Of a stretch of DNA of 60,112 nucleotides, positions 1 to 60,112 are shown one piece after another. The position numbers and the translations under genes were made by a program. Source of the DNA: a virus; the IMG/VR virus record IMGVR_UViG_3300022918_000112, positions 1-60,112 of that record; one strand, written 5' to 3'. Position 1 is the stretch's first letter, and each line of letters starts with the position of its first letter. A model generated the notes under the pieces. The model had not been told where the DNA came from. It ran no database searches and worked only from the letters and a program-made list of their open reading frames with translations.

Positions 1-1
1 G

Positions 2-292
2 AGAGAGTTGAGCCTGCTGCAAGATCAACTCAAGCAAACCAACGCTCGACAGGATCAGCTGCTGGAACAGGTCAACCGCATCGACAGCGAACGCACCCTC
101 CTCCAGGAACGCTTGCGCGCTGCCCTGCTGGAAAGCCAGTCACTGAAACAGAACGTCGACGAGCAGTCGCAAATAAACAAAGCGTTGGAAATTGAGTTGC
201 TCAAGACTCAGGCGAGCCTTGATGAGAGCGTGCGCCTGGCGGCCGTCATTGCGACAGCGCCAGACGCATCAGAGCCCAAAAAGGACGATTAA
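2..292 (+). CDS. C-terminal fragment of a coiled-coil protein (host)
   Basis: The frame is open to the left edge, so this is the 3' end of a longer gene. The visible part, about 95 residues, is rich in Gln, Glu, Leu and Arg with heptad-like spacing and reads as a coiled coil; it ends in a charged, disordered-looking tail (EPKKDD). No catalytic motif is visible and I do not recognise the family. The gene is convergent with gor and their stop codons overlap by a few bases. A TTG at position 8 could be an internal start, but continuation from upstream is more likely. Confidence 0.6.
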
Positions 293-1647
293 CCCGCGAC
301 CGGCGTGCGCATGGTGACGAACTCTTCGGCGGCAGTCGGGTGCACGCCGATGGTTTCATCGAAATCGCGCTTGGTGGCACCCGCTTTCAGGGCGATCGCC
401 AAGCCCTGCACAATTTCCCCCGCCTCCGGACCGACCATGTGACAACCCAGAACCTTGTCGGTCTTGGCGTCCACCACCAGCTTCATCAGGGTGCGCTCCT
501 GACATTCGGTCAGAGTCAGCTTCATTGGGCGGAAGCGGCTTTCGAAGATCACCACATCGTGACCGGCCTCCCGGGCCTCTTCCTCGGTGAAACCGACCGT
601 GCCGATGTTCGGCAAGCTGAATACCGCGGTCGGGATCATCTTGTAATCGACCGGGCGATACTGCTCAGGCTTGAACAAACGTCGCGCCACGGCCATGCCT
701 TCAGCGAGCGCTACCGGCGTCAATTGAACACGACCGATCACATCGCCAAGCGCCAGGATCGACGGTTCAGCCGTCTGATACTGCTCGTCGACCTCGACGA
801 AACCTTTCTTGTCGAGTTTGACTCCGGTGTTTTCCAGCCCAAGATTATCGAGCATCGGACGTCGACCGGTGGCGTAGAACACACAATCCGCTTCCAGCTC
901 ACGGCCATCCTTGAGAGTCACCTTCAGGCTGCCATCGGACTGCTTGTCGATACGTTCGATGTCAGCGTTGAATTGCAGGTCCATGCCGCGCTTCGTCAGC
1001 TCTTCCTGCAAGTGTTTGCGCACTGCACCGTCGAAGCCGCGCAGGAACAGCTCACCGCGATACAGCAACGTGGTGTCAGCGCCCAGACCGTGGAAGATCC
1101 CGGCGAATTCGACGGCGATGTAACCACCGCCTACCACCAGAACGCGCTTGGGCAGCTCTTTGAGGAAGAACGCCTGGTTGGAGCTAATCGCGTGTTCGTG
1201 ACCCGGAATCTCCGGGATCTGAGGCCATCCACCGGTAGCAATCAGGATGTTCTTGGCGGTGTGGTGCTCGCCATTGATCTCGACCGTGTTCGGGTCGACG
1301 ATTTTGGCGTGGCCTTCATGCAAAGTCACGCCGCTGTTAACCAGAAGGTTGCGATAGATACCGTTCAGTCGATTGATCTCGCGATCCTTGTTGGCGATCA
1401 GCGTCGCCCAATCGAACTTCGCTTCGCCCGGTGTCCAGCCAAAACCCGACGACTGCTCGAAGTCTTCGGCAAAATGCGCGCCGTAGACCAGCAGTTTCTT
1501 CGGCACACAGCCGACATTCACACAAGTGCCACCCAGGTAGCGGCTCTCGGCCACCGCCACTTTCGCGCCAAAACCGGCAGCAAAACGCGCAGCCCGCACA
1601 CCGCCGGAACCGGCGCCAATCACATAAAGGTCAAAATCGTAGGCCAT
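289..1647 (-). CDS. gor: glutathione-disulfide reductase
   Basis: Cytosolic flavoenzyme reducing oxidised glutathione with NADPH. The 452-residue length fits the family. Visible motifs in order: N-terminal FAD-binding [14 protein letters not shown], redox-active disulfide [13 protein letters not shown] near residue 40, NADPH-binding [11 protein letters not shown] near residue 175, the second FAD motif around LALGDV, and the C-terminal catalytic HPTAAEEF. The ATG at 1647 is preferred to the in-frame TTG at 1653 because GAGGAG lies about seven bases upstream of it. galU lies upstream on the same strand, separated by a hairpin terminator, so the two genes are probably separate transcripts. The call is firm. 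Confidence 0.97.
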
Positions 1648-1727
1648 TTTCAATCTCCTCGGCAGTCCACAAGCATACCCGCAGGCATCCGTTGGGCAAG
1701 CGCTGCAAACGATATGGGGACGGAAAA

Positions 1728-1754
1728 TGAAAAAGCCACCCGAAGGTGGCTTTT
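1728..1754 (-). terminator. galU rho-independent terminator (copy 1)
   Basis: The minus strand reads AAAAGCCACC-TTCG-GGTGGCTTTT: a stable stem closed by a UUCG-type tetraloop, followed by a T run. It lies just downstream of the galU stop. The hairpin after galU copy 2 keeps the same stem but has a six-base loop. Confidence 0.9.
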
Positions 1755-1777
1755 CAATACAAGTGGGTCAGAGGCTA

Positions 1778-2617
1778 TCAGTAAGCCTTGCCAGTCTTGT
1801 AGAAGTTCTCGAAGCAGAAGTTGGTGGCCTCGATGTAGCCTTCAGCGCCACCGCAGTCAAAACGCTGACCCTTGAACTTGTAGGCAATCACGCAACCGTT
1901 TTTCGCCTGCTTCATCAGGGCGTCGGTGATTTGAATCTCGCCGCCTTTGCCTGGCTCGGTTTGTTTGATCAGCTCGAAAATATCCGGCGTCAGGATGTAA
2001 CGACCGATGATCGCGAGGTTCGACGGTGCGTCTTCCGGGGCTGGTTTTTCGACCATGTTGCGAACGCGGTACAAATCATCAGCGATCAGCTCGCCGGCGA
2101 TCACGCCGTACTTGTTGGTTTCCATCGGATCCACTTCCTGGATCGCAACGATGGTGCAGCGATACTGCTCGTACAGCTTGACCATCTGGGTCAGGACGCC
2201 GTCGCCTTCGAGGTTGACGCACAAGTCGTCCGCCAGCACTACCGCGAACGGTTCGTCACCGATCAGTGGGCGGCCAGTCAGGATCGCGTGCCCCAAGCCT
2301 TTCATTTCGGTCTGACGAGTGTAGGAGAACGAGCACTCGTCCAACAGTTTGCGGATACCGACCAGGTATTTTTCCTTGTCGGTGCCTTTGATCTGGTTTT
2401 CCAACTCGTAGCTGATGTCGAAGTGGTCTTCCAGAGCGCGTTTGCCGCGACCGGTGACGATGGAGATTTCGGTCAACCCAGCGTCCAGTGCTTCTTCGAC
2501 GCCGTACTGGATCAGTGGCTTGTTCACCACCGGCAACATTTCCTTGGGCATGGCCTTGGTCGCTGGGAGGAAGCGCGTGCCGTAACCGGCTGCTGGGAAC
2601 AGGCATTTCTTGATCAT
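1778..2617 (-). CDS. galU: UTP--glucose-1-phosphate uridylyltransferase (complete copy)
   Basis: Makes UDP-glucose from UTP and glucose-1-phosphate for LPS and exopolysaccharide synthesis in the cytosol. The 279 residues are full length for the bacterial family. The N-terminal nucleotide-binding signature runs from residue 6 (FPAAGYGTRFLPATKAMPKE), followed by NKPLIQYGVEEA; GQRFDCG lies near the C terminus. ATG start with a modest AAGG upstream. gor follows on the same strand. A second copy, cut by the window edge, starts at 59674; over the 439 shared bases I count about ten differences, with a single amino-acid change (FCFEN here, FCFEH there). Confidence 0.97.
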   Translation of the reverse strand: MIKKCLFPAAGYGTRFLPATKAMPKEMLPVVNKPLIQYGVEEALDAGLTEISIVTGRGKRALEDHFDISYELENQIKGTDKEKYLVGIRKLLDECSFSYTRQTEMKGLGHAILTGRPLIGDEPFAVVLADDLCVNLEGDGVLTQMVKLYEQYRCTIVAIQEVDPMETNKYGVIAGELIADDLYRVRNMVEKPAPEDAPSNLAIIGRYILTPDIFELIKQTEPGKGGEIQITDALMKQAKNGCVIAYKFKGQRFDCGGAEGYIEATNFCFENFYKTGKAY

Positions 2618-2794
2618 GTGAGGCCTTGATTGGGTGATGCATCCATATTTTCGGCGCAGTCTAATCAGGCAGAAGACTTCTTACAACGCCCGACGCTGAC
2701 TAACTGACTGCCTTCATAGAAAAATATTGCCACCGATAGTTGCGAGGCAGCTTGTCACTATTAACAGTTTCCCCTCGCAAGAAGCTGCATCGAA
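2618..2794. other. host-phage junction region upstream of galU
   Basis: No convincing gene. It should hold the galU promoter and the left boundary of the phage, but no exact breakpoint can be read because only one side is shown. The AT-rich stretch around 2715-2770 differs from the flanking host sequence. Clear phage leader similarity (to about 55.2 kb) begins near 2795. Confidence 0.4.
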
Positions 2795-2916
2795 GTGTGA
2801 TCTGCCCAAGTAGCCAATGATTTGGCAGATCACACCGCGATGCGGACGAAACCCCGGCTTATACCGGCCAATGCACTCATCAACTAACCCAGCGCGGAGG
2901 ATTGGCAGCCATGTAA
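2795..2916 (+). promoter_or_regulatory. early leader element A: long stem, conserved GATGCGGACGAAAC tract and start-stop ORF
   Basis: A perfect 12-bp inverted repeat (GTGTGATCTGCC at 2795-2806, GGCAGATCACAC at 2824-2835) is followed by GATGCGGACGAAAC and CGGCTTATA. Downstream, GGAGGATTGGCAGCC precedes ATG directly followed by TAA (2911-2916), a start-stop minimal ORF. The same order of parts occurs at 55192-55601 upstream of another early gene: a stem of unrelated sequence, then the same ATGCGGACGAAAC tract, then GGAGGATTTGCAGCC with ATG CAC CAG TAA. Function is unknown; leader-RNA control is an inference. Confidence 0.55.
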
Positions 2917-2981
2917 CCGATATCGAAAGCCCGCCAGAAGGCGGCACATGCGTCACGTAGGGAGGTCTTCGTGACGCCAAC

Positions 2982-3008
2982 AAAAGCCCGGTTCCGATCG
3001 GGCTTTTT
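2982..3008 (+). terminator. intrinsic terminator or attenuator in early leader A
   Basis: AAAAGCCCG-gttccgat-CGGGCTTTTTT forms a GC-rich stem with a T run on the + strand. It lies between the start-stop ORF (2911-2916) and the gene at 3110, so it would attenuate transcription entering the operon unless antitermination acts. A smaller stem, CGTCACG/CGTGACG, lies just upstream at 2951-2976. Confidence 0.75.
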
Positions 3009-3024
3009 TACGCGTGCCTTTATC

Positions 3025-3080
3025 CGTCAGCACTCTCCCCTGCGCCCAACGGCAACCAGCAGGAGGCCCGAGTGCTGACG
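3025..3080 (+). promoter_or_regulatory. structured leader element, copy 1 (conserved GCCCAACGGCAACCA loop)
   Basis: A perfect 11-bp stem, CGTCAGCACTC (3025-3035) with GAGTGCTGACG (3070-3080), encloses 34 bases. Inside, CTGC (3040-3043) pairs with GCAG (3059-3062) around the 15-base loop GCCCAACGGCAACCA. Copy 2 at 55783-55830 keeps the 34-base spacing and the identical loop, while the inner stem becomes CCGC/GCGG, a compensatory change. It lies 30 bases before the ATG of the gene at 3110. An RNA element acting on antitermination or translation is inferred. Confidence 0.6.
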
Positions 3081-3109
3081 AATACACGCAACCCCATCGA
3101 GGAATCGCC

Positions 3110-3391
3110 ATGCACCAACTACTTCAACAGCGAGTCGACGGGGTTGCCGCCCTGCGTGCCCGCGCAAGCATCGCCACCGCCGCTTTCTACGCCTTGATTG
3201 GCAAGGATCAGCCCGTGCAAGAGATTCGCTACCAGGTTCAAACCAAGGGCAACGCCTATCACATCGTTGAGCGCTCCACCGGCCTGACCAAAGGGTTTCG
3301 CTGGACCTGGAAAGAAGCAATCAACTTGGCTCAGGTACTGGAAGCTCGCGCCGACGGCATCAAGCTCTCGCTGTCAGGGGTGCGGAAATGA
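3110..3391 (+). CDS. small phage early protein, unknown function
   Basis: 93 residues beginning MHQLLQQRVDG. ATG with GAGGAATCGCC upstream; the frame is open further upstream but that part lies in the structured leader. Mostly helical with a basic patch around KGNAYHIVERSTGLTKGFRW. It is the first gene after leader A, and its stop overlaps the start of the next gene, implying translational coupling. No family recognised. Confidence 0.75.
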   Translation: MHQLLQQRVDGVAALRARASIATAAFYALIGKDQPVQEIRYQVQTKGNAYHIVERSTGLTKGFRWTWKEAINLAQVLEARADGIKLSLSGVRK

Positions 3392-3696
3392 TCGGAGTGC
3401 CAATGCCCGACCCGCGAGACTCGATCGTCGCGAACCTGAAACAGCAGCTGGAGCAATACTTTGGCGCAGGAAAACCGGTGCAGGAAATCGCACCGGGCGT
3501 CAGCGGTGAAAAGGCGGCCATGTTCGGCACCTCTCACAGCAACAAGCTGCGTGTCGAGCGGGACAAGATCGCGCCCAGGCTGAAGGAGCTAGCCGAGGCC
3601 GGCACACCCATTGCCAAGGCCGCGAAAGAGTGTGGCATGGAAGCTAAACGCGCGCGGCTCATCGCTCGGGAAAATGGCTTCAAGTTCACATCATGA
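3388..3696 (+). CDS. small phage protein with a probable helix-turn-helix C terminus
   Basis: 102 residues; the start overlaps the stop of the preceding gene (ATGA). The C-terminal half (KELAEAGTPIAKAAKECGM, then EAKRARLIARENG) has the alternation of a helix-turn-helix, suggesting DNA binding; this is inference from pattern only. An alternative ATG lies five codons in. Part of the coupled left early gene series. Confidence 0.7.
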   Translation: MIGVPMPDPRDSIVANLKQQLEQYFGAGKPVQEIAPGVSGEKAAMFGTSHSNKLRVERDKIAPRLKELAEAGTPIAKAAKECGMEAKRARLIARENGFKFTS

Positions 3697-3777
3697 AGCG
3701 CCTCAGCAACCAGGTGCGCCAGCGCCGACGACAGACATGGCTGGATCTACCGGCCCACGGAATTGAAGAGGCAGGCC

Positions 3778-4143
3778 ATGGCCGAGGAACTGCAGGAGCC
3801 GACGGCGGAAGCCATCAAGCAGCGCAAGAAACGCGAGAAGAAAGCTGCAGACGACGCAACGAAGGGAGTCGGTCGCTTCAAGGTTGAGGTCGCCGGCGTG
3901 TTCATGCCCGACCTCAAGCGCCTGATGAAAGAACATGGCTTCAACAACCAGCAGGAGGTGTATCAGAACCTGCTGCGCAATGTGATCGCCGCCGACTTCG
4001 ATACCGCCGCCCAGATGCTGCGGAGTGTCACGACACCTTATGAACCTAGCGAGAAGGTGTTGCGACAATTGAGGGCAGCCGGGCTGCAGCACTTAGCGAA
4101 ATACCCCAGTGAACAAGATGACGAAATTGTTTACCCCGCATGA
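3778..4143 (+). CDS. small basic phage protein, unknown function
   Basis: 121 residues. The ATG at 3778 is chosen over an upstream TTG because AGAGGCAGG precedes it. The N-terminal 35 residues are very basic (KQRKKREKK) and may bind nucleic acid; the central part (FMPDLKRLMKEHGFNNQQEVYQNLL) is helical and could form a ribbon-helix-helix-like fold. It is the last gene before the AT-rich minus-strand insert at 4217. Confidence 0.7.
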   Translation: MAEELQEPTAEAIKQRKKREKKAADDATKGVGRFKVEVAGVFMPDLKRLMKEHGFNNQQEVYQNLLRNVIAADFDTAAQMLRSVTTPYEPSEKVLRQLRAAGLQHLAKYPSEQDDEIVYPA

Positions 4144-4216
4144 CTATCGCGCAACTATTTTTACAGCCTACAAAGAACAACCAAACATAATTGACGCACC
4201 TCCCACATCAATATAA

Positions 4217-4861
4217 TTAGATATTTATCAATCTGCAAAAATTAGTTAGACCAATATCATTTATTATAACCGGCGAAATTGGATCACTAATGCGAGGCAC
4301 CCATATCGCGCGAACCTCAACTTGCATAGAGAATTTTGGCTCCTTAATAATTGCAGGATGCGCCCCCCAGTTCCGACCATTCCAAACTTCACTTCGCTCT
4401 TTATACTGAATCTTTTCGATTGTTAAAAGGCGGACAGGAAAATTAAAGTTCAATGTCTCGGTGAGGCGCTGATAAAATCCATTAACGTCAAATATTTCAA
4501 CGCAAGATTCAGCACCCTCAAATTGCCGCATCACGCGCCTCGAAAATTCAAATGAAGTGCAATGGATAAAGAAATCAGGCACATCAAAGGTCTGACACAA
4601 AGTAAAGTTTTCGACATGAGCGCCACGACCAATCTTGACACCGTTAAATTGCCTTAGTGCTTCTACATGAATACTTCCAGCATCTGAAGTATTTACAATT
4701 GGAATATGATGCTCAACGAACTTCGTACCTTCGGCTGCATCAAATATCCCTTCTTTATGTTCGGTTTTTCTGAAGTCATGCAAGGTGCCGATCCGTACAT
4801 TGCCTAGCGCCAAAAGCGCGTCGTTGTATTTAACAGCTGAATATCTGAAAACTGACGCCAT
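4217..4861 (-). CDS. accessory (moron) protein, DUF2971-like N terminus possible
   Basis: 214 residues; ATG at 4861 with GGAAGGAGC upstream. The gene is clearly AT-richer than its neighbours and opposes the early operon, both signs of a recent acquisition. The opening (FRYSAVKYNDALLALGNVRI, then GTLHDFRKTEH) recalls the DUF2971/Abi-associated style in which an aromatic N terminus is followed by a substrate-pocket loop, but the match is weak. No membrane segment. A role in lysogenic conversion or defence is possible and unproven. Confidence 0.75.
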   Translation of the reverse strand: MASVFRYSAVKYNDALLALGNVRIGTLHDFRKTEHKEGIFDAAEGTKFVEHHIPIVNTSDAGSIHVEALRQFNGVKIGRGAHVENFTLCQTFDVPDFFIHCTSFEFSRRVMRQFEGAESCVEIFDVNGFYQRLTETLNFNFPVRLLTIEKIQYKERSEVWNGRNWGAHPAIIKEPKFSMQVEVRAIWVPRISDPISPVIINDIGLTNFCRLINI

Positions 4862-4965
4862 AAACGCTCCTTCCGGCTCCATGCCGGGCCGAACACAAAT
4901 ACCCCAACCCAAACCAAATAGCCACCACCGGTCACGGAGGGCGGCGCCTACCTGAGGTATTCGCA

Positions 4966-5973
4966 ATGCCCGTACTCCATAGCGTGATCCACAAGATCGA
5001 CAAAAAGCCCGATGGCCTCCCCGCCGTTCTGTTCCTCGGCGCTGCCGAGCAGGTCGAGAGCCAGGCTCGGGACGATCTAATGAGCCAGCTCAACGAAAGC
5101 TACAACGCCACCGCCGGCAAGGGCTGGGGTTTCTTCCACGCTGAATCTGGCGCGTACCCACTCAGCGGCTGGCTCGCCAAATACCTGGCTGGAGGCTCCG
5201 ACTTCCTCGACTTCAGCGTCACCGCCGTCGAGCATCTGACCAGGCTGATGGAAGAATCGAACCTGACCACCGGCGGGCACGCCCTCTTCTGTCAGTACCA
5301 GCAAGGCCTGACCCAATACCTGGCCATCGCCCTGGTGCAGGAAACGGAAGCGGTGACCATGACCGAAGAGCTGCACCTGATGACGGTCAAGCGCCTGGAC
5401 CTGGACCACATCCGCCTGGCCGCGCGCATCAACCTCAGCGAGTGGAAAAACAACCCACAGTCGCGTCAGTACATCTCGTACCTCAAGGGCAAGCAAGGCC
5501 GCAAGCTCAACGAGTACTTCCGCGATTTCATTGGCGCACAGGAAGGCGTTGACGGCCCGGGCGAAACCCGCACCCTGCTCAAGGCGTTCAGTGACTTCGT
5601 TGAAAGCGAAGATCTTGGCGAGGAGTCAGCCCGCGAGAAGACCAACACCTTGGTCAGCTACGCGATGGCCCAGGCCAAGCTCGGCGAACCGCTTACCCTC
5701 GACGAATTGTCCGAAGTGCTCGACGACGAACAGCCAAAAGCGTTTACCGATTTCATCCGCGACAAGGATTACGGCCTTTCGGCTTCGCTGCCGCCGGACA
5801 AAAAGACCTTGAACAAATTTCGGCGCTTCACCGGCCGAATCGATGGTCTGTCGATCAGCTTCGAGCAGCACCTGCTGGGCTCCAAAGTAGAGTTCGACGA
5901 AGTCGTCGGCACGCTGACGCTGCGCGGTCTGCCAACCCAGCTCACCGATCAACTCAAGCGCGCAAGCACCTGA
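4966..5973 (+). CDS. nucleoid-associated protein, YejK/NdpA (37 kDa) family
   Basis: 335 residues, the usual length of the family. The N-terminal region ([11 protein letters not shown], then PAVLFLGA), a central [20 protein letters not shown] segment and the C-terminal [14 protein letters not shown] are characteristic as I recall them. Cellular homologues are low-copy nucleoid proteins; phage copies presumably bind phage or host DNA during early infection. TGAGGT lies upstream of the ATG. It resumes the + strand early operon after the 4217-4861 insert. Confidence 0.85.
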
Positions 5974-5984
5974 GGTCGCCTAAC

Positions 5985-6170
5985 CTACTGAGCCGAAGGC
6001 TCAGCAAGTCGCTCAATCGCCTTCCTGTAGGTGGCAAGCTCAATGATCTGCCGCAAGCAGATTACGACTTCAAGCTTCTGCTTATCGTCGGGGATCCCTA
6101 TTCGCTTGAGCATCATTTGAGCGTCTTCCTCGATTGCCGCGAGTGCATCGATATCGCTTTGCAGTCTCAT
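5985..6170 (-). CDS. small helical phage protein, unknown function
   Basis: 61 residues, start preceded by AGGAGG at good spacing. Wholly helical in appearance with alternating charge. It lies on the minus strand inside a plus-strand early operon and is followed (its own 5' side) by another small minus-strand gene, so the two may form a separate unit. No family recognised. Confidence 0.6.
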   Translation of the reverse strand: MRLQSDIDALAAIEEDAQMMLKRIGIPDDKQKLEVVICLRQIIELATYRKAIERLAEPSAQ

Positions 6171-6184
6171 GTCGGCCTCCTACC

Positions 6185-6358
6185 TCAGCCCTTCTTGCCT
6201 GACGGAGCATTGCCTCTGTCGCCGCCCGATGGGTTCGGTGTTGTACTTGGCCAGTTACCACCTGGCCCTGGATGACTCGAAGGCCCGCGTGAACTGCCGG
6301 ATCCTTTGCTTGATCCACCTGAATTGCTTGAGCTTTTACCGCCTCCACTTTTGGACAT
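6185..6358 (-). CDS. Gly/Ser/Pro-rich small protein
   Basis: 57 residues, beginning MSKSGGGKSSSNSGG. AAGGAGATCATC precedes the ATG at 6358, an excellent ribosome site, which justifies the call in spite of low complexity. The composition indicates a disordered peptide. Similar Gly/Ser-rich small proteins occur in Pseudomonas prophages, but no function is known to me. Confidence 0.6.
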   Translation of the reverse strand: MSKSGGGKSSSNSGGSSKGSGSSRGPSSHPGPGGNWPSTTPNPSGGDRGNAPSGKKG

Positions 6359-6493
6359 GATGATCTCCTTGGTAACGGGAACAGCCCATTGAGAGTAGGT
6401 CATCACGGGCCCACTCATGGCCCACCTGTCCGAATACCCCACTTCAACGAATCACGCCAGCCGGTGAGGCAGGCGCCTGCCTGGAGATTGCCA

Positions 6494-6805
6494 ATGAGCA
6501 TCCCCGTGAACGCTTTGAAAGATGACGAGCTTTTGCACTATGCCGCGCTTGATCCGGGCGCCGCCGCTGAGCTGGCTCGACGATTCGTTGATGGCTCGAT
6601 TGATCCAGGGGCAGAAGTCGAGGGCCTGCGCGACGAGATCCGCATGAACGAAAGCTCTCTCGATGACCAGCATGAACAGATCGAGAACCTGTCGCTGTTT
6701 ATGTCACAGGCTGCCGAAGCCATACGCCGCGCTATGAACCCAGAAACTCCACCGAGCAAGGTTCATGACTTGCTCAAAACAGCACTCAACAAGCTGGAGC
6801 AATGA
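6494..6805 (+). CDS. phage early protein, unknown function
   Basis: 103 residues. The ATG at 6494 follows TGGAGATTGCCA. The C-terminal half is acidic and coiled-coil-like (EVEGLRDEIRMNESSLDDQ). The following gene begins one base after its stop, consistent with coupling. No recognised domain. Confidence 0.7.
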   Translation: MSIPVNALKDDELLHYAALDPGAAAELARRFVDGSIDPGAEVEGLRDEIRMNESSLDDQHEQIENLSLFMSQAAEAIRRAMNPETPPSKVHDLLKTALNKLEQ

Positions 6806-6806
6806 C

Positions 6807-7169
6807 ATGAGTACTTTTGCCGTATTCGGAATGAATGAGCACTTCGCCCGCGAAGAGGCGAAGCGCAAGGTTCGCGACTTCAAGATCGAAAAGGGTCAGC
6901 GGATTGAACTCTCGATGAGTCAGTGGCTCCAGGCTGTCGAAGATCGCGTGGTCAAGATCATGGACGGCAAGCGGGTCGCCCAACTCAGCAGCATGTTCGA
7001 TGCCCCCCAGTACGCCGCCGATTATGCCGAGCGCATCCAGAAGCTGGGGCGGTGCCGCGACGTAATCATCAGGGCGAAGATCAGGCTGCCGCAGAAGGAC
7101 TTGAGGCGAAAGTCGCCGACCAAGCTTTCTTGGATGGACTACTCGCCAGAATCGATAGCTACCGCATAA
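6807..7169 (+). CDS. phage early protein, unknown function
   Basis: 120 residues, starting MSTFAVFGMNEHFA. The first half is charged and helical (REEAKRKVRDFKIEKGQRIE) and the C terminus is basic, so nucleic-acid binding is possible. The ribosome site lies in the end of the preceding gene. It is immediately followed by the convergent AbiC-like gene. Confidence 0.7.
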   Translation: MSTFAVFGMNEHFAREEAKRKVRDFKIEKGQRIELSMSQWLQAVEDRVVKIMDGKRVAQLSSMFDAPQYAADYAERIQKLGRCRDVIIRAKIRLPQKDLRRKSPTKLSWMDYSPESIATA

Positions 7170-7176
7170 TCCGCAC

Positions 7177-8169
7177 TTACTTATTGCGTTGAACACCCGA
7201 TTTTATCAAAGCGTCGTAAATCACTAAAATATCTTCATTATTCCCGTATGCCGTTCTATCCAAAAGTATTAAGTCGCTTTTATCCAGTAGCATCATCCAA
7301 TCCAAATTGTTAAAAATCGCAAACTCATCAACATACTTAATAAATCTACTACCGCGTTCACTCAAGCAATTATAAAACAAAATCACGAGTTCAAAATCAG
7401 ATAAAAATGAACGCGCCACCGTCCCAAATCTTTTCTTTTCCCCATGATCGCACTCCGAGGCGAAACGAAACACAGCATATAGGCTTCGAAAATACAAACT
7501 TAAGTCACCCTGATACTTTGCCCACATTTCGGAATATGCGTAATTCATCTTTCCATCGAGACTAGGAACGTTGTTAATATAGTTTCTCCGCAGGAAGTTT
7601 ACCCAGGTTTTAAAGCAGTCCCTCCCGACCATAGTCACCACGCCTTCTCTTTTAAGGTCAAACCCCTGTACAACGCTGTGCTGAAGCGTCAGCATATTGT
7701 AAAACTGCGACTCAATTTGCTGGTGCATCACCTGCTGCCTTGCTTCAGAAAGATCTTTTCTCTGCAAAAGCAAAGTTATGAGAACGCCTGAAAATGCCAG
7801 CCCAGAGAAAAGAGCATTGAGAGTGCCAAAACTGTCTCCAAAGGTCCCTTCGCGTATTTTTTCAGGGATAGAAATAAATGGTTCATTCCACAACAAAATA
7901 ATTACGAAGGCGCCGTAAGCCAAGACAACTAACGACAGAACAACTATCACCTTGCTATAACTACTAAATTTAATTTCAATTTTTTTAGTAACCTTATAAA
8001 ACACAAATAACCCCAACAACCAAAGTACAAACGCAAAACAATACACCCAAATATTTAACGTTGAAAAAGACCAAAGCCCAAATTGGTACATCACTTCAGA
8101 AATATTAGATTCCACCATTGCAACATTTGAATACTTTAAAGCCTGAGCATCAATGTCAAACCAACTCAT
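7177..8169 (-). CDS. putative phage abortive infection protein (putAbiC-like), membrane-anchored
   Basis: 330 residues. Three hydrophobic segments lie in the first 125 residues; a cytoplasmic loop follows with GDSFGTLNALFSGLAFSGVL and then LLLQRKDLSEARQQVMHQQ and FYNMLTLQHSVVQG, which I recognise as the signature of the putative AbiC family (PF16872). Membrane-anchored, probably acting on infected cells; mechanism unknown. Very AT-rich and antisense to the early operon. Just behind its start lies the 17-codon stub of a DNA cytosine methyltransferase, so it may have replaced that gene. Confidence 0.75.
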   Translation of the reverse strand: MSWFDIDAQALKYSNVAMVESNISEVMYQFGLWSFSTLNIWVYCFAFVLWLLGLFVFYKVTKKIEIKFSSYSKVIVVLSLVVLAYGAFVIILLWNEPFISIPEKIREGTFGDSFGTLNALFSGLAFSGVLITLLLQRKDLSEARQQVMHQQIESQFYNMLTLQHSVVQGFDLKREGVVTMVGRDCFKTWVNFLRRNYINNVPSLDGKMNYAYSEMWAKYQGDLSLYFRSLYAVFRFASECDHGEKKRFGTVARSFLSDFELVILFYNCLSERGSRFIKYVDEFAIFNNLDWMMLLDKSDLILLDRTAYGNNEDILVIYDALIKSGVQRNK

Positions 8170-8291
8170 TTTTAGCTTCCAATTAGGAGGCAGGTGCTAC
8201 CACTGCCGACATGTAAATGACCACTATTACCTCCAATGATACCAATCTGCCAGCCCCCCCACCTCATGAAAATCATCGATATGAGAAGCAC

Positions 8292-8342
8292 ATGGCTAAA
8301 TACGGAAACGTCTGTAGCGGCATCGAGTCTTGGTCGGTGTAA
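8292..8342 (+). pseudogene. N-terminal stub of a DNA (cytosine-5) methyltransferase
   Basis: An ATG ORF of 16 residues, MAKYGNVCSGIESWSV, then TAA. KYGNVCSGIE matches the SAM-binding start of phage Dcm-type methyltransferases (commonly KYGSVCSGIEA); everything downstream, including the PCQ catalytic motif, is absent. The reading frame changes character after about codon 12. The AbiC-like gene diverges from it, suggesting replacement of the methyltransferase body. Confidence 0.65.
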
Positions 8343-8592
8343 GGGCTGTAGCATGAGCCTTCCCTTTTCAGAGAAGGCCCATCGTGTCAGCTCAGTTCAT
8401 CGGTCCTTGCCCTGGTCCCAAAGCTGCCTGAGTTCATTGATGAGTCGAAGGATGGCTATGACCAGCCAAACAAGATCTTTAAAGCGTTGCATATGCAGAT
8501 CCTCTAGTACTTGGAACTAGGGGATGCACAACACCAATTGATAAACCGCCCCACACTCAACCGCCCGGGCATGACCCGGCATAGGACGCCCC
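8343..8592. other. degenerate stretch after the methyltransferase stub
   Basis: No gene with a credible ribosome site. A + strand frame at about 8430-8502 encodes FIDESKDGYDQPNKIFKAL, which reads like a real protein end and may be the remnant of a deleted phage gene. Nothing else is seen. Confidence 0.3.
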
Positions 8593-8871
8593 ATGCCCAC
8601 AGAAAACAAACCGGCCGATCCATTTGGCCCAATCGGTCGTACCTTCCACATTCATCTGAGCGTGCGCGGCGCGCTGCGGGACTTCAGCAAGCGCCAGCTC
8701 AAAGGCATGTTCCATTTTAAGGGTGGCCGAAAGTGCACCGCCGACGAGGCGAAGGATCATCTACTTGAGGCTTTGGCCAAAGGTAAAGAGGTTCTGCCTT
8801 TCGGGCCGCCGTGCGAAGGCTTCGACTTTGCAGGTAATGGTTGCCCTGGCCACGACACGGAGGCCGCATGA
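8593..8871 (+). CDS. phage early protein, unknown function
   Basis: 92 residues. Begins MPTENKPADPFGPIGRTFHI; contains a basic segment (DFSKRQLKGMFHFKGGRK) and a C-terminal LPFGPPCEGFDFAGNGCPGH with three Cys/His positions that could bind a metal. The ribosome site is weak. It overlaps by four bases the start of the truncated DUF4406 gene, implying coupling in the original operon. Confidence 0.65.
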   Translation: MPTENKPADPFGPIGRTFHIHLSVRGALRDFSKRQLKGMFHFKGGRKCTADEAKDHLLEALAKGKEVLPFGPPCEGFDFAGNGCPGHDTEAA

Positions 8872-8945
8872 AGCGCATCTACCTCAGCGGCCCGATGACC
8901 GGCCCGCCAGAACACCACTGGAGATACGCCTCCCCAGACCAACGA
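8868..8945 (+). pseudogene. truncated DUF4406 gene (5' end only)
   Basis: ATGA overlap with the preceding gene, then MKRIYLSGPMTGPPEHH. MKRIYLSGPMTG is the hallmark start of DUF4406 (nucleoside deoxyribosyltransferase-like) phage proteins, normally about 100 residues. After some 20 codons the sequence no longer resembles the family and runs into the 3' end of the minus-strand gene at 8963. The breakpoint is probably between 8910 and 8945, consistent with insertion or replacement by that gene. Confidence 0.7.
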
Positions 8946-8962
8946 ACTCTACGCCAAAAATT

Positions 8963-9556
8963 TCACGTTTTAGGCTGTTTTAAAAGCCATGGAAATGTCT
9001 GTTCTAGACTACTAAATAGTTTTGCCTTCGTTTTACGGAGCTCGCGATAATAATCAAGGCAGCGCTGAGGAGGTTTTTCGCTATCTAATTGCGAGTCAAC
9101 CCCATCAATCAAAGTAGTGCCGGGGCCCATTCGGAGTGCCTTTTGTGCATTATTTATGAGCTCCACGTTATCTTTAGCTCCCTGCATCGAACATGCCCCG
9201 ATGGCTTTTTTAACCAGCACCCTTTCAGAATCGTCTAGCTCGGCGGGGTCGTTATCAAGATCGATTAGCTTTTGTAAAAAAGCTACCTGAGCTTTAGTCT
9301 CCTCAGAATTTAAAGCATGACTAGTGGAAAATGCGTCGCTTACGGATAGAAATGTAAAAACAATAGAAACTAAAGGAGGCAAGTAAGAGCGAGGCTCTGT
9401 CCAGTCTTCCCAAAACACTACAGACGCGGCAGCAGCTAGACCGGCAACAATAAATCCAGCAAACGCCCAATAATGTTCGCCATGAAATGCAACTCCTGCC
9501 AACACCACACCTATTACTAGCGAAATGAAGCCTACTACCAAGCGCCAACTTTCCAT
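8963..9556 (-). CDS. accessory membrane protein, unknown function
   Basis: 197 residues with three hydrophobic segments in the first 75 (around 5-25, 30-50 and 60-78), then a cytoplasmic helical domain containing LVKKAIGACSM. Start ATG with GAAGG upstream. Minus strand, AT-richer, and sitting against a broken DUF4406 gene, so probably an acquired moron. Superinfection exclusion or another membrane-based conversion function is possible; no family recognised. Confidence 0.7.
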   Translation of the reverse strand: MESWRLVVGFISLVIGVVLAGVAFHGEHYWAFAGFIVAGLAAAASVVFWEDWTEPRSYLPPLVSIVFTFLSVSDAFSTSHALNSEETKAQVAFLQKLIDLDNDPAELDDSERVLVKKAIGACSMQGAKDNVELINNAQKALRMGPGTTLIDGVDSQLDSEKPPQRCLDYYRELRKTKAKLFSSLEQTFPWLLKQPKT

Positions 9557-9669
9557 TTATGCTGAACCTTCGTGAGTTTAAGGTTGCTCAGTATAATCAA
9601 TTAGTTAATTCCCCCCAACCAAGATCAATCATTTTCCTACCCAGCCGTTATAGCGGCAAGGACGAAGTC

Positions 9670-9996
9670 ATGCCTGAAGAAATCAAATTGATCCAACCGG
9701 CGACGGTTGTGCGCGACGAAATGGGTTCGTTTCAGCATCCCGATATGCCTGACTTCGACGAGGGCGACGGTGACAAGTGCAAAGCCTGGGTAGCGGAACA
9801 GGGTTTGAAGGTGGCGATGGTGAGCCTTGAGTACGCAGACGAAGCCGTTGCAGATCGCTACTTTGAAGCCGGCGATCCCGACTTCAGCTATTGGGAGCCT
9901 GATCGCCCTGAAGGTGAGGATTGGTTCTGCCTGGCGATTCACGACACCGACGACGGCCCTGTGTGCTGGTGGGCTCGCCGCGAGGTGACGCCATGA
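9670..9996 (+). CDS. phage early protein, unknown function
   Basis: 108 residues beginning MPEEIKLIQPATVVRDE. AAGGACGAAGTC precedes the ATG at 9670; the open frame before it has no ribosome site. The protein is acidic and rich in Trp (VCWWARREVTP at the end). Its stop overlaps the next start (ATGA). Confidence 0.7.
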   Translation: MPEEIKLIQPATVVRDEMGSFQHPDMPDFDEGDGDKCKAWVAEQGLKVAMVSLEYADEAVADRYFEAGDPDFSYWEPDRPEGEDWFCLAIHDTDDGPVCWWARREVTP

Positions 9997-10229
9997 ACGA
10001 AGCACAGCAACTGATAGCAACGCTGGAAATGGAATCTGAAGAGCGAGCGGTCGCCGCTGAGAAGTTTGTCCGTGATACCGGTCGCGCTTCAATTTCAGCA
10101 CTGCAGCGAAACTTCCGGATCGGATACGGCAGTGCCTGCCGGCTGATGGATGAACTGGTAAAGCGGAAGGTCGTGTCGCAGATCGACCAAGAAGGCCGGC
10201 GCACGATACTTGAAAAGGTGACGCCATGA
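9993..10229 (+). CDS. stand-alone FtsK-gamma-like winged-helix protein
   Basis: 78 residues. The segment RASISALQRNFRIGYGSACR followed by LMDELVKRKVVS matches the FtsK gamma domain as I recall it (SISLLQR, IGYNRAARLMDQLE, GVV). In FtsK this winged helix reads KOPS sequences and activates XerD; here it occurs alone in a phage operon. It may bind DNA, or mimic or interfere with FtsK-XerCD chromosome processing. Translationally coupled to both neighbours (ATGA overlaps). Confidence 0.75.
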   Translation: MNEAQQLIATLEMESEERAVAAEKFVRDTGRASISALQRNFRIGYGSACRLMDELVKRKVVSQIDQEGRRTILEKVTP

Positions 10230-10291
10230 TCCTGCTCACAGCGCCAGCCCTCCCCTGCATGGCCTGGCTCGTCTACTCGGGGCCGCGGTGA
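10226..10291 (+). CDS. possible 21-residue hydrophobic peptide
   Basis: MILLTAPALPCMAWLVYSGPR: the start overlaps the previous stop (ATGA) and the stop overlaps the next gene start. It may be a true small membrane peptide or only a coupling device that carries ribosomes to the next gene. No other support. Confidence 0.35.
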   Translation: MILLTAPALPCMAWLVYSGPR

Positions 10292-10602
10292 TGAGAAGTG
10301 TTCGCCGATTCGTAGATGATCCATCAGCCGAATACGGTTTCCGCTCGGTGCCAGCGACCTATGAGGACGCCGAGATTATCACCGGCTTCCGACTGGATCG
10401 TCGCGTCAACTACTCGATCAGTGTCGAAGGGGAAGTTGAGCAGGAAAGCTGGTGCACCCTGGATTGCTCCGGATGCAGCTGTGGTTGCGAAGGTGGCTGC
10501 GGATGCGGGCCTTCCGCTGGATGCAGCGAGTGTGGGTACACCGGCAAACGACGGCATCACTTCGGCTTCCCGCCATCTCCGCCAGACCGCAAGAAACCCT
10601 AA
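10291..10602 (+). CDS. Cys-rich phage protein, probable metal binder
   Basis: 103 residues (a GTG at 10288 is an alternative start). Residues 55-85 are exceptionally rich in cysteine: CTLDCSGCSCGCEGGCGCG followed by AGCSECGYTGKRR. The CxxCxC repeats point to zinc or another metal; the last CxxC followed by GYTGKR resembles a zinc knuckle. The N-terminal part (DAEIITGFRLDRRVNY) has no known match. Coupled early operon member. Confidence 0.7.
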   Translation: MRSVRRFVDDPSAEYGFRSVPATYEDAEIITGFRLDRRVNYSISVEGEVEQESWCTLDCSGCSCGCEGGCGCGPSAGCSECGYTGKRRHHFGFPPSPPDRKKP

Positions 10603-10653
10603 CCCCCTCTTCCACCTACCAGCCTGCCGGTGAACGGCGGGCGAGGAATTCCT

Positions 10654-10983
10654 ATGACCAAAGATCAGCTCCCATCGCTGGCAGCGGCTGTCGCACGCGC
10701 AATTGATGCCGGCAAGGCCGCCGCTGAGGCCGCGCCAGATGATGGCGGTAGCGCCAACCTCGACCGCGTTTACGTCTGCGTGGGCCTGCTCCGCGAAAGC
10801 ACCTTGGATAAGGCTGGCATTACAGGCTGGATGCAGGCGGCCACCACCTACCACTCCCGCGCGTTTCATCTCAGCGCCCCATTCGCTGGCCAAGGCAACC
10901 GGCGTTATGCCGGCGTGCAGGCCATGTACAAATCACTGAAGGCTGAAGGCGTCGAGTGTGGCGTCTGGTACCAGATGGATTAA
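10654..10983 (+). CDS. phage early protein, unknown function
   Basis: 109 residues starting MTKDQLPSLAAAVARAID. GCGAGGAATTCCT precedes the ATG at 10654. The C-terminal part (NRRYAGVQAMYKSLKAEGVE) is typical of small Pseudomonas phage proteins, but no function is known to me. Followed at 11031 by the DUF4224 gene. Confidence 0.7.
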   Translation: MTKDQLPSLAAAVARAIDAGKAAAEAAPDDGGSANLDRVYVCVGLLRESTLDKAGITGWMQAATTYHSRAFHLSAPFAGQGNRRYAGVQAMYKSLKAEGVECGVWYQMD

Positions 10984-11030
10984 CCACCCCTCCCCACCTT
11001 CTGCCGCCACGCGCGGCATGGAGCACCCCT

Positions 11031-11273
11031 ATGGAAAATGAAATTCTCTCGGACGAAGAGCTGGCAGACCTCACCGGCTACAAGGCCAGGGCCTACCAGC
11101 GACGCTGGCTGGTTGATCGCCAATGGGTTTTCGTCGAAAGCCGTGGCAAGCGGCCTCTAGTTGGCCGGATGTATGCCCGTATGAAACTGGGCATGATCTC
11201 CCCCGCCATCGCTGACCCCAACCCACCGCCGGCAGCTCCGGCATGGACGCCAGACTTCTCGCGAGTGAACTGA
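11031..11273 (+). CDS. DUF4224 protein, probable integrase-associated regulator
   Basis: 80 residues. LSDEELADLTGYKARAYQRR followed by WLVDRQWVFVESRGKRPLV is the DUF4224 pattern, regularly found directly upstream of tyrosine integrases in Pseudomonas phages. The fold looks like a small winged helix; an excisionase-like or directionality role is plausible from position. It ends one base before the integrase start. Confidence 0.8.
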   Translation: MENEILSDEELADLTGYKARAYQRRWLVDRQWVFVESRGKRPLVGRMYARMKLGMISPAIADPNPPPAAPAWTPDFSRVN

Positions 11274-11274
11274 T

Positions 11275-12324
11275 ATGCGACCCCGCAAGGCCGAAACACG
11301 TAATTTGCCGCCCCGGATGTACCAGTGGACGCGGCCACGGAAAAGTGGAAAGGACTGGATTGCCTATTACTACTTGGACATGACCGGCAAGGCGATCCCA
11401 TTGGGCAAAGACCTGGACCTCGCCAGGATCAAATGGGCAGAACTCGAAGCCAAGGAAAAACCTCTCGACCTGCGCACCATGAAGGGAATTTTTGACAGGT
11501 ACATCCGCGACATCGTGTCCAAGAAAGCGCCGCGCACCCAAAAGGACAATCTGTCGGAGATCAAGCAGCTGCGGCCGATGTTCGACAGCGCCCCCATTGA
11601 CTCGATCACCCCGGCCACGATTGCCGGGTACCGGGATGCACGGACGGCAAAGGTTCGGGCGAATCGTGAGATTGCCACCCTTTCCCACGTGTTCAACATT
11701 GCTCGGGAATGGGGGCTGACAACCAAAGAAAATCCCTGCCAAGGCGTTCGCAAAAACAAGGAAACGCCGCGGGACTATTACGCAAATGACGTGGTTTGGG
11801 ATGCTGTTTACAAGAAGGCAGCTCAAGAGCTGAAAGATGCGATGGACCTGGCCTATCTGACCGGGCAACGGCCGGCAGACGTGCTGATTATGCGGAAGGA
11901 TGATGCAGAAGGAGGATACCTGGGGGTGCTACAGAACAAGACGCACAAAAAGCTGCGGATTCAGATGACCGCCGGAGGCGAGGCAAACAGCCTAGGACGA
12001 TTGATCGCGGAAATAACGGCGCGCAATGCTCAGCACCTATCCAACTACCTGATTGTGAGTCGGCACGGTAAAAGGATGACCGCGACGATGCTGAGAAAGC
12101 GGTGGGACATTGCGCGCGAGAAAGCAAAGTTGGCCGCGATCGAGATCGGCGACGAGCTGCTGGCGACAAAAATCGGTGGATTCCAGTTCCGTGATATCAG
12201 GCCAAAAGCTGCTTCTGAAATCCTCGACATTGGGGAAGCGAGCTTGCTTCTGGGTCACACCAAAGGCGACATCACGGAACGCGTTTACCGCCGCATCGGC
12301 GCCATTGCCAAGCCGTCAAAATAG
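11275..12324 (+). CDS. int: tyrosine integrase, lambda type
   Basis: 349 residues. The N-terminal arm-binding domain (AETRNLPPRMYQW, then ARIKWAELEA) matches the lambda Int N domain; a SAM-like core-binding domain spans about 70-160; the catalytic domain has the first Arg in LTGQRPADVL, box II FRDIRPKAAS, LLLGHT and the nucleophile Tyr in ITERVYRRIG. In box II the usual HxxR is RxxR, so the first His is replaced. It reads directly into the attP region, the usual int-attP arrangement. Function: site-specific integration into a tRNA-Ser gene, inferred from attP. Confidence 0.93.
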   Translation: MRPRKAETRNLPPRMYQWTRPRKSGKDWIAYYYLDMTGKAIPLGKDLDLARIKWAELEAKEKPLDLRTMKGIFDRYIRDIVSKKAPRTQKDNLSEIKQLRPMFDSAPIDSITPATIAGYRDARTAKVRANREIATLSHVFNIAREWGLTTKENPCQGVRKNKETPRDYYANDVVWDAVYKKAAQELKDAMDLAYLTGQRPADVLIMRKDDAEGGYLGVLQNKTHKKLRIQMTAGGEANSLGRLIAEITARNAQHLSNYLIVSRHGKRMTATMLRKRWDIAREKAKLAAIEIGDELLATKIGGFQFRDIRPKAASEILDIGEASLLLGHTKGDITERVYRRIGAIAKPSK

Positions 12325-12446
12325 CCCGAAAACCCGTTACAAAACTCAAACTCCGCCCCTTGTAGAATGCGGTTTACAGAGGTGCCGAAAAACAAAAGTA
12401 CTGTAACGAAAAACAGCTACGGGCCACGGTTTCAGCGGCTTTAAAT

Positions 12447-12508
12447 AGCGGTCTTGAAAACCGTCGACTGTAACAGGTCCATGAGTTCGAATCCCATCGC
12501 CTCCGCCA
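12447..12508 (+). other. 3' fragment of tRNA-Ser(UGA), att core
   Basis: The anticodon arm CGGTCTTGAAAACCG (anticodon TGA) is followed by the long variable arm of a serine tRNA, GTTCGAATC of the T arm, the acceptor strand CGCCTCC and CCA at 12506-12508. The matching 5' acceptor strand (GGAGGCG) and the D arm are absent upstream, so this is not a functional tRNA but the stretch carried by the phage to rebuild the host gene on integration. Confidence 0.85.
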
Positions 12509-12515
12509 TCTTTAT

Positions 12516-12549
12516 ACGACAAAGCCCTGATTTTTCAGGGCTTTGTCGT
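12516..12549 (+). terminator. tRNA-Ser terminator carried in attP
   Basis: ACGACAAAGCCCTGA and TCAGGGCTTTGTCGT form a perfect 15-bp stem around TTTT, eight bases after the CCA end. It looks like the host tRNA terminator, extending the region of attB identity beyond the tRNA. Being symmetric, it would stop transcription from both sides, including int readthrough. Confidence 0.85.
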
Positions 12550-12712
12550 TTCTGGGGTTTGAGATTTCCGCCGGGATTTTTGAGGCGTTACAAAACTATT
12601 TGGTAACCGTTACAAAACTTTCCGGTTTTTCCCATCCTGCGGCGCCCTGCCGATCCTTAAATATCCTTCATGTAACGCGATGCTACGCTGTCCTCAAAAC
12701 CGAGGATTTGCG

Positions 12713-12922
12713 ATGCCACATTCAGACCTGCTCCCTTCCCTGCTATTCAAAATCAACGAAAACCAGCTCGCCCTTGAGGCCGCCATCCTGGAGCTTTCCA
12801 ACTGGGTCGAGGCCCGCGGCTCGGATGACGTCGCAGACAACGTGCGCGGCGCATTGGACACCATCGACAAGAACGAGGAGTTCATCAAGATGACGCTTGC
12901 GGTGATGATGACGCCGGAGTGA
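12713..12922 (+). CDS. small helical protein next to attP
   Basis: 69 residues, MPHSDLLPSLLFKINENQLA at the start, GAGGATTTGCG before the ATG. Helical and acidic, no cysteines. A gene of this type is a familiar neighbour of att sites in Pseudomonas prophages. Function unknown. It lies on the opposite side of the attP core from int. Confidence 0.7.
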   Translation: MPHSDLLPSLLFKINENQLALEAAILELSNWVEARGSDDVADNVRGALDTIDKNEEFIKMTLAVMMTPE

Positions 12923-12975
12923 GGTCCGGACTGATGTGCACTTTGGCCACAAACAACGCAAATGAGGATTTACAA

Positions 12976-13974
12976 TTAAATCGATGCGCGATCAATAATC
13001 TCACCATCAACGTTCTTGCGTATCAACTCGCCAGATGCGAACTCAGCAAGAAACGCTTCGTAAGGCGCATTGGGTATAGGGGCGTGGAATGGCATTTGGC
13101 CGCTTCGGGCATTAGCTGTCAATTCTCGAAGTGTTTCCGCGTGCCAGCACTTACCTAACGCTACTTCGCCCAGCCGCGTACTGCCGATTGTGCCCGAGTA
13201 CACTCCCAAGAATTTGAAACTTTTCACGGTTTCATGGGTAAGTGCTTGAGTATCAAGTCCCATCAGCGCATCCAGCGCACCAATGGTTCCGCCGAGCATT
13301 TGCTCGAACACCTCATTGTTCGCCTTATTTCCTGCACCAACCCGCTTGTCGTCTTGCGCGATCAGCACTGGCGCACCAGACATCCCGGCTCGGGACAACG
13401 AGTCAATAAGCAACACTCGTCCACCAAGCCGCAAGGCCGGTTCTGTTGCGATACTGCCTCTCTTCCAAACAGGTAGGTAGTAGGGTGCATCGTTGCCAAA
13501 GGTCCCAGTCATGTCCTCCCGGCTGAAGGGGTAGCCGAGAATGAACACATCCTTAGCCACCGTTTCATTGATATGCGTATCATTTTCAACTGAATGAATA
13601 TCTACAAACTCAAAGTGGTTTTCGAGAGTCATCGGCAAGGGATAAATCACGATGTCAACGTCCCCGCCTGCAGGATGTTCTTCCCACAACGGTTCCATCG
13701 CGGCGTTGTAAAGTGGAAGGGTTAGCTCAATCAGACTTTTACTTTTGCTTAACACCGTGACTTTGAGTAGGTGCGGTGGCGGATTTGATCCCATGACAGA
13801 CGGAGTAGCAGGGTCAAGGCCCGTGACAACGTGCCAGTTCGTCACCAACAACAATGACTGGCTAGCACGAATAAAGAAGCCCGTCGCATAAGAGCGTTGT
13901 ATGTGCTGACCTGTCTCAGGGTGAATAAAGTAGGTTTGTATGTAAGTAGTGGCGCGCGACAGCTGATGGATCAC
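12976..13974 (-). CDS. trypsin-like serine protease domain protein (lysogenic conversion candidate)
   Basis: 332 residues from a GTG at 13974 preceded by GGAG; an ATG at 14106 would add 44 residues without a ribosome site and crowd the Rz gene end. A complete trypsin-like triad is visible: His in TNWHVVTG, Asp in GGDVDIVIYPL, Ser in AGMSGAPV (family pattern GxSGxP). No signal peptide, so probably cytoplasmic. Its place at the attP end of the late region is typical of lysogenic-conversion genes; host defence or proteolysis of a partner is possible. Confidence 0.8.
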   Translation of the reverse strand: MIHQLSRATTYIQTYFIHPETGQHIQRSYATGFFIRASQSLLLVTNWHVVTGLDPATPSVMGSNPPPHLLKVTVLSKSKSLIELTLPLYNAAMEPLWEEHPAGGDVDIVIYPLPMTLENHFEFVDIHSVENDTHINETVAKDVFILGYPFSREDMTGTFGNDAPYYLPVWKRGSIATEPALRLGGRVLLIDSLSRAGMSGAPVLIAQDDKRVGAGNKANNEVFEQMLGGTIGALDALMGLDTQALTHETVKSFKFLGVYSGTIGSTRLGEVALGKCWHAETLRELTANARSGQMPFHAPIPNAPYEAFLAEFASGELIRKNVDGEIIDRASI

Positions 13975-14072
13975 AATACACTCCAGATACAAAATATCGG
14001 CCGGTGCATAGATGATAGCGGTACTGCTGCAACAATCCTCGTCATTTCGTATCGACCTTGCCGCAGCTAAAT

Positions 14073-14552
14073 CTATCGATTCAGCTCCCTCACATAAGCT
14101 TGGCACGCCGCCAACGCGATCAGCCCTTGATCGCCTGCAACGGTGATTCCGATAATTCGTTGAGCATGCGCTGGGTCAAGTCGAGCGCGCGTTCCTCCAT
14201 GAACCACGCTGCTGGCGCCGGCACCGACTGGCACTGAACAGCCACTGGCTGGATCCGCAGCGTCGATGAGGACTGACAGCCGCAAATCAGAAGTGCCAAG
14301 GCGATCGCGCAGGAGAGCCTGGTCTTTTTGTGCATTGGTCATTTTCTCGAAGTGGGTTTTCTCGCTGGCCACGAGCCGTTGCTCGAGTGCGAGGCGCTTG
14401 TCCTGCTCGGCCTGCTGAGCGGTGGCGGCGGAAATGGTCAGTTGATTCAGGATGTCGGCGCAGCGTCAGTCCTGGAACTGCCAGGCGCTGCCGGCGCCAA
14501 GCATGATCATCGCCAGCTCGCCGACCGCCTTCCACGGAATTGCTACAGGCAT
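14073..14552 (-). pseudogene. i-spanin Rz with an in-frame stop codon
   Basis: The start MPVAIPWKAVGELAMI and the membrane helix are intact, but codon 29 (14466-14468) is TGA directly after WQFQD, where related Rz proteins as I recall have Trp (DWR). The frame then continues open with a normal Rz coiled coil (NQLTISAATAQQAEQDKRLA) and the characteristic end ALAACQAYVRELNR. A short stretch after the stop also seems deleted. The inner-membrane subunit of this spanin pair is therefore probably not made. A second, intact spanin pair exists at 42144. Confidence 0.8.
14120..14335 (-). CDS. o-spanin Rz1, outer-membrane lipoprotein
   Basis: 71 residues embedded out of frame in Rz. A basic start (MHKKTRLSC), a hydrophobic stretch and the lipobox LLICGC mark a lipoprotein; the mature part is short with a Pro-containing segment. 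It would fuse inner and outer membranes with Rz at the end of lysis, but its partner frame here is interrupted. Intact as read. Confidence 0.8.
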   Translation of the reverse strand: MHKKTRLSCAIALALLICGCQSSSTLRIQPVAVQCQSVPAPAAWFMEERALDLTQRMLNELSESPLQAIKG

Positions 14553-14702
14553 CACTTACCCTCTTGTGGTAGATGTTGAGTGATCTGACAACTATCGCAG
14601 TGGTGCGACGAAAATTGACGACGATATTTCGAATTGCAACATTTAGGTTGTATCCTTCCCTACGCCAAGAAGGGCTTGGTTTAGAAAAGTACGAGGCTTG
14701 TA

Positions 14703-15005
14703 ATGAGCATTAAAATGGATGCAGTAATCGCAGGGATCACTGGCGCGCTTAACAAAGCCGAATCCAACGACCGTGCTGAATTCGTGATCGGGAATACCGT
14801 GGTAACAATCGATCCACGCGGTATCAGCATTGTGCTCAACGAAAGCAATCTAGATCCGGTAGCACTGAGAATCCACCGCCCGGAAACTGACGTATCATGC
14901 TGGGGATACGTTCTTGCTCACGATCCGCGAAAACCCAAACGTGTACCTGCCGATATTGATCTGGGTGCGGAAAGTTTCAATGTAATCGGATGCTTGCGGA
15001 GATGA
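14703..15005 (+). CDS. accessory protein between lysis genes, unknown function
   Basis: 100 residues, ATG with GAGG upstream, on the + strand inside a minus-strand late operon, hence a moron candidate expressed from the lysogen. Reads as a beta-rich N half (FVIGNTVVTIDPRGISIVLN) with a polar C half. No recognised domain. The 150 bases before it are AT-richer and could hold its promoter (TTGACG near 14617), not firmly identified. Confidence 0.65.
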   Translation: MSIKMDAVIAGITGALNKAESNDRAEFVIGNTVVTIDPRGISIVLNESNLDPVALRIHRPETDVSCWGYVLAHDPRKPKRVPADIDLGAESFNVIGCLRR

Positions 15006-15032
15006 AATCAAGTCCAGATTTTCACAGCATGG

Positions 15033-15455
15033 TCACGGAACATCCCTGAAGAAGACGTGACCACCAAGCCTGAGCGTTCGCGTGGCATTAACAGACCAGC
15101 CCGGCGCCTTGATGCTGGTCGCGTAGTAATGCGTAGCGCCGCCGGTGGGGTCTGGTACCTTTCCGTCGATCATCTGGTCAGCGGCAATACGCGCCTGCGC
15201 CAGCTCGCGGAACGGGATCTGTTTCACACCGATCAGGAACTGATAGTTCGGGTCGTTCTTGTTCCAGCAGCTAAACTGGTACGGCTTTTGGCAGACGCCG
15301 GCATAGCCTTCGCCCCACCACGATCTGGCCTTGCCGTCGTTCATACGGTTGCGGATCGTCCAGGCTACGGCGATCTGGCCGGCCAACGATTCGCCGCGGG
15401 CTTCACCCCACAGTGTGCGCGCGAGGATGTCGCGGTCTTGTTCAGTGACGGTCAT
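15033..15455 (-). CDS. endolysin, SleB-type cell wall hydrolase
   Basis: 140 residues, the usual size of Pseudomonas phage lysins of the Hydrolase_2 family. The opening DILARTLWGEARGES carries the catalytic Glu, followed by IAVAWTIRNRM, QFSCWN and GATHYYATS. Cleaves peptidoglycan after holin triggering; no signal peptide. It is separated from the holins by the whole head-tail cluster, an unusual split. A terminator-like hairpin lies just before its ribosome site. Confidence 0.88.
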   Translation of the reverse strand: MTVTEQDRDILARTLWGEARGESLAGQIAVAWTIRNRMNDGKARSWWGEGYAGVCQKPYQFSCWNKNDPNYQFLIGVKQIPFRELAQARIAADQMIDGKVPDPTGGATHYYATSIKAPGWSVNATRTLRLGGHVFFRDVP

Positions 15456-15469
15456 ACTTTTCTCCAGGC

Positions 15470-15494
15470 AAAAAAATCCCGCTCGATGGCGGGT
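15470..15494 (-). terminator. hairpin upstream of the endolysin gene
   Basis: The minus strand reads CCCGC-catcga-GCGGG followed by a run of T, then the ribosome site of the endolysin (TGGAGAAAAGT). It resembles an intrinsic terminator or attenuator inside the late operon. Confidence 0.7.
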
Positions 15495-15516
15495 TGCGTT
15501 GTGCTGCAGTGGCGCG

Positions 15517-15882
15517 TCAGATCAGGTCGACGGCCACAGTTTGGGGGTCTGCCACGATTACCGGCACCACTGGCTCAACTGGCCAAACCGGCGCGGCGTA
15601 CCAGGTCGGTTGCACGGTGACCTTGCCCAGTGCGAACTTGTAGGTTTTCCAGGCTTTGAGATTGATCAGCAGCGCGGCCTGCTCTGCCTCATCTTTCTCG
15701 GTCGCTTCGCCAACTTCGATGCCGAACCCGATCGTGTCTATGCGCTCCTGGATACGGGCAATCTGCGCGAGCGCTTTTATGTTCCTGCCTGACAACTCAG
15801 CTTTGGCTGCAGCCAGTTGAGCTGCTTGGCCAGCAGCGTCTTTCATGGCTTTGGTGATCAGCTGGGACCAATCGATGTTCAT
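15517..15882 (-). CDS. tail fibre assembly-like protein
   Basis: 121 residues. Helical first two-thirds, then LINLKAWKTYKFALGKVTVQ and repeated Trp-Pro (WYAAPVWPVEP), the pattern of phage tail fibre assembly chaperones (LxxWKxYRxxL...WP). Its start overlaps the stop of the preceding gene. Likely acts on the fibre encoded at 16214. Confidence 0.7.
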   Translation of the reverse strand: MNIDWSQLITKAMKDAAGQAAQLAAAKAELSGRNIKALAQIARIQERIDTIGFGIEVGEATEKDEAEQAALLINLKAWKTYKFALGKVTVQPTWYAAPVWPVEPVVPVIVADPQTVAVDLI

Positions 15883-16214
15883 GCGTCAGATCTCCCTTCC
15901 TGCGATACCACTGGTTGCGGCAAAGACTGCGGCAAGGCCACTGTGCCGTCGGGAACACTCATTAGAGGCTCAGGAAACGCCTGTTCTTGGCTGAAGTTGG
16001 CGGGTATTGGCAGGATGAGCGTTAGGGTTAAATCGCCATTAACATTGTCGACGCTCTCAAAAAACCATTTGGATGCTATTGCGCCAGCCGGGAGAGTGTC
16101 GCCGTCCACCATGCGAGAGAAGTCGAAGTCTTCACCGTTTACGGTTAAAGCACTGCCATTCTTGATTACGCTCAGAGTTTCTTCGAGCCGAACCGGGTAA
16201 AGATTAATATCCAT
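15879..16214 (-). CDS. phage tail-associated protein, unknown function
   Basis: 111 residues, MDINLYPVRLEETLSVIKNG at the start with GGGAGG upstream. The start overlaps the stop of the fibre gene and its own stop overlaps the chaperone-like gene, so the three are translated together. Beta-rich with many Pro in the last third. Probably a fibre-accessory protein. Confidence 0.7.
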   Translation of the reverse strand: MDINLYPVRLEETLSVIKNGSALTVNGEDFDFSRMVDGDTLPAGAIASKWFFESVDNVNGDLTLTLILPIPANFSQEQAFPEPLMSVPDGTVALPQSLPQPVVSQEGRSDA

Positions 16215-17128
16215 TAGTACCACCTCCCAATGGCAGATATGTTTATGAAGCAGCCTTGTGTGGTAGTCCCTGAAGCCACGCCACGCCAACTGCCGGCACT
16301 TGTGGCGCTGGTGCCGAGTGCGTTTGCTGCCCACATTGTCCAGGCAGTTCCTGGAACAATTCCGATTGCGGAAACAATCGGGTTCTCCACAAAGGGAACA
16401 GGCCAATCCCCCGCGCTAAATTGGCCGGTTATGAAGACACCGTTGTTGACATTACTAATCGAGTCCGTGCTTATTACTTTTCGGCAGATCATTGTCCCGT
16501 CCGCCCATTTAGTCCAACTCCCCGCAGCGCTTGCACCACGTTCAACGACAGCTCCAGTCGGCACGCCACCAGTCTGCGAAACCGCCCCAACGATATTGGA
16601 CTTTCCGTAAGCGCCTGCTGCTTGTAGTACGGCCAGCAGTGCAGCCGTTGTACCAACGCCCGTCCCACCCTGCACGACGCTGAGCGCTGTCGTTAATCCA
16701 GAGAGCGAGGTGATGTCGCTGTTCGGGCCGGACTTGGCGGCGCCAAGACCCGAGCGCGCACCAGCTTGGTCAGTCCCACCCGTACCTCCCTTGATCACTG
16801 GCAATACATCGTAGTTACCGGTGGAGCCAAGCCCGGCCATTTTCTGGCCGTAAGTATTCACCCAGTCCCGCACCTGATCAGCCAAGCCTTTTTGGTAACC
16901 CTGAACCGGTGTTACTGCGTAAGTCGCACCAACGACTGTTGGCCCCAGATACGGCGGGATGATAGAGATCACCGTATCGCTTGCGACGTTCCCAAGCTCG
17001 TATTGGCGACCATCTGGGCCGATGAAGGCATCGCCGATCCGGGTGTTTGCTGCAAAAGCGGTATTAACACCGGTCACGGTGCTCGAATTTTGGGTGACAG
17101 AAACCGTTCCCAACCTGTGCCAGGGCAT
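16214..17128 (-). CDS. tail fibre protein
   Basis: 304 residues. N-terminal domain VSVTQNSSTVTGVNTAF with GPDGRQYEL is the start of a common siphophage fibre family; the middle has repeated GGTGGT/GGTGVGTTAA turns and the C terminus is Gly/Ala/Thr-rich (CFINISAIGRWY), as in receptor-binding tips. Forms a trimeric fibre at the tail tip and decides host binding. Followed by its chaperone-like genes. Confidence 0.8.
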   Translation of the reverse strand: MPWHRLGTVSVTQNSSTVTGVNTAFAANTRIGDAFIGPDGRQYELGNVASDTVISIIPPYLGPTVVGATYAVTPVQGYQKGLADQVRDWVNTYGQKMAGLGSTGNYDVLPVIKGGTGGTDQAGARSGLGAAKSGPNSDITSLSGLTTALSVVQGGTGVGTTAALLAVLQAAGAYGKSNIVGAVSQTGGVPTGAVVERGASAAGSWTKWADGTMICRKVISTDSISNVNNGVFITGQFSAGDWPVPFVENPIVSAIGIVPGTAWTMWAANALGTSATSAGSWRGVASGTTTQGCFINISAIGRWY

Positions 17129-17167
17129 TGAGTATCTCCAGAATAAATAGGTGCGAAGCGGAAGAAG

Positions 17168-17827
17168 TCAGGCCAGTAATTTGGCACAGAGGAATGGGCG
17201 GTGACCTTGGTCAGTCCAGGCAGTTGTTGCGAGGCTGTACATCATGATCCGGCCGTTGGCGTAATCGACGCCCAATGCGCAACCGCCACCCGTCGCATCG
17301 TTATGGCAGTTCATGGCGAACGGGTTCAGGGATACGTACTCTCCCACACCAAGCACCTTGTTAATCCCCCAGAAGTACCGGCGGCCGACGGTCAGCTGCT
17401 CGGTACCGAGGTACGTCCAGTTGCCTGCGGCGAAGGTCACGATCACCGCAGGTGCGCCACTGTCGTAAACAAGTGTCGCGTTCTGGTCCCACAACCGCAG
17501 GCCATAGGCGGCCGTGCCCATGGACGCCCAGGCGGCGGCGAAATACTGGCCGCTTAACGTGGCGTAGACGTTGGATGCCTTCATGGTGAACCCGGTCCAG
17601 TTCCCCGGCCCGCCGGTGAACCACACCGATATCGGCACCTGGATCGTTCCCTGATCCGGGCGAATAAACACTAGAGGTGGGTCCTGGCTTGTGATTGCTC
17701 TGGCAAACACCCCGGACGCATTGGTAGTCCCCGAATACGTCCCCTTGGTAAGCATGCAAAGTCTGGGGGCCTCGGCGTCAATCTGAACAAATGCATTGTC
17801 ATTGATGCTCTGAAACCCAAAGCTCAT
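17168..17827 (-). CDS. tail tip or fibre-associated protein
   Basis: 219 residues, beta-rich, Gly/Ala/Tyr-rich with segments such as GPGNWTGFTMKASNVYATLS and YGLRLWDQNATLVYDSG. The latter phrase is typical of small phage tail proteins found beside gpJ in Pseudomonas prophages. Its start overlaps the stop of the preceding gene. Structural role by position. Confidence 0.7.
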   Translation of the reverse strand: MSFGFQSINDNAFVQIDAEAPRLCMLTKGTYSGTTNASGVFARAITSQDPPLVFIRPDQGTIQVPISVWFTGGPGNWTGFTMKASNVYATLSGQYFAAAWASMGTAAYGLRLWDQNATLVYDSGAPAVIVTFAAGNWTYLGTEQLTVGRRYFWGINKVLGVGEYVSLNPFAMNCHNDATGGGCALGVDYANGRIMMYSLATTAWTDQGHRPFLCAKLLA

Positions 17828-18180
17828 GTCGAGTACCTTATCGCGTAGCCCTTGGCGACAACCACTGAGCCAATAGTGGAAGCGCTTGCAGACGGATTTT
17901 TTCTCAGGACGACGACCTGCCCCATCGAAGTGGTGACGAACGGATAGGACTTTTGGTTTCCGGTCCCGTCTGTCTCTGCTGATTGCACGTCCTGTGCCCT
18001 GGTCGGAATGATCATGAACACGCAGTTGGCCGGGTTGAAGCCCGGAATGTTCAGCGTGTAGCTGGGCGTGACTCCGCTGAAGTCGATCACGCCCTGCCAG
18101 ATCACTTGGTAGGTGAAGCTATTGGTGTCCATGGATAGGCCACCGTTTGAATCAAAAACACGCAGGCCAAATGAAGCCAT
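17824..18180 (-). CDS. tail tip-associated protein
   Basis: 118 residues; opens ASFGLRVFDSNGGLSMDTNS, a phrase resembling that of the preceding product (GLRLWDQNATLVYDS), so both may share an ancestral domain. Lies directly after gpJ with three bases between. Structural role inferred from context. Confidence 0.7.
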   Translation of the reverse strand: MASFGLRVFDSNGGLSMDTNSFTYQVIWQGVIDFSGVTPSYTLNIPGFNPANCVFMIIPTRAQDVQSAETDGTGNQKSYPFVTTSMGQVVVLRKNPSASASTIGSVVVAKGYAIRYST

Positions 18181-18183
18181 GGT

Positions 18184-21100
18184 TCACCCCAGATAGCCGA
18201 GCCGGACACGCAACACGTTGTTCGCGTCGTAGACCGAGACGTTCAGCGAGTTGATCACCAGCCGCCCCTGTCCGGGGACGATGCCGTTGATTTCAAGCGT
18301 TCCGTCTTTATTGAGAATCCAGCCTTGCTGGCCGGCGATGTAGTTGGTCGAGCTGATGTAGCTGCCGATCTTGGCGTTGGTGATGGTGCCGTCCTGGATG
18401 AAAGTCGAACCCAAGAAAACCTGACCACCCTGCACCGCAAACGGAACCGAGATGGCCCCGCCGGCGATGGTGTTAACAATGGCGAACCGATCCGCGCTGA
18501 CCAGGAACTGACTTTGCAGACCGGCGCCAGTGTTCTCGATGCCCAAGCCGATGCCGGCGGCCACGTACTGCCCGCCTGCCGTGACTTGCATCTTCACCGA
18601 CCACATGGTGTTCAGCTTGCCGGCGGTATCGGCATAGGCCGTCGATGTTTGCTGAATCGCGGCGGTGTTTTGTCCCACCGAAACATTCAACTGATCAATC
18701 TTCGTGGCCGTTGCTGACTCGCTGGTGGCGACCACCTGTTCCAGTTCGGTGATGTTCGCCGCGTTCTCGCCGATGGCGGCGTCGAAGGTAGTGATCCGCT
18801 GCGCCATCGCTTCGTTTTCAGAGGTGCGAACCTTTGATTCCGAAGCGATCGCGGCGGTGCTGGTCCAGCCCTTCAGCGCATCTGCCAGATCCCCCTCGCC
18901 ATTGTCGTCGCGAGATGATGCCCGCAACGCTTGGAAGGCTGTCGCCTGTGCAGTGACCACGCCGTCGAGCTCGGTGATCTCGGCAGTGTTGGTCGCGACC
19001 TGTTGCGCCAGGCCATTTGCTGTCTCGACAGTCTGGCCAACATCCAGCCAGTAGTTATCATTCGGTGGCGGGGTATCGAGCGGCACCGCGCCAGTCGCCT
19101 GATAGATGCGCTTGCCGACCACTACCAGATCGAATTCAACGTAGGTGGTTTCTGGGTCGTAACCCTTGAGGCCGTCCAGCGCATCGATCTGAGCCTGAAG
19201 ACCGGGGATCTTCTCGATCTCGTCCAGCAGGTCTTGGCCGAGCTCCGTCTCGGTGATCTGCCCGGCGATCATCTCAAGGATGTCTGCTGCGTTTGCGCTG
19301 GACTGACCCTGCACGCCCATGCCGATCGGATACCACGGACCGATATTGCCTATCCGATCGATCAGCCGGGCCCAAAAGTAAAAGGTCACGCCGGCACGCA
19401 GCCCCAGCATCGAATGGTCGCTTTGCGGGTACGCCAAGTCTGTCAGCTTGGTTGCAGTCTCAAGGCTGGTCGTTGGCCCATACCAGACTTCAGTCCGCTG
19501 GGTGTCTTCGGCCCCAGCCGGGAATCCCCACTTCAGGTAAATGCCGAACAGCAGCGGTGCGGCCGTCAGGAACGACACCGCCGGCGGCAGACCTTCCTTC
19601 CCCTTGAGGTTGGTCAGGATCGAGTTGCGCCAGATCGACGAGATATCGAAGGCACTCACCGCGCGGACGCGGGCCACATAGGCGCCAGCGTAGATGCCCA
19701 CCACGTCGACACTGGTCATCCCTGTACGCTGCAGCTTGATCCAGTTGCCGCTGTCCTTGCGCCACTCCACGTCGTAGCCGACTGCGCCAGCAACCGCCGG
19801 CCAGGTGATGGTCATGGTGGCGACGGCAATGCCCTGGGATACAACCGAGTTTGACGTAACGGTCACACTGGCCGGCGCCGGAACGACGGTGATCGGAATC
19901 ACGCTGATCGGCCGCTCTTCCAGGCGGGCGCCGGTGTCTATGTAGGCGAACTTGCTTGGGTCGTACTGCAGCGCACTGATCTCGAAGTCGCCTTCCGCAG
20001 TGCGCTTGGTCCGCAACACGCGATAGAGCGGGATCGCCAGATCATCGGCGTCCAATGCCCATTGCAACTGTGGCAGTGGTGCTTCGCTGTAGTTGGTGGT
20101 CACGGTCACGGCGCGACCGTTCACACTTTGCACAGTTCGACCTTCAGCCCGCCCACCTGGCAGGTTGATGATCAATCGATCGCCAGCCTTGGCTTGGGTG
20201 TCACGGTCCAAAGTAATGTTGCGCCCCAGTACTGCCGAGATACGTCCGCCTACCTCGCGTCCAGCCAGCAGCGAATCGGCCACAGGGATGATATGCCCAG
20301 GAAGCGGGATCACCCCCTCCATGCCAGTCTTGAACGACACGGTGCGGTCCTGATTGTTGCTCAGGATCGCCCACTTACCGCGGCGCTGGGCTTCCGACGC
20401 GCGGGTGCAGCCAATGGCACTCAGCTCGATAGGCTTGTCGCCCATGCGGCGCTGAAGATCCAGATCGGCAAACGGGATGACGTCGGTGTCGTAGTTGTTT
20501 GCCGGGTTGTCGTAGCTGACCAGGGCCCGAGTGTACCGAGTCTTGGCCGAGGCGCTGCCGTAGGAGAACTTGCCGTCGATGACGTTGGCGCGGGTGAAGA
20601 CATAGTCGAAGTCCTGCGCGCGCGGCATGTCCGCTTGCATCACTAATTGGCCCTGAGCCCAGTAGGTCATGCCCCGGTAAATGCCGGAAATGTCGCGCAG
20701 CAGAGACCAGGCATCAGCCTTGCCTTGCAGGTTCATGTCGCAGAGGAAGCGAGGCTCTACACCGCCGAGGCCATTCGGCACCAGCTGGTCGCAGTACTGC
20801 GCAATCCGGTAGAGCTCCCACTTGTCGACCATGAACGACTTGATGCGCTTGCCCAAGCCGAAACGGTCTTCAGTGCAAATGCCGTAAGTGATCCAAGCCG
20901 GATTATTGGTCCAGGCCTGCTTCATGGAACCGTCCCAAGTCCCGGTGTAGGTCCGGGCGATCGGGTCGTAGTTGCTCGGAACCTGCCACCTGCGCGCACG
21001 GCACTTCACGGTGACGGCTGGAATGTTGGTGAACTGCTCGGCATCGAACTCAATGTAAAGTAGCGCGGTATTCGGGTAGCGCAGCTTGGCGTCGATCACC

Positions 21101-21747
21101 TCGGTGTAACCGGCGATCAGCATGGTGTCGGCGATCTTGTTGCTGTTCTGGTTTGGCGTCAGGCGGCGGACGCGGATCTGCCAGCCAGTAGTCGCATCGG
21201 GCAGGTTGATCCGTGGCGAACGCTCATACCGCGTGGTGGTCTTGCCATCCACAGCGTCGACCAGCACCTGCTGATAGGCGCCGCCGTCGGTGGCCACATC
21301 AATGGCGTAATCAATACGATAGCCACCAATGTTGCCTTCATCGTCTTGGCGTTGCAGCGCAGGCCAAGCGAGGCGCACCCGAACGGCTGAAAGCTGAATG
21401 TTGCTGATCGATCGCACCCAAGGCGAATCGCTGCGCAGCTCTACGTTGAGCGTGGTTTCGTTTTCGACCGATGGAATACCAGGGATATAGGTTTGGTCGA
21501 CGGAACCCGAGCGCCAGTCCCACTTCACATTAGGGAAGTTGTAGTTGCCGCTCGCGTCCCGGATCGGGGTGTTGTCAAGGAAAATGTCGTAATCGGTTGG
21601 GACTTCGTCGAACTCACCCTCGCCCACGGCGATAAGCAGCTTGGCCAGGTTGGTCGAGCGCAGGCTATCGCTGGCCTCGGTCGGTGATTTTGGTTTGCTC
21701 TCCCCGCCCTTCGCGCCGTGGATGTCGATCTTCTGTGCTGCGCCCAT
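18184..21747 (-). CDS. tail tip host-specificity protein, lambda gpJ family
   Basis: 1187 residues. The N terminus (SPTEASDSLRSTNLAKLLIA, VGEGE, then DIFLDNTPI) is diagnostic of gpJ. A fibronectin type III-like segment lies around 630-720 (TITWPAVAGAVGYDVEWR), then a long helical part around 830-1000, and a C-terminal beta domain (QFLVSADRFAIVNT, DGTITNAKIGSYISS) typical of J-like central fibres. Forms the central tail tip and contacts the receptor. ATG after TGGAGGAAAGC. Follows gpI in the lambda order. Confidence 0.93.
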   Translation of the reverse strand: MGAAQKIDIHGAKGGESKPKSPTEASDSLRSTNLAKLLIAVGEGEFDEVPTDYDIFLDNTPIRDASGNYNFPNVKWDWRSGSVDQTYIPGIPSVENETTLNVELRSDSPWVRSISNIQLSAVRVRLAWPALQRQDDEGNIGGYRIDYAIDVATDGGAYQQVLVDAVDGKTTTRYERSPRINLPDATTGWQIRVRRLTPNQNSNKIADTMLIAGYTEVIDAKLRYPNTALLYIEFDAEQFTNIPAVTVKCRARRWQVPSNYDPIARTYTGTWDGSMKQAWTNNPAWITYGICTEDRFGLGKRIKSFMVDKWELYRIAQYCDQLVPNGLGGVEPRFLCDMNLQGKADAWSLLRDISGIYRGMTYWAQGQLVMQADMPRAQDFDYVFTRANVIDGKFSYGSASAKTRYTRALVSYDNPANNYDTDVIPFADLDLQRRMGDKPIELSAIGCTRASEAQRRGKWAILSNNQDRTVSFKTGMEGVIPLPGHIIPVADSLLAGREVGGRISAVLGRNITLDRDTQAKAGDRLIINLPGGRAEGRTVQSVNGRAVTVTTNYSEAPLPQLQWALDADDLAIPLYRVLRTKRTAEGDFEISALQYDPSKFAYIDTGARLEERPISVIPITVVPAPASVTVTSNSVVSQGIAVATMTITWPAVAGAVGYDVEWRKDSGNWIKLQRTGMTSVDVVGIYAGAYVARVRAVSAFDISSIWRNSILTNLKGKEGLPPAVSFLTAAPLLFGIYLKWGFPAGAEDTQRTEVWYGPTTSLETATKLTDLAYPQSDHSMLGLRAGVTFYFWARLIDRIGNIGPWYPIGMGVQGQSSANAADILEMIAGQITETELGQDLLDEIEKIPGLQAQIDALDGLKGYDPETTYVEFDLVVVGKRIYQATGAVPLDTPPPNDNYWLDVGQTVETANGLAQQVATNTAEITELDGVVTAQATAFQALRASSRDDNGEGDLADALKGWTSTAAIASESKVRTSENEAMAQRITTFDAAIGENAANITELEQVVATSESATATKIDQLNVSVGQNTAAIQQTSTAYADTAGKLNTMWSVKMQVTAGGQYVAAGIGLGIENTGAGLQSQFLVSADRFAIVNTIAGGAISVPFAVQGGQVFLGSTFIQDGTITNAKIGSYISSTNYIAGQQGWILNKDGTLEINGIVPGQGRLVINSLNVSVYDANNVLRVRLGYLG

Positions 21748-21762
21748 GCTTTCCTCCAGGCG

Positions 21763-21785
21763 AAAAAAAACCGCCTCATGGGCGG
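21763..21785 (-). terminator. hairpin upstream of gpJ
   Basis: The minus strand shows CCGCC-catga-GGCGG followed by eight T, then the gpJ ribosome site. Terminator-like; another of the intra-operon hairpins. Confidence 0.65.
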
Positions 21786-21804
21786 CCTGCTTGTTGCGTG
21801 CGGT

Positions 21805-22413
21805 TTACGCTTTGTCTTCGGCGAGGATCGATGCGGAAATGATCATGCCGCCCCATCGGCGGTCGCCGATGCAGATCGGTACTGGGTTGCCGCTGGCTGT
21901 TGTGTTTTTGGCGGAGCCGAAGGCATACGACGGCGAGTTCTCAGGGGATGCGCTTTGCGACAAGCCGCCCTGCTGCGGGCTGAGCATCTGGATCACACCA
22001 CCAGCAACACTGGCCGTGCCGGCCGCGTACAAAAAAGGGGATGCCGCTGCGAATGGTGTGAACGACAGCACGTAAGCGGCGGCAATCATTACCGTGCCAA
22101 TAATCGTCTGTAACCCCCCGGCGCGTTTGCTACCCCCAATCACCGGCACAATGCGAATTTCTCTGGTACCGCCGAGATCAAATCCACCTATACCGACGTT
22201 CTTACGGTTGCGAAAGATCGCGAACTTCAATCCAAGACGCTCAAGGCGCTTTATTTCTTCGGCGAATCCCTCGATCGTTGCGTTTAGCGCGCGGAACACC
22301 TCCCCAGCAGAACCTCCATCCAGGAGATATGGCCTGCGGCGGAAGAACATTTTAGCAAGCGAACCTGAAAGCATTACCGTCGTTGTCGGGGTGTAAGTGA
22401 TAGCTGAGCACAT
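21805..22413 (-). CDS. tail assembly protein, lambda gpI family
   Basis: 202 residues. Contains the segment GGTREIRIVPVIGGSKRAGG, a hydrophobic stretch (VMIAAAYVLSFTPFAA), LSPQQGGLSQ and the conserved end SYAFGSAKNTTASGNPVPIC with IGDRRWGGM, all familiar from gpI. Needed for tail tip assembly with K and J. It is separated from K by about 2.7 kb of accessory genes, unlike lambda, where K and I are adjacent. Confidence 0.88.
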   Translation of the reverse strand: MCSAITYTPTTTVMLSGSLAKMFFRRRPYLLDGGSAGEVFRALNATIEGFAEEIKRLERLGLKFAIFRNRKNVGIGGFDLGGTREIRIVPVIGGSKRAGGLQTIIGTVMIAAAYVLSFTPFAAASPFLYAAGTASVAGGVIQMLSPQQGGLSQSASPENSPSYAFGSAKNTTASGNPVPICIGDRRWGGMIISASILAEDKA

Positions 22414-22430
22414 GCCATTCTCCGGACAAT

Positions 22431-22451
22431 AAAAAACCGCCCGGAGGCGGT
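22431..22451 (-). terminator. hairpin upstream of gpI
   Basis: ACCGCC-tccg-GGCGGT on the minus strand followed by six T, then the gpI start region. It separates the lipoprotein gene region from gpI and could terminate accessory-gene transcripts. Confidence 0.7.
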
Positions 22452-22456
22452 CATGT

Positions 22457-22879
22457 TCAAAGCGTTGTGGGAAGAATGTCTATCTGCCCATCACCGCCGG
22501 TGAAAACTCTGTATTTCTTCACTGCACCATCTTTGACGGTGGCCTCTCGCTCTACCCGATCAGCGCCCATCGAGCAGATTCCGGACCCCGTATAAGCAGC
22601 CCCCACTGATACAGCGCCAGGTGGAAGATAGAACGAACCTTTTTGCCCCGCATCAAGCCGAGCAACCTGTCTACCTTCAATAAATACAGCCATTGAGCAC
22701 AAGCTACCCGTATGGCCCGAGTCCCGGATTACTTGGAGCACTCCGAACGATCCTGATGGCTTCTGCTGGTAGGCAGTCAACTGGCTTGCCGGCGCCTGCT
22801 TTGCTTCGCTCGACGGCGTGGGGGATGTCGCGCACCCCGCCAACAACGCAACAGCCAACGCCCCTACGAATAATTTCAT
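22457..22879 (-). CDS. lipoprotein, paralogue 1 (accessory)
   Basis: 140 residues from MKLFVG (CAGGAGTGACCTGC upstream). Signal peptide and lipobox LLAGCA; mature domain with FGVLQVIRDSGHTGSLC, VFIEGRQVARLDAGQKGSF and YLPPGAVSVG. These motifs match the neighbour at 23035 (VTVVRDGGVNSSACDF, VYVDGKRAAKLGSGEKASF), so the pair arose by duplication. Exposed in the periplasm or outer membrane; lysogenic conversion or superinfection exclusion is possible. Confidence 0.8.
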   Translation of the reverse strand: MKLFVGALAVALLAGCATSPTPSSEAKQAPASQLTAYQQKPSGSFGVLQVIRDSGHTGSLCSMAVFIEGRQVARLDAGQKGSFYLPPGAVSVGAAYTGSGICSMGADRVEREATVKDGAVKKYRVFTGGDGQIDILPTTL

Positions 22880-23034
22880 GCAGGTCACTCCTGTGGAAAG
22901 CGGGCAATGTAGCATCGAGCGACTCGATCAAAAAATCTGCTCGAGCTGAGGGCCGCACCTTCTACGGATCTACGCTTTCAGCGATTCGCCTTACGTCACT
23001 GATCAGGTGCCCGAAGGGGGCCAGGAACTCACGT

Positions 23035-23454
23035 TTATTGGTACTCGACATAGGGGCCGAGGACTAACCCTGTCATGTCAGAACTCACCCGGTAAATCAC
23101 CTCTTTATTAGCTTGAGCGGTAGCGGCAACCGTTCTAATAGCTGGCCCTGCACACAGCCCACTACCCGGTCCTGCACCAATATTTAGCGAGCCTGGTTCG
23201 ACAAAAAACGATGCTTTCTCGCCAGAACCAAGTTTTGCCGCTCTCTTGCCATCTACATAGATGACAAAGTCGCAGGCTGACGAATTAACCCCGCCATCCC
23301 TCACCACCGTGACCGTCCCGTAAGCACCCTCAGGTCTTGATTGGAAGGCGTAAATTTCGTCACTTGGAGCCTGCACGGCTTCGTTCACAGATATCGGATT
23401 AGAAGAACATCCCGCCAACAGCATTACAGCCACCGCCCCAATCAAAATCCGCAT
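23035..23454 (-). CDS. lipoprotein, paralogue 2 (accessory)
   Basis: 139 residues, MRILIGAVAVMLLAGCSS with a clear lipobox (LAGC). Shares the beta-rich mature domain of the gene at 22457, roughly one-third identical by eye. Two Cys in the mature part (SACDF, GLCAG) are in matching places in both and may form a disulfide. Placed between tail genes, where phages often carry cell-surface conversion genes. Confidence 0.8.
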   Translation of the reverse strand: MRILIGAVAVMLLAGCSSNPISVNEAVQAPSDEIYAFQSRPEGAYGTVTVVRDGGVNSSACDFVIYVDGKRAAKLGSGEKASFFVEPGSLNIGAGPGSGLCAGPAIRTVAATAQANKEVIYRVSSDMTGLVLGPYVEYQ

Positions 23455-23528
23455 GATTCTTCCTCGTCCTGAAAGGTGGTGACTGTATCACCGAGATTGC
23501 ACGACGCTGTGGCTTTACCAAGATTGGC

Positions 23529-24206
23529 TCACAGTTGGTTATCGGAAACCTCGATCCGAACGTCGGTGACAGCACGATAGCGCCATACCTTTAGTGATGC
23601 GTTGTCACCCGGGGTCATGCGGCCAATGATGGCTGTAACCTCAGGAGGACTATTCACCGGAGTGCCTGCAATCTCCAAAATGATATCGCCAGGCAGAAGC
23701 CCCATTTTCTCTGAATCGACTCCTGCCTCCGGACCAAAAACCAAGACGCCCTTTTCAGACGGTAAACCGAAGTTTTTTACAACTGCCGGTGTGACCGGAC
23801 TTATATGCGCCCCTAAACGTCCAACAGAAACCGGTTTGGCAGCCGGAGCCGGCACCGTTGCGGAAGGAATCGGACTTGGGCTAGAGCTTGGAACAATATG
23901 CGGCGCTGGTGGAGCGCTCGTTGCAACCCCTGCATTGGTAGCGACTGTTCCGGTACACCCTCGCTGAGTAACTACCTGACTAATCACTTGCCGGATTTTC
24001 TCCGTTCTGGGTGTTGGGTACTGCTCGTAGCTGGTTTGAGTAATTAATAATGAATTGCAGTCCATAGCTTCGTAAGTTGCCGGAGACTCGGTTTTTCGAT
24101 GATATTCAGCGTATTTTGCCTTTTCCTCGGCACTCATCGGAAGGAATATACAGCTCACCAGCAGTGGGGTTACTGCAACCATTAATGTAACGAGCTTGAT
24201 CGACAT
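23529..24206 (-). CDS. PDZ-domain lipoprotein or signal-peptide protein
   Basis: 225 residues (ATG at 24206; one at 24212 has no spacing for a ribosome site). Hydrophobic N terminus with LLVSCIF as a lipobox-like site, a first domain around MDCNSLLITQTSYEQYPTP, a Pro/Ser/Ala linker (about 100-125), and a C-terminal PDZ domain: GRLGAHISPVTPAVVKNFGL, VFGPEAGVDSEKMGLLPGDI, ILEIAGTPVNSPPEV. PDZ domains bind C-terminal peptides; no protease domain is present. Third cell-envelope gene of this accessory island. Confidence 0.8.
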   Translation of the reverse strand: MSIKLVTLMVAVTPLLVSCIFLPMSAEEKAKYAEYHRKTESPATYEAMDCNSLLITQTSYEQYPTPRTEKIRQVISQVVTQRGCTGTVATNAGVATSAPPAPHIVPSSSPSPIPSATVPAPAAKPVSVGRLGAHISPVTPAVVKNFGLPSEKGVLVFGPEAGVDSEKMGLLPGDIILEIAGTPVNSPPEVTAIIGRMTPGDNASLKVWRYRAVTDVRIEVSDNQL

Positions 24207-24428
24207 AGCCATCCCTGCTGCTGGTGATTTTCAATTGGGAACTGAACGCTACTGTTTTGCCCCAAGCGTGTCCATTCTGTTATTCAGCCTGTACGAATCC
24301 CCAGTAACGCCCTGTCACCCTCCGTAGTAGCCTCCTGCCTCCACGCAATGGATTTCCCAGTTCTTTGCCTGCAAGCCCAAGGACTGGGATTGCGCCAATT
24401 TCGGCGCGGATAGGACCTAGGAGGTCAC

Positions 24429-25010
24429 GTGAGTAATGACGAATTTGTACAGCGCCCTGCATTTACAATCGACTGGGCGCGCCAGTTTGACTCTGGCCCT
24501 TCAGACGCTCACCTTCACGCCATAGGTCAATTCATCGCGAATTACTCTGCTATCGAATGGAAGATATCGGAACTGTTCGCGTTTTTCCTTGAGAAACCGA
24601 TTGCTGAAGCACAGCGCATTAGCGTCGAAACAAACATGTCTATGGCTGCAATGATCAGGTATTCCAAATCAAAGCTCTCAGATCTAGGCGCATTGGAAAC
24701 GGCAACCGACTTGCGTGCGTCCATCGAGGCTTTTGAGCTCGTATCTCCTCTTCGCCATAAAATTGTCCATTGGCAATGGGGCCTGAATGAAGGATCTACG
24801 GCGACTCAGACCGATCTCATCAAGCCAAAAAGCCCAGCAAAGGCTAACGCCGAATTGACGCTCGAGCACTTGCGAGAGCGCTGCCTATATCTTGCAAGGA
24901 TTTTCCGTGCCGTCCACTTTGGGATTGAGGTTATTTCCGGGGTGAAGACCCGAAAGGGAATTCAGTCAGAGCACACAGAAACATCGCCTGAAAAGCTCTT
25001 TCGACCGTGA
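24429..25010 (+). CDS. HEPN-like protein with R-x4-H motif (accessory)
   Basis: 193 residues; GTG start with a perfect AGGAGG at ideal spacing. Opposite strand to the tail operon. All-helical; RHKIVHWQWG (around 110) fits the R-x4-H signature of HEPN RNases and resembles the RN...H loop of many uncharacterised helical bacterial proteins. If it is a HEPN nuclease it could be an abortive-infection effector; no partner gene is adjacent. Its 3' end overlaps the convergent small gene at 24931. Existence is sure, function a guess. Confidence 0.75.
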   Translation: MSNDEFVQRPAFTIDWARQFDSGPSDAHLHAIGQFIANYSAIEWKISELFAFFLEKPIAEAQRISVETNMSMAAMIRYSKSKLSDLGALETATDLRASIEAFELVSPLRHKIVHWQWGLNEGSTATQTDLIKPKSPAKANAELTLEHLRERCLYLARIFRAVHFGIEVISGVKTRKGIQSEHTETSPEKLFRP

Positions 25011-25128
25011 GGCGCGATAGCGGGCGCTCATCAGTCTCTTCAAGTACCTCGAGCCCGGCCTCAATCATTGCGGTTGAAACCGGAATATCCTCCGGCAGCA
25101 TCCGTTGTTGAGCTACAGAATTAGACAC
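24931..25128 (-). CDS. small tail-region protein, unknown function
   Basis: 65 residues; GTG with GGGAGCAGTC upstream. The phrase IPVSTAMIEAGLEVLEE followed by LSRLTVERAFQAM resembles a common small Pseudomonas phage protein (xxAMIEAGxxVL...ERVFxAM). The 3' end overlaps the HEPN-like gene by 80 bases, consistent with the latter having inserted here. Confidence 0.55.
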   Translation of the reverse strand: MSNSVAQQRMLPEDIPVSTAMIEAGLEVLEETDERPLSRLTVERAFQAMFLCALTEFPFGSSPRK

Positions 25129-25152
25129 GACTGCTCCCGCGACCCTGCCGCA

Positions 25153-25917
25153 TCATGTGGTTGGTTGTACATCTTTGTGCCTGAGGATCAGGCGTGTTCG
25201 GTCCAGCCAGGGGCCGCCAAAGACGATGATTTCGCTCGGGCGTCCATACAGGTGGTGCAGCAGGAACGGGCCCGGGCCGAAGGTGGCCGAATCCTCACCA
25301 GGCAACGCGGGATCAGAGCCGAGAAATATCCCAGCGTGATTTGGGTAAACCGTCCGCCCTACTTCCATCACGACCATGTCGCCGCGCTTCGGCTGGTCGA
25401 CCTTGTAGAAGCCGGCAGCCTCATAGTTTGCTTCGTACAGACTGGTGTTTTCCTTGCTCTCCCACCAGCCGTCCGCACGCTTGAAGGCTTCGAACTCTAG
25501 CCCCCACTCGCGCTTGTACCAATCGGCGCAGACCTGCCAACAGTCCCACGCTCCATGCACAAATGGGCGCTTTAGCAAAGGGACATCACCAGCCGGCAAC
25601 ACAGTCCGCAGGTCGCCCTCTGGCCAGCTGAGGATATGCCACGGCATCGCGGTCGCTTCGCACATGGCGAGATCGCGCGGCGAAGGCCGACTCGTGGCGT
25701 CCGGATGCGAGTGAACAATGCCGATCACCTCGCCGATGTCTTCCGCCGCGGCGTATTCCTCCGGATCAATCCGAAACTCTTCGTTCGGCTCAGTCGAGAT
25801 ATTCCGGCACGGGTAATACTGCTGCTTGCGGCCAATGCCCAGCAGCACACCGCAGCACTCTTTCGGGTACTCGGCGGCCGCATGAGCCTGAATCGCTTTC
25901 AAGATGTGCTTGCGCAT
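25153..25917 (-). CDS. tail assembly protein, lambda gpK family (JAMM + NlpC/P60)
   Basis: 254 residues with two domains. Residues 1-100: MPN/JAMM fold with Glu (CCGVLLG region), IGIVHSHPDATSRPSPRD (HxH...D metal site). Residues 115-235: NlpC/P60 peptidase with Cys in HGAWDCWQV and His in NHAGIFLG. Probably processes peptidoglycan or tail tip components. Lies between gpL and the accessory island. Confidence 0.92.
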   Translation of the reverse strand: MRKHILKAIQAHAAAEYPKECCGVLLGIGRKQQYYPCRNISTEPNEEFRIDPEEYAAAEDIGEVIGIVHSHPDATSRPSPRDLAMCEATAMPWHILSWPEGDLRTVLPAGDVPLLKRPFVHGAWDCWQVCADWYKREWGLEFEAFKRADGWWESKENTSLYEANYEAAGFYKVDQPKRGDMVVMEVGRTVYPNHAGIFLGSDPALPGEDSATFGPGPFLLHHLYGRPSEIIVFGGPWLDRTRLILRHKDVQPTT

Positions 25918-25919
25918 GG

Positions 25920-26669
25920 TCAGCTCCGGGCGATCAGTGAAACAGCAGGGAATCCACCAAACGGCAGCGGGTTGCCTTCACCGAAGCGCGGGATGCAGCC
26001 CCGGCCCAGCGTTGCATCGCACTCGTCCAATTCCGGGTTATCAGTGACAACCCCGTCCTTCGTAACGTACGGCCCGGTGTAGCCGCAGCTCGGGCCACGG
26101 TAGCCGCCGGTGAGGCACCAGTGACACAAGGTGGTCGCCTGTCGGCCAACGGATTCGCCGCCCACGTCGCCCGGGCTGGCCAACTCCCAGCTGACCGTCT
26201 CCCCGTCCTCGTTCGTTTTCTGGTCGATGTACCAGACCTCGATCGTCTCTTGGGTAGGATCAGCGTGTGGGTTTCCGGCGGGGAAGTTCTGCGCATCCAG
26301 GTACGTGCCCAGTGTGTGGCGCATGGTCAGCTTGAACTCGAGCAGATCGTCGAACGCCAGACATAGCGCGGTGATTCGCCCGTTGACGTTGCCGACTGAA
26401 AGCGACGGCCGTACCGCTGTGCCGTCGCCGTTAGCCTCGATGCCGTCGATCTGCATCGGCCAGGCCCCGTACTCGTTGCCCTGCCACCAAATGGCCTTGG
26501 CCGGCAACAGCTCCGCATCGCCACCGGCGGCAATGATCTCCGCCGGCGTATGCGGGATGGCGTGCCCATGGAAGCGCAGAATATCCGCACCATAATCCGT
26601 ACCGTCCAATTCAAAGAGCAGCACTTCGCTGCCAGGCTCTAGGACCTGGATGTCACTGATCAGCGGCAT
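25920..26669 (-). CDS. minor tail protein, lambda gpL family (Fe-S type)
   Basis: 249 residues. The C-terminal third has four conserved cysteines in CHWCLTGGYRGPSCGYTG and CDATLGRGC, the ligands of the iron-sulfur cluster known for lambda gpL. N-terminal half beta-rich. Tail tip protein joining tube and J. Two bases from gpK. Confidence 0.92.
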   Translation of the reverse strand: MPLISDIQVLEPGSEVLLFELDGTDYGADILRFHGHAIPHTPAEIIAAGGDAELLPAKAIWWQGNEYGAWPMQIDGIEANGDGTAVRPSLSVGNVNGRITALCLAFDDLLEFKLTMRHTLGTYLDAQNFPAGNPHADPTQETIEVWYIDQKTNEDGETVSWELASPGDVGGESVGRQATTLCHWCLTGGYRGPSCGYTGPYVTKDGVVTDNPELDECDATLGRGCIPRFGEGNPLPFGGFPAVSLIARS

Positions 26670-26678
26670 GGGTGTTCC

Positions 26679-27017
26679 TTATGGCTGGAAAGCACGGTTA
26701 AAGGTAGCCGTGAGTTTGAATACACCGCCGCCCACAGGAGTAGGGACGGGATTTTTGCAGGTGAAAAGTCCGAGCTGGCCGAGCGGTGTTGTCCAGACGA
26801 AAGCCTTGGCTCCGGCGTGCCGATCGAGGAACGCCATGATTTCCAGAACTTTGACCTCTGGGCCGCTGTAGGTAACCGGGTAAGCGTCAACTTTGTTGTT
26901 CGGCCCGTCGCCGGACTCCTGTTTGTAGCCGTCACCAAACTGCGCGGTGCGCACCCGATAGGTAATCTCGGGTGAGTCGCCGTGCTGCGTTGGCCAAATG
27001 AACGTCTCGATCGCCAT
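26679..27017 (-). CDS. minor tail protein, lambda gpM family
   Basis: 112 residues, FIWPTQHGDSPEITYRVRTA, QFGDGYKQES and the C-terminal FKLTATFNRA are the conserved parts of the gpM family. Tail tip component. Its ATG overlaps the stop of the tape measure gene. Confidence 0.92.
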   Translation of the reverse strand: MAIETFIWPTQHGDSPEITYRVRTAQFGDGYKQESGDGPNNKVDAYPVTYSGPEVKVLEIMAFLDRHAGAKAFVWTTPLGQLGLFTCKNPVPTPVGGGVFKLTATFNRAFQP

Positions 27018-30000
27018 CAGGCCCTCCCGTTAACGTTGCGAAAACTGACACCGCCAGCGCGCCAAGACTCAGCCACGGCTCTCTCTGCCGCCACCTTCAT
27101 CTGTGTTTGAAGGTTCTGCTGAAGCGCTTGCTGATCGATCTGCATGCCTTCCGAGCTGCGATCTGGAATCGCTACGGTGACCGGTGCGTAGATGCTGATG
27201 TTTGATCCGCTGCTGTCACCGCTCAGCGCACGCACGCCGAGATGACCGCCGGCTGTCCGGGTCAGCGGCATGATCGCCTCCGGCCCGGCCTCGCCCATCA
27301 GTCCTGCGCCCTTGGCGAACGGGAAGATGGTCGGAGAGCTGACCACGCTGTTCGAGTAGGCGCTCAGGCCTGGCGTATCGAAGACGTTGCCCTTGGCGCT
27401 GGCCACCGGCGTAAAGCCTGAAAGGTCGCCGCTGTAGCCTGTCTGAGTAGATCCCGCCGAAGCGGCGGTACCGCTGCCAGTGAAATAACTGGTGGCGGCC
27501 CCGACCAAGCTACCCAGCAACGCCGAACTGGCCTGCCGAGTAGCTATGCGCGCCATGTCTGCAATGATCGACTTCGCGAAATCGCCGAACGAAGCCTTCC
27601 CAGTCATGGCGAAGTTGACGATCGCGTCTTCCATCGAGCTGAAGGCGTTGCTGAACAAGCTTTTCGTCTGTCCGGCAACATCCCGCGCCGACTCCAGGTA
27701 GTTCTGCCACGCCGACGATGCGCCGGCGCTCCAGTCGCCCTGGGCAGCGGTCATCTCGTCGTAGTTGGATTGCACGGTGTCGTGCAGATCCTGCTGGGTG
27801 GTTTTCAGCGCGGCTAGCTTCTGGGTGTACTCGTCAAGGCTCATGCCTCGAGAGCCGTCGCCGTACTGGTTGGCCAGTTCAAGGCTCTGCTGATTGAAGC
27901 GGTCATCGATACCGTTCTGCTGATCCGTCAGCCCGCGCTGGCGATCACCCTGGCCAAGGCCTGAAGCTGCGCGCATACCCTGCTGCCGAAGTGTCTCGAC
28001 CTGTTGCTGCAGTGCGCTGGTGTACGTGTTGACAGCCAGAGTCTGCTTGCGCAGGCGACCTTCTTCGTTGGTGGCGATGATCGACAGTTCGCTGTCGCTA
28101 TCCTGCTGCGCCTTGACCATGGCGCTGCGGGCATCGGCGATCTTCTGATCGATCTGGATGACCTGCGCCGCGGTTGTGCCCTTTTTTGCCTTGGCCGCTT
28201 CGAGTGCATCGATTTCCGACTGGTAACTCTGGGCAACTTCTTCGGCTTGCTGCTTCAGCAGGCTGACACGTTGCTCGGTGAAGCTGGCCTGAGAGATCAC
28301 CCCGGCCCGCTGCGATGCTTCGAGCTCCTTGTCCGCGTTTTTGTAGTAGGCCAGGGTTTCGGCCAGTGCGTTCTTCGCGCTGTTGAAGCCGGTGGTGTCG
28401 ACGCTACCGGCCGGAGCCTTCGGATCCTTGAACTTGTCGTTGAGGTTCGCCATGTTCTTGGCGACTGCAGCCGGATCAAGTCGGGCGTCGTTCGGGTTGG
28501 TCTTGCGGATATCATCAAGGCTTTTATTGTAATCCTTGATCGCCTCGGCGCGCTTCTGCTCGTTGGTCAGCGAAGACTTGGTGATCGCGTCCACTTTGGA
28601 CATCGCCACGACTGCGCTTTGCTGTGCCTTCGCCTGTTCGCCGTCGTACTTGGCAATGTCAGCTTCAGCGGCCTTCTGGTCCTCCAGCATATTCAGCCGG
28701 TTGCGGTAGAGGTCGATCATTTCCTGCTTGTTTTGAAACAGGCCAACATCCCCAGACTCTGCCCGGGCCAGATCACGCTGAGCCTGCTCAATGTCGGAGC
28801 CGATGTTGCTGCGACCGATGTTTTTCAGGTTGTCAGCCGCACGCGCAACAGCGTTGTAACCCTTCTCCCAAAAGCTTAGGTTTTCAAGGATTCTCGGCGT
28901 GCGCTCGTTGATGGCGTCCGCGTATTGCTCGGTCGCCAGCTTCACAGCACCTGCGTGGTCGCCCTGCTCCTCCAGTGCTGCGATCTGCGAATAAACCGAG
29001 GCGGTCAGGTAGTGGTACTGCTCGTTTAGTGCGGCAGATGCCTTCACCGGATCGTCGGCAAGCTTCGAGAACTCGGCGACGGTTTCGCTGACGGCCTTAC
29101 CCGTCGCTTCCTGCATGGAAACGGCGGCCTGGGTGACGCCAGTGAAACTCTCGCCCGCGATCTTGCCGTTGCCAGCCAGCAGTGCGAGAACAGCAGCAGC
29201 TTGGCCAGTGGTGCCCACGGTCGCGCTGACCTGCCGGGCCATTTCGCCCAACTGCCCGGACGATACACCGGCGACGTTGCCAGTGAGGACCAAGCCCTTG
29301 TTGTATGCGTCCTGCTCCTCGCTGCCTTTGTAATAGGCAACGGCCAGTGCGCCGACGGCGGCAGTGGCCAGTGCGATCGGCGCGAGGATGGCAAGCAAAC
29401 CAGCAGCTGATGAACCTGCACCTGCGCCCAGTTGAGCTACGGCGCGCACGCCGCTACCCCAATCACCGGACGACAATGCGTTGCCGAGCTGAACGACGTT
29501 TTCCTGCGCCTGGCGGGAGCCGAGCTTCAGCCGGTCGAAACCGGTGGCGGTTTTCTCCAGCGCCGCATAGTTGCCGTCGATCTTGCTCAAGGCCGCGTTG
29601 TACTGGTCCTGGCTGATCCGGCCTGCGTCGAGGTGCTTGCCCAACTGCTCGACTTGGGTGTCGAGCTTGCCCATGGCTGCGCGTGCCGGGTCGATTGCTC
29701 CAAGCAGGCTGTTCAGGGCCTTCTGCTCATCCAGCGTCGACTTGGCCAGGGCCACCTGCTGCTTATCGAGCTGCGCGGTGATCTTGGTGAACTCGGCCTC
29801 GCCATAAGCGCCAGTCTTGGTGAGTTTCGCCAGGCTCTCGCGCTGCTTTGCCAGTTCCTGCGTGGTGGTCGCGCCTTTCGACAACGACTTCTCCAGCGCT
29901 TCCATCTCTTTCATCAGGCCAACGGCGGATTGCTCTGCACGCTCGCCGGACTTGGTCAGCTTGTCGAGATCGGTCGCAGCCTGGGCAGCATCAGCGGAGT

Positions 30001-30031
30001 CGACCTTGATGCCGAGTTCTGCAATGTTCAT
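27017..30031 (-). CDS. tail tape measure protein (gpH)
   Basis: 1004 residues. Long N-terminal coiled coil (about 1-180), a hydrophobic region (AGLLAILAPIALATAAVGAL, about 210-230), a TMP_2-like domain (GNGKIAGESFTGVTQAAVSM), more coiled coil to about 800, and C-terminal DAIVNFAMTGKASFGDFAKS and AKGAGLMGEAGPEAIMPLTR, both typical of lambda-like tape measures. Sets tail length; at about 0.15 nm per residue this implies roughly 150 nm, an estimate. Interacts with the G/GT chaperones encoded just upstream. Confidence 0.95.
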   Translation of the reverse strand: MNIAELGIKVDSADAAQAATDLDKLTKSGERAEQSAVGLMKEMEALEKSLSKGATTTQELAKQRESLAKLTKTGAYGEAEFTKITAQLDKQQVALAKSTLDEQKALNSLLGAIDPARAAMGKLDTQVEQLGKHLDAGRISQDQYNAALSKIDGNYAALEKTATGFDRLKLGSRQAQENVVQLGNALSSGDWGSGVRAVAQLGAGAGSSAAGLLAILAPIALATAAVGALAVAYYKGSEEQDAYNKGLVLTGNVAGVSSGQLGEMARQVSATVGTTGQAAAVLALLAGNGKIAGESFTGVTQAAVSMQEATGKAVSETVAEFSKLADDPVKASAALNEQYHYLTASVYSQIAALEEQGDHAGAVKLATEQYADAINERTPRILENLSFWEKGYNAVARAADNLKNIGRSNIGSDIEQAQRDLARAESGDVGLFQNKQEMIDLYRNRLNMLEDQKAAEADIAKYDGEQAKAQQSAVVAMSKVDAITKSSLTNEQKRAEAIKDYNKSLDDIRKTNPNDARLDPAAVAKNMANLNDKFKDPKAPAGSVDTTGFNSAKNALAETLAYYKNADKELEASQRAGVISQASFTEQRVSLLKQQAEEVAQSYQSEIDALEAAKAKKGTTAAQVIQIDQKIADARSAMVKAQQDSDSELSIIATNEEGRLRKQTLAVNTYTSALQQQVETLRQQGMRAASGLGQGDRQRGLTDQQNGIDDRFNQQSLELANQYGDGSRGMSLDEYTQKLAALKTTQQDLHDTVQSNYDEMTAAQGDWSAGASSAWQNYLESARDVAGQTKSLFSNAFSSMEDAIVNFAMTGKASFGDFAKSIIADMARIATRQASSALLGSLVGAATSYFTGSGTAASAGSTQTGYSGDLSGFTPVASAKGNVFDTPGLSAYSNSVVSSPTIFPFAKGAGLMGEAGPEAIMPLTRTAGGHLGVRALSGDSSGSNISIYAPVTVAIPDRSSEGMQIDQQALQQNLQTQMKVAAERAVAESWRAGGVSFRNVNGRA

Positions 30032-30058
30032 CGACGCACCTTGAATAAGTGCCCGTCT

Positions 30059-30762
30059 TCACGGGCTGTTGTCACGGGCTTGGGCCATGACCGCGATGGC
30101 TTCCGATTCCATTACGCGGATGTCCTGAAACACACCTGGGCGATCCCTCGCCGAAACACCGACGAGCCTCATCACGTTCGGAAGGACGCCATAATCGAGT
30201 CCAGTTGCGCCGCATGCGCCTGTGCGCCACTGAGTCCCCATCGAATCCATGACGAGGAAGGCCTTCCAGTTGTCCGGCCAAACTTCGAAGGTTTCGTCGT
30301 AGTCCTCTGGCGAGAAGCCGAACATCGCCATTTGCTCGGCGTCGCCGTCGGCCTCATAGAGCGCGCGGGCAGCGGCGGTCAGTTTCCCAGACGGGCCTTG
30401 CCGAAGGCTTCGCTGTAGGCCTTCACCACGGCATCTGAAACACCGACGCAGCTCTTCACCAGGGCTGTGATCGACTCATCGTTGAGCTTTTCGCCGAAGC
30501 CCCACGAAATAACCAAATCCCTGATCTGATCGACACCTTGCTCGACTTCAGCCGCAGTGATTTCCGCGAGTGCTGGTTCAGTTCCTTTGAAGCGCTCCCC
30601 GAGCTCTTCCGCTTTTGCCTTCCAGGCATCGAACAGCTCAGCCAGTGCCGTGCGATCACGATACTTGAAGGTGAACGGCACCATTGCCGGCCTGTCGCCA
30701 ACCTGCGGGATGGCCACATCGACGGTGAACGTCGGCTTTGGCGCAATCGAAAACTTTGCCAT
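30059..30762 (-). CDS. tail assembly chaperone GT fusion made by -1 frameshift
   Basis: The upstream frame (gpG, 30379-30762) ends ...GGA AAC TGA. A -1 slip on GGGAAAC (30388-30382) continues in the downstream frame (KLTAAARALYEADGDAEQMA, then FGFSPEDYDETFEVW) to 30059, giving about 234 residues. The downstream part is DUF1799, the usual T partner in such phages. The frame is open without a start at the junction, as expected for a product made only by slipping. Binds the tape measure during tail assembly. Confidence 0.88.
30379..30762 (-). CDS. tail assembly chaperone gpG
   Basis: 127 residues, phage TAC family: VPFTFKYRDRTALAELFDAW, helical middle, FGEKLNDESITALVKSCVG. Made in excess over GT; both coat the tape measure protein before tube polymerisation. 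The last codons carry the slippery site. Confidence 0.88.
   Translation of the reverse strand: MAKFSIAPKPTFTVDVAIPQVGDRPAMVPFTFKYRDRTALAELFDAWKAKAEELGERFKGTEPALAEITAAEVEQGVDQIRDLVISWGFGEKLNDESITALVKSCVGVSDAVVKAYSEAFGKARLGN
30382..30388 (-). other. slippery heptamer GGGAAAC for programmed -1 frameshift
   Basis: X XXY YYZ pattern G GGA AAC in the gpG frame, followed at once by TGA. Lambda uses GGGAAAG at the same place between G and T. The 0-frame stop directly after the heptamer and the downstream open frame fit programmed slipping. Confidence 0.85.
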
Positions 30763-30771
30763 GTGGACCCC

Positions 30772-31419
30772 TTAGGCGTTGTAGCGAGTTGGGCGGGAGG
30801 CGAACGACAGCGTGATGGTCCGCGTCATGATGTTGTTGCGGCTCAGCGTCGGGGTCGCGGTGATCGACACGTACGTGTAGTAGTAAATGGTCGCGCCGCC
30901 CGGTAGGTTTGCACGGACCAGACGCGGCTCTTTATCTTCGTCCGCAGCCTCGACAATCGCGACGTACGCCTGAGCCGGATCATCAGCAACCGGCAGCGTC
31001 ATGCTGCTGGCCGACTTGGTGGTGGGCAGTTGACGGTCATCATCGTCTTCGAGGAAGCCGTACGTGAGGAACTGCTGCTCGCCGCCGTTGGCAGCTGGCT
31101 CAGTGATTTGCGCGATCTGCGTCCAGCCAGAAGCGGCCCGGACAGTGCCTGCACCAGAGCCAGCCGGGTAACTCTTCACGCTGCTTGTATCCACGCCTTC
31201 AGCCGCGAAGTCGGCCACATCGGAATCAATCACTCGCGCAGGACGGCCGTTCAGCTTCGCCCACGCCGAATCAATGACGACCACGTCGCCATTGGCCAGG
31301 CCGTGCGCGGCAGCGGTCAGCACTGCGGGCTTGGCGTTACTGATTGCAGTGAAAGGTTTCGCGAGGCTCAGCGTGGACGCGATCTCGAACGTGGTGCCGT
31401 TGGGAATCTTGACACTCAT
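30772..31419 (-). CDS. major tail (tube) protein, gpV-like
   Basis: 215 residues; ATG at 31419 after AGAGGAAAACCC. VKIPNGTTFEIASTLSLAKP at the start, ANGDVVVIDSAWAKLNGRPA in the middle, and the C-terminal NNIMTRTITLSFASRPTRYN are typical of tube proteins in this group. Forms the hexameric tail tube. Next in order after the U-like gene. Confidence 0.85.
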   Translation of the reverse strand: MSVKIPNGTTFEIASTLSLAKPFTAISNAKPAVLTAAAHGLANGDVVVIDSAWAKLNGRPARVIDSDVADFAAEGVDTSSVKSYPAGSGAGTVRAASGWTQIAQITEPAANGGEQQFLTYGFLEDDDDRQLPTTKSASSMTLPVADDPAQAYVAIVEAADEDKEPRLVRANLPGGATIYYYTYVSITATPTLSRNNIMTRTITLSFASRPTRYNA

Positions 31420-31442
31420 GGGTTTTCCTCTTTGCAGAAATG

Positions 31443-31466
31443 ACAAAACCCGCTCAATGGCGGGTT
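31443..31466 (-). terminator. hairpin upstream of the major tail gene
   Basis: AACCCGC-cattga-GCGGGTT then TTGTC on the minus strand, 20 bases before the tube gene ribosome site. May attenuate late transcription or stabilise a processed mRNA end for the highly expressed tube gene. Confidence 0.65.
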
Positions 31467-31489
31467 CTGGGTTTGCCCAACGGGCTAAT

Positions 31490-31906
31490 TCAGTTGGTGT
31501 CGGCTCGGTACAAGAACGAAACCGGCACCGTATAGGTGGTGTCGTCTGGAATGCCGGGACCGGGATCGACCGGTGTCATAGTCATAACGGTCAATGCGCC
31601 CTTCGTGTTCCGCTCGTACAGGGGGAACAGCGCGGCGATCTGATCAGCCAGCGCACCGGCTGCACCGCGGTACTTGCCCGATGGCGTGACGATGCTGACC
31701 TGAAACACGCCGGTGTACAGCTTGTGGTCACCGCCAAGCGTGTTGCTCGCGGTGTCCGCTGGCAGCGTGAACGCCTTCAGGTAGGAGGCGCCGTCGACGG
31801 GCGTGAAAGCCTCGTTCTCGACGACGACCTTCAGCGGTACCGGCAAGGCTTTCGCCCAGTTGATCAGCTTGGCCTCGTAGATTGAGGCAATGATGTTGTG
31901 ACTCAT
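31490..31906 (-). CDS. tail terminator-like protein (DUF4128, gpU position)
   Basis: 138 residues with IYEAKLINWAKALPVPLKVV and FTPVDGASYLKAFTLPADT, the DUF4128 pattern. Homologous in position and size to lambda gpU, which caps the finished tail. Its start overlaps the stop of the next upstream gene. Confidence 0.82.
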   Translation of the reverse strand: MSHNIIASIYEAKLINWAKALPVPLKVVVENEAFTPVDGASYLKAFTLPADTASNTLGGDHKLYTGVFQVSIVTPSGKYRGAAGALADQIAALFPLYERNTKGALTVMTMTPVDPGPGIPDDTTYTVPVSFLYRADTN

Positions 31907-32499
31907 ATCTGGTTGTTCCTGATGGCCTCTTGCACGATCTGCTGGAAGCGGGCCACGGTGATGCGGACCATGCCGCCGGGTGCCTGGGTCGAATGCCCGA
32001 ATTCCAGCGGGATGGCGTACGGTAGGTTGTTGATGAGGTAGGCAGTTTGTCCGGCGGTGAAGTCGCTGACAGCCGAAACCAGTGCAGCGATTGTTGCTTG
32101 CCCACCTGGATCAACCTCGTCAAAGGTCACGTTTTCCACTACATCGATCGAGAGGTGCCAGTTGGCCCGGAACCGGCCGCCGACATAGCCTTCAGGGGCA
32201 ACGATATCCATGCCGTCGTTCAGCTTGCGACCCGGCTTGAGGCGACCCGCTTTCGTCAGGTTGGCTGGATCGCTGCGTAGAGCACTGTTGTGCTCGTCCA
32301 CGGCCTTGTTGTACTGATGGGCCACAGTGTTCTGCGCCCAGATCTCAGGGTTGCCCACCGGTGACATCCGGATGACGCTGCTACCGACCTCGATGATGAT
32401 CTCGCGCAGACTGGCGTCGATGGCTTCCGTGGCTTGGGCCGCAAACTCGGCAAGGCTCAGCGCGAAACTGCCGGATTGGCCGGCGCGATTGTTTGCCAT
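31903..32499 (-). CDS. tail completion protein, gpZ/HK97 gp10-like
   Basis: 198 residues; ATG at 32499 with GAGGG upstream (a TTG at 32505 is less likely). FALSLAEFAAQATEAIDASL, VIRMSPVGNPEIW and LPYAIPLEFGHSTQAPGGMV are typical of the minor tail Z / HK97 gp10 group. Acts at the head-tail junction end of the tail. Confidence 0.85.
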   Translation of the reverse strand: MANNRAGQSGSFALSLAEFAAQATEAIDASLREIIIEVGSSVIRMSPVGNPEIWAQNTVAHQYNKAVDEHNSALRSDPANLTKAGRLKPGRKLNDGMDIVAPEGYVGGRFRANWHLSIDVVENVTFDEVDPGGQATIAALVSAVSDFTAGQTAYLINNLPYAIPLEFGHSTQAPGGMVRITVARFQQIVQEAIRNNQI

Positions 32500-32501
32500 C
32501 T

Positions 32502-32891
32502 TCAAACCCTCAACTGGACTGTCCAGGTAGCGCCGACCGGGTCCTGGCTGACGTTCAAAGCGCGCTTACCGCCGATGACATCGCCTATTTCTGGAACTGC
32601 AAGAATTGCTGTCGAAGCACCCAAAAACGTGATGAACAGCTCGTTCTGGAGTACCAGAAGCTTTTCGTCAGTTGTCTGGATCAGCGAGCCGTCGATTTCC
32701 TTGGCCAGGTAGCTGCCGAACACTCCACGGCCGCCGTAGGTGATGGTCACTTCGGGCGCTGTGCCAGTGTCGGGGTCGTATTCACCCGCCACCTTCCGAA
32801 TGCCAGCTACCGGCTTTACGGCATCTGCCAAACCATCAGGATCGTCGAAAGCCTCGACCATCTCAGCCTGAATCTCGTCGCGCATGCCCAT
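32502..32891 (-). CDS. head-tail joining protein
   Basis: 129 residues, MGMRDEIQAEMVEAFDDPDG at the start, TYGGRGVFGSYLAKEIDG and a beta-rich second half ending VGATWTVQLRV. Matches the small head-completion/head-closure proteins that lie between capsid and tail genes. The assignment is by position and style. Confidence 0.7.
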   Translation of the reverse strand: MGMRDEIQAEMVEAFDDPDGLADAVKPVAGIRKVAGEYDPDTGTAPEVTITYGGRGVFGSYLAKEIDGSLIQTTDEKLLVLQNELFITFLGASTAILAVPEIGDVIGGKRALNVSQDPVGATWTVQLRV

Positions 32892-32893
32892 GA

Positions 32894-33271
32894 TCAGATC
32901 CTCTTGAGCATCATGACGCCGGAGCGCTTGGTCCAGGGCACCAGCAATGCCAAGGCGAAGTTCTCGCCGGCAGACAGGTCCTTTGACCCGGCCGCATAGG
33001 TCTTGCTCGTCGAGGTGCCAGATTGAGCGGATACCGTCTTGCTGAGGACTTCCTTCTGGGTGGCCTTGTACAGATTGCCCGCTGCCGCCTCGTTGGCGAC
33101 TTGGGCGCCGGCTGTTTTGATCTCAGCCGGAACCGGATCGGGAACAACCCGCTTAATCTTGGCCGTGAGCCAGGCATTCGCCATGCTCACAGCAAGGACC
33201 GGATCACCGGTGCCCGCCCAGCCAGGACCCAGCAGGGTGTCAACGTCGGCAACAGTGATGAAGTCGGTCAT
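32894..33271 (-). CDS. head-tail adaptor protein
   Basis: 125 residues. ADVDTLLGPGWAGTGDPVLA with an all-helical middle is typical of the gp6-type adaptor proteins that bind the portal. The overall order (capsid, this gene, closure, tail completion) agrees. Confidence 0.7.
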   Translation of the reverse strand: MTDFITVADVDTLLGPGWAGTGDPVLAVSMANAWLTAKIKRVVPDPVPAEIKTAGAQVANEAAAGNLYKATQKEVLSKTVSAQSGTSTSKTYAAGSKDLSAGENFALALLVPWTKRSGVMMLKRI

Positions 33272-33281
33272 GTGCTTGTCC

Positions 33282-33716
33282 TTATTCCTTTGGCACCAGG
33301 GCCTGAAGGTCTTCTTTCAATGCGGAGGCATCGAACGCGATGCCCTTGCCGGTCAGCCACTCTTTCAGGTCGGCGACCTTCATTTTCAGCGGGTCGGTTT
33401 CGGGGTTGGCCTGGCCCTTTATGGCTTCCGCAATTTCTTCCGGCGTGCTGCGGGAGACATAGCCTTGCGGCGGGTAGTTGGCTGCCTGATAACCAGCGTC
33501 CATAAACTCGGCGACTGTTGGGCCGTCTTCACGCAACGACGGAGTCTTACCGTCGGTGACGATGATGCCAGCGCGCTTGTAGGCTTCAATGATGTTGGGC
33601 TTGTCGCCGTCCACCATCACTTCCTTTGCCGAACTGATGACCCCGAAGAACTCATTGAGTAGGCGATAGCAAACCTCAGGCTCGTTGCCCGGCTTGTCGG
33701 TGTAGATAACCTTCAT
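33282..33716 (-). CDS. head-region protein with HeH/LEM-like C terminus
   Basis: 144 residues. C-terminal MKVADLKEWLTGKGIAFD, SALKEDLQALVPKE is a helix-extended-helix (HeH/LEM/SAP-like) motif often found in phage head proteins. N-terminal part (YRLLNEFFGVISSAKEVM) unrecognised. Directly downstream of the capsid gene. Confidence 0.75.
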   Translation of the reverse strand: MKVIYTDKPGNEPEVCYRLLNEFFGVISSAKEVMVDGDKPNIIEAYKRAGIIVTDGKTPSLREDGPTVAEFMDAGYQAANYPPQGYVSRSTPEEIAEAIKGQANPETDPLKMKVADLKEWLTGKGIAFDASALKEDLQALVPKE

Positions 33717-33767
33717 GATTCTCTCCGTGTCGACTGGGGCGCCGCGAAGCGCCCCGCCGAGGTTGGC

Positions 33768-34745
33768 TTACGGGGTGGCGGTGCCGCTGATTACGGCAGC
33801 GAAAGGAACCTGCTTGCGGTCGAAGACACGTTCCCAGTTTGCCGCTGCGGCGTACTGCGCGGCAGTCGGGCTGAGGTTCTGATTGGTGCTGCCCTTCCAG
33901 CTGAAGCCGGCTGGTTGCAGGATGAGCGTCTTCCGCTCCCACAGCACCTCCGCACCGCCGCCGTTACCGCCGGAAGCTTTGCGCTCCAGCTCGACAGGCA
34001 CGGTTGGATTGCCTTCACCGTAGCCGAAAGCGCCTTGACCGAAGAAGACTGACAGGTAGCGACCAGGGCCGTAGACGAGGCTGTCGTCCATGAACACCGG
34101 CTTGCCGAGATAGGTAGCCAGGATGATCTTGCCGTCGGAGTCGCGCAGGTACTCAATGAGATCCTGCTTGACCATCTGGTTCATCACAACCGAGTGCACG
34201 CCAATAGCAGCAAACACATCAGCAGCATCACCCGAAGTGAAAGCAGCATCTTGGAACGCGCCGGCGCTGATGGTCGCGCCCGCATCGACAACCATGTCAC
34301 CGGCATCATTCAAGATGTTCGAAGCGATCACGCCACGGGCTGCACCGAGCAGGTAACGCTGCCAACGGCGAGTCCAGTAGGTACCGAAGCGGTTGCGGAT
34401 GTGCTGCATCGGTTCGGAGTTGGCGAGCTCCGAGGTCAAATCCGCTACGCCGTAACCTTTGTTGAGGTACAAAGTGCGGGCACGCATGCTGCCTTGCTCG
34501 GCCTTGCCAACTTCACCCAGGTCATCCGGGTTGTCGTTGGAGATGTTCGGTTCTTCGTCAGCGTCCAGGTCCTGCCAGTAGCTGATTTCCGAAGTGCCCT
34601 GGCCGTTCTGCGCAATGGCATCAAGCTCGGGGGATTTGGTGATGATGCCCGACTCAAAGACAGCGGTCTTTTCCGGGGAGTTGACCGGCGCCAGAGCGCC
34701 GTAGTAATCGGCGACGAAGATGTCTGCCAGCTGGGTAGTTGCCAT
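33768..34745 (-). CDS. major capsid protein
   Basis: 325 residues. ATTQLADIFVADYYGALAPV opens the protein; YLNKGYGVADLTSELANSEP, YWTRRWQRYLLGAARGVIAS and GKPVFMDDSLVYGPGRYLSV are characteristic of a large phage capsid group (HK97 fold, P22-coat-like subgroup, as I recall). Placed after a scaffold-like gene. Confidence 0.9.
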   Translation of the reverse strand: MATTQLADIFVADYYGALAPVNSPEKTAVFESGIITKSPELDAIAQNGQGTSEISYWQDLDADEEPNISNDNPDDLGEVGKAEQGSMRARTLYLNKGYGVADLTSELANSEPMQHIRNRFGTYWTRRWQRYLLGAARGVIASNILNDAGDMVVDAGATISAGAFQDAAFTSGDAADVFAAIGVHSVVMNQMVKQDLIEYLRDSDGKIILATYLGKPVFMDDSLVYGPGRYLSVFFGQGAFGYGEGNPTVPVELERKASGGNGGGAEVLWERKTLILQPAGFSWKGSTNQNLSPTAAQYAAAANWERVFDRKQVPFAAVISGTATP

Positions 34746-34748
34746 GGA

Positions 34749-35480
34749 TTAGGTTCCTTTGGTGGCCAAGAGTTTTTTGAACTGCTCGGGGTTGTCACGG
34801 GCAAGCGCAGCGCGCTCGGTTTCCGTGTACTCACCCCACTTCTTCGTGGCCTTGCCACCTTGATCGCCGGTCTGACCGGCACCCTGAGCCCTTGGCCACA
34901 GGTGTGTTGCTGTTTCGCGCAGCGATTCCGCCCATTCGAGCGGCGTCAGCGGGGTTTTCCCGTCCTTCCCGTAAACGACCTCGCCGTCAGTGGCAATCGC
35001 CTCGCCGTCTTCACTTAGTTTGAAAGTACCCCGGGCGCGCAGGATAATGTCCTCGGCAGCCTCGGGGAGCGCGCCGGCCTTGATGGCAGCGGCGCGAATG
35101 GAGTCGGCCAGTACCTTGTCGCTGTACTTGGCAGCGAAGGCCTCGGCCTTGTCGGCTCGGGTCTTCTCGGCGGCCAGCTTGGTGTCGTAGTCCGTGCGCA
35201 GGCGCTCGGTACGCTTGGTGATGACCTCGTCGAGCTTGCCCTCAGCCAGCAACCGAGTTTCCTCGTCCTGGCCAACCTTGTTCAGTAGGCCCTTGACGGC
35301 CTCGATGTCCAATCCTTCGAACTGGGTTTTGAAACCATCCAATTCGGTCTTGGTGGTTCTGAGCGAGCCAAGCAGCTCGGTATTTTTGTTCTTGAGGCCC
35401 AGCGTTGCGGCTTCAACTGCTGCCGCGATCGCGGTTTTTACCGCCGGGTCTTCAAGATCAATCTGGTTTTCGTCTGCCAC
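34749..35480 (-). CDS. capsid scaffold protein
   Basis: 243 residues from a GTG at 35480 with AAGGGG upstream (MADENQIDLEDPAVK); an ATG at 35522 would start inside the preceding terminator. Central long coiled coil (about 25-115), acidic middle, and the C-terminal KKWGEYTETERAALARDNPE with QFKKLLATKGT, typical of the phage scaffold that binds capsid through its C terminus. Confidence 0.82.
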   Translation of the reverse strand: MADENQIDLEDPAVKTAIAAAVEAATLGLKNKNTELLGSLRTTKTELDGFKTQFEGLDIEAVKGLLNKVGQDEETRLLAEGKLDEVITKRTERLRTDYDTKLAAEKTRADKAEAFAAKYSDKVLADSIRAAAIKAGALPEAAEDIILRARGTFKLSEDGEAIATDGEVVYGKDGKTPLTPLEWAESLRETATHLWPRAQGAGQTGDQGGKATKKWGEYTETERAALARDNPEQFKKLLATKGT

Positions 35481-35522
35481 TTGGTGCACCCCTTGGGTTT
35501 GGTCGGCCCGCTTTGCAGGCAT

Positions 35523-35547
35523 AAAAAAACCCCGGCATGGCCGAGGT
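35523..35547 (-). terminator. terminator between the 35600 gene and the scaffold gene
   Basis: On the minus strand ACCTCGGC-cat-GCCGGGGT followed by seven T. It ends the accessory gene at 35600-36373 and precedes the scaffold start, so late transcription must read through it. Confidence 0.75.
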
Positions 35548-35599
35548 CAGTTGTTGATAGTGTCTAATGTTTTTTCCATACGTTGCTGCTTGCGAAACT

Positions 35600-36373
35600 T
35601 CAATCGGCTGGAGTTTCACCATCGGGCGCACTACAGAGATTCCTGTATTGCTGAAACTCTTTTCTGAGAGATTCTCTATCCCTACTCCATACCTCTCGCT
35701 GTTCAGCTTCAATCAGAGAAAAGAAAGAACGCATTAACTCAGGGGGCAGTGGGTGTCTAAGATCAGCGTGTGCAGTCCTAAGCAGCAAGCAAGCATGGCG
35801 CTCTCCGCATAATTTCAATTCAGAAAAATACTTTTCAGCTGCTTGCGGGTTGTACCGATCTAACACGACGTTCCGCTTAGCCAATTCAGCTGTAGATAAC
35901 TCAACCAATACTAGGGCTAATCGCCGATATTCGCCCCTTTTCACATCGACTAAAGTTGATACGTCCCCCCTATCCAGCTTCGTAGGAAACGAAAAGCCCA
36001 ACCTTGGAAAGCTCGAGAGCTCATATCGCTGTTTTTCATCAAATAAAATTGACGCAGAAAGAACGGTAGAGGGAATTATCCCATCCGAAACTATTTGTAT
36101 TTTAAAAAACCATTCCCCCTGCTCAAGTAGTATGCGGCATCGGGCTCTCTCTTTTTCCTGCTGTCTGTGAAATTGAATGAGTGCAAAGCCCACTGCAAGC
36201 AATGCGCCTAAACCAGACACCCACCCTCCCAGCATGGAGAGGACAGGTACAGTCTCGGTAATAAAGTTGCTGTGATTATTTCCCAGTCCAAATGACAAGC
36301 CTAACAAAAAGGCAAGCCCGAACATTGCGACTAGCGCAACGAGCCAAAGCATCCAACGCAGCAATCTAAACAT
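35600..36373 (-). CDS. accessory membrane protein in the head operon, unknown
   Basis: 257 residues. Two membrane helices (about 8-28 and 42-66), then a cytoplasmic domain of mixed fold, ending with RESLRKEFQQYRNLCSAPDG. AT-richer than the head genes on both sides and ended by its own terminator, so a moron. Not a virion part by context; possibly superinfection exclusion. No family recognised. Confidence 0.75.
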   Translation of the reverse strand: MFRLLRWMLWLVALVAMFGLAFLLGLSFGLGNNHSNFITETVPVLSMLGGWVSGLGALLAVGFALIQFHRQQEKERARCRILLEQGEWFFKIQIVSDGIIPSTVLSASILFDEKQRYELSSFPRLGFSFPTKLDRGDVSTLVDVKRGEYRRLALVLVELSTAELAKRNVVLDRYNPQAAEKYFSELKLCGERHACLLLRTAHADLRHPLPPELMRSFFSLIEAEQREVWSRDRESLRKEFQQYRNLCSAPDGETPAD

Positions 36374-36376
36374 CAG

Positions 36377-36868
36377 CTATTCCTTAGCCACTAAGTGCAA
36401 GCCGCGCATTTTAAGGTAATCCGCAAACTGCGTCCTACTCGGCGCGTATGGCGGCGGGCGCATTCGAAGTCCTGGTGTATCGCGATTCAGTCGCGACCGC
36501 CGGCCGTTTGGCTCAGTGCAGTACGTCGGCTCTTCGATCTGGAATCCCTGGTCGTCAGCGTGAAGCTCGACGGCTAGCCGCACTTGGCCCCACTCAATCT
36601 CAAAGGGCACGAACGTCTCGGACAGCGTCTGGTACTCGATCTTGCAGTCACGCCGGGGCCAAGCCATTCCCTGCTCGGGATTGGCCTTGCGGCCCTTCCA
36701 CTGGCGGGCGTTGATGTCTGCCGCAGCGCGTAGCAGCAGCGCGACCTGATCCTCGGTCACTTCAGGTATCCGAAAACCATAATAGTCGCGGTAGAAGATC
36801 AGCTTCTCCAACGGCACGAAGCTGTTGGCTCCCGGCCTGCCCTGCCCGTCTTCGACAATGATCTGCAT
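36377..36868 (-). CDS. DnaT-like / head connector-type protein
   Basis: 163 residues. GRPGANSFVPLEKLIFYRDY followed by DQVALLLRAAADI is a pattern of small phage proteins labelled DnaT-like ssDNA-binding, found next to portal and head genes and probably head connectors. Lies directly after the minor head gene in reading direction. Confidence 0.7.
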   Translation of the reverse strand: MQIIVEDGQGRPGANSFVPLEKLIFYRDYYGFRIPEVTEDQVALLLRAAADINARQWKGRKANPEQGMAWPRRDCKIEYQTLSETFVPFEIEWGQVRLAVELHADDQGFQIEEPTYCTEPNGRRSRLNRDTPGLRMRPPPYAPSRTQFADYLKMRGLHLVAKE

Positions 36869-36876
36869 CGGTCATC

Positions 36877-37989
36877 TCAACCTGGTGGAGCCCCGAGTGT
36901 AACGCCTGCCCGGGTGAACATGTCAGGCTCAATGGCCTTCAGTTCGGCCAGGGTCAGCGGCTTGAACTTCTTGTCGAGCTGCAACATGGCGAACTTCTCA
37001 GGCGTCAGGCCACCGTCGCGGAACAACTTGCCCCGCACCGGCCCGAGAGCATGGTCCTGGAAACGCGCCGGCTGCGTTGCCAGCCATTCGTAATAATTCA
37101 GACCGGCGTCGACCTGCCCGGCCCCGTTGTCGCCAATCGATGCCCGCGTGGCGTCTTTCGCGAACAACTCCGAAAGCCTGGTAGTCGGGACGGTCGTCGA
37201 TCGGCAGTTGATGTGCGCCGGCGGCAATGGCCCCTTGCCCAGGTCGAAGCGCATTCCGTCCAGGCCCTTGCATTGCTGTGAAGTCTTTCGGTCGAGCGTC
37301 GACACCCAGCGATAGCCCAGCACGACGTCGCTGTTCGCCTTTAGCGTTTTCATGCGTGCCGTTGTGGCCACATGCTGAATCGCCGTCTGCACCACTGATG
37401 CCGCATTGCGGTTGCTCACCGCGAGAATGCCGTCGGTGAAGTTCTGCGCTGCGGTGCCGCGCACGGCTTGGATGATCTGGGCGTTCGTCTGGCCCTGGCC
37501 GAAGCCCAGCCGTATCGTGTTTGTCACCCTCATGGTTTCGGTTCTGGTCCAACCACTGAGAAAACTCTTCAGCAGTTTGCCGCCGTCCAACCCTTTGACC
37601 TGAAGCGGATACGAGAACACCGCGGCGCGGATCACTGCGTTGGCCGGGATCACTGCGTCAATCGACATCGCATGGCTGAGGCTGTTGGCCTCGAAGGTGG
37701 ACTCATACAGCGCGATGTCCACCAGATCTGTTTGCACCACATCACCGAAGGCCTTGTAGATCTCCAGTAGCTTGCCGTCGACCCTCGCAAGGAACTGCTC
37801 AAGGCGATCACGGCTGTAGGTCGTCAACTCCTTACGGGTCAGTTGCTCCCGCACCAGAGTGTCGATCTGGCGCAGGTACTTCTCGAACTTCTTGACCTCG
37901 CCGGCCTTAAGCCGCTCGATCATCACTGAGTGACGGGTCGTCTGCTCCAGCAGCTGGCTGTCGGCCTGTTCCTGGTTTGCTGTTGGCAT
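36877..37989 (-). CDS. minor head protein, Mu gpF / SPP1 gp7 family
   Basis: 370 residues. RVTNTIRLGFGQGQTNAQII, YRWVSTLDRKTSQQCKGLDG and PLPPAHINCRSTTVP are the conserved family parts (HxNCRS motif). Bound to the portal inside the procapsid, involved in head assembly. Its start overlaps the portal gene end by 83 bases, an unusually long overlap. Confidence 0.9.
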   Translation of the reverse strand: MPTANQEQADSQLLEQTTRHSVMIERLKAGEVKKFEKYLRQIDTLVREQLTRKELTTYSRDRLEQFLARVDGKLLEIYKAFGDVVQTDLVDIALYESTFEANSLSHAMSIDAVIPANAVIRAAVFSYPLQVKGLDGGKLLKSFLSGWTRTETMRVTNTIRLGFGQGQTNAQIIQAVRGTAAQNFTDGILAVSNRNAASVVQTAIQHVATTARMKTLKANSDVVLGYRWVSTLDRKTSQQCKGLDGMRFDLGKGPLPPAHINCRSTTVPTTRLSELFAKDATRASIGDNGAGQVDAGLNYYEWLATQPARFQDHALGPVRGKLFRDGGLTPEKFAMLQLDKKFKPLTLAELKAIEPDMFTRAGVTLGAPPG

Positions 37990-39367
37990 CTTCTTTGTCC
38001 AGGTTGAGGCCGGCCGATTCGCGCTCGTCGCTGATCAGTTCGGCTTCTTCGTCGTAGAGGCGTTCCGGTAGTTTCCCGGTCGTGAGGTACTGCCAGTAGG
38101 TGTCGGCGCTGATGGTGCCGGCCATGACGCTCTTCTGAAGCTCGCCCAGTACCTGAGGGTCGACCTGTGGAATCACGAACTCAGGGTTGACCTTGAACGT
38201 CACCTGCTTCGGGTCGTAACCCTTCCATTCAGCGGCGTACCGCAACGCCTGCTCTACCGCCTCAGCCACCGTAATGACAATGCTGTGCAGAGTGGCATGC
38301 TGATCGTTCTGGCGCGTCTTGCGCGCCTCCCCCGACTCAGTGCCGCCAACGTCCATCACCTTGGCGCCAGCCTCAACAGCGGCGTTGCGCTGGTCATCCA
38401 TGGCCTTGCGGACGGCTTCAATGCCAGCGCCTTGGAATTCCAAATAGCCACACTTGCCGAGCGGCCCGAGATCCCAGGCGGCAGACGGACCGGTAACACT
38501 GAGTTCCACCGTCTCATCCATGCCCGACACCCACGGTTGCGGGTGGCTGGTCTGGTGCAGAGCGGTGAAGTAGTCAGCGCTGAGCTGGTAGGACTTCAAC
38601 GCGGCCCGGGCCATCGTTAGCAGCGGCACTTCGTCGACGTCTGGTGAATTGTCCGTCGAGCCGCAGTAGATGACCGGCAGAAACTCTAGGCCTCGCACCA
38701 GGCGATTGTCGGTGCCGGTTGTGCCGAGCGGCTTCAAATCCTCAATGACCTCTCCGTTTTCACCCAGCACCTCGCTGTGACACACGCTGCCGATCATCTT
38801 GAAGACCCGGTAAACCATCTTGCAGTCGTGGTCGAACTCATCCTCTTTGTCGTCTCGAAACTCAATGAATACGGCTAGCACCAGGTCTTGTCGGCCGCCT
38901 TGACTGCCGACCTTCCAGTTGATGGCGTTGCGGGTGGCATAGGTCGAGAAATACGGCTCGCCTGCATCGTCGATGTTCACCACCAGCGGCACCCGGCCAT
39001 GGGAAATGGCCTGGCGCACCATTCGGAAGAACAACTGCTTTAGGCCGAAGCCGTCCGAAGTAGCATTGTCTTCCAGCCCTTTCAGACCAGACGGCAATGC
39101 GATTTCAGGAATCAGCCGGGTCACCAGACCCATCATCGACCGCAGCGAGTCGCGCACCCAGTGCTCGTACTGAGCGCGGTTTGTATAGTTCTGATACAGG
39201 TATTTGTTGCCAGTTGCGTCGAGCTTTTCAGCCTCCACCATGCCGCTGGGCTTCGGCAGATTCCGACCGTTGCGCTTGATGGCGCCCTCACCTTCGAGCG
39301 CGTCGTCCATCATTTCCCATTCGGCGATGTGCGCGTCGAAGTCGGGGTTTGTCGATTGCACTGGCAT
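37907..39367 (-). CDS. portal protein (DUF4055)
   Basis: 486 residues. WEMMDDALEGEGAIKRNGRN, YTNRAQYEHWVRDSLRSMMG and HQTSHPQPWVSGMDE are typical of the DUF4055 portal group. Forms the dodecameric DNA entry ring. Start overlaps the terminase stop by one base. Confidence 0.9.
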   Translation of the reverse strand: MPVQSTNPDFDAHIAEWEMMDDALEGEGAIKRNGRNLPKPSGMVEAEKLDATGNKYLYQNYTNRAQYEHWVRDSLRSMMGLVTRLIPEIALPSGLKGLEDNATSDGFGLKQLFFRMVRQAISHGRVPLVVNIDDAGEPYFSTYATRNAINWKVGSQGGRQDLVLAVFIEFRDDKEDEFDHDCKMVYRVFKMIGSVCHSEVLGENGEVIEDLKPLGTTGTDNRLVRGLEFLPVIYCGSTDNSPDVDEVPLLTMARAALKSYQLSADYFTALHQTSHPQPWVSGMDETVELSVTGPSAAWDLGPLGKCGYLEFQGAGIEAVRKAMDDQRNAAVEAGAKVMDVGGTESGEARKTRQNDQHATLHSIVITVAEAVEQALRYAAEWKGYDPKQVTFKVNPEFVIPQVDPQVLGELQKSVMAGTISADTYWQYLTTGKLPERLYDEEAELISDERESAGLNLDKEDANSKPGTGRQPAAGADDPSLSDDRAA

Positions 39368-40857
39368 CAGGCCAATCCTCCAATACGGCGGACACCGCCT
39401 GTGCGTTTGCGCCTACCCATCGACACAGCGAAGTAGCGGAATGCGTCCGCGCCGTGAGATGACCAGTCGTGTAAGGGTTTGTCTTTCCAGCAGCCGCGCT
39501 TGTCGTCCCACTCTTTGCGGTAGTTCTCCAGGCAGGAAATACCCAGTTCGCATTTCGACTCATCAAAGGCGCATGCCGGAAGGATCTCCCGAACCTGCTC
39601 AATGCCCTCGTCGATGCCGAGCTTTGGAACCACGCTGAACTTGAGGCTGTATTTCTGCCCATCAATCTCGTAGCCCTCTCGGGCCAGCTCGCGGCGAGTC
39701 TTGCCGTCGCTGCCGAACTCTCGGTTGTCGATGTCGTGCGGCCCCCAGTGATCGCCATACGTGTATTTGCGGTCCTTGAGCACCTTCATGTAGTGCCGAA
39801 GGCCCTCACCGCTATTCTCGTAGAAGTCGATGACGTGGTATTCCTCGCCAACGATCCGGACAAACCAGATGGCCGTGGAGTCGCCGACACCAATGTCCCA
39901 AATTGTATGGACCGGTAGATGGCTGTTGTCTGGTAGTGGGCCGATGCGCTGAGCCGCGTAGAGCTTGGTGAACTGCTTGGCGTAATAAGCGCCTTCGATC
40001 GACTGCTGGAAGGCTTCGGTCGGCAGAGATGGGTATTCCCGCTTCATGTCGTCGCCGAGCGTCTTCTCCTTGGCCGCGTACCAGGCGCGCTGGCCGTCGT
40101 TCGTGACGATGCCGTGTTTGGCGTGCAACTCGTTGAAATAATCGGACAGGCGCTGCGGGATGACCACGTCGGTAGGGTCAAGCGAGTAGGCCTTGTTCTT
40201 CCACCAACTGAAAAAGAAGAACTTCCAATCCAGCAAGCCAAGAGGTACGCCGGCCAGTTGTTGGCGCTCAGCACTCTGCGAGTAATCGAAGAAGTAGCCG
40301 GCCCGGCCTTCCGCCGTTGATTCAATCGTGACGAAACAGTCGGTGGCCACGGCCTCGAAGGCGCCAGTGACAATCTCGCGGGCCTTGTGGGGAAACTTGG
40401 CGCAGATCTTCCCGAACTCGGACACATGCAGGTAGCGCAGCGTGCCACCCCGGAAGGACGTGGAGACGTAGAGCGAACCGCCTTTACTGAACACCAGCTC
40501 GCCGGCAGCATCGTTGCTCGCTGGGTTGGCAGCGCGGATCTCCGCCGGCAGATTGTCGTAGGCGTACTTCACCTTCTCGCGGAACAAGCGCTTTGCATCG
40601 TTCAGGGTGTGAGCGATCAACGCGCACTTGGCCGACTCGAACAGAGCCGCGTCCAGCTGGATGATGCAACACTCGGTTGTGAATCCGAGCTGCCGAGCCT
40701 TCAGGATGATGTTGCGAGTGTGCATCCCATCGAAGTACTCGATCTGCTCGTCCGTCATCCGGAAGCGGACCTTTTTGCCCTGCTTGTCCGTGATGAAGTA
40801 GAGGTTATTCAGGCGCCAACGCTTGTCCCGGAGCAGCTTCAAGTGCTCGGGCTTCAT
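39367..40857 (-). CDS. terminase large subunit
   Basis: 496 residues. ATPase: Walker A-like KARQLGFTT near residue 55, Walker B/catalytic FVTIESTAEG near 178. Nuclease domain from about 325: DIGVGDSTAIWF with first Asp, GPHDID around 370, and ADAFRYFAVS near the end. Drives DNA packaging and cutting. In order with the small subunit two bases upstream. Confidence 0.95.
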   Translation of the reverse strand: MKPEHLKLLRDKRWRLNNLYFITDKQGKKVRFRMTDEQIEYFDGMHTRNIILKARQLGFTTECCIIQLDAALFESAKCALIAHTLNDAKRLFREKVKYAYDNLPAEIRAANPASNDAAGELVFSKGGSLYVSTSFRGGTLRYLHVSEFGKICAKFPHKAREIVTGAFEAVATDCFVTIESTAEGRAGYFFDYSQSAERQQLAGVPLGLLDWKFFFFSWWKNKAYSLDPTDVVIPQRLSDYFNELHAKHGIVTNDGQRAWYAAKEKTLGDDMKREYPSLPTEAFQQSIEGAYYAKQFTKLYAAQRIGPLPDNSHLPVHTIWDIGVGDSTAIWFVRIVGEEYHVIDFYENSGEGLRHYMKVLKDRKYTYGDHWGPHDIDNREFGSDGKTRRELAREGYEIDGQKYSLKFSVVPKLGIDEGIEQVREILPACAFDESKCELGISCLENYRKEWDDKRGCWKDKPLHDWSSHGADAFRYFAVSMGRRKRTGGVRRIGGLA

Positions 40858-40858
40858 G

Positions 40859-41467
40859 TCAGGCTTCCTTCGATAGATCGTCCATCAGTTTCGATAGCTC
40901 GTCGGCGTCGTTGCCGCCAGTCTTGGTGTCGAGGTCGTAGGCTTGGCGCTCCAGGGAGATCAGGGTCTTTAGCGTCTCGGCCATTTCCTTCATCGTTTTG
41001 GAGCGGCCAGGTAGATCAATAATCTTCTGGTACAGGTCGTTGCGCTTGTCCTGACCGTTGTCGTCTTCGGAGCGCATCAGCTCGCCCAACTCTTCGAACA
41101 GGTGACGGTTGTCTGTTAGCCCTTCGAGCTCATCCAGCAGTTTGTTCGTGAGGCGTCGGCCGCGTGAAATGTCGCCACGGTGAGCCATGCGGATGTTCGC
41201 AATGACTTCGGCGTTTACCTCGATGATCTCTCTTTCGGTATCCGCCTGTTTGCTGGATACCTCAGTGGATACCGTGCGTTTGGATACCAGCGCATCGGCC
41301 TTGGCTTGGATCTTCGCCTTGAGGTTTCGCTCCCAACCATCCCGCTTGGCGCGCTTGTTGATGGCGCCGTGGGTAATGCCTTGCGTCGATGCGATCTCTC
41401 GGATTGAAAGCAACCCGGCCCGGTAGGCGCGTTCGATTGCCTCCCAGTCGGGTTGCTTCGTTGTCAT
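40859..41467 (-). CDS. terminase small subunit
   Basis: 202 residues. N-terminal helix-turn-helix: WEAIERAYRAGLLSIREIAS and TQGITHGAINKRAKRDGWER, the pattern of phage small terminases, then a long helical oligomerisation part. Recognises the packaging site, presumably nearby; no cos or pac motif could be identified by eye. Confidence 0.9.
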   Translation of the reverse strand: MTTKQPDWEAIERAYRAGLLSIREIASTQGITHGAINKRAKRDGWERNLKAKIQAKADALVSKRTVSTEVSSKQADTEREIIEVNAEVIANIRMAHRGDISRGRRLTNKLLDELEGLTDNRHLFEELGELMRSEDDNGQDKRNDLYQKIIDLPGRSKTMKEMAETLKTLISLERQAYDLDTKTGGNDADELSKLMDDLSKEA

Positions 41468-41483
41468 TCAAAATCTCCACCCA

Positions 41484-41510
41484 CAAAAAACCCAGCAGGA
41501 AAGCTGGGTT
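41484..41510 (-). terminator. terminator upstream of the terminase genes
   Basis: AACCCAGC-tttcct-GCTGGGTT with TTTTG following on the minus strand. Ends the accessory pair 41532-42054 before the terminase operon. Confidence 0.75.
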
Positions 41511-41531
41511 CAGTTTGATGCCTCTACGTTA

Positions 41532-41807
41532 TTAATTCAGTTGGTAGTAGGTGATAACCACAGCCACGATTACTGTTATCACACCGCCGATTGTTGCCTT
41601 AATGGTGTTTTCGACAATCCAAAAACGAACTTTCGAACTCAATTTCTCTGGTCCTTCTGGCGCCATGCCGACTGGTTTCGGGTTTCCTGCATGGCAGTTC
41701 TCAGCTTCCACGCGTTTTAGGCGCTCTCCTTTCATCAAAGCATCTGCTGTTGTTGTGCAGTTTTTCGCCTTGATGTCCTCAGAGTCCTTGAAATCAAACA
41801 TCGCCAT
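41532..41807 (-). CDS. accessory protein with C-terminal membrane helix (pair member 2)
   Basis: 91 residues. N-terminal FDFKDSEDIKAKNCTTTADA, then a polar linker and a C-terminal hydrophobic helix (GGVITVIVAVVITYYQL) that would anchor it in the membrane. The start overlaps the end of the preceding gene by 14 bases. The DSEDIKAKNC phrase recalls the SDSESINLIDANF of its neighbour, so both may carry short beta-helix turns. Function unknown. Confidence 0.7.
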   Translation of the reverse strand: MAMFDFKDSEDIKAKNCTTTADALMKGERLKRVEAENCHAGNPKPVGMAPEGPEKLSSKVRFWIVENTIKATIGGVITVIVAVVITYYQLN

Positions 41808-42054
41808 GAACTGCTCTCCTTACCAGGACCGCGAGTGGAGTAGGACGACTAATCCAGCCTCGATCGTCATGCACCAGATTTGTCATCTGCAGCCCCTTAA
41901 CTCGCGCGCCTTTAACAGCCGTACGTGTCTCGAAATTAGCATCTATCAGATTTATACTTTCGGAGTCTGAGATATCAAACCCAACTTCCATCCCCTTCGC
42001 GCTTGGACCAGTGAAAGTTAGATTTTTACAGTTGCGAATCATAAAACCAGCCAT
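41794..42054 (-). CDS. accessory beta-helix-like small protein (pair member 1)
   Basis: 86 residues from ATG 42054 with GAGGGCG upstream. NCKNLTFTGPSAKGMEVGFD, ISDSESINLIDANFET and VKGARVKGLQ look like successive turns of a right-handed beta-helix. Overlaps its partner at 41532, which has the membrane anchor. Located between lysis and terminase genes and closed by a terminator, so a moron. No known function. Confidence 0.7.
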   Translation of the reverse strand: MAGFMIRNCKNLTFTGPSAKGMEVGFDISDSESINLIDANFETRTAVKGARVKGLQMTNLVHDDRGWISRPTPLAVLVRRAVHGDV

Positions 42055-42143
42055 CACGATCGCCCTCGTTGGTGATGGCATAAAGATAGCATCTCCACCA
42101 ACGTCCGATAGAAATCTCCCAGATTCGCGAAACGTGTCGCGGA

Positions 42144-42641
42144 CTACTTGATGTTCTGGGCGGCCGTATATGCCGCCTCACACGCAAAGCCAGCTATTCG
42201 ACTTCGGTCAAGCGCCTCTGCCAGGCTTCCCGCTCTTTCGTCAGCGCTTCTACGCAGGTCGGCGAGCAGAACGGTAAGGTCGGCTCTTGCCTTGCCTCCG
42301 CTGGCAACCTCGGCAGTACAGGACTTTCGCCCGGCAATGAGGTCGGTGATTTGCTGCTGCAAGCTGCGAGCCCGGCTATCAGCAATAGCAACGGTAGCCG
42401 TAACATGTTCAGTCTTGGCTTTCGCATCGTCGGAGACTCGGTTGATGTCATCAGTGATTTGGCGTTGCAGGCGCAGTGTGTTGCCGAGTGAAGTCACCCG
42501 AGCATTGGCCATGTCGAGCTCGGCCACCACGAGTGCGCGCTCAGCCTTCACGCCATCCAGCCGCCACGAGAGGTAGCTGATGGATGCCAGCGCAGCCAGG
42601 GCGAACCACAACCACATCGGAACCATCCGAAGAAGAGTCAC
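42144..42641 (-). CDS. i-spanin, Rz-like (DUF2514 type)
   Basis: 165 residues. N-terminal membrane helix (MWLWFALAALASISYLSWRL), long coiled coil with Ala/Arg/Asp repeats, C-terminal GFACEAAYTAAQNIK, the pattern of DUF2514 / Rz-like proteins. Inner-membrane half of the spanin that fuses membranes at lysis. The o-spanin gene is embedded in it. Follows two holin-like genes, its start overlapping the first by four bases. Confidence 0.85.
   Translation of the reverse strand: MTLLRMVPMWLWFALAALASISYLSWRLDGVKAERALVVAELDMANARVTSLGNTLRLQRQITDDINRVSDDAKAKTEHVTATVAIADSRARSLQQQITDLIAGRKSCTAEVASGGKARADLTVLLADLRRSADERAGSLAEALDRSRIAGFACEAAYTAAQNIK
42194..42427 (-). CDS. o-spanin Rz1-like lipoprotein
   Basis: 77 residues embedded out of frame in the i-spanin gene. 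MRKPRLNMLRLPLLLLIAGL with lipobox LAAC, followed by a Pro-rich mature part (PVLPRLPAEARQEPTLPFC), which is the Rz1 style. A start at MLRLPLLLL is also possible. With the i-spanin it makes an apparently intact pair, in contrast to the broken one at 14073. Confidence 0.82.
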   Translation of the reverse strand: MRKPRLNMLRLPLLLLIAGLAACSSKSPTSLPGESPVLPRLPAEARQEPTLPFCSPTCVEALTKEREAWQRRLTEVE

Positions 42642-42982
42642 GGGGTCTTTCTCTCTGATGCCTTGCCGACATTGTCGCAGGTCATGCAGTGCTCACAGTT
42701 CAGCGTTCGGCAGAGCCATGCTTTCACCGGCTGCCAGTACGTGACCATGAAGATGTGGCGGGCGCCGGCAAAAGCCAGAGACACATGCAACGTCAGCCCT
42801 GCTGTGGTCGGGCCGAAGAAGATGTTCTGACTCCGAACCATCACCACAAAACCGCTGATGGCGATCGTCGAGTAGATCAGCTTGCCGAGGATGCCGTCCC
42901 TCACCTTCCCGCTCAGTACACACCAGGTTGCCCACAACGAAATCAGGCCTACCGCGATGGAGTTGATCAGTTCGTAATTCAT
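42638..42982 (-). CDS. holin-like membrane protein 1
   Basis: 114 residues with three hydrophobic segments (about 5-24, 35-50, 60-80) and a C-terminal Cys-containing tail (CRTLNCEHCMTCDNVGKASE) with a CxxC pair. Size, topology and place before the spanins fit a holin or antiholin. Overlaps both neighbours by four bases. Confidence 0.75.
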   Translation of the reverse strand: MNYELINSIAVGLISLWATWCVLSGKVRDGILGKLIYSTIAISGFVVMVRSQNIFFGPTTAGLTLHVSLAFAGARHIFMVTYWQPVKAWLCRTLNCEHCMTCDNVGKASERKTP

Positions 42983-43308
42983 GGTGGATTGCCTCCCCCG
43001 AACCGCTGGCGGATAAGCGCCCAGAGGTCAGCGGCTTTGATGGCTCGGTTGATTGCCAGCAGAAGCGAGCCTCCGAAGGTCCCCAACAGAAAACCGATCC
43101 CGGCAACGATGCTCGGCTCGGTCACGTTCAGGTAGGCGCTCACCATGCCGGTCAGGTACAGGGCGCAGACAATACCGGTGAACAGGAATTTTCCCCAGGC
43201 ACGCCAATCGGTCAGGTCTTCCTTGTGCCACCAGCTGGCGACGATCGCCCCAATAAGGCCAGCGATAACCCACTCGATTCTGTCGAGCAGGCGATGCAAT
43301 AGATCCAT
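42979..43308 (-). CDS. holin-like membrane protein 2
   Basis: 109 residues from ATG 43308 with GGAGTCGAGCGC upstream. Starts MDLLHRLLDRIEWVIAGLIG; three membrane helices (about 13-27, 38-58, 66-84) and a basic C terminus (ALIRQRFGG). First gene of the late operon after the leader; probably the pore-forming holin, the other an antiholin, but which is which cannot be told. Confidence 0.78.
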   Translation of the reverse strand: MDLLHRLLDRIEWVIAGLIGAIVASWWHKEDLTDWRAWGKFLFTGIVCALYLTGMVSAYLNVTEPSIVAGIGFLLGTFGGSLLLAINRAIKAADLWALIRQRFGGGNPP

Positions 43309-43394
43309 GCGCTCGACTCCGTGGGGCATGTTTGAAATAGGCCAGCCCCAGCAGCACTCCCAGCTCAGAGCGATGGGTGTGGTGGAGCCGAAAA

Positions 43395-43421
43395 CGAAAA
43401 AGCCCCGCACGATAGCGAGGC
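43395..43421 (-). terminator. late leader terminator (tR'-like)
   Basis: On the minus strand GCCTCGC-tatcgt-GCGGGGC then TTTTTCGTTTT, one G-U wobble. Lies 90 bases upstream of the first holin start, so late genes need readthrough, as with lambda tR'. Confidence 0.7.
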
Positions 43422-43643
43422 CTTGAAATTGGTGTGAGGGTCTTTCCCCTCCTGTCTGCCGAAGACCTTCTCTGCGTCGACGCCCTATTGCATCGATCTC
43501 GCAGATTCAGTCTCGCGCCACCCCGGAGCATGTACGGCCAGGGTTCGCGGGCTGCCGGTGTTTTCTCGTGTCACTGCACTTGCCGGCGTATCAGTGTCCA
43601 GGCCTTCCCGAAGGCTGCCCTGGCTACAGATGAAATTGAGGCA

Positions 43644-43668
43644 ATAAAAACCCGGCGCTTGGCCGGGT
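43644..43668 (-). terminator. terminator after the gene at 43686
   Basis: CCCGGC-caagc-GCCGGG followed by TTTTTATT on the minus strand, 18 bases after the stop codon. Confidence 0.8.
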
Positions 43669-43685
43669 CTAAAAAGTATGAGAAC

Positions 43686-44057
43686 TCAAGATTCTAGTTG
43701 ATGCAAAATTCTACGGATCTCTCCAGCATCAATCGTGGCCTGCATTGACTCGAAGAGTAAGACCACGTTGGAGCCTTGTAGCACATCGTAAAGCTCATCT
43801 CCGAACTCAGTTCTCCGTACCGCCCCAAGACTGCCAACGCCACGATTGGGATTTGAGGCCTTCTCAATCAGGCCAACGAACTCCATTTGCTCTGCCAGCT
43901 GTTCCGCCCAAGGACGAACATCTTCCGTTGACGGAAGGTCGCTTTCTCCAAGACTCTCGAGATGTCTGCGGTATGCAGACCCCACGAGTGACGGAGCAAA
44001 GGATTGCCCCTCATTGGCGGAGGCCAGAATTCGTTTAACCAGCTCCCACATCTCCAT
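43686..44057 (-). CDS. accessory protein between late regulator and lysis genes
   Basis: 123 residues (ATG 44057, AAGGGA upstream; two further starts lie 6 and 9 bases earlier). Helical; EMWELVKRILASANEGQSFA and VRPWAEQLAEQMEFVGLIE suggest a winged-helix-like fold, followed by LGAVRRTEFGDELYDVL. Bounded by terminators on both sides, which makes it an independent transcription unit (moron). No family recognised. Confidence 0.7.
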   Translation of the reverse strand: MEMWELVKRILASANEGQSFAPSLVGSAYRRHLESLGESDLPSTEDVRPWAEQLAEQMEFVGLIEKASNPNRGVGSLGAVRRTEFGDELYDVLQGSNVVLLFESMQATIDAGEIRRILHQLES

Positions 44058-44104
44058 GCACATCACTCCCTTGAAATTAGGATGACTGTGCCATGACTGC
44101 AGAA

Positions 44105-44133
44105 AATAAAAAACCCGGCTCGATGGCCGGGTT
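44105..44133 (-). terminator. terminator after the putative late regulator
   Basis: AACCCGGC-catcga-GCCGGGTT then TTTTTTATTTT on the minus strand, 77 bases after the stop of the gene at 44210. Ends the PR operon. Confidence 0.8.
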
Positions 44134-44209
44134 CAGGTGTTCGTGTGCGTGTTGCGTGAATTGCGCACTATGGGAAAAGTACGCGCAATTCCCCGTCATG
44201 TCAATATGT

Positions 44210-44887
44210 TTATGCCGCCTCTTCTTCCTTTTCCGCGTGAATGACCTGCCATACCGGCTGCTGCGCCTGAATATCCACTTCCTTGATGACTTCTTTCAGG
44301 GATTCCCATAGGTCGAGCCAGTCGCGCGTCCAGTTTTTCGGATCAATCGTCACGCCGAAGAAGGTCTTCATCTCGGCGGCGACCCGAGCCGGCCCCCACT
44401 CAGCCGCCCCGACCACTTCCCCTTTGTACGATTGCAGCGCCAAAGTCACCAAGTACTGCGCCTTCACGCGCTTGGCCGAAGTGAGGTCTGGCAACTTGGC
44501 ATGGGCGGTGATCAGCAGCACAGCATTCATGACGTGGCGCATGGTCATCGCCGGGTGGTACAGGTAGTGCCCGAACTGTTGTACCTGGAACGGCAGCGTG
44601 TCGATGGCGCGCAAGACCTTGCCGATGGTTGCCAGGTGCGCGGCGCGGGCGGTAGATCGGCCAATAGGTGTGCGGCGAGTCTCGCTGATACTGATCTTCT
44701 GCCGAACGATCTGGATGCGTTCTTCCTTGTCATCGCCCAAGGCTGCAAACACGGCTTCGTGGCGGCGCATTCGGCTGCCCTTCTGTACCGGCGCCGACTC
44801 CGCCTTCTCAATCGCCACAGCGCTGATCGACGCGTTCGATTCGTGCTGCGACTCAGTCCATACCTGCCTTGCGTTGATCAGCTTCAT
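44210..44887 (-). CDS. putative late-gene regulator (Q position), unknown family
   Basis: 225 residues. Helical, basic, with SETRRTPIGRSTARAAHLAT, MTMRHVMNAVLLITAHAKLP and FGVTIDPKNWTRDWLDLWES. It lies at the end of the PR operon directly after NinG, where lambda-like phages carry antiterminator Q, and the late operon downstream contains several terminators. No motif of a known Q family is visible, so the role is from position. ATGA overlap with NinG. Confidence 0.6.
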   Translation of the reverse strand: MKLINARQVWTESQHESNASISAVAIEKAESAPVQKGSRMRRHEAVFAALGDDKEERIQIVRQKISISETRRTPIGRSTARAAHLATIGKVLRAIDTLPFQVQQFGHYLYHPAMTMRHVMNAVLLITAHAKLPDLTSAKRVKAQYLVTLALQSYKGEVVGAAEWGPARVAAEMKTFFGVTIDPKNWTRDWLDLWESLKEVIKEVDIQAQQPVWQVIHAEKEEEAA

Positions 44888-45459
44888 GCTGCTTCCCTCT
44901 TCAGTTCTTTGGTCTTCGCCAGGTAATCGGCCTTGATGGTTTTCAGGTCTTCAATGGTGTAGCGCTTCGGGTCGTGTGGCCCCTCCAACCAATCCACCTT
45001 GTCGGCGCCGATGCGCTTCACCAGCTCGATGCGGTAATTCACGATGTCGCCGGACTTGTGCGTGTTGCAGGGCGAGCATTGCCGGTGGCAGTTCAGCGGT
45101 TCGAATCGCAGTGCCGGATTACTCCCTACAGTCCGGTAATGCCCGGCGTCGTACTTGCCCTGGTGGTGTCGGCCGCAGCTGATGCACGGCAGAGCCGCGT
45201 CACGCTCACGAACCCAGGCGTTGAATGCGGTCTGAGCCTCTTTCATGTACTGCCCTTTCGGCTTGATCCGCTCTTTAGCTGCGCGGATCTCCTTGCGGCC
45301 TATATCGGCCAACGATTTGCGCGCTTTCTCTTCGTTTACGTGCTTGATGGCCAGTCCGCACTTAGGGCTGCACACGGCCTGACCCAGGCGCTGCGGCGGG
45401 AAGCTGATGCCGCACGCCGGGTTCTTGCAGGTTTTCGGCTTGGGTTGCTTGGCGATCAT
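44884..45459 (-). CDS. ninG: recombination protein NinG
   Basis: 191 residues. Two Cys pairs (CKNPACG near the N terminus, CSPKCG) then the HNH-like part CISCGRHHQGKYDAGHYRTV, NCHRQCSPCNTHKSGDIVNY, matching the NinG/Rap family, a Holliday junction nuclease acting in phage recombination. Overlaps both neighbours by four bases, as part of the nin-like region. Confidence 0.92.
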   Translation of the reverse strand: MIAKQPKPKTCKNPACGISFPPQRLGQAVCSPKCGLAIKHVNEEKARKSLADIGRKEIRAAKERIKPKGQYMKEAQTAFNAWVRERDAALPCISCGRHHQGKYDAGHYRTVGSNPALRFEPLNCHRQCSPCNTHKSGDIVNYRIELVKRIGADKVDWLEGPHDPKRYTIEDLKTIKADYLAKTKELKREAA

Positions 45460-45926
45460 GCAGCCTCCTTGCTGAGCAGATCGGTGAACACCACGCCCTG
45501 GCCGGTGAAGAACGCGGCGATGCGGTCGGTGTACTGAATGCCCTGGGCGCGATTGAACAGGCTGGTCACCGGGAATCCGTCAGGGCCGAACAGCTTGCAC
45601 TCACCCATCATGGCCAGCTTCTCTTCGTAGGGCAGATGGCGCATGACCCGGTACCAAGCAGCCTGGAATCCTGAATCCTCGTTCAGCAGGATCTGCACAC
45701 CGAAGTGCAGCTTGCAGTAGCGCCGAGCATCGGCCGCATCGCCGATCTGGGTCATCTCAGCGATGCGCTTGTACATCCCAAACCACAGCGAGTTCTGATC
45801 AAGCGTGCGGTCCTTGCCCGGGCGCAGGGAGACCACGACGAACTTCTTGTCGCGGTACATGGTGGTCAGGCAGGTGATGGCCTCGGAGAGCTTGGCCTGG
45901 CTGTTGACGCTGATCTTGTCGGTCAT
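45456..45926 (-). CDS. NinB/YbcN-like recombination protein
   Basis: 156 residues from ATG 45926 with AGGAGGGG upstream. FVVVSLRPGKDRTLDQNSLW and FGMYKRIAEMTQ match the RTxDQNxLW core of NinB-type ssDNA-binding recombination proteins; the rest (RYCKLHFGVQILLNEDSGFQ) is divergent. Position between the helicase loader and NinG agrees. Confidence 0.65.
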   Translation of the reverse strand: MTDKISVNSQAKLSEAITCLTTMYRDKKFVVVSLRPGKDRTLDQNSLWFGMYKRIAEMTQIGDAADARRYCKLHFGVQILLNEDSGFQAAWYRVMRHLPYEEKLAMMGECKLFGPDGFPVTSLFNRAQGIQYTDRIAAFFTGQGVVFTDLLSKEAA

Positions 45927-45928
45927 GA

Positions 45929-46735
45929 TCAAAACCCCTCCTTGCCGCGCTGTGATTCCCACTCGAACGGAATGACGATCACCCCGCCCTCCCGCAGACG
46001 ATCCGCACACCGCTCGCCGATCGCGGCCGGCAATGCCTTGGCATCCAGGTTGGAAACGATCACCGTCGGACGCTGCTCCTCGTACCGGCCGTTGATGATT
46101 GCGAACAGCGTGGTCAGCTCGAAGTCGCTGGGCTTTTCCTTGCTGACGCCGATCTCATCAAGGATCAGCAGTGATGGGCTGACGAGGCTCGACAGGATCT
46201 GGCTTTCGCTCTGTTCGCTGGTCCGGTCGTAGGTGGCGCGGATCGTTTGCAAGACCGAGCCGACAGTGCGGTACACGGCGGTGGCGCTCGATCTGGCCAT
46301 GATCTCGTTGGCGATCGCCACGGACAGGTGCGTTTTGCCCGTTCCCGGTTTCCCCAACAGCAACAGACAGCGGCCCGACTCGGCGATCTGAGAGAACTCA
46401 GCTGCGTACCTACGGCAGGTGTTCAGCGCCTTGTGCTGCTCGGCGGTGGTGGCCACGTAGCCTTCGAAGGTTTTGCCAGCGAAGCGCTTCGGGATCAGCG
46501 CCGAGCCAAGCTTGCGCTCCATGGCCATGCGGAGCATCAGCGCCTTGCTCTGGCGCTCAGACTCTTCCGTCGCTTCCTGGGCGATTCGTGAGCACTCAGG
46601 GCAACCGGTCTTCAGCTCGCGGCCGATGACCGAGAAGATCTTCTGCTCGAACTCGCCGTGGGTATCACAGTCGGCGGGCTGGATGCGAGTTCCTGGCGGA
46701 AGCTCGGGGGTCGCTTGTACTGGTTCAGAACGCAT
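45929..46735 (-). CDS. DnaC/IstB-like helicase loader ATPase
   Basis: 268 residues. N-terminal Cys/His cluster (CDTHGEF, CPECSR) may bind zinc. AAA+ domain: Walker A GKPGTGKTHLSVAIANE near 115, Walker B LLILDEIGVSK near 175, sensor VIVSNLDAKAL near 220. Loads the host replicative helicase at the phage origin together with the O-like protein. Its start overlaps the O gene end. Confidence 0.92.
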   Translation of the reverse strand: MRSEPVQATPELPPGTRIQPADCDTHGEFEQKIFSVIGRELKTGCPECSRIAQEATEESERQSKALMLRMAMERKLGSALIPKRFAGKTFEGYVATTAEQHKALNTCRRYAAEFSQIAESGRCLLLLGKPGTGKTHLSVAIANEIMARSSATAVYRTVGSVLQTIRATYDRTSEQSESQILSSLVSPSLLILDEIGVSKEKPSDFELTTLFAIINGRYEEQRPTVIVSNLDAKALPAAIGERCADRLREGGVIVIPFEWESQRGKEGF

Positions 46736-47588
46736 AGCTACCGTCCTCCCGTTGGATCAGTCCGTCGGTGTAGTTGCGGTCAGCGAAGCCGGTGTGACGG
46801 GACTGAACGACCGGTGCCGGGGCCGACTCGGCCATGCGCTTGATCACCCAGGACGCCTTGAATCCCTGCCACCCAGAAGTCAGCGCCTCGGTGATCGCGT
46901 CGGCGGCGGTTATCCCGGCTTCGACGCACTTGGCCAGCTCAGCGTTGACGGTTGACCAGACGGTGGCAGTGACGGCGGCGCGCTTGGCCTTGCGTTGGGT
47001 TAGCCAGTCGGCCAGCAGTTGCTCAGGGACGTTGTGCGGGTTGTCGGCCAGCAGCTGAGTCATGCCGAACGGAGCCTTGCGATCAGGCTTCGGTTGTTCC
47101 GGTTGCTCTTGGGGCGGATTAATCTCTTCCGAAGGAAGAGTTAATAGGGGTTCTTTCTTTGTATAAAGAAGGCAAGTTGCCGTTTTGGTCTCACTCGCAT
47201 CAGGTCTCAGTGAGACGATTTGGGCTGAGTGAGACGTTTTGGTCTCAGTGAGACAGTCAGGTTTTTCCTCATAGAAGGACCACTCGCGAATAGGGGAAAT
47301 CCCGATATCACCCCGGCTTCCCCCTACCCGGAAAATGATTCGACGCTCAAGGAGATGACTGATCGCTTTCGACGTGACGTCTCGGCGCATGTTGGTCTGC
47401 TTGCCGATATCGTCGGCGGTCAGGCGCTTGGTTTCGAGTTGATAGCCGATGGTCTGCCGTGCAATGGCCATGAGAACGCGCAGTTCGCGCGCTGGCAGGT
47501 CAACCGTAGCCAAAGCCTCCATCAGGCTGTTGTCCATACGGGTGAATCCCCTGCTGCTGTTCAGCTGGATGATGTTGTCGGGGGTCAT
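46725..47588 (-). CDS. phage replication initiator, O-like
   Basis: 287 residues. N-terminal winged helix of the Phage_rep_O type: GFTRMDNSLMEALATVDLPA, RELRVLMAIARQTIGYQ, TNMRRDVTSKAISHLLERR. The middle (about 110-145) is encoded by an iteron array, as in lambda O. C-terminal WLTQRKAKRAAVTATVWSTV, GWQGFKASWVIKRM contacts other replication proteins in the usual scheme. Binds its origin within its own gene. Confidence 0.88.
   Translation of the reverse strand: MTPDNIIQLNSSRGFTRMDNSLMEALATVDLPARELRVLMAIARQTIGYQLETKRLTADDIGKQTNMRRDVTSKAISHLLERRIIFRVGGSRGDIGISPIREWSFYEEKPDCLTETKTSHSAQIVSLRPDASETKTATCLLYTKKEPLLTLPSEEINPPQEQPEQPKPDRKAPFGMTQLLADNPHNVPEQLLADWLTQRKAKRAAVTATVWSTVNAELAKCVEAGITAADAITEALTSGWQGFKASWVIKRMAESAPAPVVQSRHTGFADRNYTDGLIQREDGSYAF
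47203..47259. other. putative replication origin (three 19-bp iterons)
   Basis: Three direct repeats with 19-base period start at 47203, 47222 and 47241: GGTCTCAGTGAGACG, GGGCTGAGTGAGACG, GGTCTCAGTGAGACA. Two contain the palindrome GTCTCA-g-TGAGAC. A diverged partial copy (GGTCTCACTCG) lies at 47188. An iteron array inside the O gene is the lambda ori arrangement. The adjacent stretch 47100-47165 is AT-rich and could be the unwinding region. Confidence 0.75.
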
Positions 47589-47620
47589 TGCTTGACTCCC
47601 TGAGAACGAGATTTGAGGCG

Positions 47621-47652
47621 CGACACGTTTTCGGAATTAACAAAACGTGTCG
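47621..47652. promoter_or_regulatory. 11-bp perfect inverted repeat upstream of O
   Basis: CGACACGTTTT (47621-47631) and AAAACGTGTCG (47642-47652), ten bases apart, 33 bases before the O start. Could be an operator, or a hairpin in the O leader. No T run follows, so it is not a simple terminator. Confidence 0.5.
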
Positions 47653-47669
47653 CAACATGGTTCGGGGTA

Positions 47670-47698
47670 TTGCTTGAATTGGGCTGGCTCTGCATAAT
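47670..47698 (+). promoter_or_regulatory. promoter for a short antisense RNA (OOP-like)
   Basis: TTGCTT (47670-47675), 17-base spacer, CATAAT (47693-47698), pointing away from O toward cII, which is the arrangement of lambda PO. Confidence 0.5.
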
Positions 47699-47704
47699 TG
47701 GTGC

Positions 47705-47749
47705 TCTCTAGTTTCGCGAATCAGCCGACCTTCTCCGTCGGCTTTTTTG
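47705..47749 (+). ncRNA. candidate OOP-like small RNA
   Basis: From the predicted start about 7 bases after the -10 to the terminator AGCCGAC-cttctcc-GTCGGCT with TTTTTT (47723-47748). About 45 nt, opposite in direction to O and cII, ending 11 bases short of the cII stop. In lambda, OOP begins between cII and O and is antisense to the cII end. Here it lies next to, not across, the cII end unless termination is inefficient. Confidence 0.5.
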
Positions 47750-47759
47750 TGTCTGAAAT

Positions 47760-48182
47760 TCAGGCAGCCTTCAGCGACTCGCGCAGCACGTGCAGCGCGT
47801 CGATGGCTTCCTGAATGGCTTTGTCGCCCTGGGCTTTTTCGTGCTGGCTGATGTGGTTGTCAGAAGCGGCGTCGAAGATCAGCCGACCCACGTCGCCGCA
47901 TTCGGCGGTCAGATGGCACAGCGCGACCATCAGCGGTTTCGCTGCCGGGCGCTCACGCTCCACCAGGTCAAACCCGAACTCGTTGGCCAGGGCCGCCAGC
48001 GGACCTTTGTCACCGGTGTGCAGCAAGATCCCGTACAGATGCTCAATGGTCAGGTGGTGAGCGTCGTTGTCCGGGTTTGCGCGCTGGAGCAGGCTCACAT
48101 GCGGAACACCCATCTTGGCGCTCAGCGATTTAGCTTCGTTGTCCTTGACCGCGTCGTGGCAGGCCCGCAGGAACTTGTCCAT
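47760..48182 (-). CDS. CII-like regulatory protein (phage CP76 family)
   Basis: 140 residues from ATG 48182 with GAGG upstream. MDKFLRACHDAVKDNEAKSL, SAKMGVPHVSLLQRANPDND, HHLTIEHLYGILLHTGD is the signature of the CP76/CII regulator family of phages; the N-terminal half is a helix-turn-helix. Probably activates lysogeny functions. It lies between cro and O, as cII does in lambda. Confidence 0.8.
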   Translation of the reverse strand: MDKFLRACHDAVKDNEAKSLSAKMGVPHVSLLQRANPDNDAHHLTIEHLYGILLHTGDKGPLAALANEFGFDLVERERPAAKPLMVALCHLTAECGDVGRLIFDAASDNHISQHEKAQGDKAIQEAIDALHVLRESLKAA

Positions 48183-48369
48183 TCGTAAAACCTCGTTTCT
48201 GTTTCCGTGGTGGCGTAATGCCAACAAGGCGATCATTCGTTCATCAACTGATCAGGGACGAATCCATGACCTTCTCTTCTTCCAGTCCCGAACCAGGGAC
48301 CAGCGCCAATCTTGAAAGCTGTTACCGACCTAACATTCCCGCTTTGCGGTCCCTAATAAGGGCTGTGAA

Positions 48370-48561
48370 TCACCGCTTTGGAGGAAAGGCGACTACGTTG
48401 CTATTGGGTAAGGCGCTGTCGCAGATCGCTTTCTTGAGCCCTGGCATGGCCAGTCGCAAAAGCTCGGAGGCCAAAGCATCCGGGGTGATTCCGATCTCCG
48501 ACGCCCATCGCGCCAGTTCTTCTGTTGCGCCCTTCCTGAGTTCAACCACTGCACTGGGCAT
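48370..48561 (-). CDS. small DNA-binding-type protein
   Basis: 63 residues; GAGGGGG upstream of the ATG. PSAVVELRKGATEELARWAS, EIGITPDALASELLRLA suggests a strand followed by two helices, as in ribbon-helix-helix proteins. Second gene after cro on the PR transcript. The 187 bases between it and cII contain no gene. Confidence 0.65.
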   Translation of the reverse strand: MPSAVVELRKGATEELARWASEIGITPDALASELLRLAMPGLKKAICDSALPNSNVVAFPPKR

Positions 48562-48582
48562 GAAACCCCCTCTATGGCCTTC

Positions 48583-48786
48583 TCAGGCGCGTCTTTTCTC
48601 CAGCTCAAACGGAAGCTCTCCGAGCGTTCGCTTGACCTCAAGCGCGGCCTCGATGATTTCTCGGCTAAGCACGCTGTGTTGCAACTTCATGTCGCGAGCA
48701 ACGTCCTTCAGTTCCTGAAAGACTTCATCATCGAGGCGCACCTTCACCTGGTGCTCGTGTCGGTGCGTTTTATCGTCGTAAGCCAT
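48583..48786 (-). CDS. ribbon-helix-helix-like small protein
   Basis: 67 residues. HQVKVRLDDEVFQELKDVAR followed by SVLSREIIEAALEVKR is a good strand-helix-helix pattern of Arc/MetJ type. First gene after cro in the PR operon. Probably an early transcription regulator. Confidence 0.7.
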   Translation of the reverse strand: MAYDDKTHRHEHQVKVRLDDEVFQELKDVARDMKLQHSVLSREIIEAALEVKRTLGELPFELEKRRA

Positions 48787-48821
48787 AGGTTCACTTCCGC
48801 TTTCGGTGTGACTGGGCAGGG

Positions 48822-49037
48822 TTAGGCGGCGGTTTTACGAGTTGGCTGATGGCGAGAACAGAGCTCGCGAGCGGTGATTTCACCGCCTGTAAGCTCCTCC
48901 GCCTTGAATGCCTTCTCTGCGCTCATCAAGCAAATGCCAGACACCCAGTACGAAACCGCAGCTTGAGATACGCCGAGAGCCAGAGCTGTTTTGGTTTGCC
49001 CGCCGAAGTGGTCGACGAGCCTTTCGATGGGGGTCAT
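48822..49037 (-). CDS. Cro-like repressor
   Basis: 71 residues from ATG 49037 with AGGAGGAG upstream. MTPIERLVDHFGGQTKTALA, LGVSQAAVSYWVSGICLMSA is a YdaS/Cro-type helix-turn-helix. First gene on PR, divergent from cI; it should bind the same operators and favour lytic growth. Confidence 0.88.
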   Translation of the reverse strand: MTPIERLVDHFGGQTKTALALGVSQAAVSYWVSGICLMSAEKAFKAEELTGGEITARELCSRHQPTRKTAA

Positions 49038-49052
49038 TTGAGACTCCTCCTG

Positions 49053-49113
49053 ATAAGCCTGCTTATATCCTAAGTAGAAGGACACTTATTTGCAAGCCGA
49101 TAAGGGAACTTAT
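49053..49113. promoter_or_regulatory. OR: three 14-bp operators
   Basis: O1 ATAAGCCTGCTTAT (49053-49066) is a perfect palindrome; O2 AGAAGGACACTTAT (49076-49089) and O3 ATAAGGGAACTTAT (49100-49113) are imperfect copies. Starts are 23 and 24 bases apart, close to two helical turns, as needed for cooperative repressor dimers. The same motif occurs twice at PL. Confidence 0.8.
49067..49095 (-). promoter_or_regulatory. PR promoter (cro direction)
   Basis: Read on the minus strand: TTGCAA (49095-49090), 17-base spacer, TAGGAT (49072-49067). O2 lies within the spacer and O1 overlaps the predicted start, so CI at O1/O2 would block it. Confidence 0.7.
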
Positions 49114-49118
49114 AAATT
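49090..49118 (+). promoter_or_regulatory. PRM promoter (cI direction)
   Basis: TTGCAA (49090-49095), 17-base spacer, TAAATT (49113-49118). The -35 is the same palindromic hexamer used by PR. O3 fills the spacer. The predicted start falls at the cI ATG, implying a leaderless or nearly leaderless cI mRNA, as in lambda. Confidence 0.6.
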
Positions 49119-49125
49119 CCAGCGG

Positions 49126-49782
49126 ATGAGCACACTCGCCGAAAGAATCAAATCCGCACGAATTCACGCCAAGCTGACGCAGAAGGCTCTCGCTCTTAAG
49201 GCGGGGGTTGAGCAGCCGGTGATCTCGCAGTTGGAAACTGGAAAGAACCTACAAAGCGCGCACCTGCCGAAAATTGCGCATGCGTGCGGCGTGAGCGCCA
49301 TTTGGCTATCCGAGAATATTGGTCAGATGATCAATTCAGCGGCGGCCGAGTCGAACGTGGGCGAATCCCGTCAGCCCGTTGAGTCCTACCGCTACCCGGT
49401 AATCAGCTGGGTAGCCGCCGGCGCCTGGGCTGAGGCCGTGGAGCCCTACCCGGCCGGCTTCTCGGATCGCTATGAGTTTTCCGAGTACGACTCAAAAGGT
49501 GCCGCGTTTTGGCTTGAGGTCAAAGGCGACTCGATGACTTCACCGGTTGGGCAAAGCATTACCGAAGGGACTCTAATTCTGGTAGACACGGAAGCAGAGG
49601 CTGCTCCCGGGAAGCTAGTTATCGCCAAGCTGCCGGATAGCAACGAAGCGACCTTCAAGAAGCTGGTAAATGACGGCGGCAAGCTATTCCTGAAGCCGTT
49701 AAACCCGTCATGGCGAATTGAGCCTTTCACCGAAGACTGCCGAATCGTAGGGGTTGTGGTTCGGGCGCTTCAGAAGTTTTAA
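49126..49782 (+). CDS. CI-like repressor, LexA/S24 type
   Basis: 218 residues from ATG 49126. N-terminal helix-turn-helix: KLTQKALALKAGVEQPVISQ; cleavage site Ala-Gly in WVAAGAW near residue 99; catalytic Ser in EVKGDSMTSP and Lys in VIAKLPDSNEATFKKL. Maintains lysogeny and is expected to self-cleave with RecA after DNA damage. No strong ribosome site precedes the ATG, in line with the leaderless reading. Confidence 0.93.
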   Translation: MSTLAERIKSARIHAKLTQKALALKAGVEQPVISQLETGKNLQSAHLPKIAHACGVSAIWLSENIGQMINSAAAESNVGESRQPVESYRYPVISWVAAGAWAEAVEPYPAGFSDRYEFSEYDSKGAAFWLEVKGDSMTSPVGQSITEGTLILVDTEAEAAPGKLVIAKLPDSNEATFKKLVNDGGKLFLKPLNPSWRIEPFTEDCRIVGVVVRALQKF

Positions 49783-49806
49783 ATAGACGGCTAGGTGAGC
49801 CGATCC

Positions 49807-49911
49807 ATGGGGGTATTCGTGTGCATGCACATCTTTATGGGTAAGAAACGCAGTGAAATCTGTCTCGCCCGGCATGCTGAAGGCGGAAAGGATAGTGCAA
49901 GGCAAGGCTGA
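49807..49911 (+). CDS. possible 34-residue peptide after cI
   Basis: MGVFVCMHIFMGKKRSEICL and ARHAEGGKDSARQG. AGGTGAGCC precedes the ATG. Nothing else in 49783-50057 codes for protein. Could be a remnant of a longer gene. Confidence 0.35.
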   Translation: MGVFVCMHIFMGKKRSEICLARHAEGGKDSARQG

Positions 49912-49960
49912 GTGGATGCTGTAGCGCGGGCCTACAAATGCACGCCTACAACGTTTAAAG

Positions 49961-49990
49961 GTTAACGCCGTTAACTGTTCTCCGGAGAAC
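49961..49990. promoter_or_regulatory. two adjacent perfect palindromes
   Basis: GTTAAC-gcc-GTTAAC (49961-49975) and GTTCTCCGGAGAAC (49977-49990), one base apart, 68 bases before the ATG at 50058. Typical of binding sites for dimeric regulators; neither resembles the CI operator. The intervening bases are ordinary. Confidence 0.5.
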
Positions 49991-50057
49991 CATTAAAGGT
50001 ACGGCGGATCACCCTGAGTACGGGAATCCCTGCCGATCTGGAACGAGGGCTGACGGC

Positions 50058-50246
50058 ATGGCGCACTCACTTCAATACCAGATAACCGAATCAGTTCGCG
50101 TCGTTGAGATCGAGATTGGGAAACTGCTCGATTTGGCAGCAATGCTGAAAGACGATGGAAACGATGCCCTGGCGACGGCTGTCTCGAACCAGGCGAATAA
50201 GCTGCTTGAGGCTGCTGTAGCGCTGAGAATCGCGATGGCAGGCTGA
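50058..50246 (+). CDS. small helical protein, tandem family member 1
   Basis: 62 residues, GAGGG before the ATG. ESVRVVEIEIGKLLDLAAML and NQANKLLEAAVALRIAMAG are helical, with Leu/Ala spacing like the three genes at 50754-51509. Same strand as cI, so expressed in the lysogen if PRM reads through. Confidence 0.6.
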   Translation: MAHSLQYQITESVRVVEIEIGKLLDLAAMLKDDGNDALATAVSNQANKLLEAAVALRIAMAG

Positions 50247-50403
50247 CTGCTTATGCTGCCGGATCGTCGGCGTTGTGGTTTGGGTACTTCAGAAGTTTTA
50301 AGCCAGCAAATCACGATCCTGAATTACGTGTTTTGGCGCGAAGAGTGATTGCGCACAGAGCCGATGAAAACCGCCCCCTTGAAAACGAAGGAAAGGAACT
50401 CCG

Positions 50404-50715
50404 ATGAAAAAGCTAATGGTCACAGGGTTGCTCGCGTTGATCGCCGTTGCGATTTACACGCAAATTACGCTCTTCGTGGTCCCTCCCATCGGGGCCGTTC
50501 CGGAAGGGCGTACAGTCGTCATGCTAAGGCTCAATAAGACCAATTTCATCGATAGCCCTGATGCCATGTGCGACCGTATGCAGGGTGGAGTCAGCTTGCT
50601 GTGCAGAGGAATGACCATGGCCGCTGTCGTAGAAAAAACCAAAATCATCGCAAGGCTTCCCTACTCGGACTGGCTCTATCTTCAGTCTACGGATGGAAAG
50701 CGATTCAACCGCTGA
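50404..50715 (+). CDS. small membrane-anchored or exported protein
   Basis: 103 residues; GAAAGGAACTCCG before the ATG. Hydrophobic N-terminal helix (MKKLMVTGLLALIAVAIYTQ) reads as a signal anchor. Mature part with two Cys (AMCDRMQGGVSLLCRG). It ends SDWLYLQSTDGKRFNR. Periplasmic side; perhaps an exclusion protein. No family recognised. Confidence 0.7.
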   Translation: MKKLMVTGLLALIAVAIYTQITLFVVPPIGAVPEGRTVVMLRLNKTNFIDSPDAMCDRMQGGVSLLCRGMTMAAVVEKTKIIARLPYSDWLYLQSTDGKRFNR

Positions 50716-50753
50716 GTCATTCTCTTATGTCGACGATGTGATGGGAGGCTTCC

Positions 50754-50987
50754 ATGGGACTCAATAAACCAGAGCAAGACCTGAAGCGAGACCTCCAGGG
50801 TGTCGCCTCTGATTTGAAGTGGTCAGCGGTGGAGCTAAAGCGTATTGCTGAGCGACTCAGCCTGGCCGGCAATGAGATCGATGCCCAGGCCATCCATCAC
50901 CTGATCACTATTTTCAAGGCTGGCGAAGCAAGACTTAATGCTCGATCGGTGGAAATATCCGCCACAAATCCTGAGTCGATAGCCTGA
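50754..50987 (+). CDS. small helical protein, tandem family member 2
   Basis: 77 residues, GGGAGGCTTCC before the ATG. MGLNKPEQDLKRDLQGVASD is similar in layout to the next gene (MSLTKPSQELRRELKALGLD), so they are paralogues. Central helix LKWSAVELKRIAERLSLAGN. No function known. Confidence 0.7.
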   Translation: MGLNKPEQDLKRDLQGVASDLKWSAVELKRIAERLSLAGNEIDAQAIHHLITIFKAGEARLNARSVEISATNPESIA

Positions 50988-50994
50988 GGTCAGC

Positions 50995-51222
50995 ATGTCC
51001 CTCACCAAGCCCAGCCAAGAGCTGCGCCGCGAACTCAAGGCCCTAGGGCTTGATATCGAGCAAGCTGCAGACGAAGTGCTCAGAATCACCAAGGACTGCC
51101 GTGATGTCGAGGTGGCAGCCGTCCTGAAGCTGATTGCGAAGCTCTACGAGGATGCGGATCGGGTTGCGGCGCTGGCGGATGAGGTGAAGGCTGGGAAGAT
51201 TTTGCGCGGGAAGCCTGAGTAG
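50995..51222 (+). CDS. small helical protein, tandem family member 3
   Basis: 75 residues. MSLTKPSQELRRELKALGLD at the start and ALADEVKAGKILRGKPE at the end; the same ending (FADEVKAGKIVRGKAE) closes the next gene, clear paralogy. Seven bases after the previous stop. Confidence 0.7.
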   Translation: MSLTKPSQELRRELKALGLDIEQAADEVLRITKDCRDVEVAAVLKLIAKLYEDADRVAALADEVKAGKILRGKPE

Positions 51223-51269
51223 ATGGGGCGACCAACTCGAAATTAACATTCAAATTCAAAGGGATTTAC

Positions 51270-51509
51270 ATGAGCATTTCAACGGAAAGTCAGCAGTTAC
51301 ACGACGCACTCATATCAGCGGCATTCCTCCTCAAGTGGTCCAGCGCCGATGTTCTCAGCAAGGCACATGGGCGGTCTGAAGCAGGAAAACAGGCCGAAGC
51401 AGATGCCCTGCTGAAGATCGTCGGCAATTACCAAGAGTCTGAGTCGCACCTTTTGGGATTTGCTGACGAGGTGAAGGCGGGAAAGATTGTGCGAGGGAAG
51501 GCTGAGTAG
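51270..51509 (+). CDS. small helical protein, tandem family member 4
   Basis: 79 residues, MSISTESQQLHDALISAAFL; LKWSSADVLSKAHGRSEAGK matches LKWSAVELKRIAERLSLAGN of member 2, and its end matches member 3. It thus looks like a link between the two. Weak ribosome site (AAAGGGATTTAC). Confidence 0.65.
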   Translation: MSISTESQQLHDALISAAFLLKWSSADVLSKAHGRSEAGKQAEADALLKIVGNYQESESHLLGFADEVKAGKIVRGKAE

Positions 51510-51642
51510 TTGATGCAGGCCGGAGATGTGATAGAGCGTCGAAGCCGCTTGTTAACGCACATTTCCACTTGCCCGAATCGGAAGGCAGCCCTATGTCAAT
51601 GCTGCAAGTAAAAAAATATTTGAATTGACTGCGCAAGGAGGC

Positions 51643-52113
51643 ATGGTGCCTATTCCCATACTAGACAATCGAGGCTTGCTCCCTGTCGGGGTTCACGCTT
51701 GTAAATTCAGTGATATCGAACAAGCTTTTCTCAATAGCCAGTACAGGGTGGAGCTTTACGAAAACGTAAAGTCATTCATAGACGGCCCACTGAGAAACGT
51801 GGCGGACGGGCTGCAGTTGTTTCTCGGAGGAAGCTTTTTTTCAGATAAGCTTCACCCCGCAGATATCGAAGCCACCGTATATCTACCCTGCTATCCGGTT
51901 GACCGATTTCAGAATGTCATGGGGCTGTTCGCGCAACATGACTACTATAAACAACAGAATCTTGTAGACTTTTACCCCTCCATCCAGATGCCTGGACAGA
52001 ATGATTTTGTTCAATTTTTCCAGTACGTCGGCCCTACCACTGCATCAGTAAAAGGCCTGGATGAGAAAGCAGGACGCGGAGTTTTGGAGGTGATCGAATG
52101 GGAACTTGGGTAG
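51643..52113 (+). CDS. nucleotidyltransferase-like protein (DUF6932 type), cassette gene 1
   Basis: 156 residues from ATG 51643; AAGGAGG ends only one base before it, so the GTG at 51646 (VPIPILDNRGLLPVGVHACK) is equally possible. LFLGGSFFSDKLHPADIEAT fits the hGGS-x9-D-h-E core of minimal nucleotidyltransferases, although a third acidic residue is not obvious. LLPVGVH is the usual N-terminal phrase of DUF6932 proteins. Overlaps the next gene by 16 bases. Lower GC than the phage genes around. Confidence 0.7.
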   Translation: MVPIPILDNRGLLPVGVHACKFSDIEQAFLNSQYRVELYENVKSFIDGPLRNVADGLQLFLGGSFFSDKLHPADIEATVYLPCYPVDRFQNVMGLFAQHDYYKQQNLVDFYPSIQMPGQNDFVQFFQYVGPTTASVKGLDEKAGRGVLEVIEWELG

Positions 52114-53063
52114 AACAAGTGAATGGTCGCGCGAGTGTTTTACTCGATCAGATGGTTGCCTGGCGCACGGCTCAAGCCGAAACAAAGGTTGATATTTCTC
52201 ATGCCATTGACGGCCTAATGAAGAAAATTGAAAACCTCTATGCCAATGAGCTTCCTCTTGCTCGGATCATCGATGTTTCTGACCTCGTCTTGCATGCTGA
52301 AGGCCCTTCAGCTGCCACATCTACGCCAGGCCTTCATGCGTTTAACTGGCTATGCGGTTCAGCAGAAAAGCAGATTCGAACGCTAGCAAGATCGATCTTC
52401 GATCTGTCAGACCTCGACTCGAAACGATTCTCTAAAAAGCTCGACTTGCGTTTCTCAGGGTTTGCGCCTGGGAGTATTTATGCTGGCTTCTCAATATCCG
52501 AGATAGCTCCTATTCTCGGTAGTGACGAACCAGAAATCGTATACGAAACCTTGAGGTCGGCAGTGCGGATGCTTCCGACAATTCCTGAGTTCATTGGCAA
52601 TGAGACTTTAAGTTTCGGCATTTCTGAATTGATGCCAGATCCAGCGATGCGTGACGCTAGCCTGGAGGCAGTTTTTAGGCTCTCTCCAACCGGGCGTGCA
52701 GGAATCCATACAATCGACATTTCTTCACCAGATGCAGGAGAAAGCGCGCTTACCTCGAAGGAACGCATCGTGCTAAAAGAGGCTTTGCTAAAGCCTATCT
52801 CTCGGAAGAAAAGCTTCGGTAGATTTGTCGGAGAGGTCCGAGTGATTGATATGGACTCTGGCAGGTTTCAGCTTCGAAACATTTCGGACGTAGGCTCCTT
52901 GAGGTGCGTAATGCCAGAGGCGCCAGGCGAGTTATGGAAGAAAATTCTCGGCAGTCAGGTTTGCGTTGAAGGTGAGTACGAAATGGATCAAAGCGGGAGG
53001 CCGAGATTGATGTTTGCTAGTCACATTTCCCCTTCCGAAAAACCACTACAGCACGAGTTTTAA
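52098..53063 (+). CDS. unknown protein, cassette gene 2 (partner of the nucleotidyltransferase-like gene)
   Basis: 321 residues; GGAGGTGATCG before the ATG, inside the end of the preceding gene. N-terminal helical part (1-75), a middle domain with LDLRFSGFAPGSIYAGFSIS, and a beta-rich C-terminal part (about 245-310: GRFVGEVRVIDMDSGRFQLR, VCVEGEYEMD) resembling a small barrel. No R-x4-H motif. Tight overlap implies a joint function: toxin-antitoxin or defence pair is the best guess. Ended by a terminator at 53173. No family recognised. Confidence 0.75.
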   Translation: MGTWVEQVNGRASVLLDQMVAWRTAQAETKVDISHAIDGLMKKIENLYANELPLARIIDVSDLVLHAEGPSAATSTPGLHAFNWLCGSAEKQIRTLARSIFDLSDLDSKRFSKKLDLRFSGFAPGSIYAGFSISEIAPILGSDEPEIVYETLRSAVRMLPTIPEFIGNETLSFGISELMPDPAMRDASLEAVFRLSPTGRAGIHTIDISSPDAGESALTSKERIVLKEALLKPISRKKSFGRFVGEVRVIDMDSGRFQLRNISDVGSLRCVMPEAPGELWKKILGSQVCVEGEYEMDQSGRPRLMFASHISPSEKPLQHEF

Positions 53064-53172
53064 GCTGAAGCTTGATCCAGCGCCGAGTCTTTTCGTATCT
53101 GCCTGTCATGCCTTCGTCACACCTACCAAGCACAATGCAGTCAGCCAAAGGGATTTGGCCACGTGCATAAAG

Positions 53173-53197
53173 AGCCCGGCCTAGCGCCGGGCTTTTT
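53173..53197 (+). terminator. terminator of the cI-accessory operon
   Basis: AGCCCGGC-ctagc-GCCGGGCT then TTTT, 110 bases after the cassette stop. Confidence 0.85.
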
Positions 53198-53206
53198 CGT
53201 TCTACC

Positions 53207-53428
53207 CTACCCTGGCCCGCCCATGCACTCTGCGGTGCTGGCAAGCAATGCCCCCGCCTGCTGGACAAGCTTTATCCACTCGTCGCTGGTGATAAGGTCG
53301 GCGCGTTCCATAGCGTCAGCCCGCCTCAACAGACCGAAGTACTTAACCTCTGCGTCCATTTGGCTTCCGGCCAGTGTGAATAGCTTGCGCCAAGCTGTCA
53401 TGGCCAGTCTTCGCTGTGCCTCTCTCAT
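53207..53428 (-). CDS. small phage protein, unknown function
   Basis: 73 residues from ATG 53428 with AAGGGC upstream. MREAQRRLAMTAWRKLFTLA, YFGLLRRADAMERADLITSD, EWIKLVQQAG: helical and amphipathic. Lies between two + strand terminators on the opposite strand. The 254 bases between it and 53683 hold one more hairpin and the LexA box. Confidence 0.6.
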   Translation of the reverse strand: MREAQRRLAMTAWRKLFTLAGSQMDAEVKYFGLLRRADAMERADLITSDEWIKLVQQAGALLASTAECMGGPG

Positions 53429-53540
53429 TGGAGCCCTTAGTGGTGATCTATGGGTCAGGTTACAGGGCCGTTCAGTATGATGGCACTCTGGGCGACCAAT
53501 GGTGGCCGTGCGCCATGAACGAATAAAAGAATCTGAATAG

Positions 53541-53564
53541 AGCCCGCCAAGCGCGGGCTTTTTT
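53541..53564 (+). terminator. intrinsic terminator
   Basis: AGCCCGC-caa-GCGCGGGCT region followed by TTTTTT. It shields the LexA-controlled gene from upstream transcription. Confidence 0.75.
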
Positions 53565-53646
53565 GTGCCTGGAGAAAAGCTCGCAAGCCCCCGGCTACCG
53601 AAACAAATAGGCCAATGTTTCTTGCCAAAATATGGCAGGAACAATA

Positions 53647-53662
53647 CTGTACATGCATACAG
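53647..53662. promoter_or_regulatory. LexA (SOS) box
   Basis: CTGTACATGCATACAG fits CTGT-N8-ACAG of LexA sites with flanking TA on the left. Lies 20 bases before the ATG of the DUF1654 gene. Implies induction with the SOS response that also inactivates CI. Confidence 0.85.
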
Positions 53663-53682
53663 TTATAGCAAGGAGCTTTTCC

Positions 53683-53934
53683 ATGTCAAAAATCGCGTCA
53701 CCCGCTTCGCATGCCAGAGACTCATATGAATTGGTTGGTCGGCGCATCCAGCGTCTGATAGCCGCGCCAGGCGTTCAGAAGATCCAAGTTGTCACCGTCG
53801 CCCGCAACGATGATGAAAGCCCAGAGGCTTGGCGTCAGGTAATCCAAGACATCGAAGAAACGAGCGGCGTGCGCATTGAGCACCTGGACGGCGGCGCCGT
53901 CAGGATCGGATGGCGACAGTACTGCGAAGCGTGA
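53683..53934 (+). CDS. DUF1654 protein, SOS-controlled
   Basis: 83 residues; AAGGAGC before the ATG. SYELVGRRIQRLIAAPGVQK, DDESPEAWRQVIQDIEETSG, VRIEHLDGGAVRIGW match the DUF1654 family as I recall it, which is common in Pseudomonas and its phages. The preceding LexA box makes it damage-inducible. Role unknown; perhaps modulates the SOS response or recombination at induction. Own terminator follows. Confidence 0.85.
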   Translation: MSKIASPASHARDSYELVGRRIQRLIAAPGVQKIQVVTVARNDDESPEAWRQVIQDIEETSGVRIEHLDGGAVRIGWRQYCEA

Positions 53935-53938
53935 AAGG

Positions 53939-53961
53939 ACCCGCCTACGAGCGGGTTTTTT
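53939..53961 (+). terminator. terminator after the DUF1654 gene
   Basis: ACCCGC-ctacga-GCGGGT then TTTTTT, five bases after the stop codon. Confidence 0.85.
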
Positions 53962-53980
53962 ATCGCCTCCGTTAAAATAT

Positions 53981-54019
53981 ATAAGCACGCTTATTGACGA
54001 ATAAAATAGGTGTGCTTAT
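53981..54019. promoter_or_regulatory. OL: two CI/Cro operators
   Basis: ATAAGCACGCTTAT (53981-53994) is a perfect palindrome identical in its half-sites to O1 of OR; ATAGGTGTGCTTAT (54006-54019) is an imperfect copy. Starts are 25 bases apart, similar to OR spacing. Confidence 0.8.
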
Positions 54020-54021
54020 AT
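53994..54021 (+). promoter_or_regulatory. PL promoter
   Basis: TTGACG (53994-53999), 16-base spacer, TTATAT (54016-54021). The second operator overlaps the -10, so CI would silence it. Drives the left early operon (54196 to 59531). Confidence 0.65.
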
Positions 54022-54195
54022 TTCAATCCATCGCAACCCAGTCCCCACATCGGGACCAGCTGCGAAGGGTCGAGAGATCCGCCGCTCTTTAACAGCTCAG
54101 GATCCTCGCCATCGACTACCCCGGGTTTCAGCCGGTAAGAGCGAGCAATAAATAGTTGATGCCACGCCAGCTCTGGAACTGGCCGTGCCTTCCAC

Positions 54196-54372
54196 ATGAA
54201 TGCACGCGAAACCACGCAAGCCAGCCGTACCAGCACCGAACACGAAATGTGCGACGACGGCCAGAGATATGAATCCGGCGATGCGCGTGGTGGAGAAAAC
54301 AGATTTCACTGGCTGGCCTTGGCGACAGGGCCAGACGGGAAATCAACCGATCAAGCACGGAGCATCAAATGA
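54196..54372 (+). CDS. small leader-proximal protein
   Basis: 58 residues: MNARETTQASRTSTEHEMCD, then DGQRYESGDARGGENRFHW and LALATGPDGKSTDQARSIK. Its stop overlaps the next start (ATGA). The ribosome site is poor. Another frame (54200) is open longer but runs through the next gene. 54022-54195 is leader without a gene. Confidence 0.5.
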   Translation: MNARETTQASRTSTEHEMCDDGQRYESGDARGGENRFHWLALATGPDGKSTDQARSIK

Positions 54373-55133
54373 GCGAGCAAACCCTTCAAGCGCTTCTGGC
54401 CGAGCGCGTCACTGCTTTTGCACACAGCGACAAGCCAGTCGAAATTATCGACGAGCACGTCAAAAAGATGTTCACCAGCGTGATCGACAACTGCTTCGGC
54501 CGTTACGGTGACATGGGCAAGCAGGTCGAGGAAGCTATCAAGGCCGCGCTGCCAGCCAATCTGACCGAAATCTTCGAGCTGACCCGATACAACGCGATGA
54601 TCGCAGCCGCGCTCAAGGAAAAGTGGGAAAACAGCGGCGTCGAGGCTGACATGGTGCGACTGGCGCAACAGCAGATCGACGAAGTGCTTAACAAAGACGC
54701 AATGCCTGAAGTGATCAGTCTGCAGGCCCTGATGGAAGCCTTCGTCGAGGACCACAAAGAGTCTGCCGCCGAGGACCACTGGGAGCATCCAGATATTCGC
54801 TTCCAGCCATCCGACTACGGCGGCCTGCATATCTACTTCGACAAGAAACCCAAAGATCACAGTGTTTCGAGCTACTCAAGAAGCTCTGAGCGCAGCGAGT
54901 ACATGCTCGACAACGCCATCCACATCAGCTTCGATCGCAACGGCAAGGATCGGGACGAGAAGGGTCGCGAGGTAGGCACGGTGTACTCCGCCAAAATCGA
55001 TGGCGAGAAGATCAGCCAGACCCTGCGATTCCGTACTCCATTCGAGAAGATGGTCGCTGCGCTCTACTTCGGCAACTCCAAGATCATCGTCGACTGCGAT
55101 GAGGATGAGTTCAGCTACGGCATTTACGACTGA
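54369..55133 (+). CDS. phage early protein, unknown function
   Basis: 254 residues; ACGGAGCATCAA before the ATG. N-terminal 140 residues helical (VEEAIKAALPANLTEIFELT); C-terminal half beta-rich with YGGLHIYFDKKP and NAIHISFDRNGKDRDEKGRE and the end DCDEDEFSYGIYD. First sizeable gene on PL. No family recognised. Confidence 0.8.
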   Translation: MSEQTLQALLAERVTAFAHSDKPVEIIDEHVKKMFTSVIDNCFGRYGDMGKQVEEAIKAALPANLTEIFELTRYNAMIAAALKEKWENSGVEADMVRLAQQQIDEVLNKDAMPEVISLQALMEAFVEDHKESAAEDHWEHPDIRFQPSDYGGLHIYFDKKPKDHSVSSYSRSSERSEYMLDNAIHISFDRNGKDRDEKGREVGTVYSAKIDGEKISQTLRFRTPFEKMVAALYFGNSKIIVDCDEDEFSYGIYD

Positions 55134-55873
55134 ACAACCAGCGCCACGACAGCCTGTCGTTAACTGCCCGATCCTCTCCACGAGAGCGCATCGGTAGTCG
55201 CTGTCTGGAAGAACCACGGGCCTCCGCTTGCGGGCATGGCAAGGGCGGCAGCGACTACCGATGCGGACGAAACTGCGGCCTATAACCGCCCACCTGCATC
55301 AAATCCCAGAATCGGTTGTTATCGAGCGCTGGCGAACTGAACACGGCCGTGGAACTCGGCGCCGTAGACGTGACCGGCAAGCAGATGAATGCGCAGTGCT
55401 GATGCGCATAGGGCTCGGGCCTTGTTGGGATACCTCACGGGATTACAGGGGTGAGGATCGAAGCCGGTCATGCGGAACAGTGACATGACGAACTCAGTAC
55501 TTCATGCCGGGATCAGCTCCGGCCATCTGCACCACCAACTGCCAGAGCGCACCGCCGCAGTTGAAACCCTGCACGGAGGATTTGCAGCCATGCACCAGTA
55601 AGCAATCGCTGCTGAGCAGCAGTGTTCCCAGCCACTAAAGAGCCGGGCGCTTGGGCCGACGAGAGAATATCGGTTCCGGAGAGCGCGCTTTGTCAGCGCC
55701 CCGCAGCGGGTATATCCCACAGGATCTGCTGATGACATCAGCGCCGGACAAGTAACCGGCCACCCTCCCGACACCACCCGCATGCACTCCCCTCCGCGCC
55801 CAACGGCAACCAGCGGAACGGATGAGTGCAGCCGAGTTTTGTTGGATCAACACCCGCCACTCTGGAGGCGACC
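55134..55873 (+). promoter_or_regulatory. 740-base leader B without a clear gene
   Basis: Contains a 14-bp stem (CGGTAGTCGCTGTC at 55192-55205 with GGCAGCGACTACCG at 55247-55260, one G-U), then ATGCGGACGAAAC and CGGCCTATA, then at 55575-55601 GGAGGATTTGCAGCC with a three-codon ORF (ATG CAC CAG TAA, 55590-55601), and the structured element at 55783. The same parts in the same order make up leader A (2795-3080). An ORF at 55228 has no family features and is not accepted. Confidence 0.55.
55783..55830 (+). promoter_or_regulatory. structured leader element, copy 2
   Basis: Outer stem TGCACTC/GAGTGCA, 34 bases enclosed; inner stem CCGC (55794-55797) with GCGG (55813-55816); loop GCCCAACGGCAACCA identical to copy 1. 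Ends 43 bases before the ATG at 55874. Confidence 0.6.
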
Positions 55874-56122
55874 ATGGCAACCAGCTATGCAGACGGTGCG
55901 CAGGCCCGAGAGTGGGACAGGCGCTACGACGCTTGGGGGCGCGAGAAGAAATCGAAACCCAACGAGTTCCACGACTACGAGGCTGCCGAGCAGATGCGCA
56001 CTCAGGCGCTGGCTGATCGTGCTGCCCGCGCAATCGAAGAGCGCAAAAGCCTGAAGCGGCGCATTGGCCTGGCCATGGCGCAAATGGAAGAGGTCTGTCC
56101 GCCAAGAGGAGGCGCAGCGTGA
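55874..56122 (+). CDS. phage early protein, unknown function
   Basis: 82 residues, TGGAGGCGACC before the ATG. MATSYADGAQAREWDRRYDA, WGREKKSKPNEFHDYEAAE: charged and helical. First gene behind leader B, overlapping the next by four bases. Confidence 0.7.
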   Translation: MATSYADGAQAREWDRRYDAWGREKKSKPNEFHDYEAAEQMRTQALADRAARAIEERKSLKRRIGLAMAQMEEVCPPRGGAA

Positions 56123-56352
56123 GCATTGAACAACGCGACCACCAGACGGCAGTTACCTGGATCGAAGGCGAGATCGACAACATGATCCGCGATTTGGGCC
56201 AGCCAAACGCCAGCTCGGCGGCGACATCGGCTATCACTTTGGCCTACCTGCTGCGCGTCATCGACGACGGCGAGCAGCGTCACTACAGGGCGCGCATCGA
56301 CCAGATCTACGCCACCTATAACGAATCGATCCGGCAAGGAGCTGCAGCATGA
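56119..56352 (+). CDS. phage early protein, unknown function
   Basis: 77 residues, GTG start overlapping the previous stop (GTGA). Helical; ITLAYLLRVIDDGEQRHYRA, RIDQIYATYNESIRQGAAA. Overlaps the next gene by four bases. No family recognised. Confidence 0.7.
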   Translation: MSIEQRDHQTAVTWIEGEIDNMIRDLGQPNASSAATSAITLAYLLRVIDDGEQRHYRARIDQIYATYNESIRQGAAA

Positions 56353-56543
56353 CGACCGCACCAGTTAAATCACTAATCGACGAGCAGCTCGACGAGATCG
56401 AATCGAAGCTGATCCTGCTGGGTTTCGGCCTACCGTTCAACGAGGTGATTGGCAAGTCACGCGAAGCTTTGGTCGCCAGCCTACCGCGCCATCTGGCCGC
56501 AACCATGAAAGGCGGCCGGATCGCGGTAAGGGTTCGGCCATGA
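56349..56543 (+). CDS. phage early protein, unknown function
   Basis: 64 residues, AAGGAGCTGCAGC before the ATG. DEQLDEIESKLILLGFGLPF and NEVIGKSREALVASLPRH: helical. Coupled to both neighbours. Confidence 0.7.
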   Translation: MTTAPVKSLIDEQLDEIESKLILLGFGLPFNEVIGKSREALVASLPRHLAATMKGGRIAVRVRP

Positions 56544-56656
56544 CTTCCTATCAGCGCGCAAAGCGCTTTTGGTTCTGGCGCGGCTCAGCCATCGCCCTGC
56601 TCTTCTTCACCGCCTGGATGCTGGCAAGCGCCTACTCCGGCCAGCTCACTCAATAA
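56540..56656 (+). CDS. 38-residue single-pass membrane protein
   Basis: MTSYQRAKRFWFWRGSAIAL then LFFTAWMLASAYSGQLTQ: basic N terminus, one membrane helix. The start overlaps the previous stop (ATGA), which supports it in spite of its small size. Unknown role. Confidence 0.6.
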   Translation: MTSYQRAKRFWFWRGSAIALLFFTAWMLASAYSGQLTQ

Positions 56657-56698
56657 CCCACACCTTCAAAGCTGCGTACCGCGCCGCAAGGAACTGTC

Positions 56699-57826
56699 AT
56701 GTCCGCAAATACTAAACAAGCGCTCGCACAAGAATCGCTCGAAATGAGCGAAAGCGACGATGTGCAAAAATCTGTAGTCCCTGCGGTAGCCGTCACCGAC
56801 ATCGCCGAATATCGGCCGCACGAAGAACAGATCGTTCGCCTGGAAACCACTTACGCGAAGCTGGTCGTTGACTGCTCGACCAGCGAAGGCTTGGCGAATG
56901 CGAAGGAAGTTCGCGTCGATATCCGCGACGTGCGTTATGCCCTGGCGAACACCACCAAGACCGCGCTCGCTCCCTACCAGCAGAAAGTCAAAGATGCCCA
57001 AGCTCGCGTCAATCAGGTCAAGGAGTTCGGCGAGGCGCTGAAGGATCGAGTCTTGGCAATCGAGGCGCCTGTTGACGAAGCAATCAAGGCCGAAGAAAAA
57101 CGCGTAGCTGATGCCAAAGCCGAGCGCGAGCGTGTCGAGGCTGAACGTGTCGAAGCCATCCGGGCAAAGATTACCCGCTTCAGCTCTGTCGCTGCCGCAT
57201 ATGCAAGCCGTAGCGCCGCCGATATCGCCGACATCCTGCAAGGCGTCAAGGTGTCGGTGATCCTGCCCGAAGAGTATGCCGAGTTCGAAGCTGAAGGCAC
57301 CATCGCTCGCGACAACGCTATTGAGCAACTGGAGACGCTACACAAGTCGGCCGTTGAACGAGAAGAGGCTGCCGCCAAGCTGCTGGCCCAGCAGAAAGAA
57401 CTCGACGAGCTGCGCGAAAAGCAACGCATCGCCGACGCGGAAGCTGAGGAACTGCGAAAGCAGCGAGCCGAAGAAGACCGCCTGCGGCTGAAGAAGCAGC
57501 AGGACGAACTGGACCAGCAGCGCCGCGACATGGAAGCCCAGCAACGCCAACAGCGCGAACGCGACGCGCAGTATCAGCGCGACCAGGAAGAACTGGTCCG
57601 TCTGCGCGCCCAGGCCGCCGCGCCAGCTCCAGTCACCCCGGTGGCTGCGCCAGTGGTCGCAGAGAAGGTCGAAGTCGTGCCCATCGGCGCACATGCGGCC
57701 GCTGCTCAATCCGACGACGTGACTACGACCGCCCCATCGGTTGACGACATTGTCGAGGTTGTCGCCCTGGGTTTCGACGTGGACCTCGACACTGCTCGCG
57801 CCTGGCTTCAAGCCATCCGCTTCTAA
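56699..57826 (+). CDS. coiled-coil recombination-associated protein
   Basis: 375 residues. Residues 1-90 mixed, then nearly continuous coiled coil (about 95-310) rich in Glu, Arg, Gln (LREKQRIADAEAEELRKQRA), a Pro/Ala/Val linker, and a small C-terminal helical part (VDLDTARAWLQAIRF). Such proteins often precede RecT in phages (DUF1351-like arrangement) and may assist the recombinase. CAAGGAACTGTC before the ATG. Confidence 0.75.
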   Translation: MSANTKQALAQESLEMSESDDVQKSVVPAVAVTDIAEYRPHEEQIVRLETTYAKLVVDCSTSEGLANAKEVRVDIRDVRYALANTTKTALAPYQQKVKDAQARVNQVKEFGEALKDRVLAIEAPVDEAIKAEEKRVADAKAERERVEAERVEAIRAKITRFSSVAAAYASRSAADIADILQGVKVSVILPEEYAEFEAEGTIARDNAIEQLETLHKSAVEREEAAAKLLAQQKELDELREKQRIADAEAEELRKQRAEEDRLRLKKQQDELDQQRRDMEAQQRQQRERDAQYQRDQEELVRLRAQAAAPAPVTPVAAPVVAEKVEVVPIGAHAAAAQSDDVTTTAPSVDDIVEVVALGFDVDLDTARAWLQAIRF

Positions 57827-57879
57827 CCACCCTTTCCATCTAAAGGCCGAACCACTCCTTGTCGGCCACGGAGAGCGCA

Positions 57880-58869
57880 ATGACTGATTCAGACACCCAA
57901 GCACCAACCGGCCTCGCCACGTACCACGATCCATCCCACAACGCGGCGGCGCTCATTCTCGACCCAGGCACCATGAAGTCGATGAGCGACCTTGCTCTGA
58001 TGATGTCGAAGGGCGCGACAACAGTCCCCAAGCATCTGAAGGGCAATCAAGCCGACTGCATGGCGGTAGTGCTACAAGCAATGCAGTGGCAGATGAACCC
58101 TTTCGCTGTCGCGCAGAAGACGTTCATCGTCAACGGCGGTGCATTGAGCTATGAGGCGCAGCTCGTCAACGCAGTGATCACCGCCAAGGCACCGGTCAAG
58201 GGTCGCTTGAACTTCGAGTGGTTCGGCAGCTGGGAAAACGTCATCGGGAAGATGCGTGAAGTTACCAGCAAAACCAAGAAGGACGAGGACACTGGCGAGT
58301 TCAAAAAGTACCGTGTTCCCGGCTGGAGCTTTGACGATGAGAAGGGTCTCGGGATTAAAGTTTGGGCAACCTTCAAAGGCGAAGACGAGCCACGCGTTCT
58401 GGAGCTACTGCTCACCCAGGTCCGCACGCGGAACTCTACGCTTTGGGCGGAAGACCCCAAGCAGCAGATTGCATACCTGGTGACCAAAAAATGGGCTCGA
58501 CTCTTCTGCCCTGACGTCATCCTCGGCGTCTATACACCCGATGAGTTCGAAGACTCGTACGGCGGCGAAATCGATATCACCCCTGCGAAGCAGGCTTCAA
58601 ACACCGCTGCCGCTGCTGGTGTGTCGTTCGGCCCGAAATCCCCATCGCCGGAAATCGACGGAGTATTCGCAGACCTTCTGGTCGTCGCGAAGCGGCAGGA
58701 CATCGAAGCCTATGCGACAGCCTGGGCAGGTCTCAAGCCTAAGCAGCGCGCAGCGATCGGCCTGGAATGCCACGAAGCACTCAAGAACATGGCTGCAACC
58801 GTTGATGGCGACTTTACCGAAATGACCGGCAATAACGACGGCCTGTCTCAGGCCGAGGAAGCGGCGTAG
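57880..58869 (+). CDS. RecT-family single-strand annealing protein
   Basis: 329 residues from ATG 57880 (GGAGAGCGCA upstream; a TTG at 57859 is less likely). DCMAVVLQAMQWQMNPFAVA, QKTFIVNGGALSYEAQLVNA and KQQIAYLVTKKWARLFCPDV are the conserved RecT parts. Anneals complementary strands after exonuclease resection. Followed by the exonuclease with a one-base overlap. Confidence 0.92.
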   Translation: MTDSDTQAPTGLATYHDPSHNAAALILDPGTMKSMSDLALMMSKGATTVPKHLKGNQADCMAVVLQAMQWQMNPFAVAQKTFIVNGGALSYEAQLVNAVITAKAPVKGRLNFEWFGSWENVIGKMREVTSKTKKDEDTGEFKKYRVPGWSFDDEKGLGIKVWATFKGEDEPRVLELLLTQVRTRNSTLWAEDPKQQIAYLVTKKWARLFCPDVILGVYTPDEFEDSYGGEIDITPAKQASNTAAAAGVSFGPKSPSPEIDGVFADLLVVAKRQDIEAYATAWAGLKPKQRAAIGLECHEALKNMAATVDGDFTEMTGNNDGLSQAEEAA

Positions 58870-59531
58870 TGAGAACGGAACTTCAGGGCACTGAAAAGTG
58901 GCATGCAGACCGATCTGGCCGTGTGACAGCCAGCCGGTTTAAAGACGTGATGGCCTGGGGCAAGCCTGACAAAAATGGGAAGCGCGAGCCTATGGGTGCG
59001 CGCACCTCATACATGCGCGAACTGTGCTTCGAGCGACTGGCAAAGAAGTCCAAGCACAACGTCAGCAGTGCTTCCATGAAGTGGGGTCACACCGAAGAAC
59101 AGAAGGCTCAGGACGCCTACGAGATGCTGACCGGCAACATCGTCATACCGTCAGAGTTCATCGTCCACCCGAAGTACGACTGGCTCGGCTGCTCGCCAGA
59201 CGGCCTGATCAACGATGACGGGGGCACCGAGTCGAAGTGCCCCTTCAATGAGGCGATTCACGTCAGGACATGGCTCGAAGGCATGCCCGAGGAACACATG
59301 CCGCAGGTCCAGGGCTGCTTGTTCGTAACGGGGCGGAAATGGTGGGACTTTCTGTCGTTCGATTCTCGCCAGGATGAGGAGTGTCAGCTCTACATCGAGA
59401 CGATTCACCGCGACGAAGACTACATCGCCAACCTGCACAAAGAGCTGGTCCAGTTCAACCTGGAACTGAATCGCATGGTTGATGAGGTCGCGGACAAAGC
59501 TCGCGCGCAAGCCTATCGGTTAGGCGCGTGA
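58869..59531 (+). CDS. YqaJ-family (lambda Exo-like) exonuclease
   Basis: 220 residues, GTG start. SGRVTASRFKDVMAWGKPD, MKWGHTEEQKAQDAYEMLTG, then the active site WLGCSPDGLINDDGGTESKC (Asp, Glu-x-Lys) and QVQGCLFVTGRKWWDFLSFD. Works with RecT in double-strand break recombination and in replication of phage DNA. Last complete phage gene before the galU junction. Confidence 0.93.
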   Translation: MRTELQGTEKWHADRSGRVTASRFKDVMAWGKPDKNGKREPMGARTSYMRELCFERLAKKSKHNVSSASMKWGHTEEQKAQDAYEMLTGNIVIPSEFIVHPKYDWLGCSPDGLINDDGGTESKCPFNEAIHVRTWLEGMPEEHMPQVQGCLFVTGRKWWDFLSFDSRQDEECQLYIETIHRDEDYIANLHKELVQFNLELNRMVDEVADKARAQAYRLGA

Positions 59532-59623
59532 TAGTGAACAGGTTCGATATCCTCAAGCCAACGCTGGTCTCCGCCAAGGGTACCGACAGGCAATCGAAGC
59601 GCTCCTACGCTGAACGCACATAA
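59528..59623 (+). pseudogene. truncated phage gene at the right junction
   Basis: GTG start overlapping the exonuclease stop; MIVNRFDILKPTLVSAKGTD and RQSKRSYAERT then TAA made by the galU terminator sequence. It reads like the start of a normal phage gene cut off by the junction. Its 3' part is not found in the window. Confidence 0.6.
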
Positions 59624-59624
59624 A

Positions 59625-59650
59625 AAAAGCCACCTGCGTAGGTGGCTTTT
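59625..59650 (-). terminator. galU terminator (copy 2)
   Basis: AAAAGCCACC-tgcgta-GGTGGCTTTT, the same stem as in copy 1 with a different loop. Marks the phage boundary: phage sequence ends at or within a few bases of it. Confidence 0.85.
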
Positions 59651-59673
59651 CAATACAAGAAGCTCAGGTTCTA

Positions 59674-60112
59674 TCAGTAGGCCTTGCCAGTCTTGTAGAA
59701 GTGTTCGAAGCAGAAGTTGGTGGCCTCGATGTAGCCTTCAGCGCCACCGCAGTCAAAACGCTGGCCCTTGAACTTGTAGGCAATCACGCAACCGTTTTTC
59801 GCCTGCTTCATCAGGGCGTCGGTGATTTGAATCTCACCGCCTTTGCCTGGCTCGGTTTGTTTGATCAGCTCGAAAATATCCGGCGTCAGGATGTAACGGC
59901 CGATGATCGCCAGGTTCGACGGGGCATCTTCCGGGGCTGGTTTTTCGACCATGTTGCGAACGCGGTACAAATCATCAGCGATCAACTCGCCGGCGATCAC
60001 GCCGTACTTGTTGGTTTCCATCGGATCCACTTCCTGGATCGCAACGATGGTGCAGCGATACTGCTCGTACAGCTTGACCATCTGGGTCAGGACGCCGTCG
60101 CCTTCGAGGTTG
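59674..60112 (-). CDS. galU: UTP--glucose-1-phosphate uridylyltransferase, 3' part of second copy
   Basis: The C-terminal 145 or so residues of GalU, running off the window edge. Apart from FCFEHFYK (Asn in copy 1) the protein is identical to copy 1; about ten base differences, nearly all silent, show the two are distinct alleles or paralogues and not an exact duplicate. It has its own terminator and the phage directly downstream where gor would be expected. Confidence 0.95.
   Translation of the reverse strand, partial: NLEGDGVLTQMVKLYEQYRCTIVAIQEVDPMETNKYGVIAGELIADDLYRVRNMVEKPAPEDAPSNLAIIGRYILTPDIFELIKQTEPGKGGEIQITDALMKQAKNGCVIAYKFKGQRFDCGGAEGYIEATNFCFEHFYKTGKAY

Follow-up and report, generated by a model that had tools for sequence, protein, structure and literature searches.

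The window, our name for the whole 60,112-nt stretch of DNA analysed, carries two hairpins that were confirmed to be members of a real, undescribed RNA family common among Pseudomonas prophages. By its position, the element is the module with which the pL leader of Pseudomonas lambdoid phages usually ends.

Both copies lie on the plus strand and share one architecture. Copy 1, a class I leader hairpin of type A (3025-3080), is built from an outer stem P1 (3025-3035/3070-3080), the inner stems P2 (3039-3043/3059-3063) and P3 (3044-3046/3051-3053), and a bulge (3054-3058). The corresponding parts of copy 2, a class I leader hairpin of type B (55783-55830), are P1 (55783-55789/55824-55830), P2 (55793-55797/55813-55817), P3 (55798-55800/55805-55807) and the bulge at 55808-55812. 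Their outer arms differ in sequence (CGTCAGCACTC/GAGTGCTGACG in copy 1, TGCACTC/GAGTGCA in copy 2), each pair with 34 nt between the arms, and the inner stem reads CTGC/GCAG in copy 1 and CCGC/GCGG in copy 2. The 15-mer GCCCAACGGCAACCA is the same in both copies (3044-3058 and 55798-55812), with no third match in the window even when three mismatches were allowed. Rechecking the sequence bore out the coordinates, the stem letters, the 34 enclosed bases and the identical 15-mer given in an earlier, sequence-only reading. What had been described as a 15-base loop is a 3-bp hairpin, GCC-CAAC-GGC, followed by the 5-nt bulge AACCA, and stem pairing often runs outward past the arms as originally drawn. 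When compared with 200 shuffles, both copies folded better than all of them (z = -5.9 for copy 1 and -3.6 for copy 2).

The first start codons are found at 3110, 30 nt past the stem of copy 1, and at 55874, 44 nt past that of copy 2, in agreement with the earlier proposal that the element directly precedes the opening gene of an early operon. The gene following copy 1 (3110-3391, plus strand) encodes 93 aa with no Pfam family; the product of the gene following copy 2 (55874-56122, plus strand) begins MATSYADG. The presence of two copies makes the window unusual, one strong copy per phage being the rule (40/41 virus records). Copy 1 is located between galU and an operon running toward the integrase gene (11275-12324); the 396 nt that separate galU from the element contain neither a pL nor a boxA. 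If the excised genome is circular, copy 1 would be transcribed from the pL of copy 2, by polymerase that has already crossed the exonuclease gene and then the attachment site. Part of galU is duplicated at both ends of the prophage record (489 bp, 96% identity, 1730-2216 and 59624-60112); the left copy is complete and adjoins gor, and the right copy is cut by the record end.

The hairpin was readily recovered elsewhere. A 17-nt query consisting of the bare loop and two bases matched at least 120 IMG/VR contigs, and 110 of the 118 exact matches with enough flank carried the same hairpin. Since only 467 of 20,000 random positions (2.3%) satisfied the same hairpin definition, the structure around the loop is not due to chance. 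A structural pattern search returned 50 Pseudomonas loci. The sequence-only reading had named further copies and covariation, sought with a covariance model, as its own test; such a model detected the element in 118 of 398 genomes of a genus Pseudomonas sample holding one genome per species (about 30%), and covariation exceeded the controls. At family level the element was present in 33/298 genomes. An order-level search matched four genomes, all already among the genus and family finds and none outside the family, a class-level search matched the centre genome alone, and a search of plasmids returned no copy. No Rfam 15 family matched the element in the window at the gathering threshold, and around copy 1, with E values up to 5, there were only chance matches over neighbouring sequence. 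The sole Rfam match in the window at gathering level was Proteo-phage-1 RNA (RF03044; 43550-43629, minus strand). RT-15 RNA (RF03018) was seen downstream of the element copy of Pseudomonas phage SC_8_H2H8_2017 (locus L176, 10892-11083). Our literature search did not find the loop sequence in any text, and the parts of the phiAH14a and PseuP papers reached by keyword look-up do not describe the leader.

Stem positions vary across the family in a manner that preserves pairing. In an alignment of 90 distinct sequences, which leans toward the model, two-sided changes were observed at 14 of 19 base pairs, and these included double inversions (C-G to G-C and A-U to U-A). Paired cells reached 92.1%, versus 82.0% in shuffled and at most 46% in slid alignments, and the covariation score was 0.283 versus no more than 0.084 for slid partners. 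Loci fetched by the loop alone displayed the same trend. Compensatory changes therefore exceeded the controls, the mark of a conserved structured RNA, and this result, together with the fixed tip, upheld the selected RNA structure postulated from the two copies. G-U cells outnumbered A-C cells (72 vs 27), which indicates that the functional strand is the plus strand, acting as RNA. Consistently, the covariance model scored about 20-29 bits on the reverse strand compared with 36-87 on the sense strand. The tip, GCC-CA(N)C-GGC-A with N free, was nearly invariant (1.7-2.0 bits over GCC-CA.C-GGC) and far better conserved than most stem positions. P1 together with its outward extension folded at -8.8 kcal/mol versus -7.7 kcal/mol with swapped flanks, so that the flanks lengthen the stem to a modest degree; this outer stem contains mismatches, mainly in type B, and in type A can be as long as about 20 bp. 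A pseudoknot between the CAAC loop and a downstream GTTGG, considered for type B, was discarded on inspection, the partner being missing in type A and in CATC variants. Six elements (L070, L078, L274, L277, L292 and L295) are chimeric, their 5' and 3' halves belonging to different types (A/C in one half, B in the other), which is consistent with recombination within the conserved tip. A further candidate chimera, L164, is more simply accounted for by a point change in type A.

The surroundings of the element were surveyed at 215 loci, reduced for near-identity only and detected by simple pattern scripts. The median number of alignment partners was 185 over the element and fell to about 12 at a distance of 100 nt in both directions, making it a conserved island of about 100 nt in mosaic DNA with unrelated flanks. 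The start codon of the first gene mostly lies 64-77 nt past the core start, and the element ends about 15-45 nt upstream of this codon whichever gene comes first, the genes right after it being mutually unrelated. Co-occurrence identified no universal partner gene: the top neighbour families were a repressor, in 37/67 contexts, and a DUF1654-like family, found within 4 kb on either strand in 33/67. In the window, a DUF1654 protein is encoded at 53632-53934, between the cI-like gene and pL.

Upstream, the leader has a usual order, in which a promoter with repressor-like operators is followed by a hairpin and an rRNA-type boxA, then by mosaic DNA, the element and the first early gene. The likely pL of the window (TTGACG-17-TATATT, 53994-54022, plus strand) sits inside operator-like palindromes (TATAAGC..GCTTAT) that resemble those near the cI-like gene around 49050. 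It is followed by a plus-strand segment (54032-54094) comprising a hairpin (CGCA 54032-54035/TGCG 54061-54064) and boxA CGCTCTTTAACA (54083-54094). More generally, a sense-strand boxA GCTCTTTA was present in the 3 kb upstream of the element in 67 of 91 contexts, versus 7 on the antisense strand; none was seen on the sense strand of the 3-kb downstream stretches examined, nor at the element itself. A sigma70-type promoter was located just upstream of boxA in 34 contexts, overlapping palindromes that resemble repressor operators. Sigma70 promoters were not enriched within 500 nt upstream of the element, candidates clustering at about 520-640 nt and beyond, and transcription through the leader would be driven from pL. 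The arrangement right after pL, a hairpin and then boxA GCTCTTTAACA, recalls the boxA-boxB of lambda nut and the boxB-boxA of rRNA leaders; the order is that of rRNA leaders and not that of nut. Unlike in nut, where boxA adjoins a boxB hairpin to which N binds, the boxA site is separate from the element and far upstream, at 539-2655 nt from its core (median 1395).

The intervening 0.5-2.7 kb is a mostly noncoding mosaic, often containing a start-stop mini-ORF and an intrinsic terminator. In the window, terminator AAAAGCCCGGTTCCGATCGGGCTTTTTT (2982-3009, plus strand) abuts copy 1. An upstream terminator was detected in 66/215 leaders, nearly all at the spacing seen for copy 1 (type A 58/99, type B 8/101). 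Terminators just downstream of the element were found in 3/215 leaders, and the left operons of the window showed no terminator excess downstream of it. Mini-ORFs (start-stop, or of two or three codons: ATGTAA, ATGAAATAG, ATGTGA, ATGAAGTAG) with a strong Shine-Dalgarno sequence were present in 95/215 leaders, compared with 2/215 on the reverse strand and 0-6 in shuffles, and bring the lambda bar minigenes to mind. Start-stop mini-ORFs within 170 nt upstream were found in 46/99 type A and 1/101 type B leaders. The window has two mini-ORFs, both on the plus strand: the start-stop ATGTAA (2911-2916; Shine-Dalgarno GGAGGA 2896-2901) and ATGCACCAGTAA (55590-55601; GGAGGA 55575-55580). At 2787-2843 in the window, and in about 47 leaders, the mosaic comprises recurring structured blocks such as GATGCGGACGAAACTGCGGCCTATAACCGCCCACCTGCATC, and the window has a 23-nt inverted repeat. 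The element is tied neither to one gene nor to the terminator.

In a reverse test, four leader sequences served as IMG/VR seeds, and loci were required to have at least 3.5 kb downstream. Among 145 seeded loci, the element was downstream of the seed in 119, and it was upstream of the seed in 0/243 seed occurrences. Six loci contained another hairpin, class II (GACCGCATTAGCAGATGCCAG...), and 20 (about 14%) had neither. Class II is rare, has a stem of about 24 bp that covaries in part, and shares neither sequence nor tip with the element. It occupies the same slot, 15-40 nt ahead of the first gene; where a boxA was located, it lies about 1-1.5 kb upstream, and no locus of the seeded set combined class II with class I. 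Class II hairpins start at 7432 in L381, 11725 in L650, 2690 in L653 and 351 in L654, among others (strand as read, some loci being the reverse complement). A gene resembling, by reading, the type A first gene follows them in L650 and L651, and an Rfam scan of two carriers left class II unmatched. Since class II substitutes for the element, the slot appears to need a long hairpin rather than the class I sequence, some phages having neither.

What the hairpin does can be narrowed down by its place. Because it lies past the leader terminator and far from pL, it cannot assist RNA polymerase at this terminator; with boxA at pL as the natural antitermination signal, the remaining role is an action on the early mRNA itself. 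We tentatively propose that the element is a processing or 5'-end-protecting hairpin, of the RNase III type, which would separate the leader from the early mRNA. It would act in cis on the whole early left mRNA and not on one gene. The long outer stem, P1 with its outward extension, would be cut by RNase III, whose sites have an extended double-stranded stem of about 20 bp, or would form a protective 5' stem-loop. The coding mRNA would thereby be freed of its long leader, antiterminated and for the most part untranslated, and ribosomes would keep access to their first binding site. With its 5-nt bulge, the invariant tip GCC-CANC-GGC probably either sets the fold or is recognised by an RNA-binding factor of the host or the phage. 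Accessibility of the Shine-Dalgarno sequence was 0.491 with the real element and 0.464 with shuffled ones, a small effect consistent in sign with a freed ribosome site.

Precedents exist in lambda, where an RNase III hairpin separates nutL from N, and in T7, with its early RNase III processing sites. Like these, the element is a long hairpin placed after an early leader and ahead of the start codon of the first early gene; unlike them, it has an invariant apical motif and is conserved family-wide. It would work as such sites do, and we claim membership in neither group. Three observations weigh against processing: an almost invariant tip is more than a stem used for processing alone would require, several internal mismatches leave the element less suited to RNase III than the class II hairpin is, and about 14% of leaders have neither hairpin.

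The tip lends some plausibility to an RNA operator, in which a phage or host protein recognises GCC-CANC-GGC and the bulge and controls early left translation or elongation. An apical motif with a bulge of fixed length resembles a recognition site, and its conservation far exceeds that of most stem positions, which change by compensation. However, no gene is universally linked to the element (at best 37/67 for the repressor and 33/67 for the DUF1654-like family), the first genes are unrelated, and the slot can be filled by an unrelated hairpin. We therefore consider the operator a real but lesser possibility, and favour processing or 5' protection over it. Somewhat less probable again is a broader proposal, that the whole pL leader, with its hairpin and rRNA-type boxA, mini-ORFs, terminator and interchangeable hairpins, forms an integrated N-independent early switch in which the hairpin is the receptor for a factor.

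HK022 put RNA works through the zinc-binding domain of the RNA polymerase beta' subunit to suppress termination downstream. It comprises two stem-loops in about 70 nt, with copies after PL and PR, putL being just downstream of PL (PMC9378689). The suggestion of a put-like antitermination RNA, in which the nascent hairpin would bind RNA polymerase and suppress downstream termination, is understandable, the element being likewise a structured RNA that acts in cis within the early leader of a temperate phage, ahead of a long operon, with no nearby N-like gene recognised in the leaders read. Three anatomical features of put were checked and the element has none of them: it is a single irregular hairpin and not two adjacent stem-loops, it has one strong copy, in the left operon only, and it lies 0.5-2.7 kb past pL and boxA (median about 1.4 kb), just ahead of the first gene and often after a terminator. 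With boxA already at pL and no terminator excess in the left operons of the window, we regard this mechanism as unlikely. We also doubt, slightly more strongly, that the element is kept as a recombination boundary where leader and gene modules are exchanged. Unrelated flanks and several chimeric copies suit such a role, but exchange needs identity and not compensatory pairing, and the types differ in their stems yet keep them paired. A DNA-level site (cruciform, protein operator, origin or packaging site), to which an inverted repeat in a fixed genomic slot might point, is very improbable given the strand asymmetry in G-U cells and model scores and the sense orientation of the element 5' of genes in the loci studied.

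Taken together, these results describe a widespread RNA family, carried by about 30% of the Pseudomonas genomes in the sample, that has no name or, as far as we found, description. The element marks one fixed point in otherwise mosaic phage genomes and can serve in annotation as a reliable guide to where the early left operon begins. The leader that it closes combines an rRNA-style boxA, mini-ORFs and interchangeable hairpins and, if the integrated switch holds true, would represent a new kind of architecture for controlling early phage genes. The element gives a way into the study of how early genes are switched on in Pseudomonas lambdoid phages.

Follow-up and report, generated by a model that had tools for sequence, protein, structure and literature searches.

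Lambda-like siphophages of Pseudomonas such as PseuP_222, PS-1 and phiPSA1 follow a lambda-type order of repressor, CII, replication genes, Q, lysis, terminase, head and tail genes, attachment site and integrase. The same order is found in IMG/VR record IMGVR_UViG_3300022918_000112, a viral sequence of 60,112 nt that we analysed over its full length (positions 1 to 60,112, hereafter the window). The DNA of these three phages matches the window at ~75-83% identity, in patches, and the window phage differs from them by a mosaic early region and a galU cassette. Prophages of P. frederiksbergensis AS1, P. lini, Pseudomonas sp. GM18 and MF4836 resemble it in length, have an identical attachment core and shared arm motifs, and encode integrases of one family with that of the window (90-96% protein identity). 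These four prophages differ in being integrated in tRNA-Ser(UGA), where they are bounded by attL and attR, and no galU was seen beside their early genes in the stretches fetched. A different kind of precedent comes from sequence assembly: circular phage contigs produced by SPAdes have ends that overlap by 127 bp, the value of k (PMC7372960), and a published metaSPAdes run used -k 33,55,77,99,127, with 127 as the largest k (PMC7311315).

The window contains a single integrase, excisionase, repressor, CII, O-like protein, DnaC-like protein, terminase, portal, capsid and tape measure (PHROG searches). This complete, single set of integration, immunity, replication, packaging, head and tail genes fits a lambda-like temperate siphophage. 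The late and replication genes form one block on the minus strand (14076-47588; spanin, endolysin, tail, head, terminase, holin, Q-like, NinG, NinB, DnaC-like and O-like genes). On the plus strand, the early operon starts with the repressor (49090-49782; PHROG 4, E 2e-54) and reaches a RecT-like annealing protein (57859-58869; PHROG 561, E 6e-102) and an exonuclease (58869-59531; PHROG 149, E 7e-43), next to which lies the galU cassette. In ~60 of 83 relatives, the exonuclease gene is followed by the equivalent of the window's 3.68-4.06-kb region within ~0.5-1 kb, or of its 4.97-5.97-kb gene within ~1-2 kb, or by both; the usual distance to the former is ~0.7 kb. This adjacency indicates that 59.6/2.7 kb is not a natural boundary, and that the early operon is continuous across both record ends, from the repressor to the integrase. 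An initial annotation, made from the sequence alone, had regarded the operon halves at 59.6 kb and 2.8 kb as complementary and had read the record as one phage opened away from its attachment site rather than as two prophages; both views are borne out by the relatives and by the single gene set.

The attachment site lies directly downstream of an excisionase gene (10956-11273, plus strand; PHROG 4764, E 7e-32) and the tyrosine integrase gene int that it precedes (11275-12324, plus strand; PHROG 1, E 8.9e-35). Its core, a 61-bp tRNA-Ser(UGA) 3' fragment (12449-12509, plus strand) delimited by alignment with attL and attR of four genomes, is identical to the 3' part of the tRNA, from the anticodon stem to CCA, in 4 Pseudomonas genomes, and carries with it the tRNA terminator hairpin (12517-12548). 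ARAGORN detected no complete tRNA in the window, and directly upstream of 12449 alignment placed the int arm instead of the 5' half of a tRNA. In the integrated relatives, attL consists of an intact tRNA-Ser(UGA) followed by the sequence found to the right of the window core, while attR consists of int and the 3' fragment, followed by host DNA. In alignments with four Pseudomonas genomes, the left arm of the window matches the attR side and the right arm the attL side, the latter including a phage ORF (phrog_12397; 12680-12922, plus strand) that adjoins attL in relatives. Since both phage arms are joined in one core, the window site is, as judged from these alignments, the attP of a tRNA-targeting tyrosine integrase, and recombination with the tRNA gene is predicted. 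The attP itself is ordinary.

The 11-mer GTTACAAAACT occurs exactly, on the plus strand, once on the int arm (12336-12346) and twice on the right arm (12587-12597 and 12609-12619), with no further site in the window even at one mismatch; 0.44 matches with up to one mismatch are expected by chance, and three were reached in none of 100 shuffles. Among 72 cores from relatives, 45 have it conserved at the equivalent position of the int arm, and the attL sites of relatives carry it twice on the other arm. The conserved copies on the phage arms may therefore be arm sites of Int or excisionase, with that at 12336 the putative site of the int arm. The initial annotation had described an intact attP, with int reading into a tRNA-Ser 3' fragment and its terminator, the 11-mer on both sides of the fragment and phage genes on either side of the site. 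All of this agrees with our comparison, including the PHROG-annotated phage genes both left and right of the core.

What remains to be explained is why an intact attP lies inside a record that begins in host DNA, and here the galU repeat at both record ends is the key. A galU segment is repeated in the same orientation at 1741-2216 and 59637-60112, and the terminal 127 nt (59986-60112) are identical to 2090-2216. This run is exactly 127 nt long, since positions 59985 and 2089 differ, and a terminal overlap of exactly this length is the mark of a lasso in a k=127 graph. As in the circular SPAdes contigs whose ends overlap by k (PMC7372960), a 127-nt end is repeated; the present record differs in that one copy is internal, owing to an attached host tail. 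We consider it probable that the record is a lasso assembly, in which a circular phage loop and 2.2 kb of host gor-galU sequence were joined at a shared k-mer. The tail of the lasso (1-2089) holds gor (289-1653, minus strand; NCBIfam) and the 3' part of a chromosomal galU1; positions 1-2741 match the gor-galU locus of P. frederiksbergensis AS1 at 94% identity, with 98-99% identity in the galU part at 1736-2216. The loop closes at 2090-2216 and, based on this 127-nt closure and on the early-operon adjacency in relatives, comprises a 57,896-bp circle that contains the phage genome with galU (2217-60112). At 57.9 kb, it amounts to one genome length relative to the integrated relatives, in which attL and attR are spaced 44-59 kb apart. 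The phage genome is complete and probably circular.

The attachment core provides a further constraint on the state of the sequenced DNA. The attL and attR of relatives have 61-70 identical bp in common, and as this run is shorter than 127, a path through the core in a k=127 graph requires that molecules with attP were sequenced. With k=127, the sample hence contained phage DNA in excised, replicating, packaged or tandem form. We infer that the phage DNA was episomal or in virions, and that the host tail derives from a separate molecule. We propose that the loop would represent one complete lambda-like temperate Pseudomonas phage in non-integrated form, sequenced as an excised circle, a replicating concatemer or virion DNA, which would leave attP intact. 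Between the phage galU and galU1 on the chromosome of a host similar to P. frederiksbergensis, at least 127 bp in a row would be identical, and through this stretch the assembler would have attached 2.2 kb of host gor-galU1 sequence to the loop. In its usual life cycle, the phage integrase would act on attP and the tRNA-Ser(UGA) gene, as in the relatives. The apparent odd insertion around an ordinary attP is thus most likely an assembly effect. The initial annotation had offered two possibilities, that the phage was not inserted by Int or that the assembly was misjoined; the second is favoured, as the contig ends 127 nt into its own galU repeat. Its statement that neither side of the break is duplicated holds at the level of genes, with only short repeats within the record (2838-2869 / 55259-55290 and 3030-3081 / 55784-55835); it had missed the galU direct repeat at the ends. 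A puzzling insertion without Int becomes a known assembly effect, and a simple test is available for other records, namely whether the contig end repeats an internal stretch over exactly k bases.

Other readings of the record were weighed against the lasso. A Campbell-type insertion without Int, in which the phage circle recombined via its own galU with the chromosomal galU1, perhaps helped by RecT and the exonuclease, would leave the order gor-galU-phage-galU, with direct galU copies and an unused attP. The record does have two galU copies in direct orientation flanking the phage, one (copy A) with a galU1-type gor flank at its 3' side and a galU2-like flank at its 5' side and the other (copy B) with a galU2-like terminator, and the recT and exonuclease genes adjoin galU. 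A lasso assembly yields an equal pattern, just as the contig and graph would be identical if the phage had really inserted by recombination at galU. Yet the contig ends at the first k-mer of the repeat, without the galU1 upstream region, although the repeat is crossed on the left, and the differences between the galU alleles of tail and loop are scattered up to 59985 without a clean crossover; these two points weigh against the insertion but are not decisive. In addition, none of the ten Pseudomonas genomes examined has such an insertion at galU. We therefore regard it as unlikely that a temperate phage that had captured galU lysogenised its host by homologous recombination via this gene, leaving integrase and attP unused. 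If true, galU-mediated lysogeny would be a natural counterpart of a specialised transducing phage. A point against the lasso reading is that both phage-galU junctions were seen in this one record only; the same junctions were found nowhere else in the viral contigs or phage records searched, nor was a gor-galU-phage region found in the plasmids searched.

It should be noted that an attP-like junction by itself is no proof of free phage, since tandem prophages occur at the tRNA-Ser(UGA) site. In Pseudomonas sp. 6D_7.1_Bac1, tandem prophages (contig C23, 228066-284845) have their attL at 228066 and an attP-like middle junction, with int, core and arm, at 283794. The premise of the initial annotation, that an integrated prophage has no internal attP, is accordingly not strictly right. 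Phage copies arranged in this way in tRNA-Ser could account for the window site as the junction between two prophages and for the loop as the repeated unit; the record, in which attL, tRNA-Ser and a second phage allele are all absent, makes this quite improbable. Least credible of all are two different truncated prophages lying side by side. The short repeats at 2.84-3.08 kb and 55.26-55.84 kb might suggest such an arrangement, but the window holds one gene set without gaps, the 2838 / 55259 repeat belongs to a hairpin element common in the phage family, and relatives keep the adjacency across the break. A second integrase or a second set of head and tail genes, which had been named as pointing to two prophages, was not found in PHROG searches of the window. 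Three further candidates were discarded. Transposition or target-site duplication was rejected because the repeat is a whole gene and its copies are not identical. No second integrase that might have inserted the phage beside galU was found, and galU copy A, with its foreign 5' flank, is complete. Also rejected was a clean reciprocal crossover in galU, because the loop and tail differ at scattered positions, with no single switch point.

With the lasso as the preferred reading, what is left is the complete genome of a phage that carries a housekeeping gene for an envelope sugar as its cargo. Read across the closure, the 3' part of the phage galU (59674-60112, minus strand) resumes at 2217-2617 (5' part, minus strand), and together they give an intact GalU ORF of 279 aa. 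The cassette of ~1.1 kb is antisense to the early operon and lies just after recT and the exonuclease gene; its terminator (~59623-59652) and upstream region (to ~2785) are of chromosomal type and resemble those of galU2, a second chromosomal galU of related pseudomonads that stands beside an exopolysaccharide cluster. Much of the body of the loop galU is closest to galU1 of the AS1 lineage. Phage morons are cargo genes with their own promoter and terminator, and galU is likewise antisense to its operon, with its own terminator and a chromosomal-type upstream region; expression from its own promoter is only putative. It is a host-type gene with its own terminator between phage genes, and the cassette is missing at the equivalent place in the relatives examined. 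A galU antisense among early genes, at a comparable position, is also present in a second Pseudomonas phage contig (L241). The phage galU was most likely captured from a host chromosome. Some phages are unable to adsorb to galU mutants (discussed in PMC12373910), and a phage-borne galU could matter for receptor upkeep or for the surface of the lysogen: the phage GalU would make UDP-glucose and could maintain or change the lysogen's LPS. The phage-borne gene is modestly interesting and is the part of the case worth keeping. As a separate observation on the chromosomal locus, five of ten Pseudomonas genomes have 1.8-9 kb of additional DNA between gor and galU1, which makes this a variable spot.

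At the 5' edge of the galU cassette lies a hairpin element (2786-2880, plus strand) that recurs between genes in the early operons of this phage's family, with a second window copy at 55207-55300 and ~37 distinct copies in the phage loci fetched. It consists of a long hairpin followed by a near-constant GGACGAAACTGCGGCCTATAACCGCCCACCTGCAT with a second hairpin. The long stem varies with compensating changes, such that 16 distinct stems were counted among the 18 copies with a clear stem, and the element has no credible Rfam match. It could be an RNA regulator, for example an antitermination site, or a recombination boundary element. The element is also present upstream of the chromosomal galU2 in P. 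lini CC269 (contig C13 of genome G009, near 9309-9428), hinting that this locus and phage exchanged DNA in the past. We speculate that recombination at the hairpin element is one possible route of galU capture.

The phage has two separated sets of lysis genes, one with a spanin and an endolysin near the tail genes (14076-14372 and 15036-15455) and the other with a holin and another spanin near the terminase (42147-42982). A Proteo-phage-1 RNA (RF03044, 80 bits; 43550-43629, minus strand) lies between the Q-like gene and the lysis genes. Three accessory genes without an NCBIfam match (7180-8169, 12979-14106 and 52098-53063) comprise a membrane protein, a protein near att that gives the impression of being trypsin-like from its sequence, and an unknown early gene, and are candidates for functions in the lysogen.
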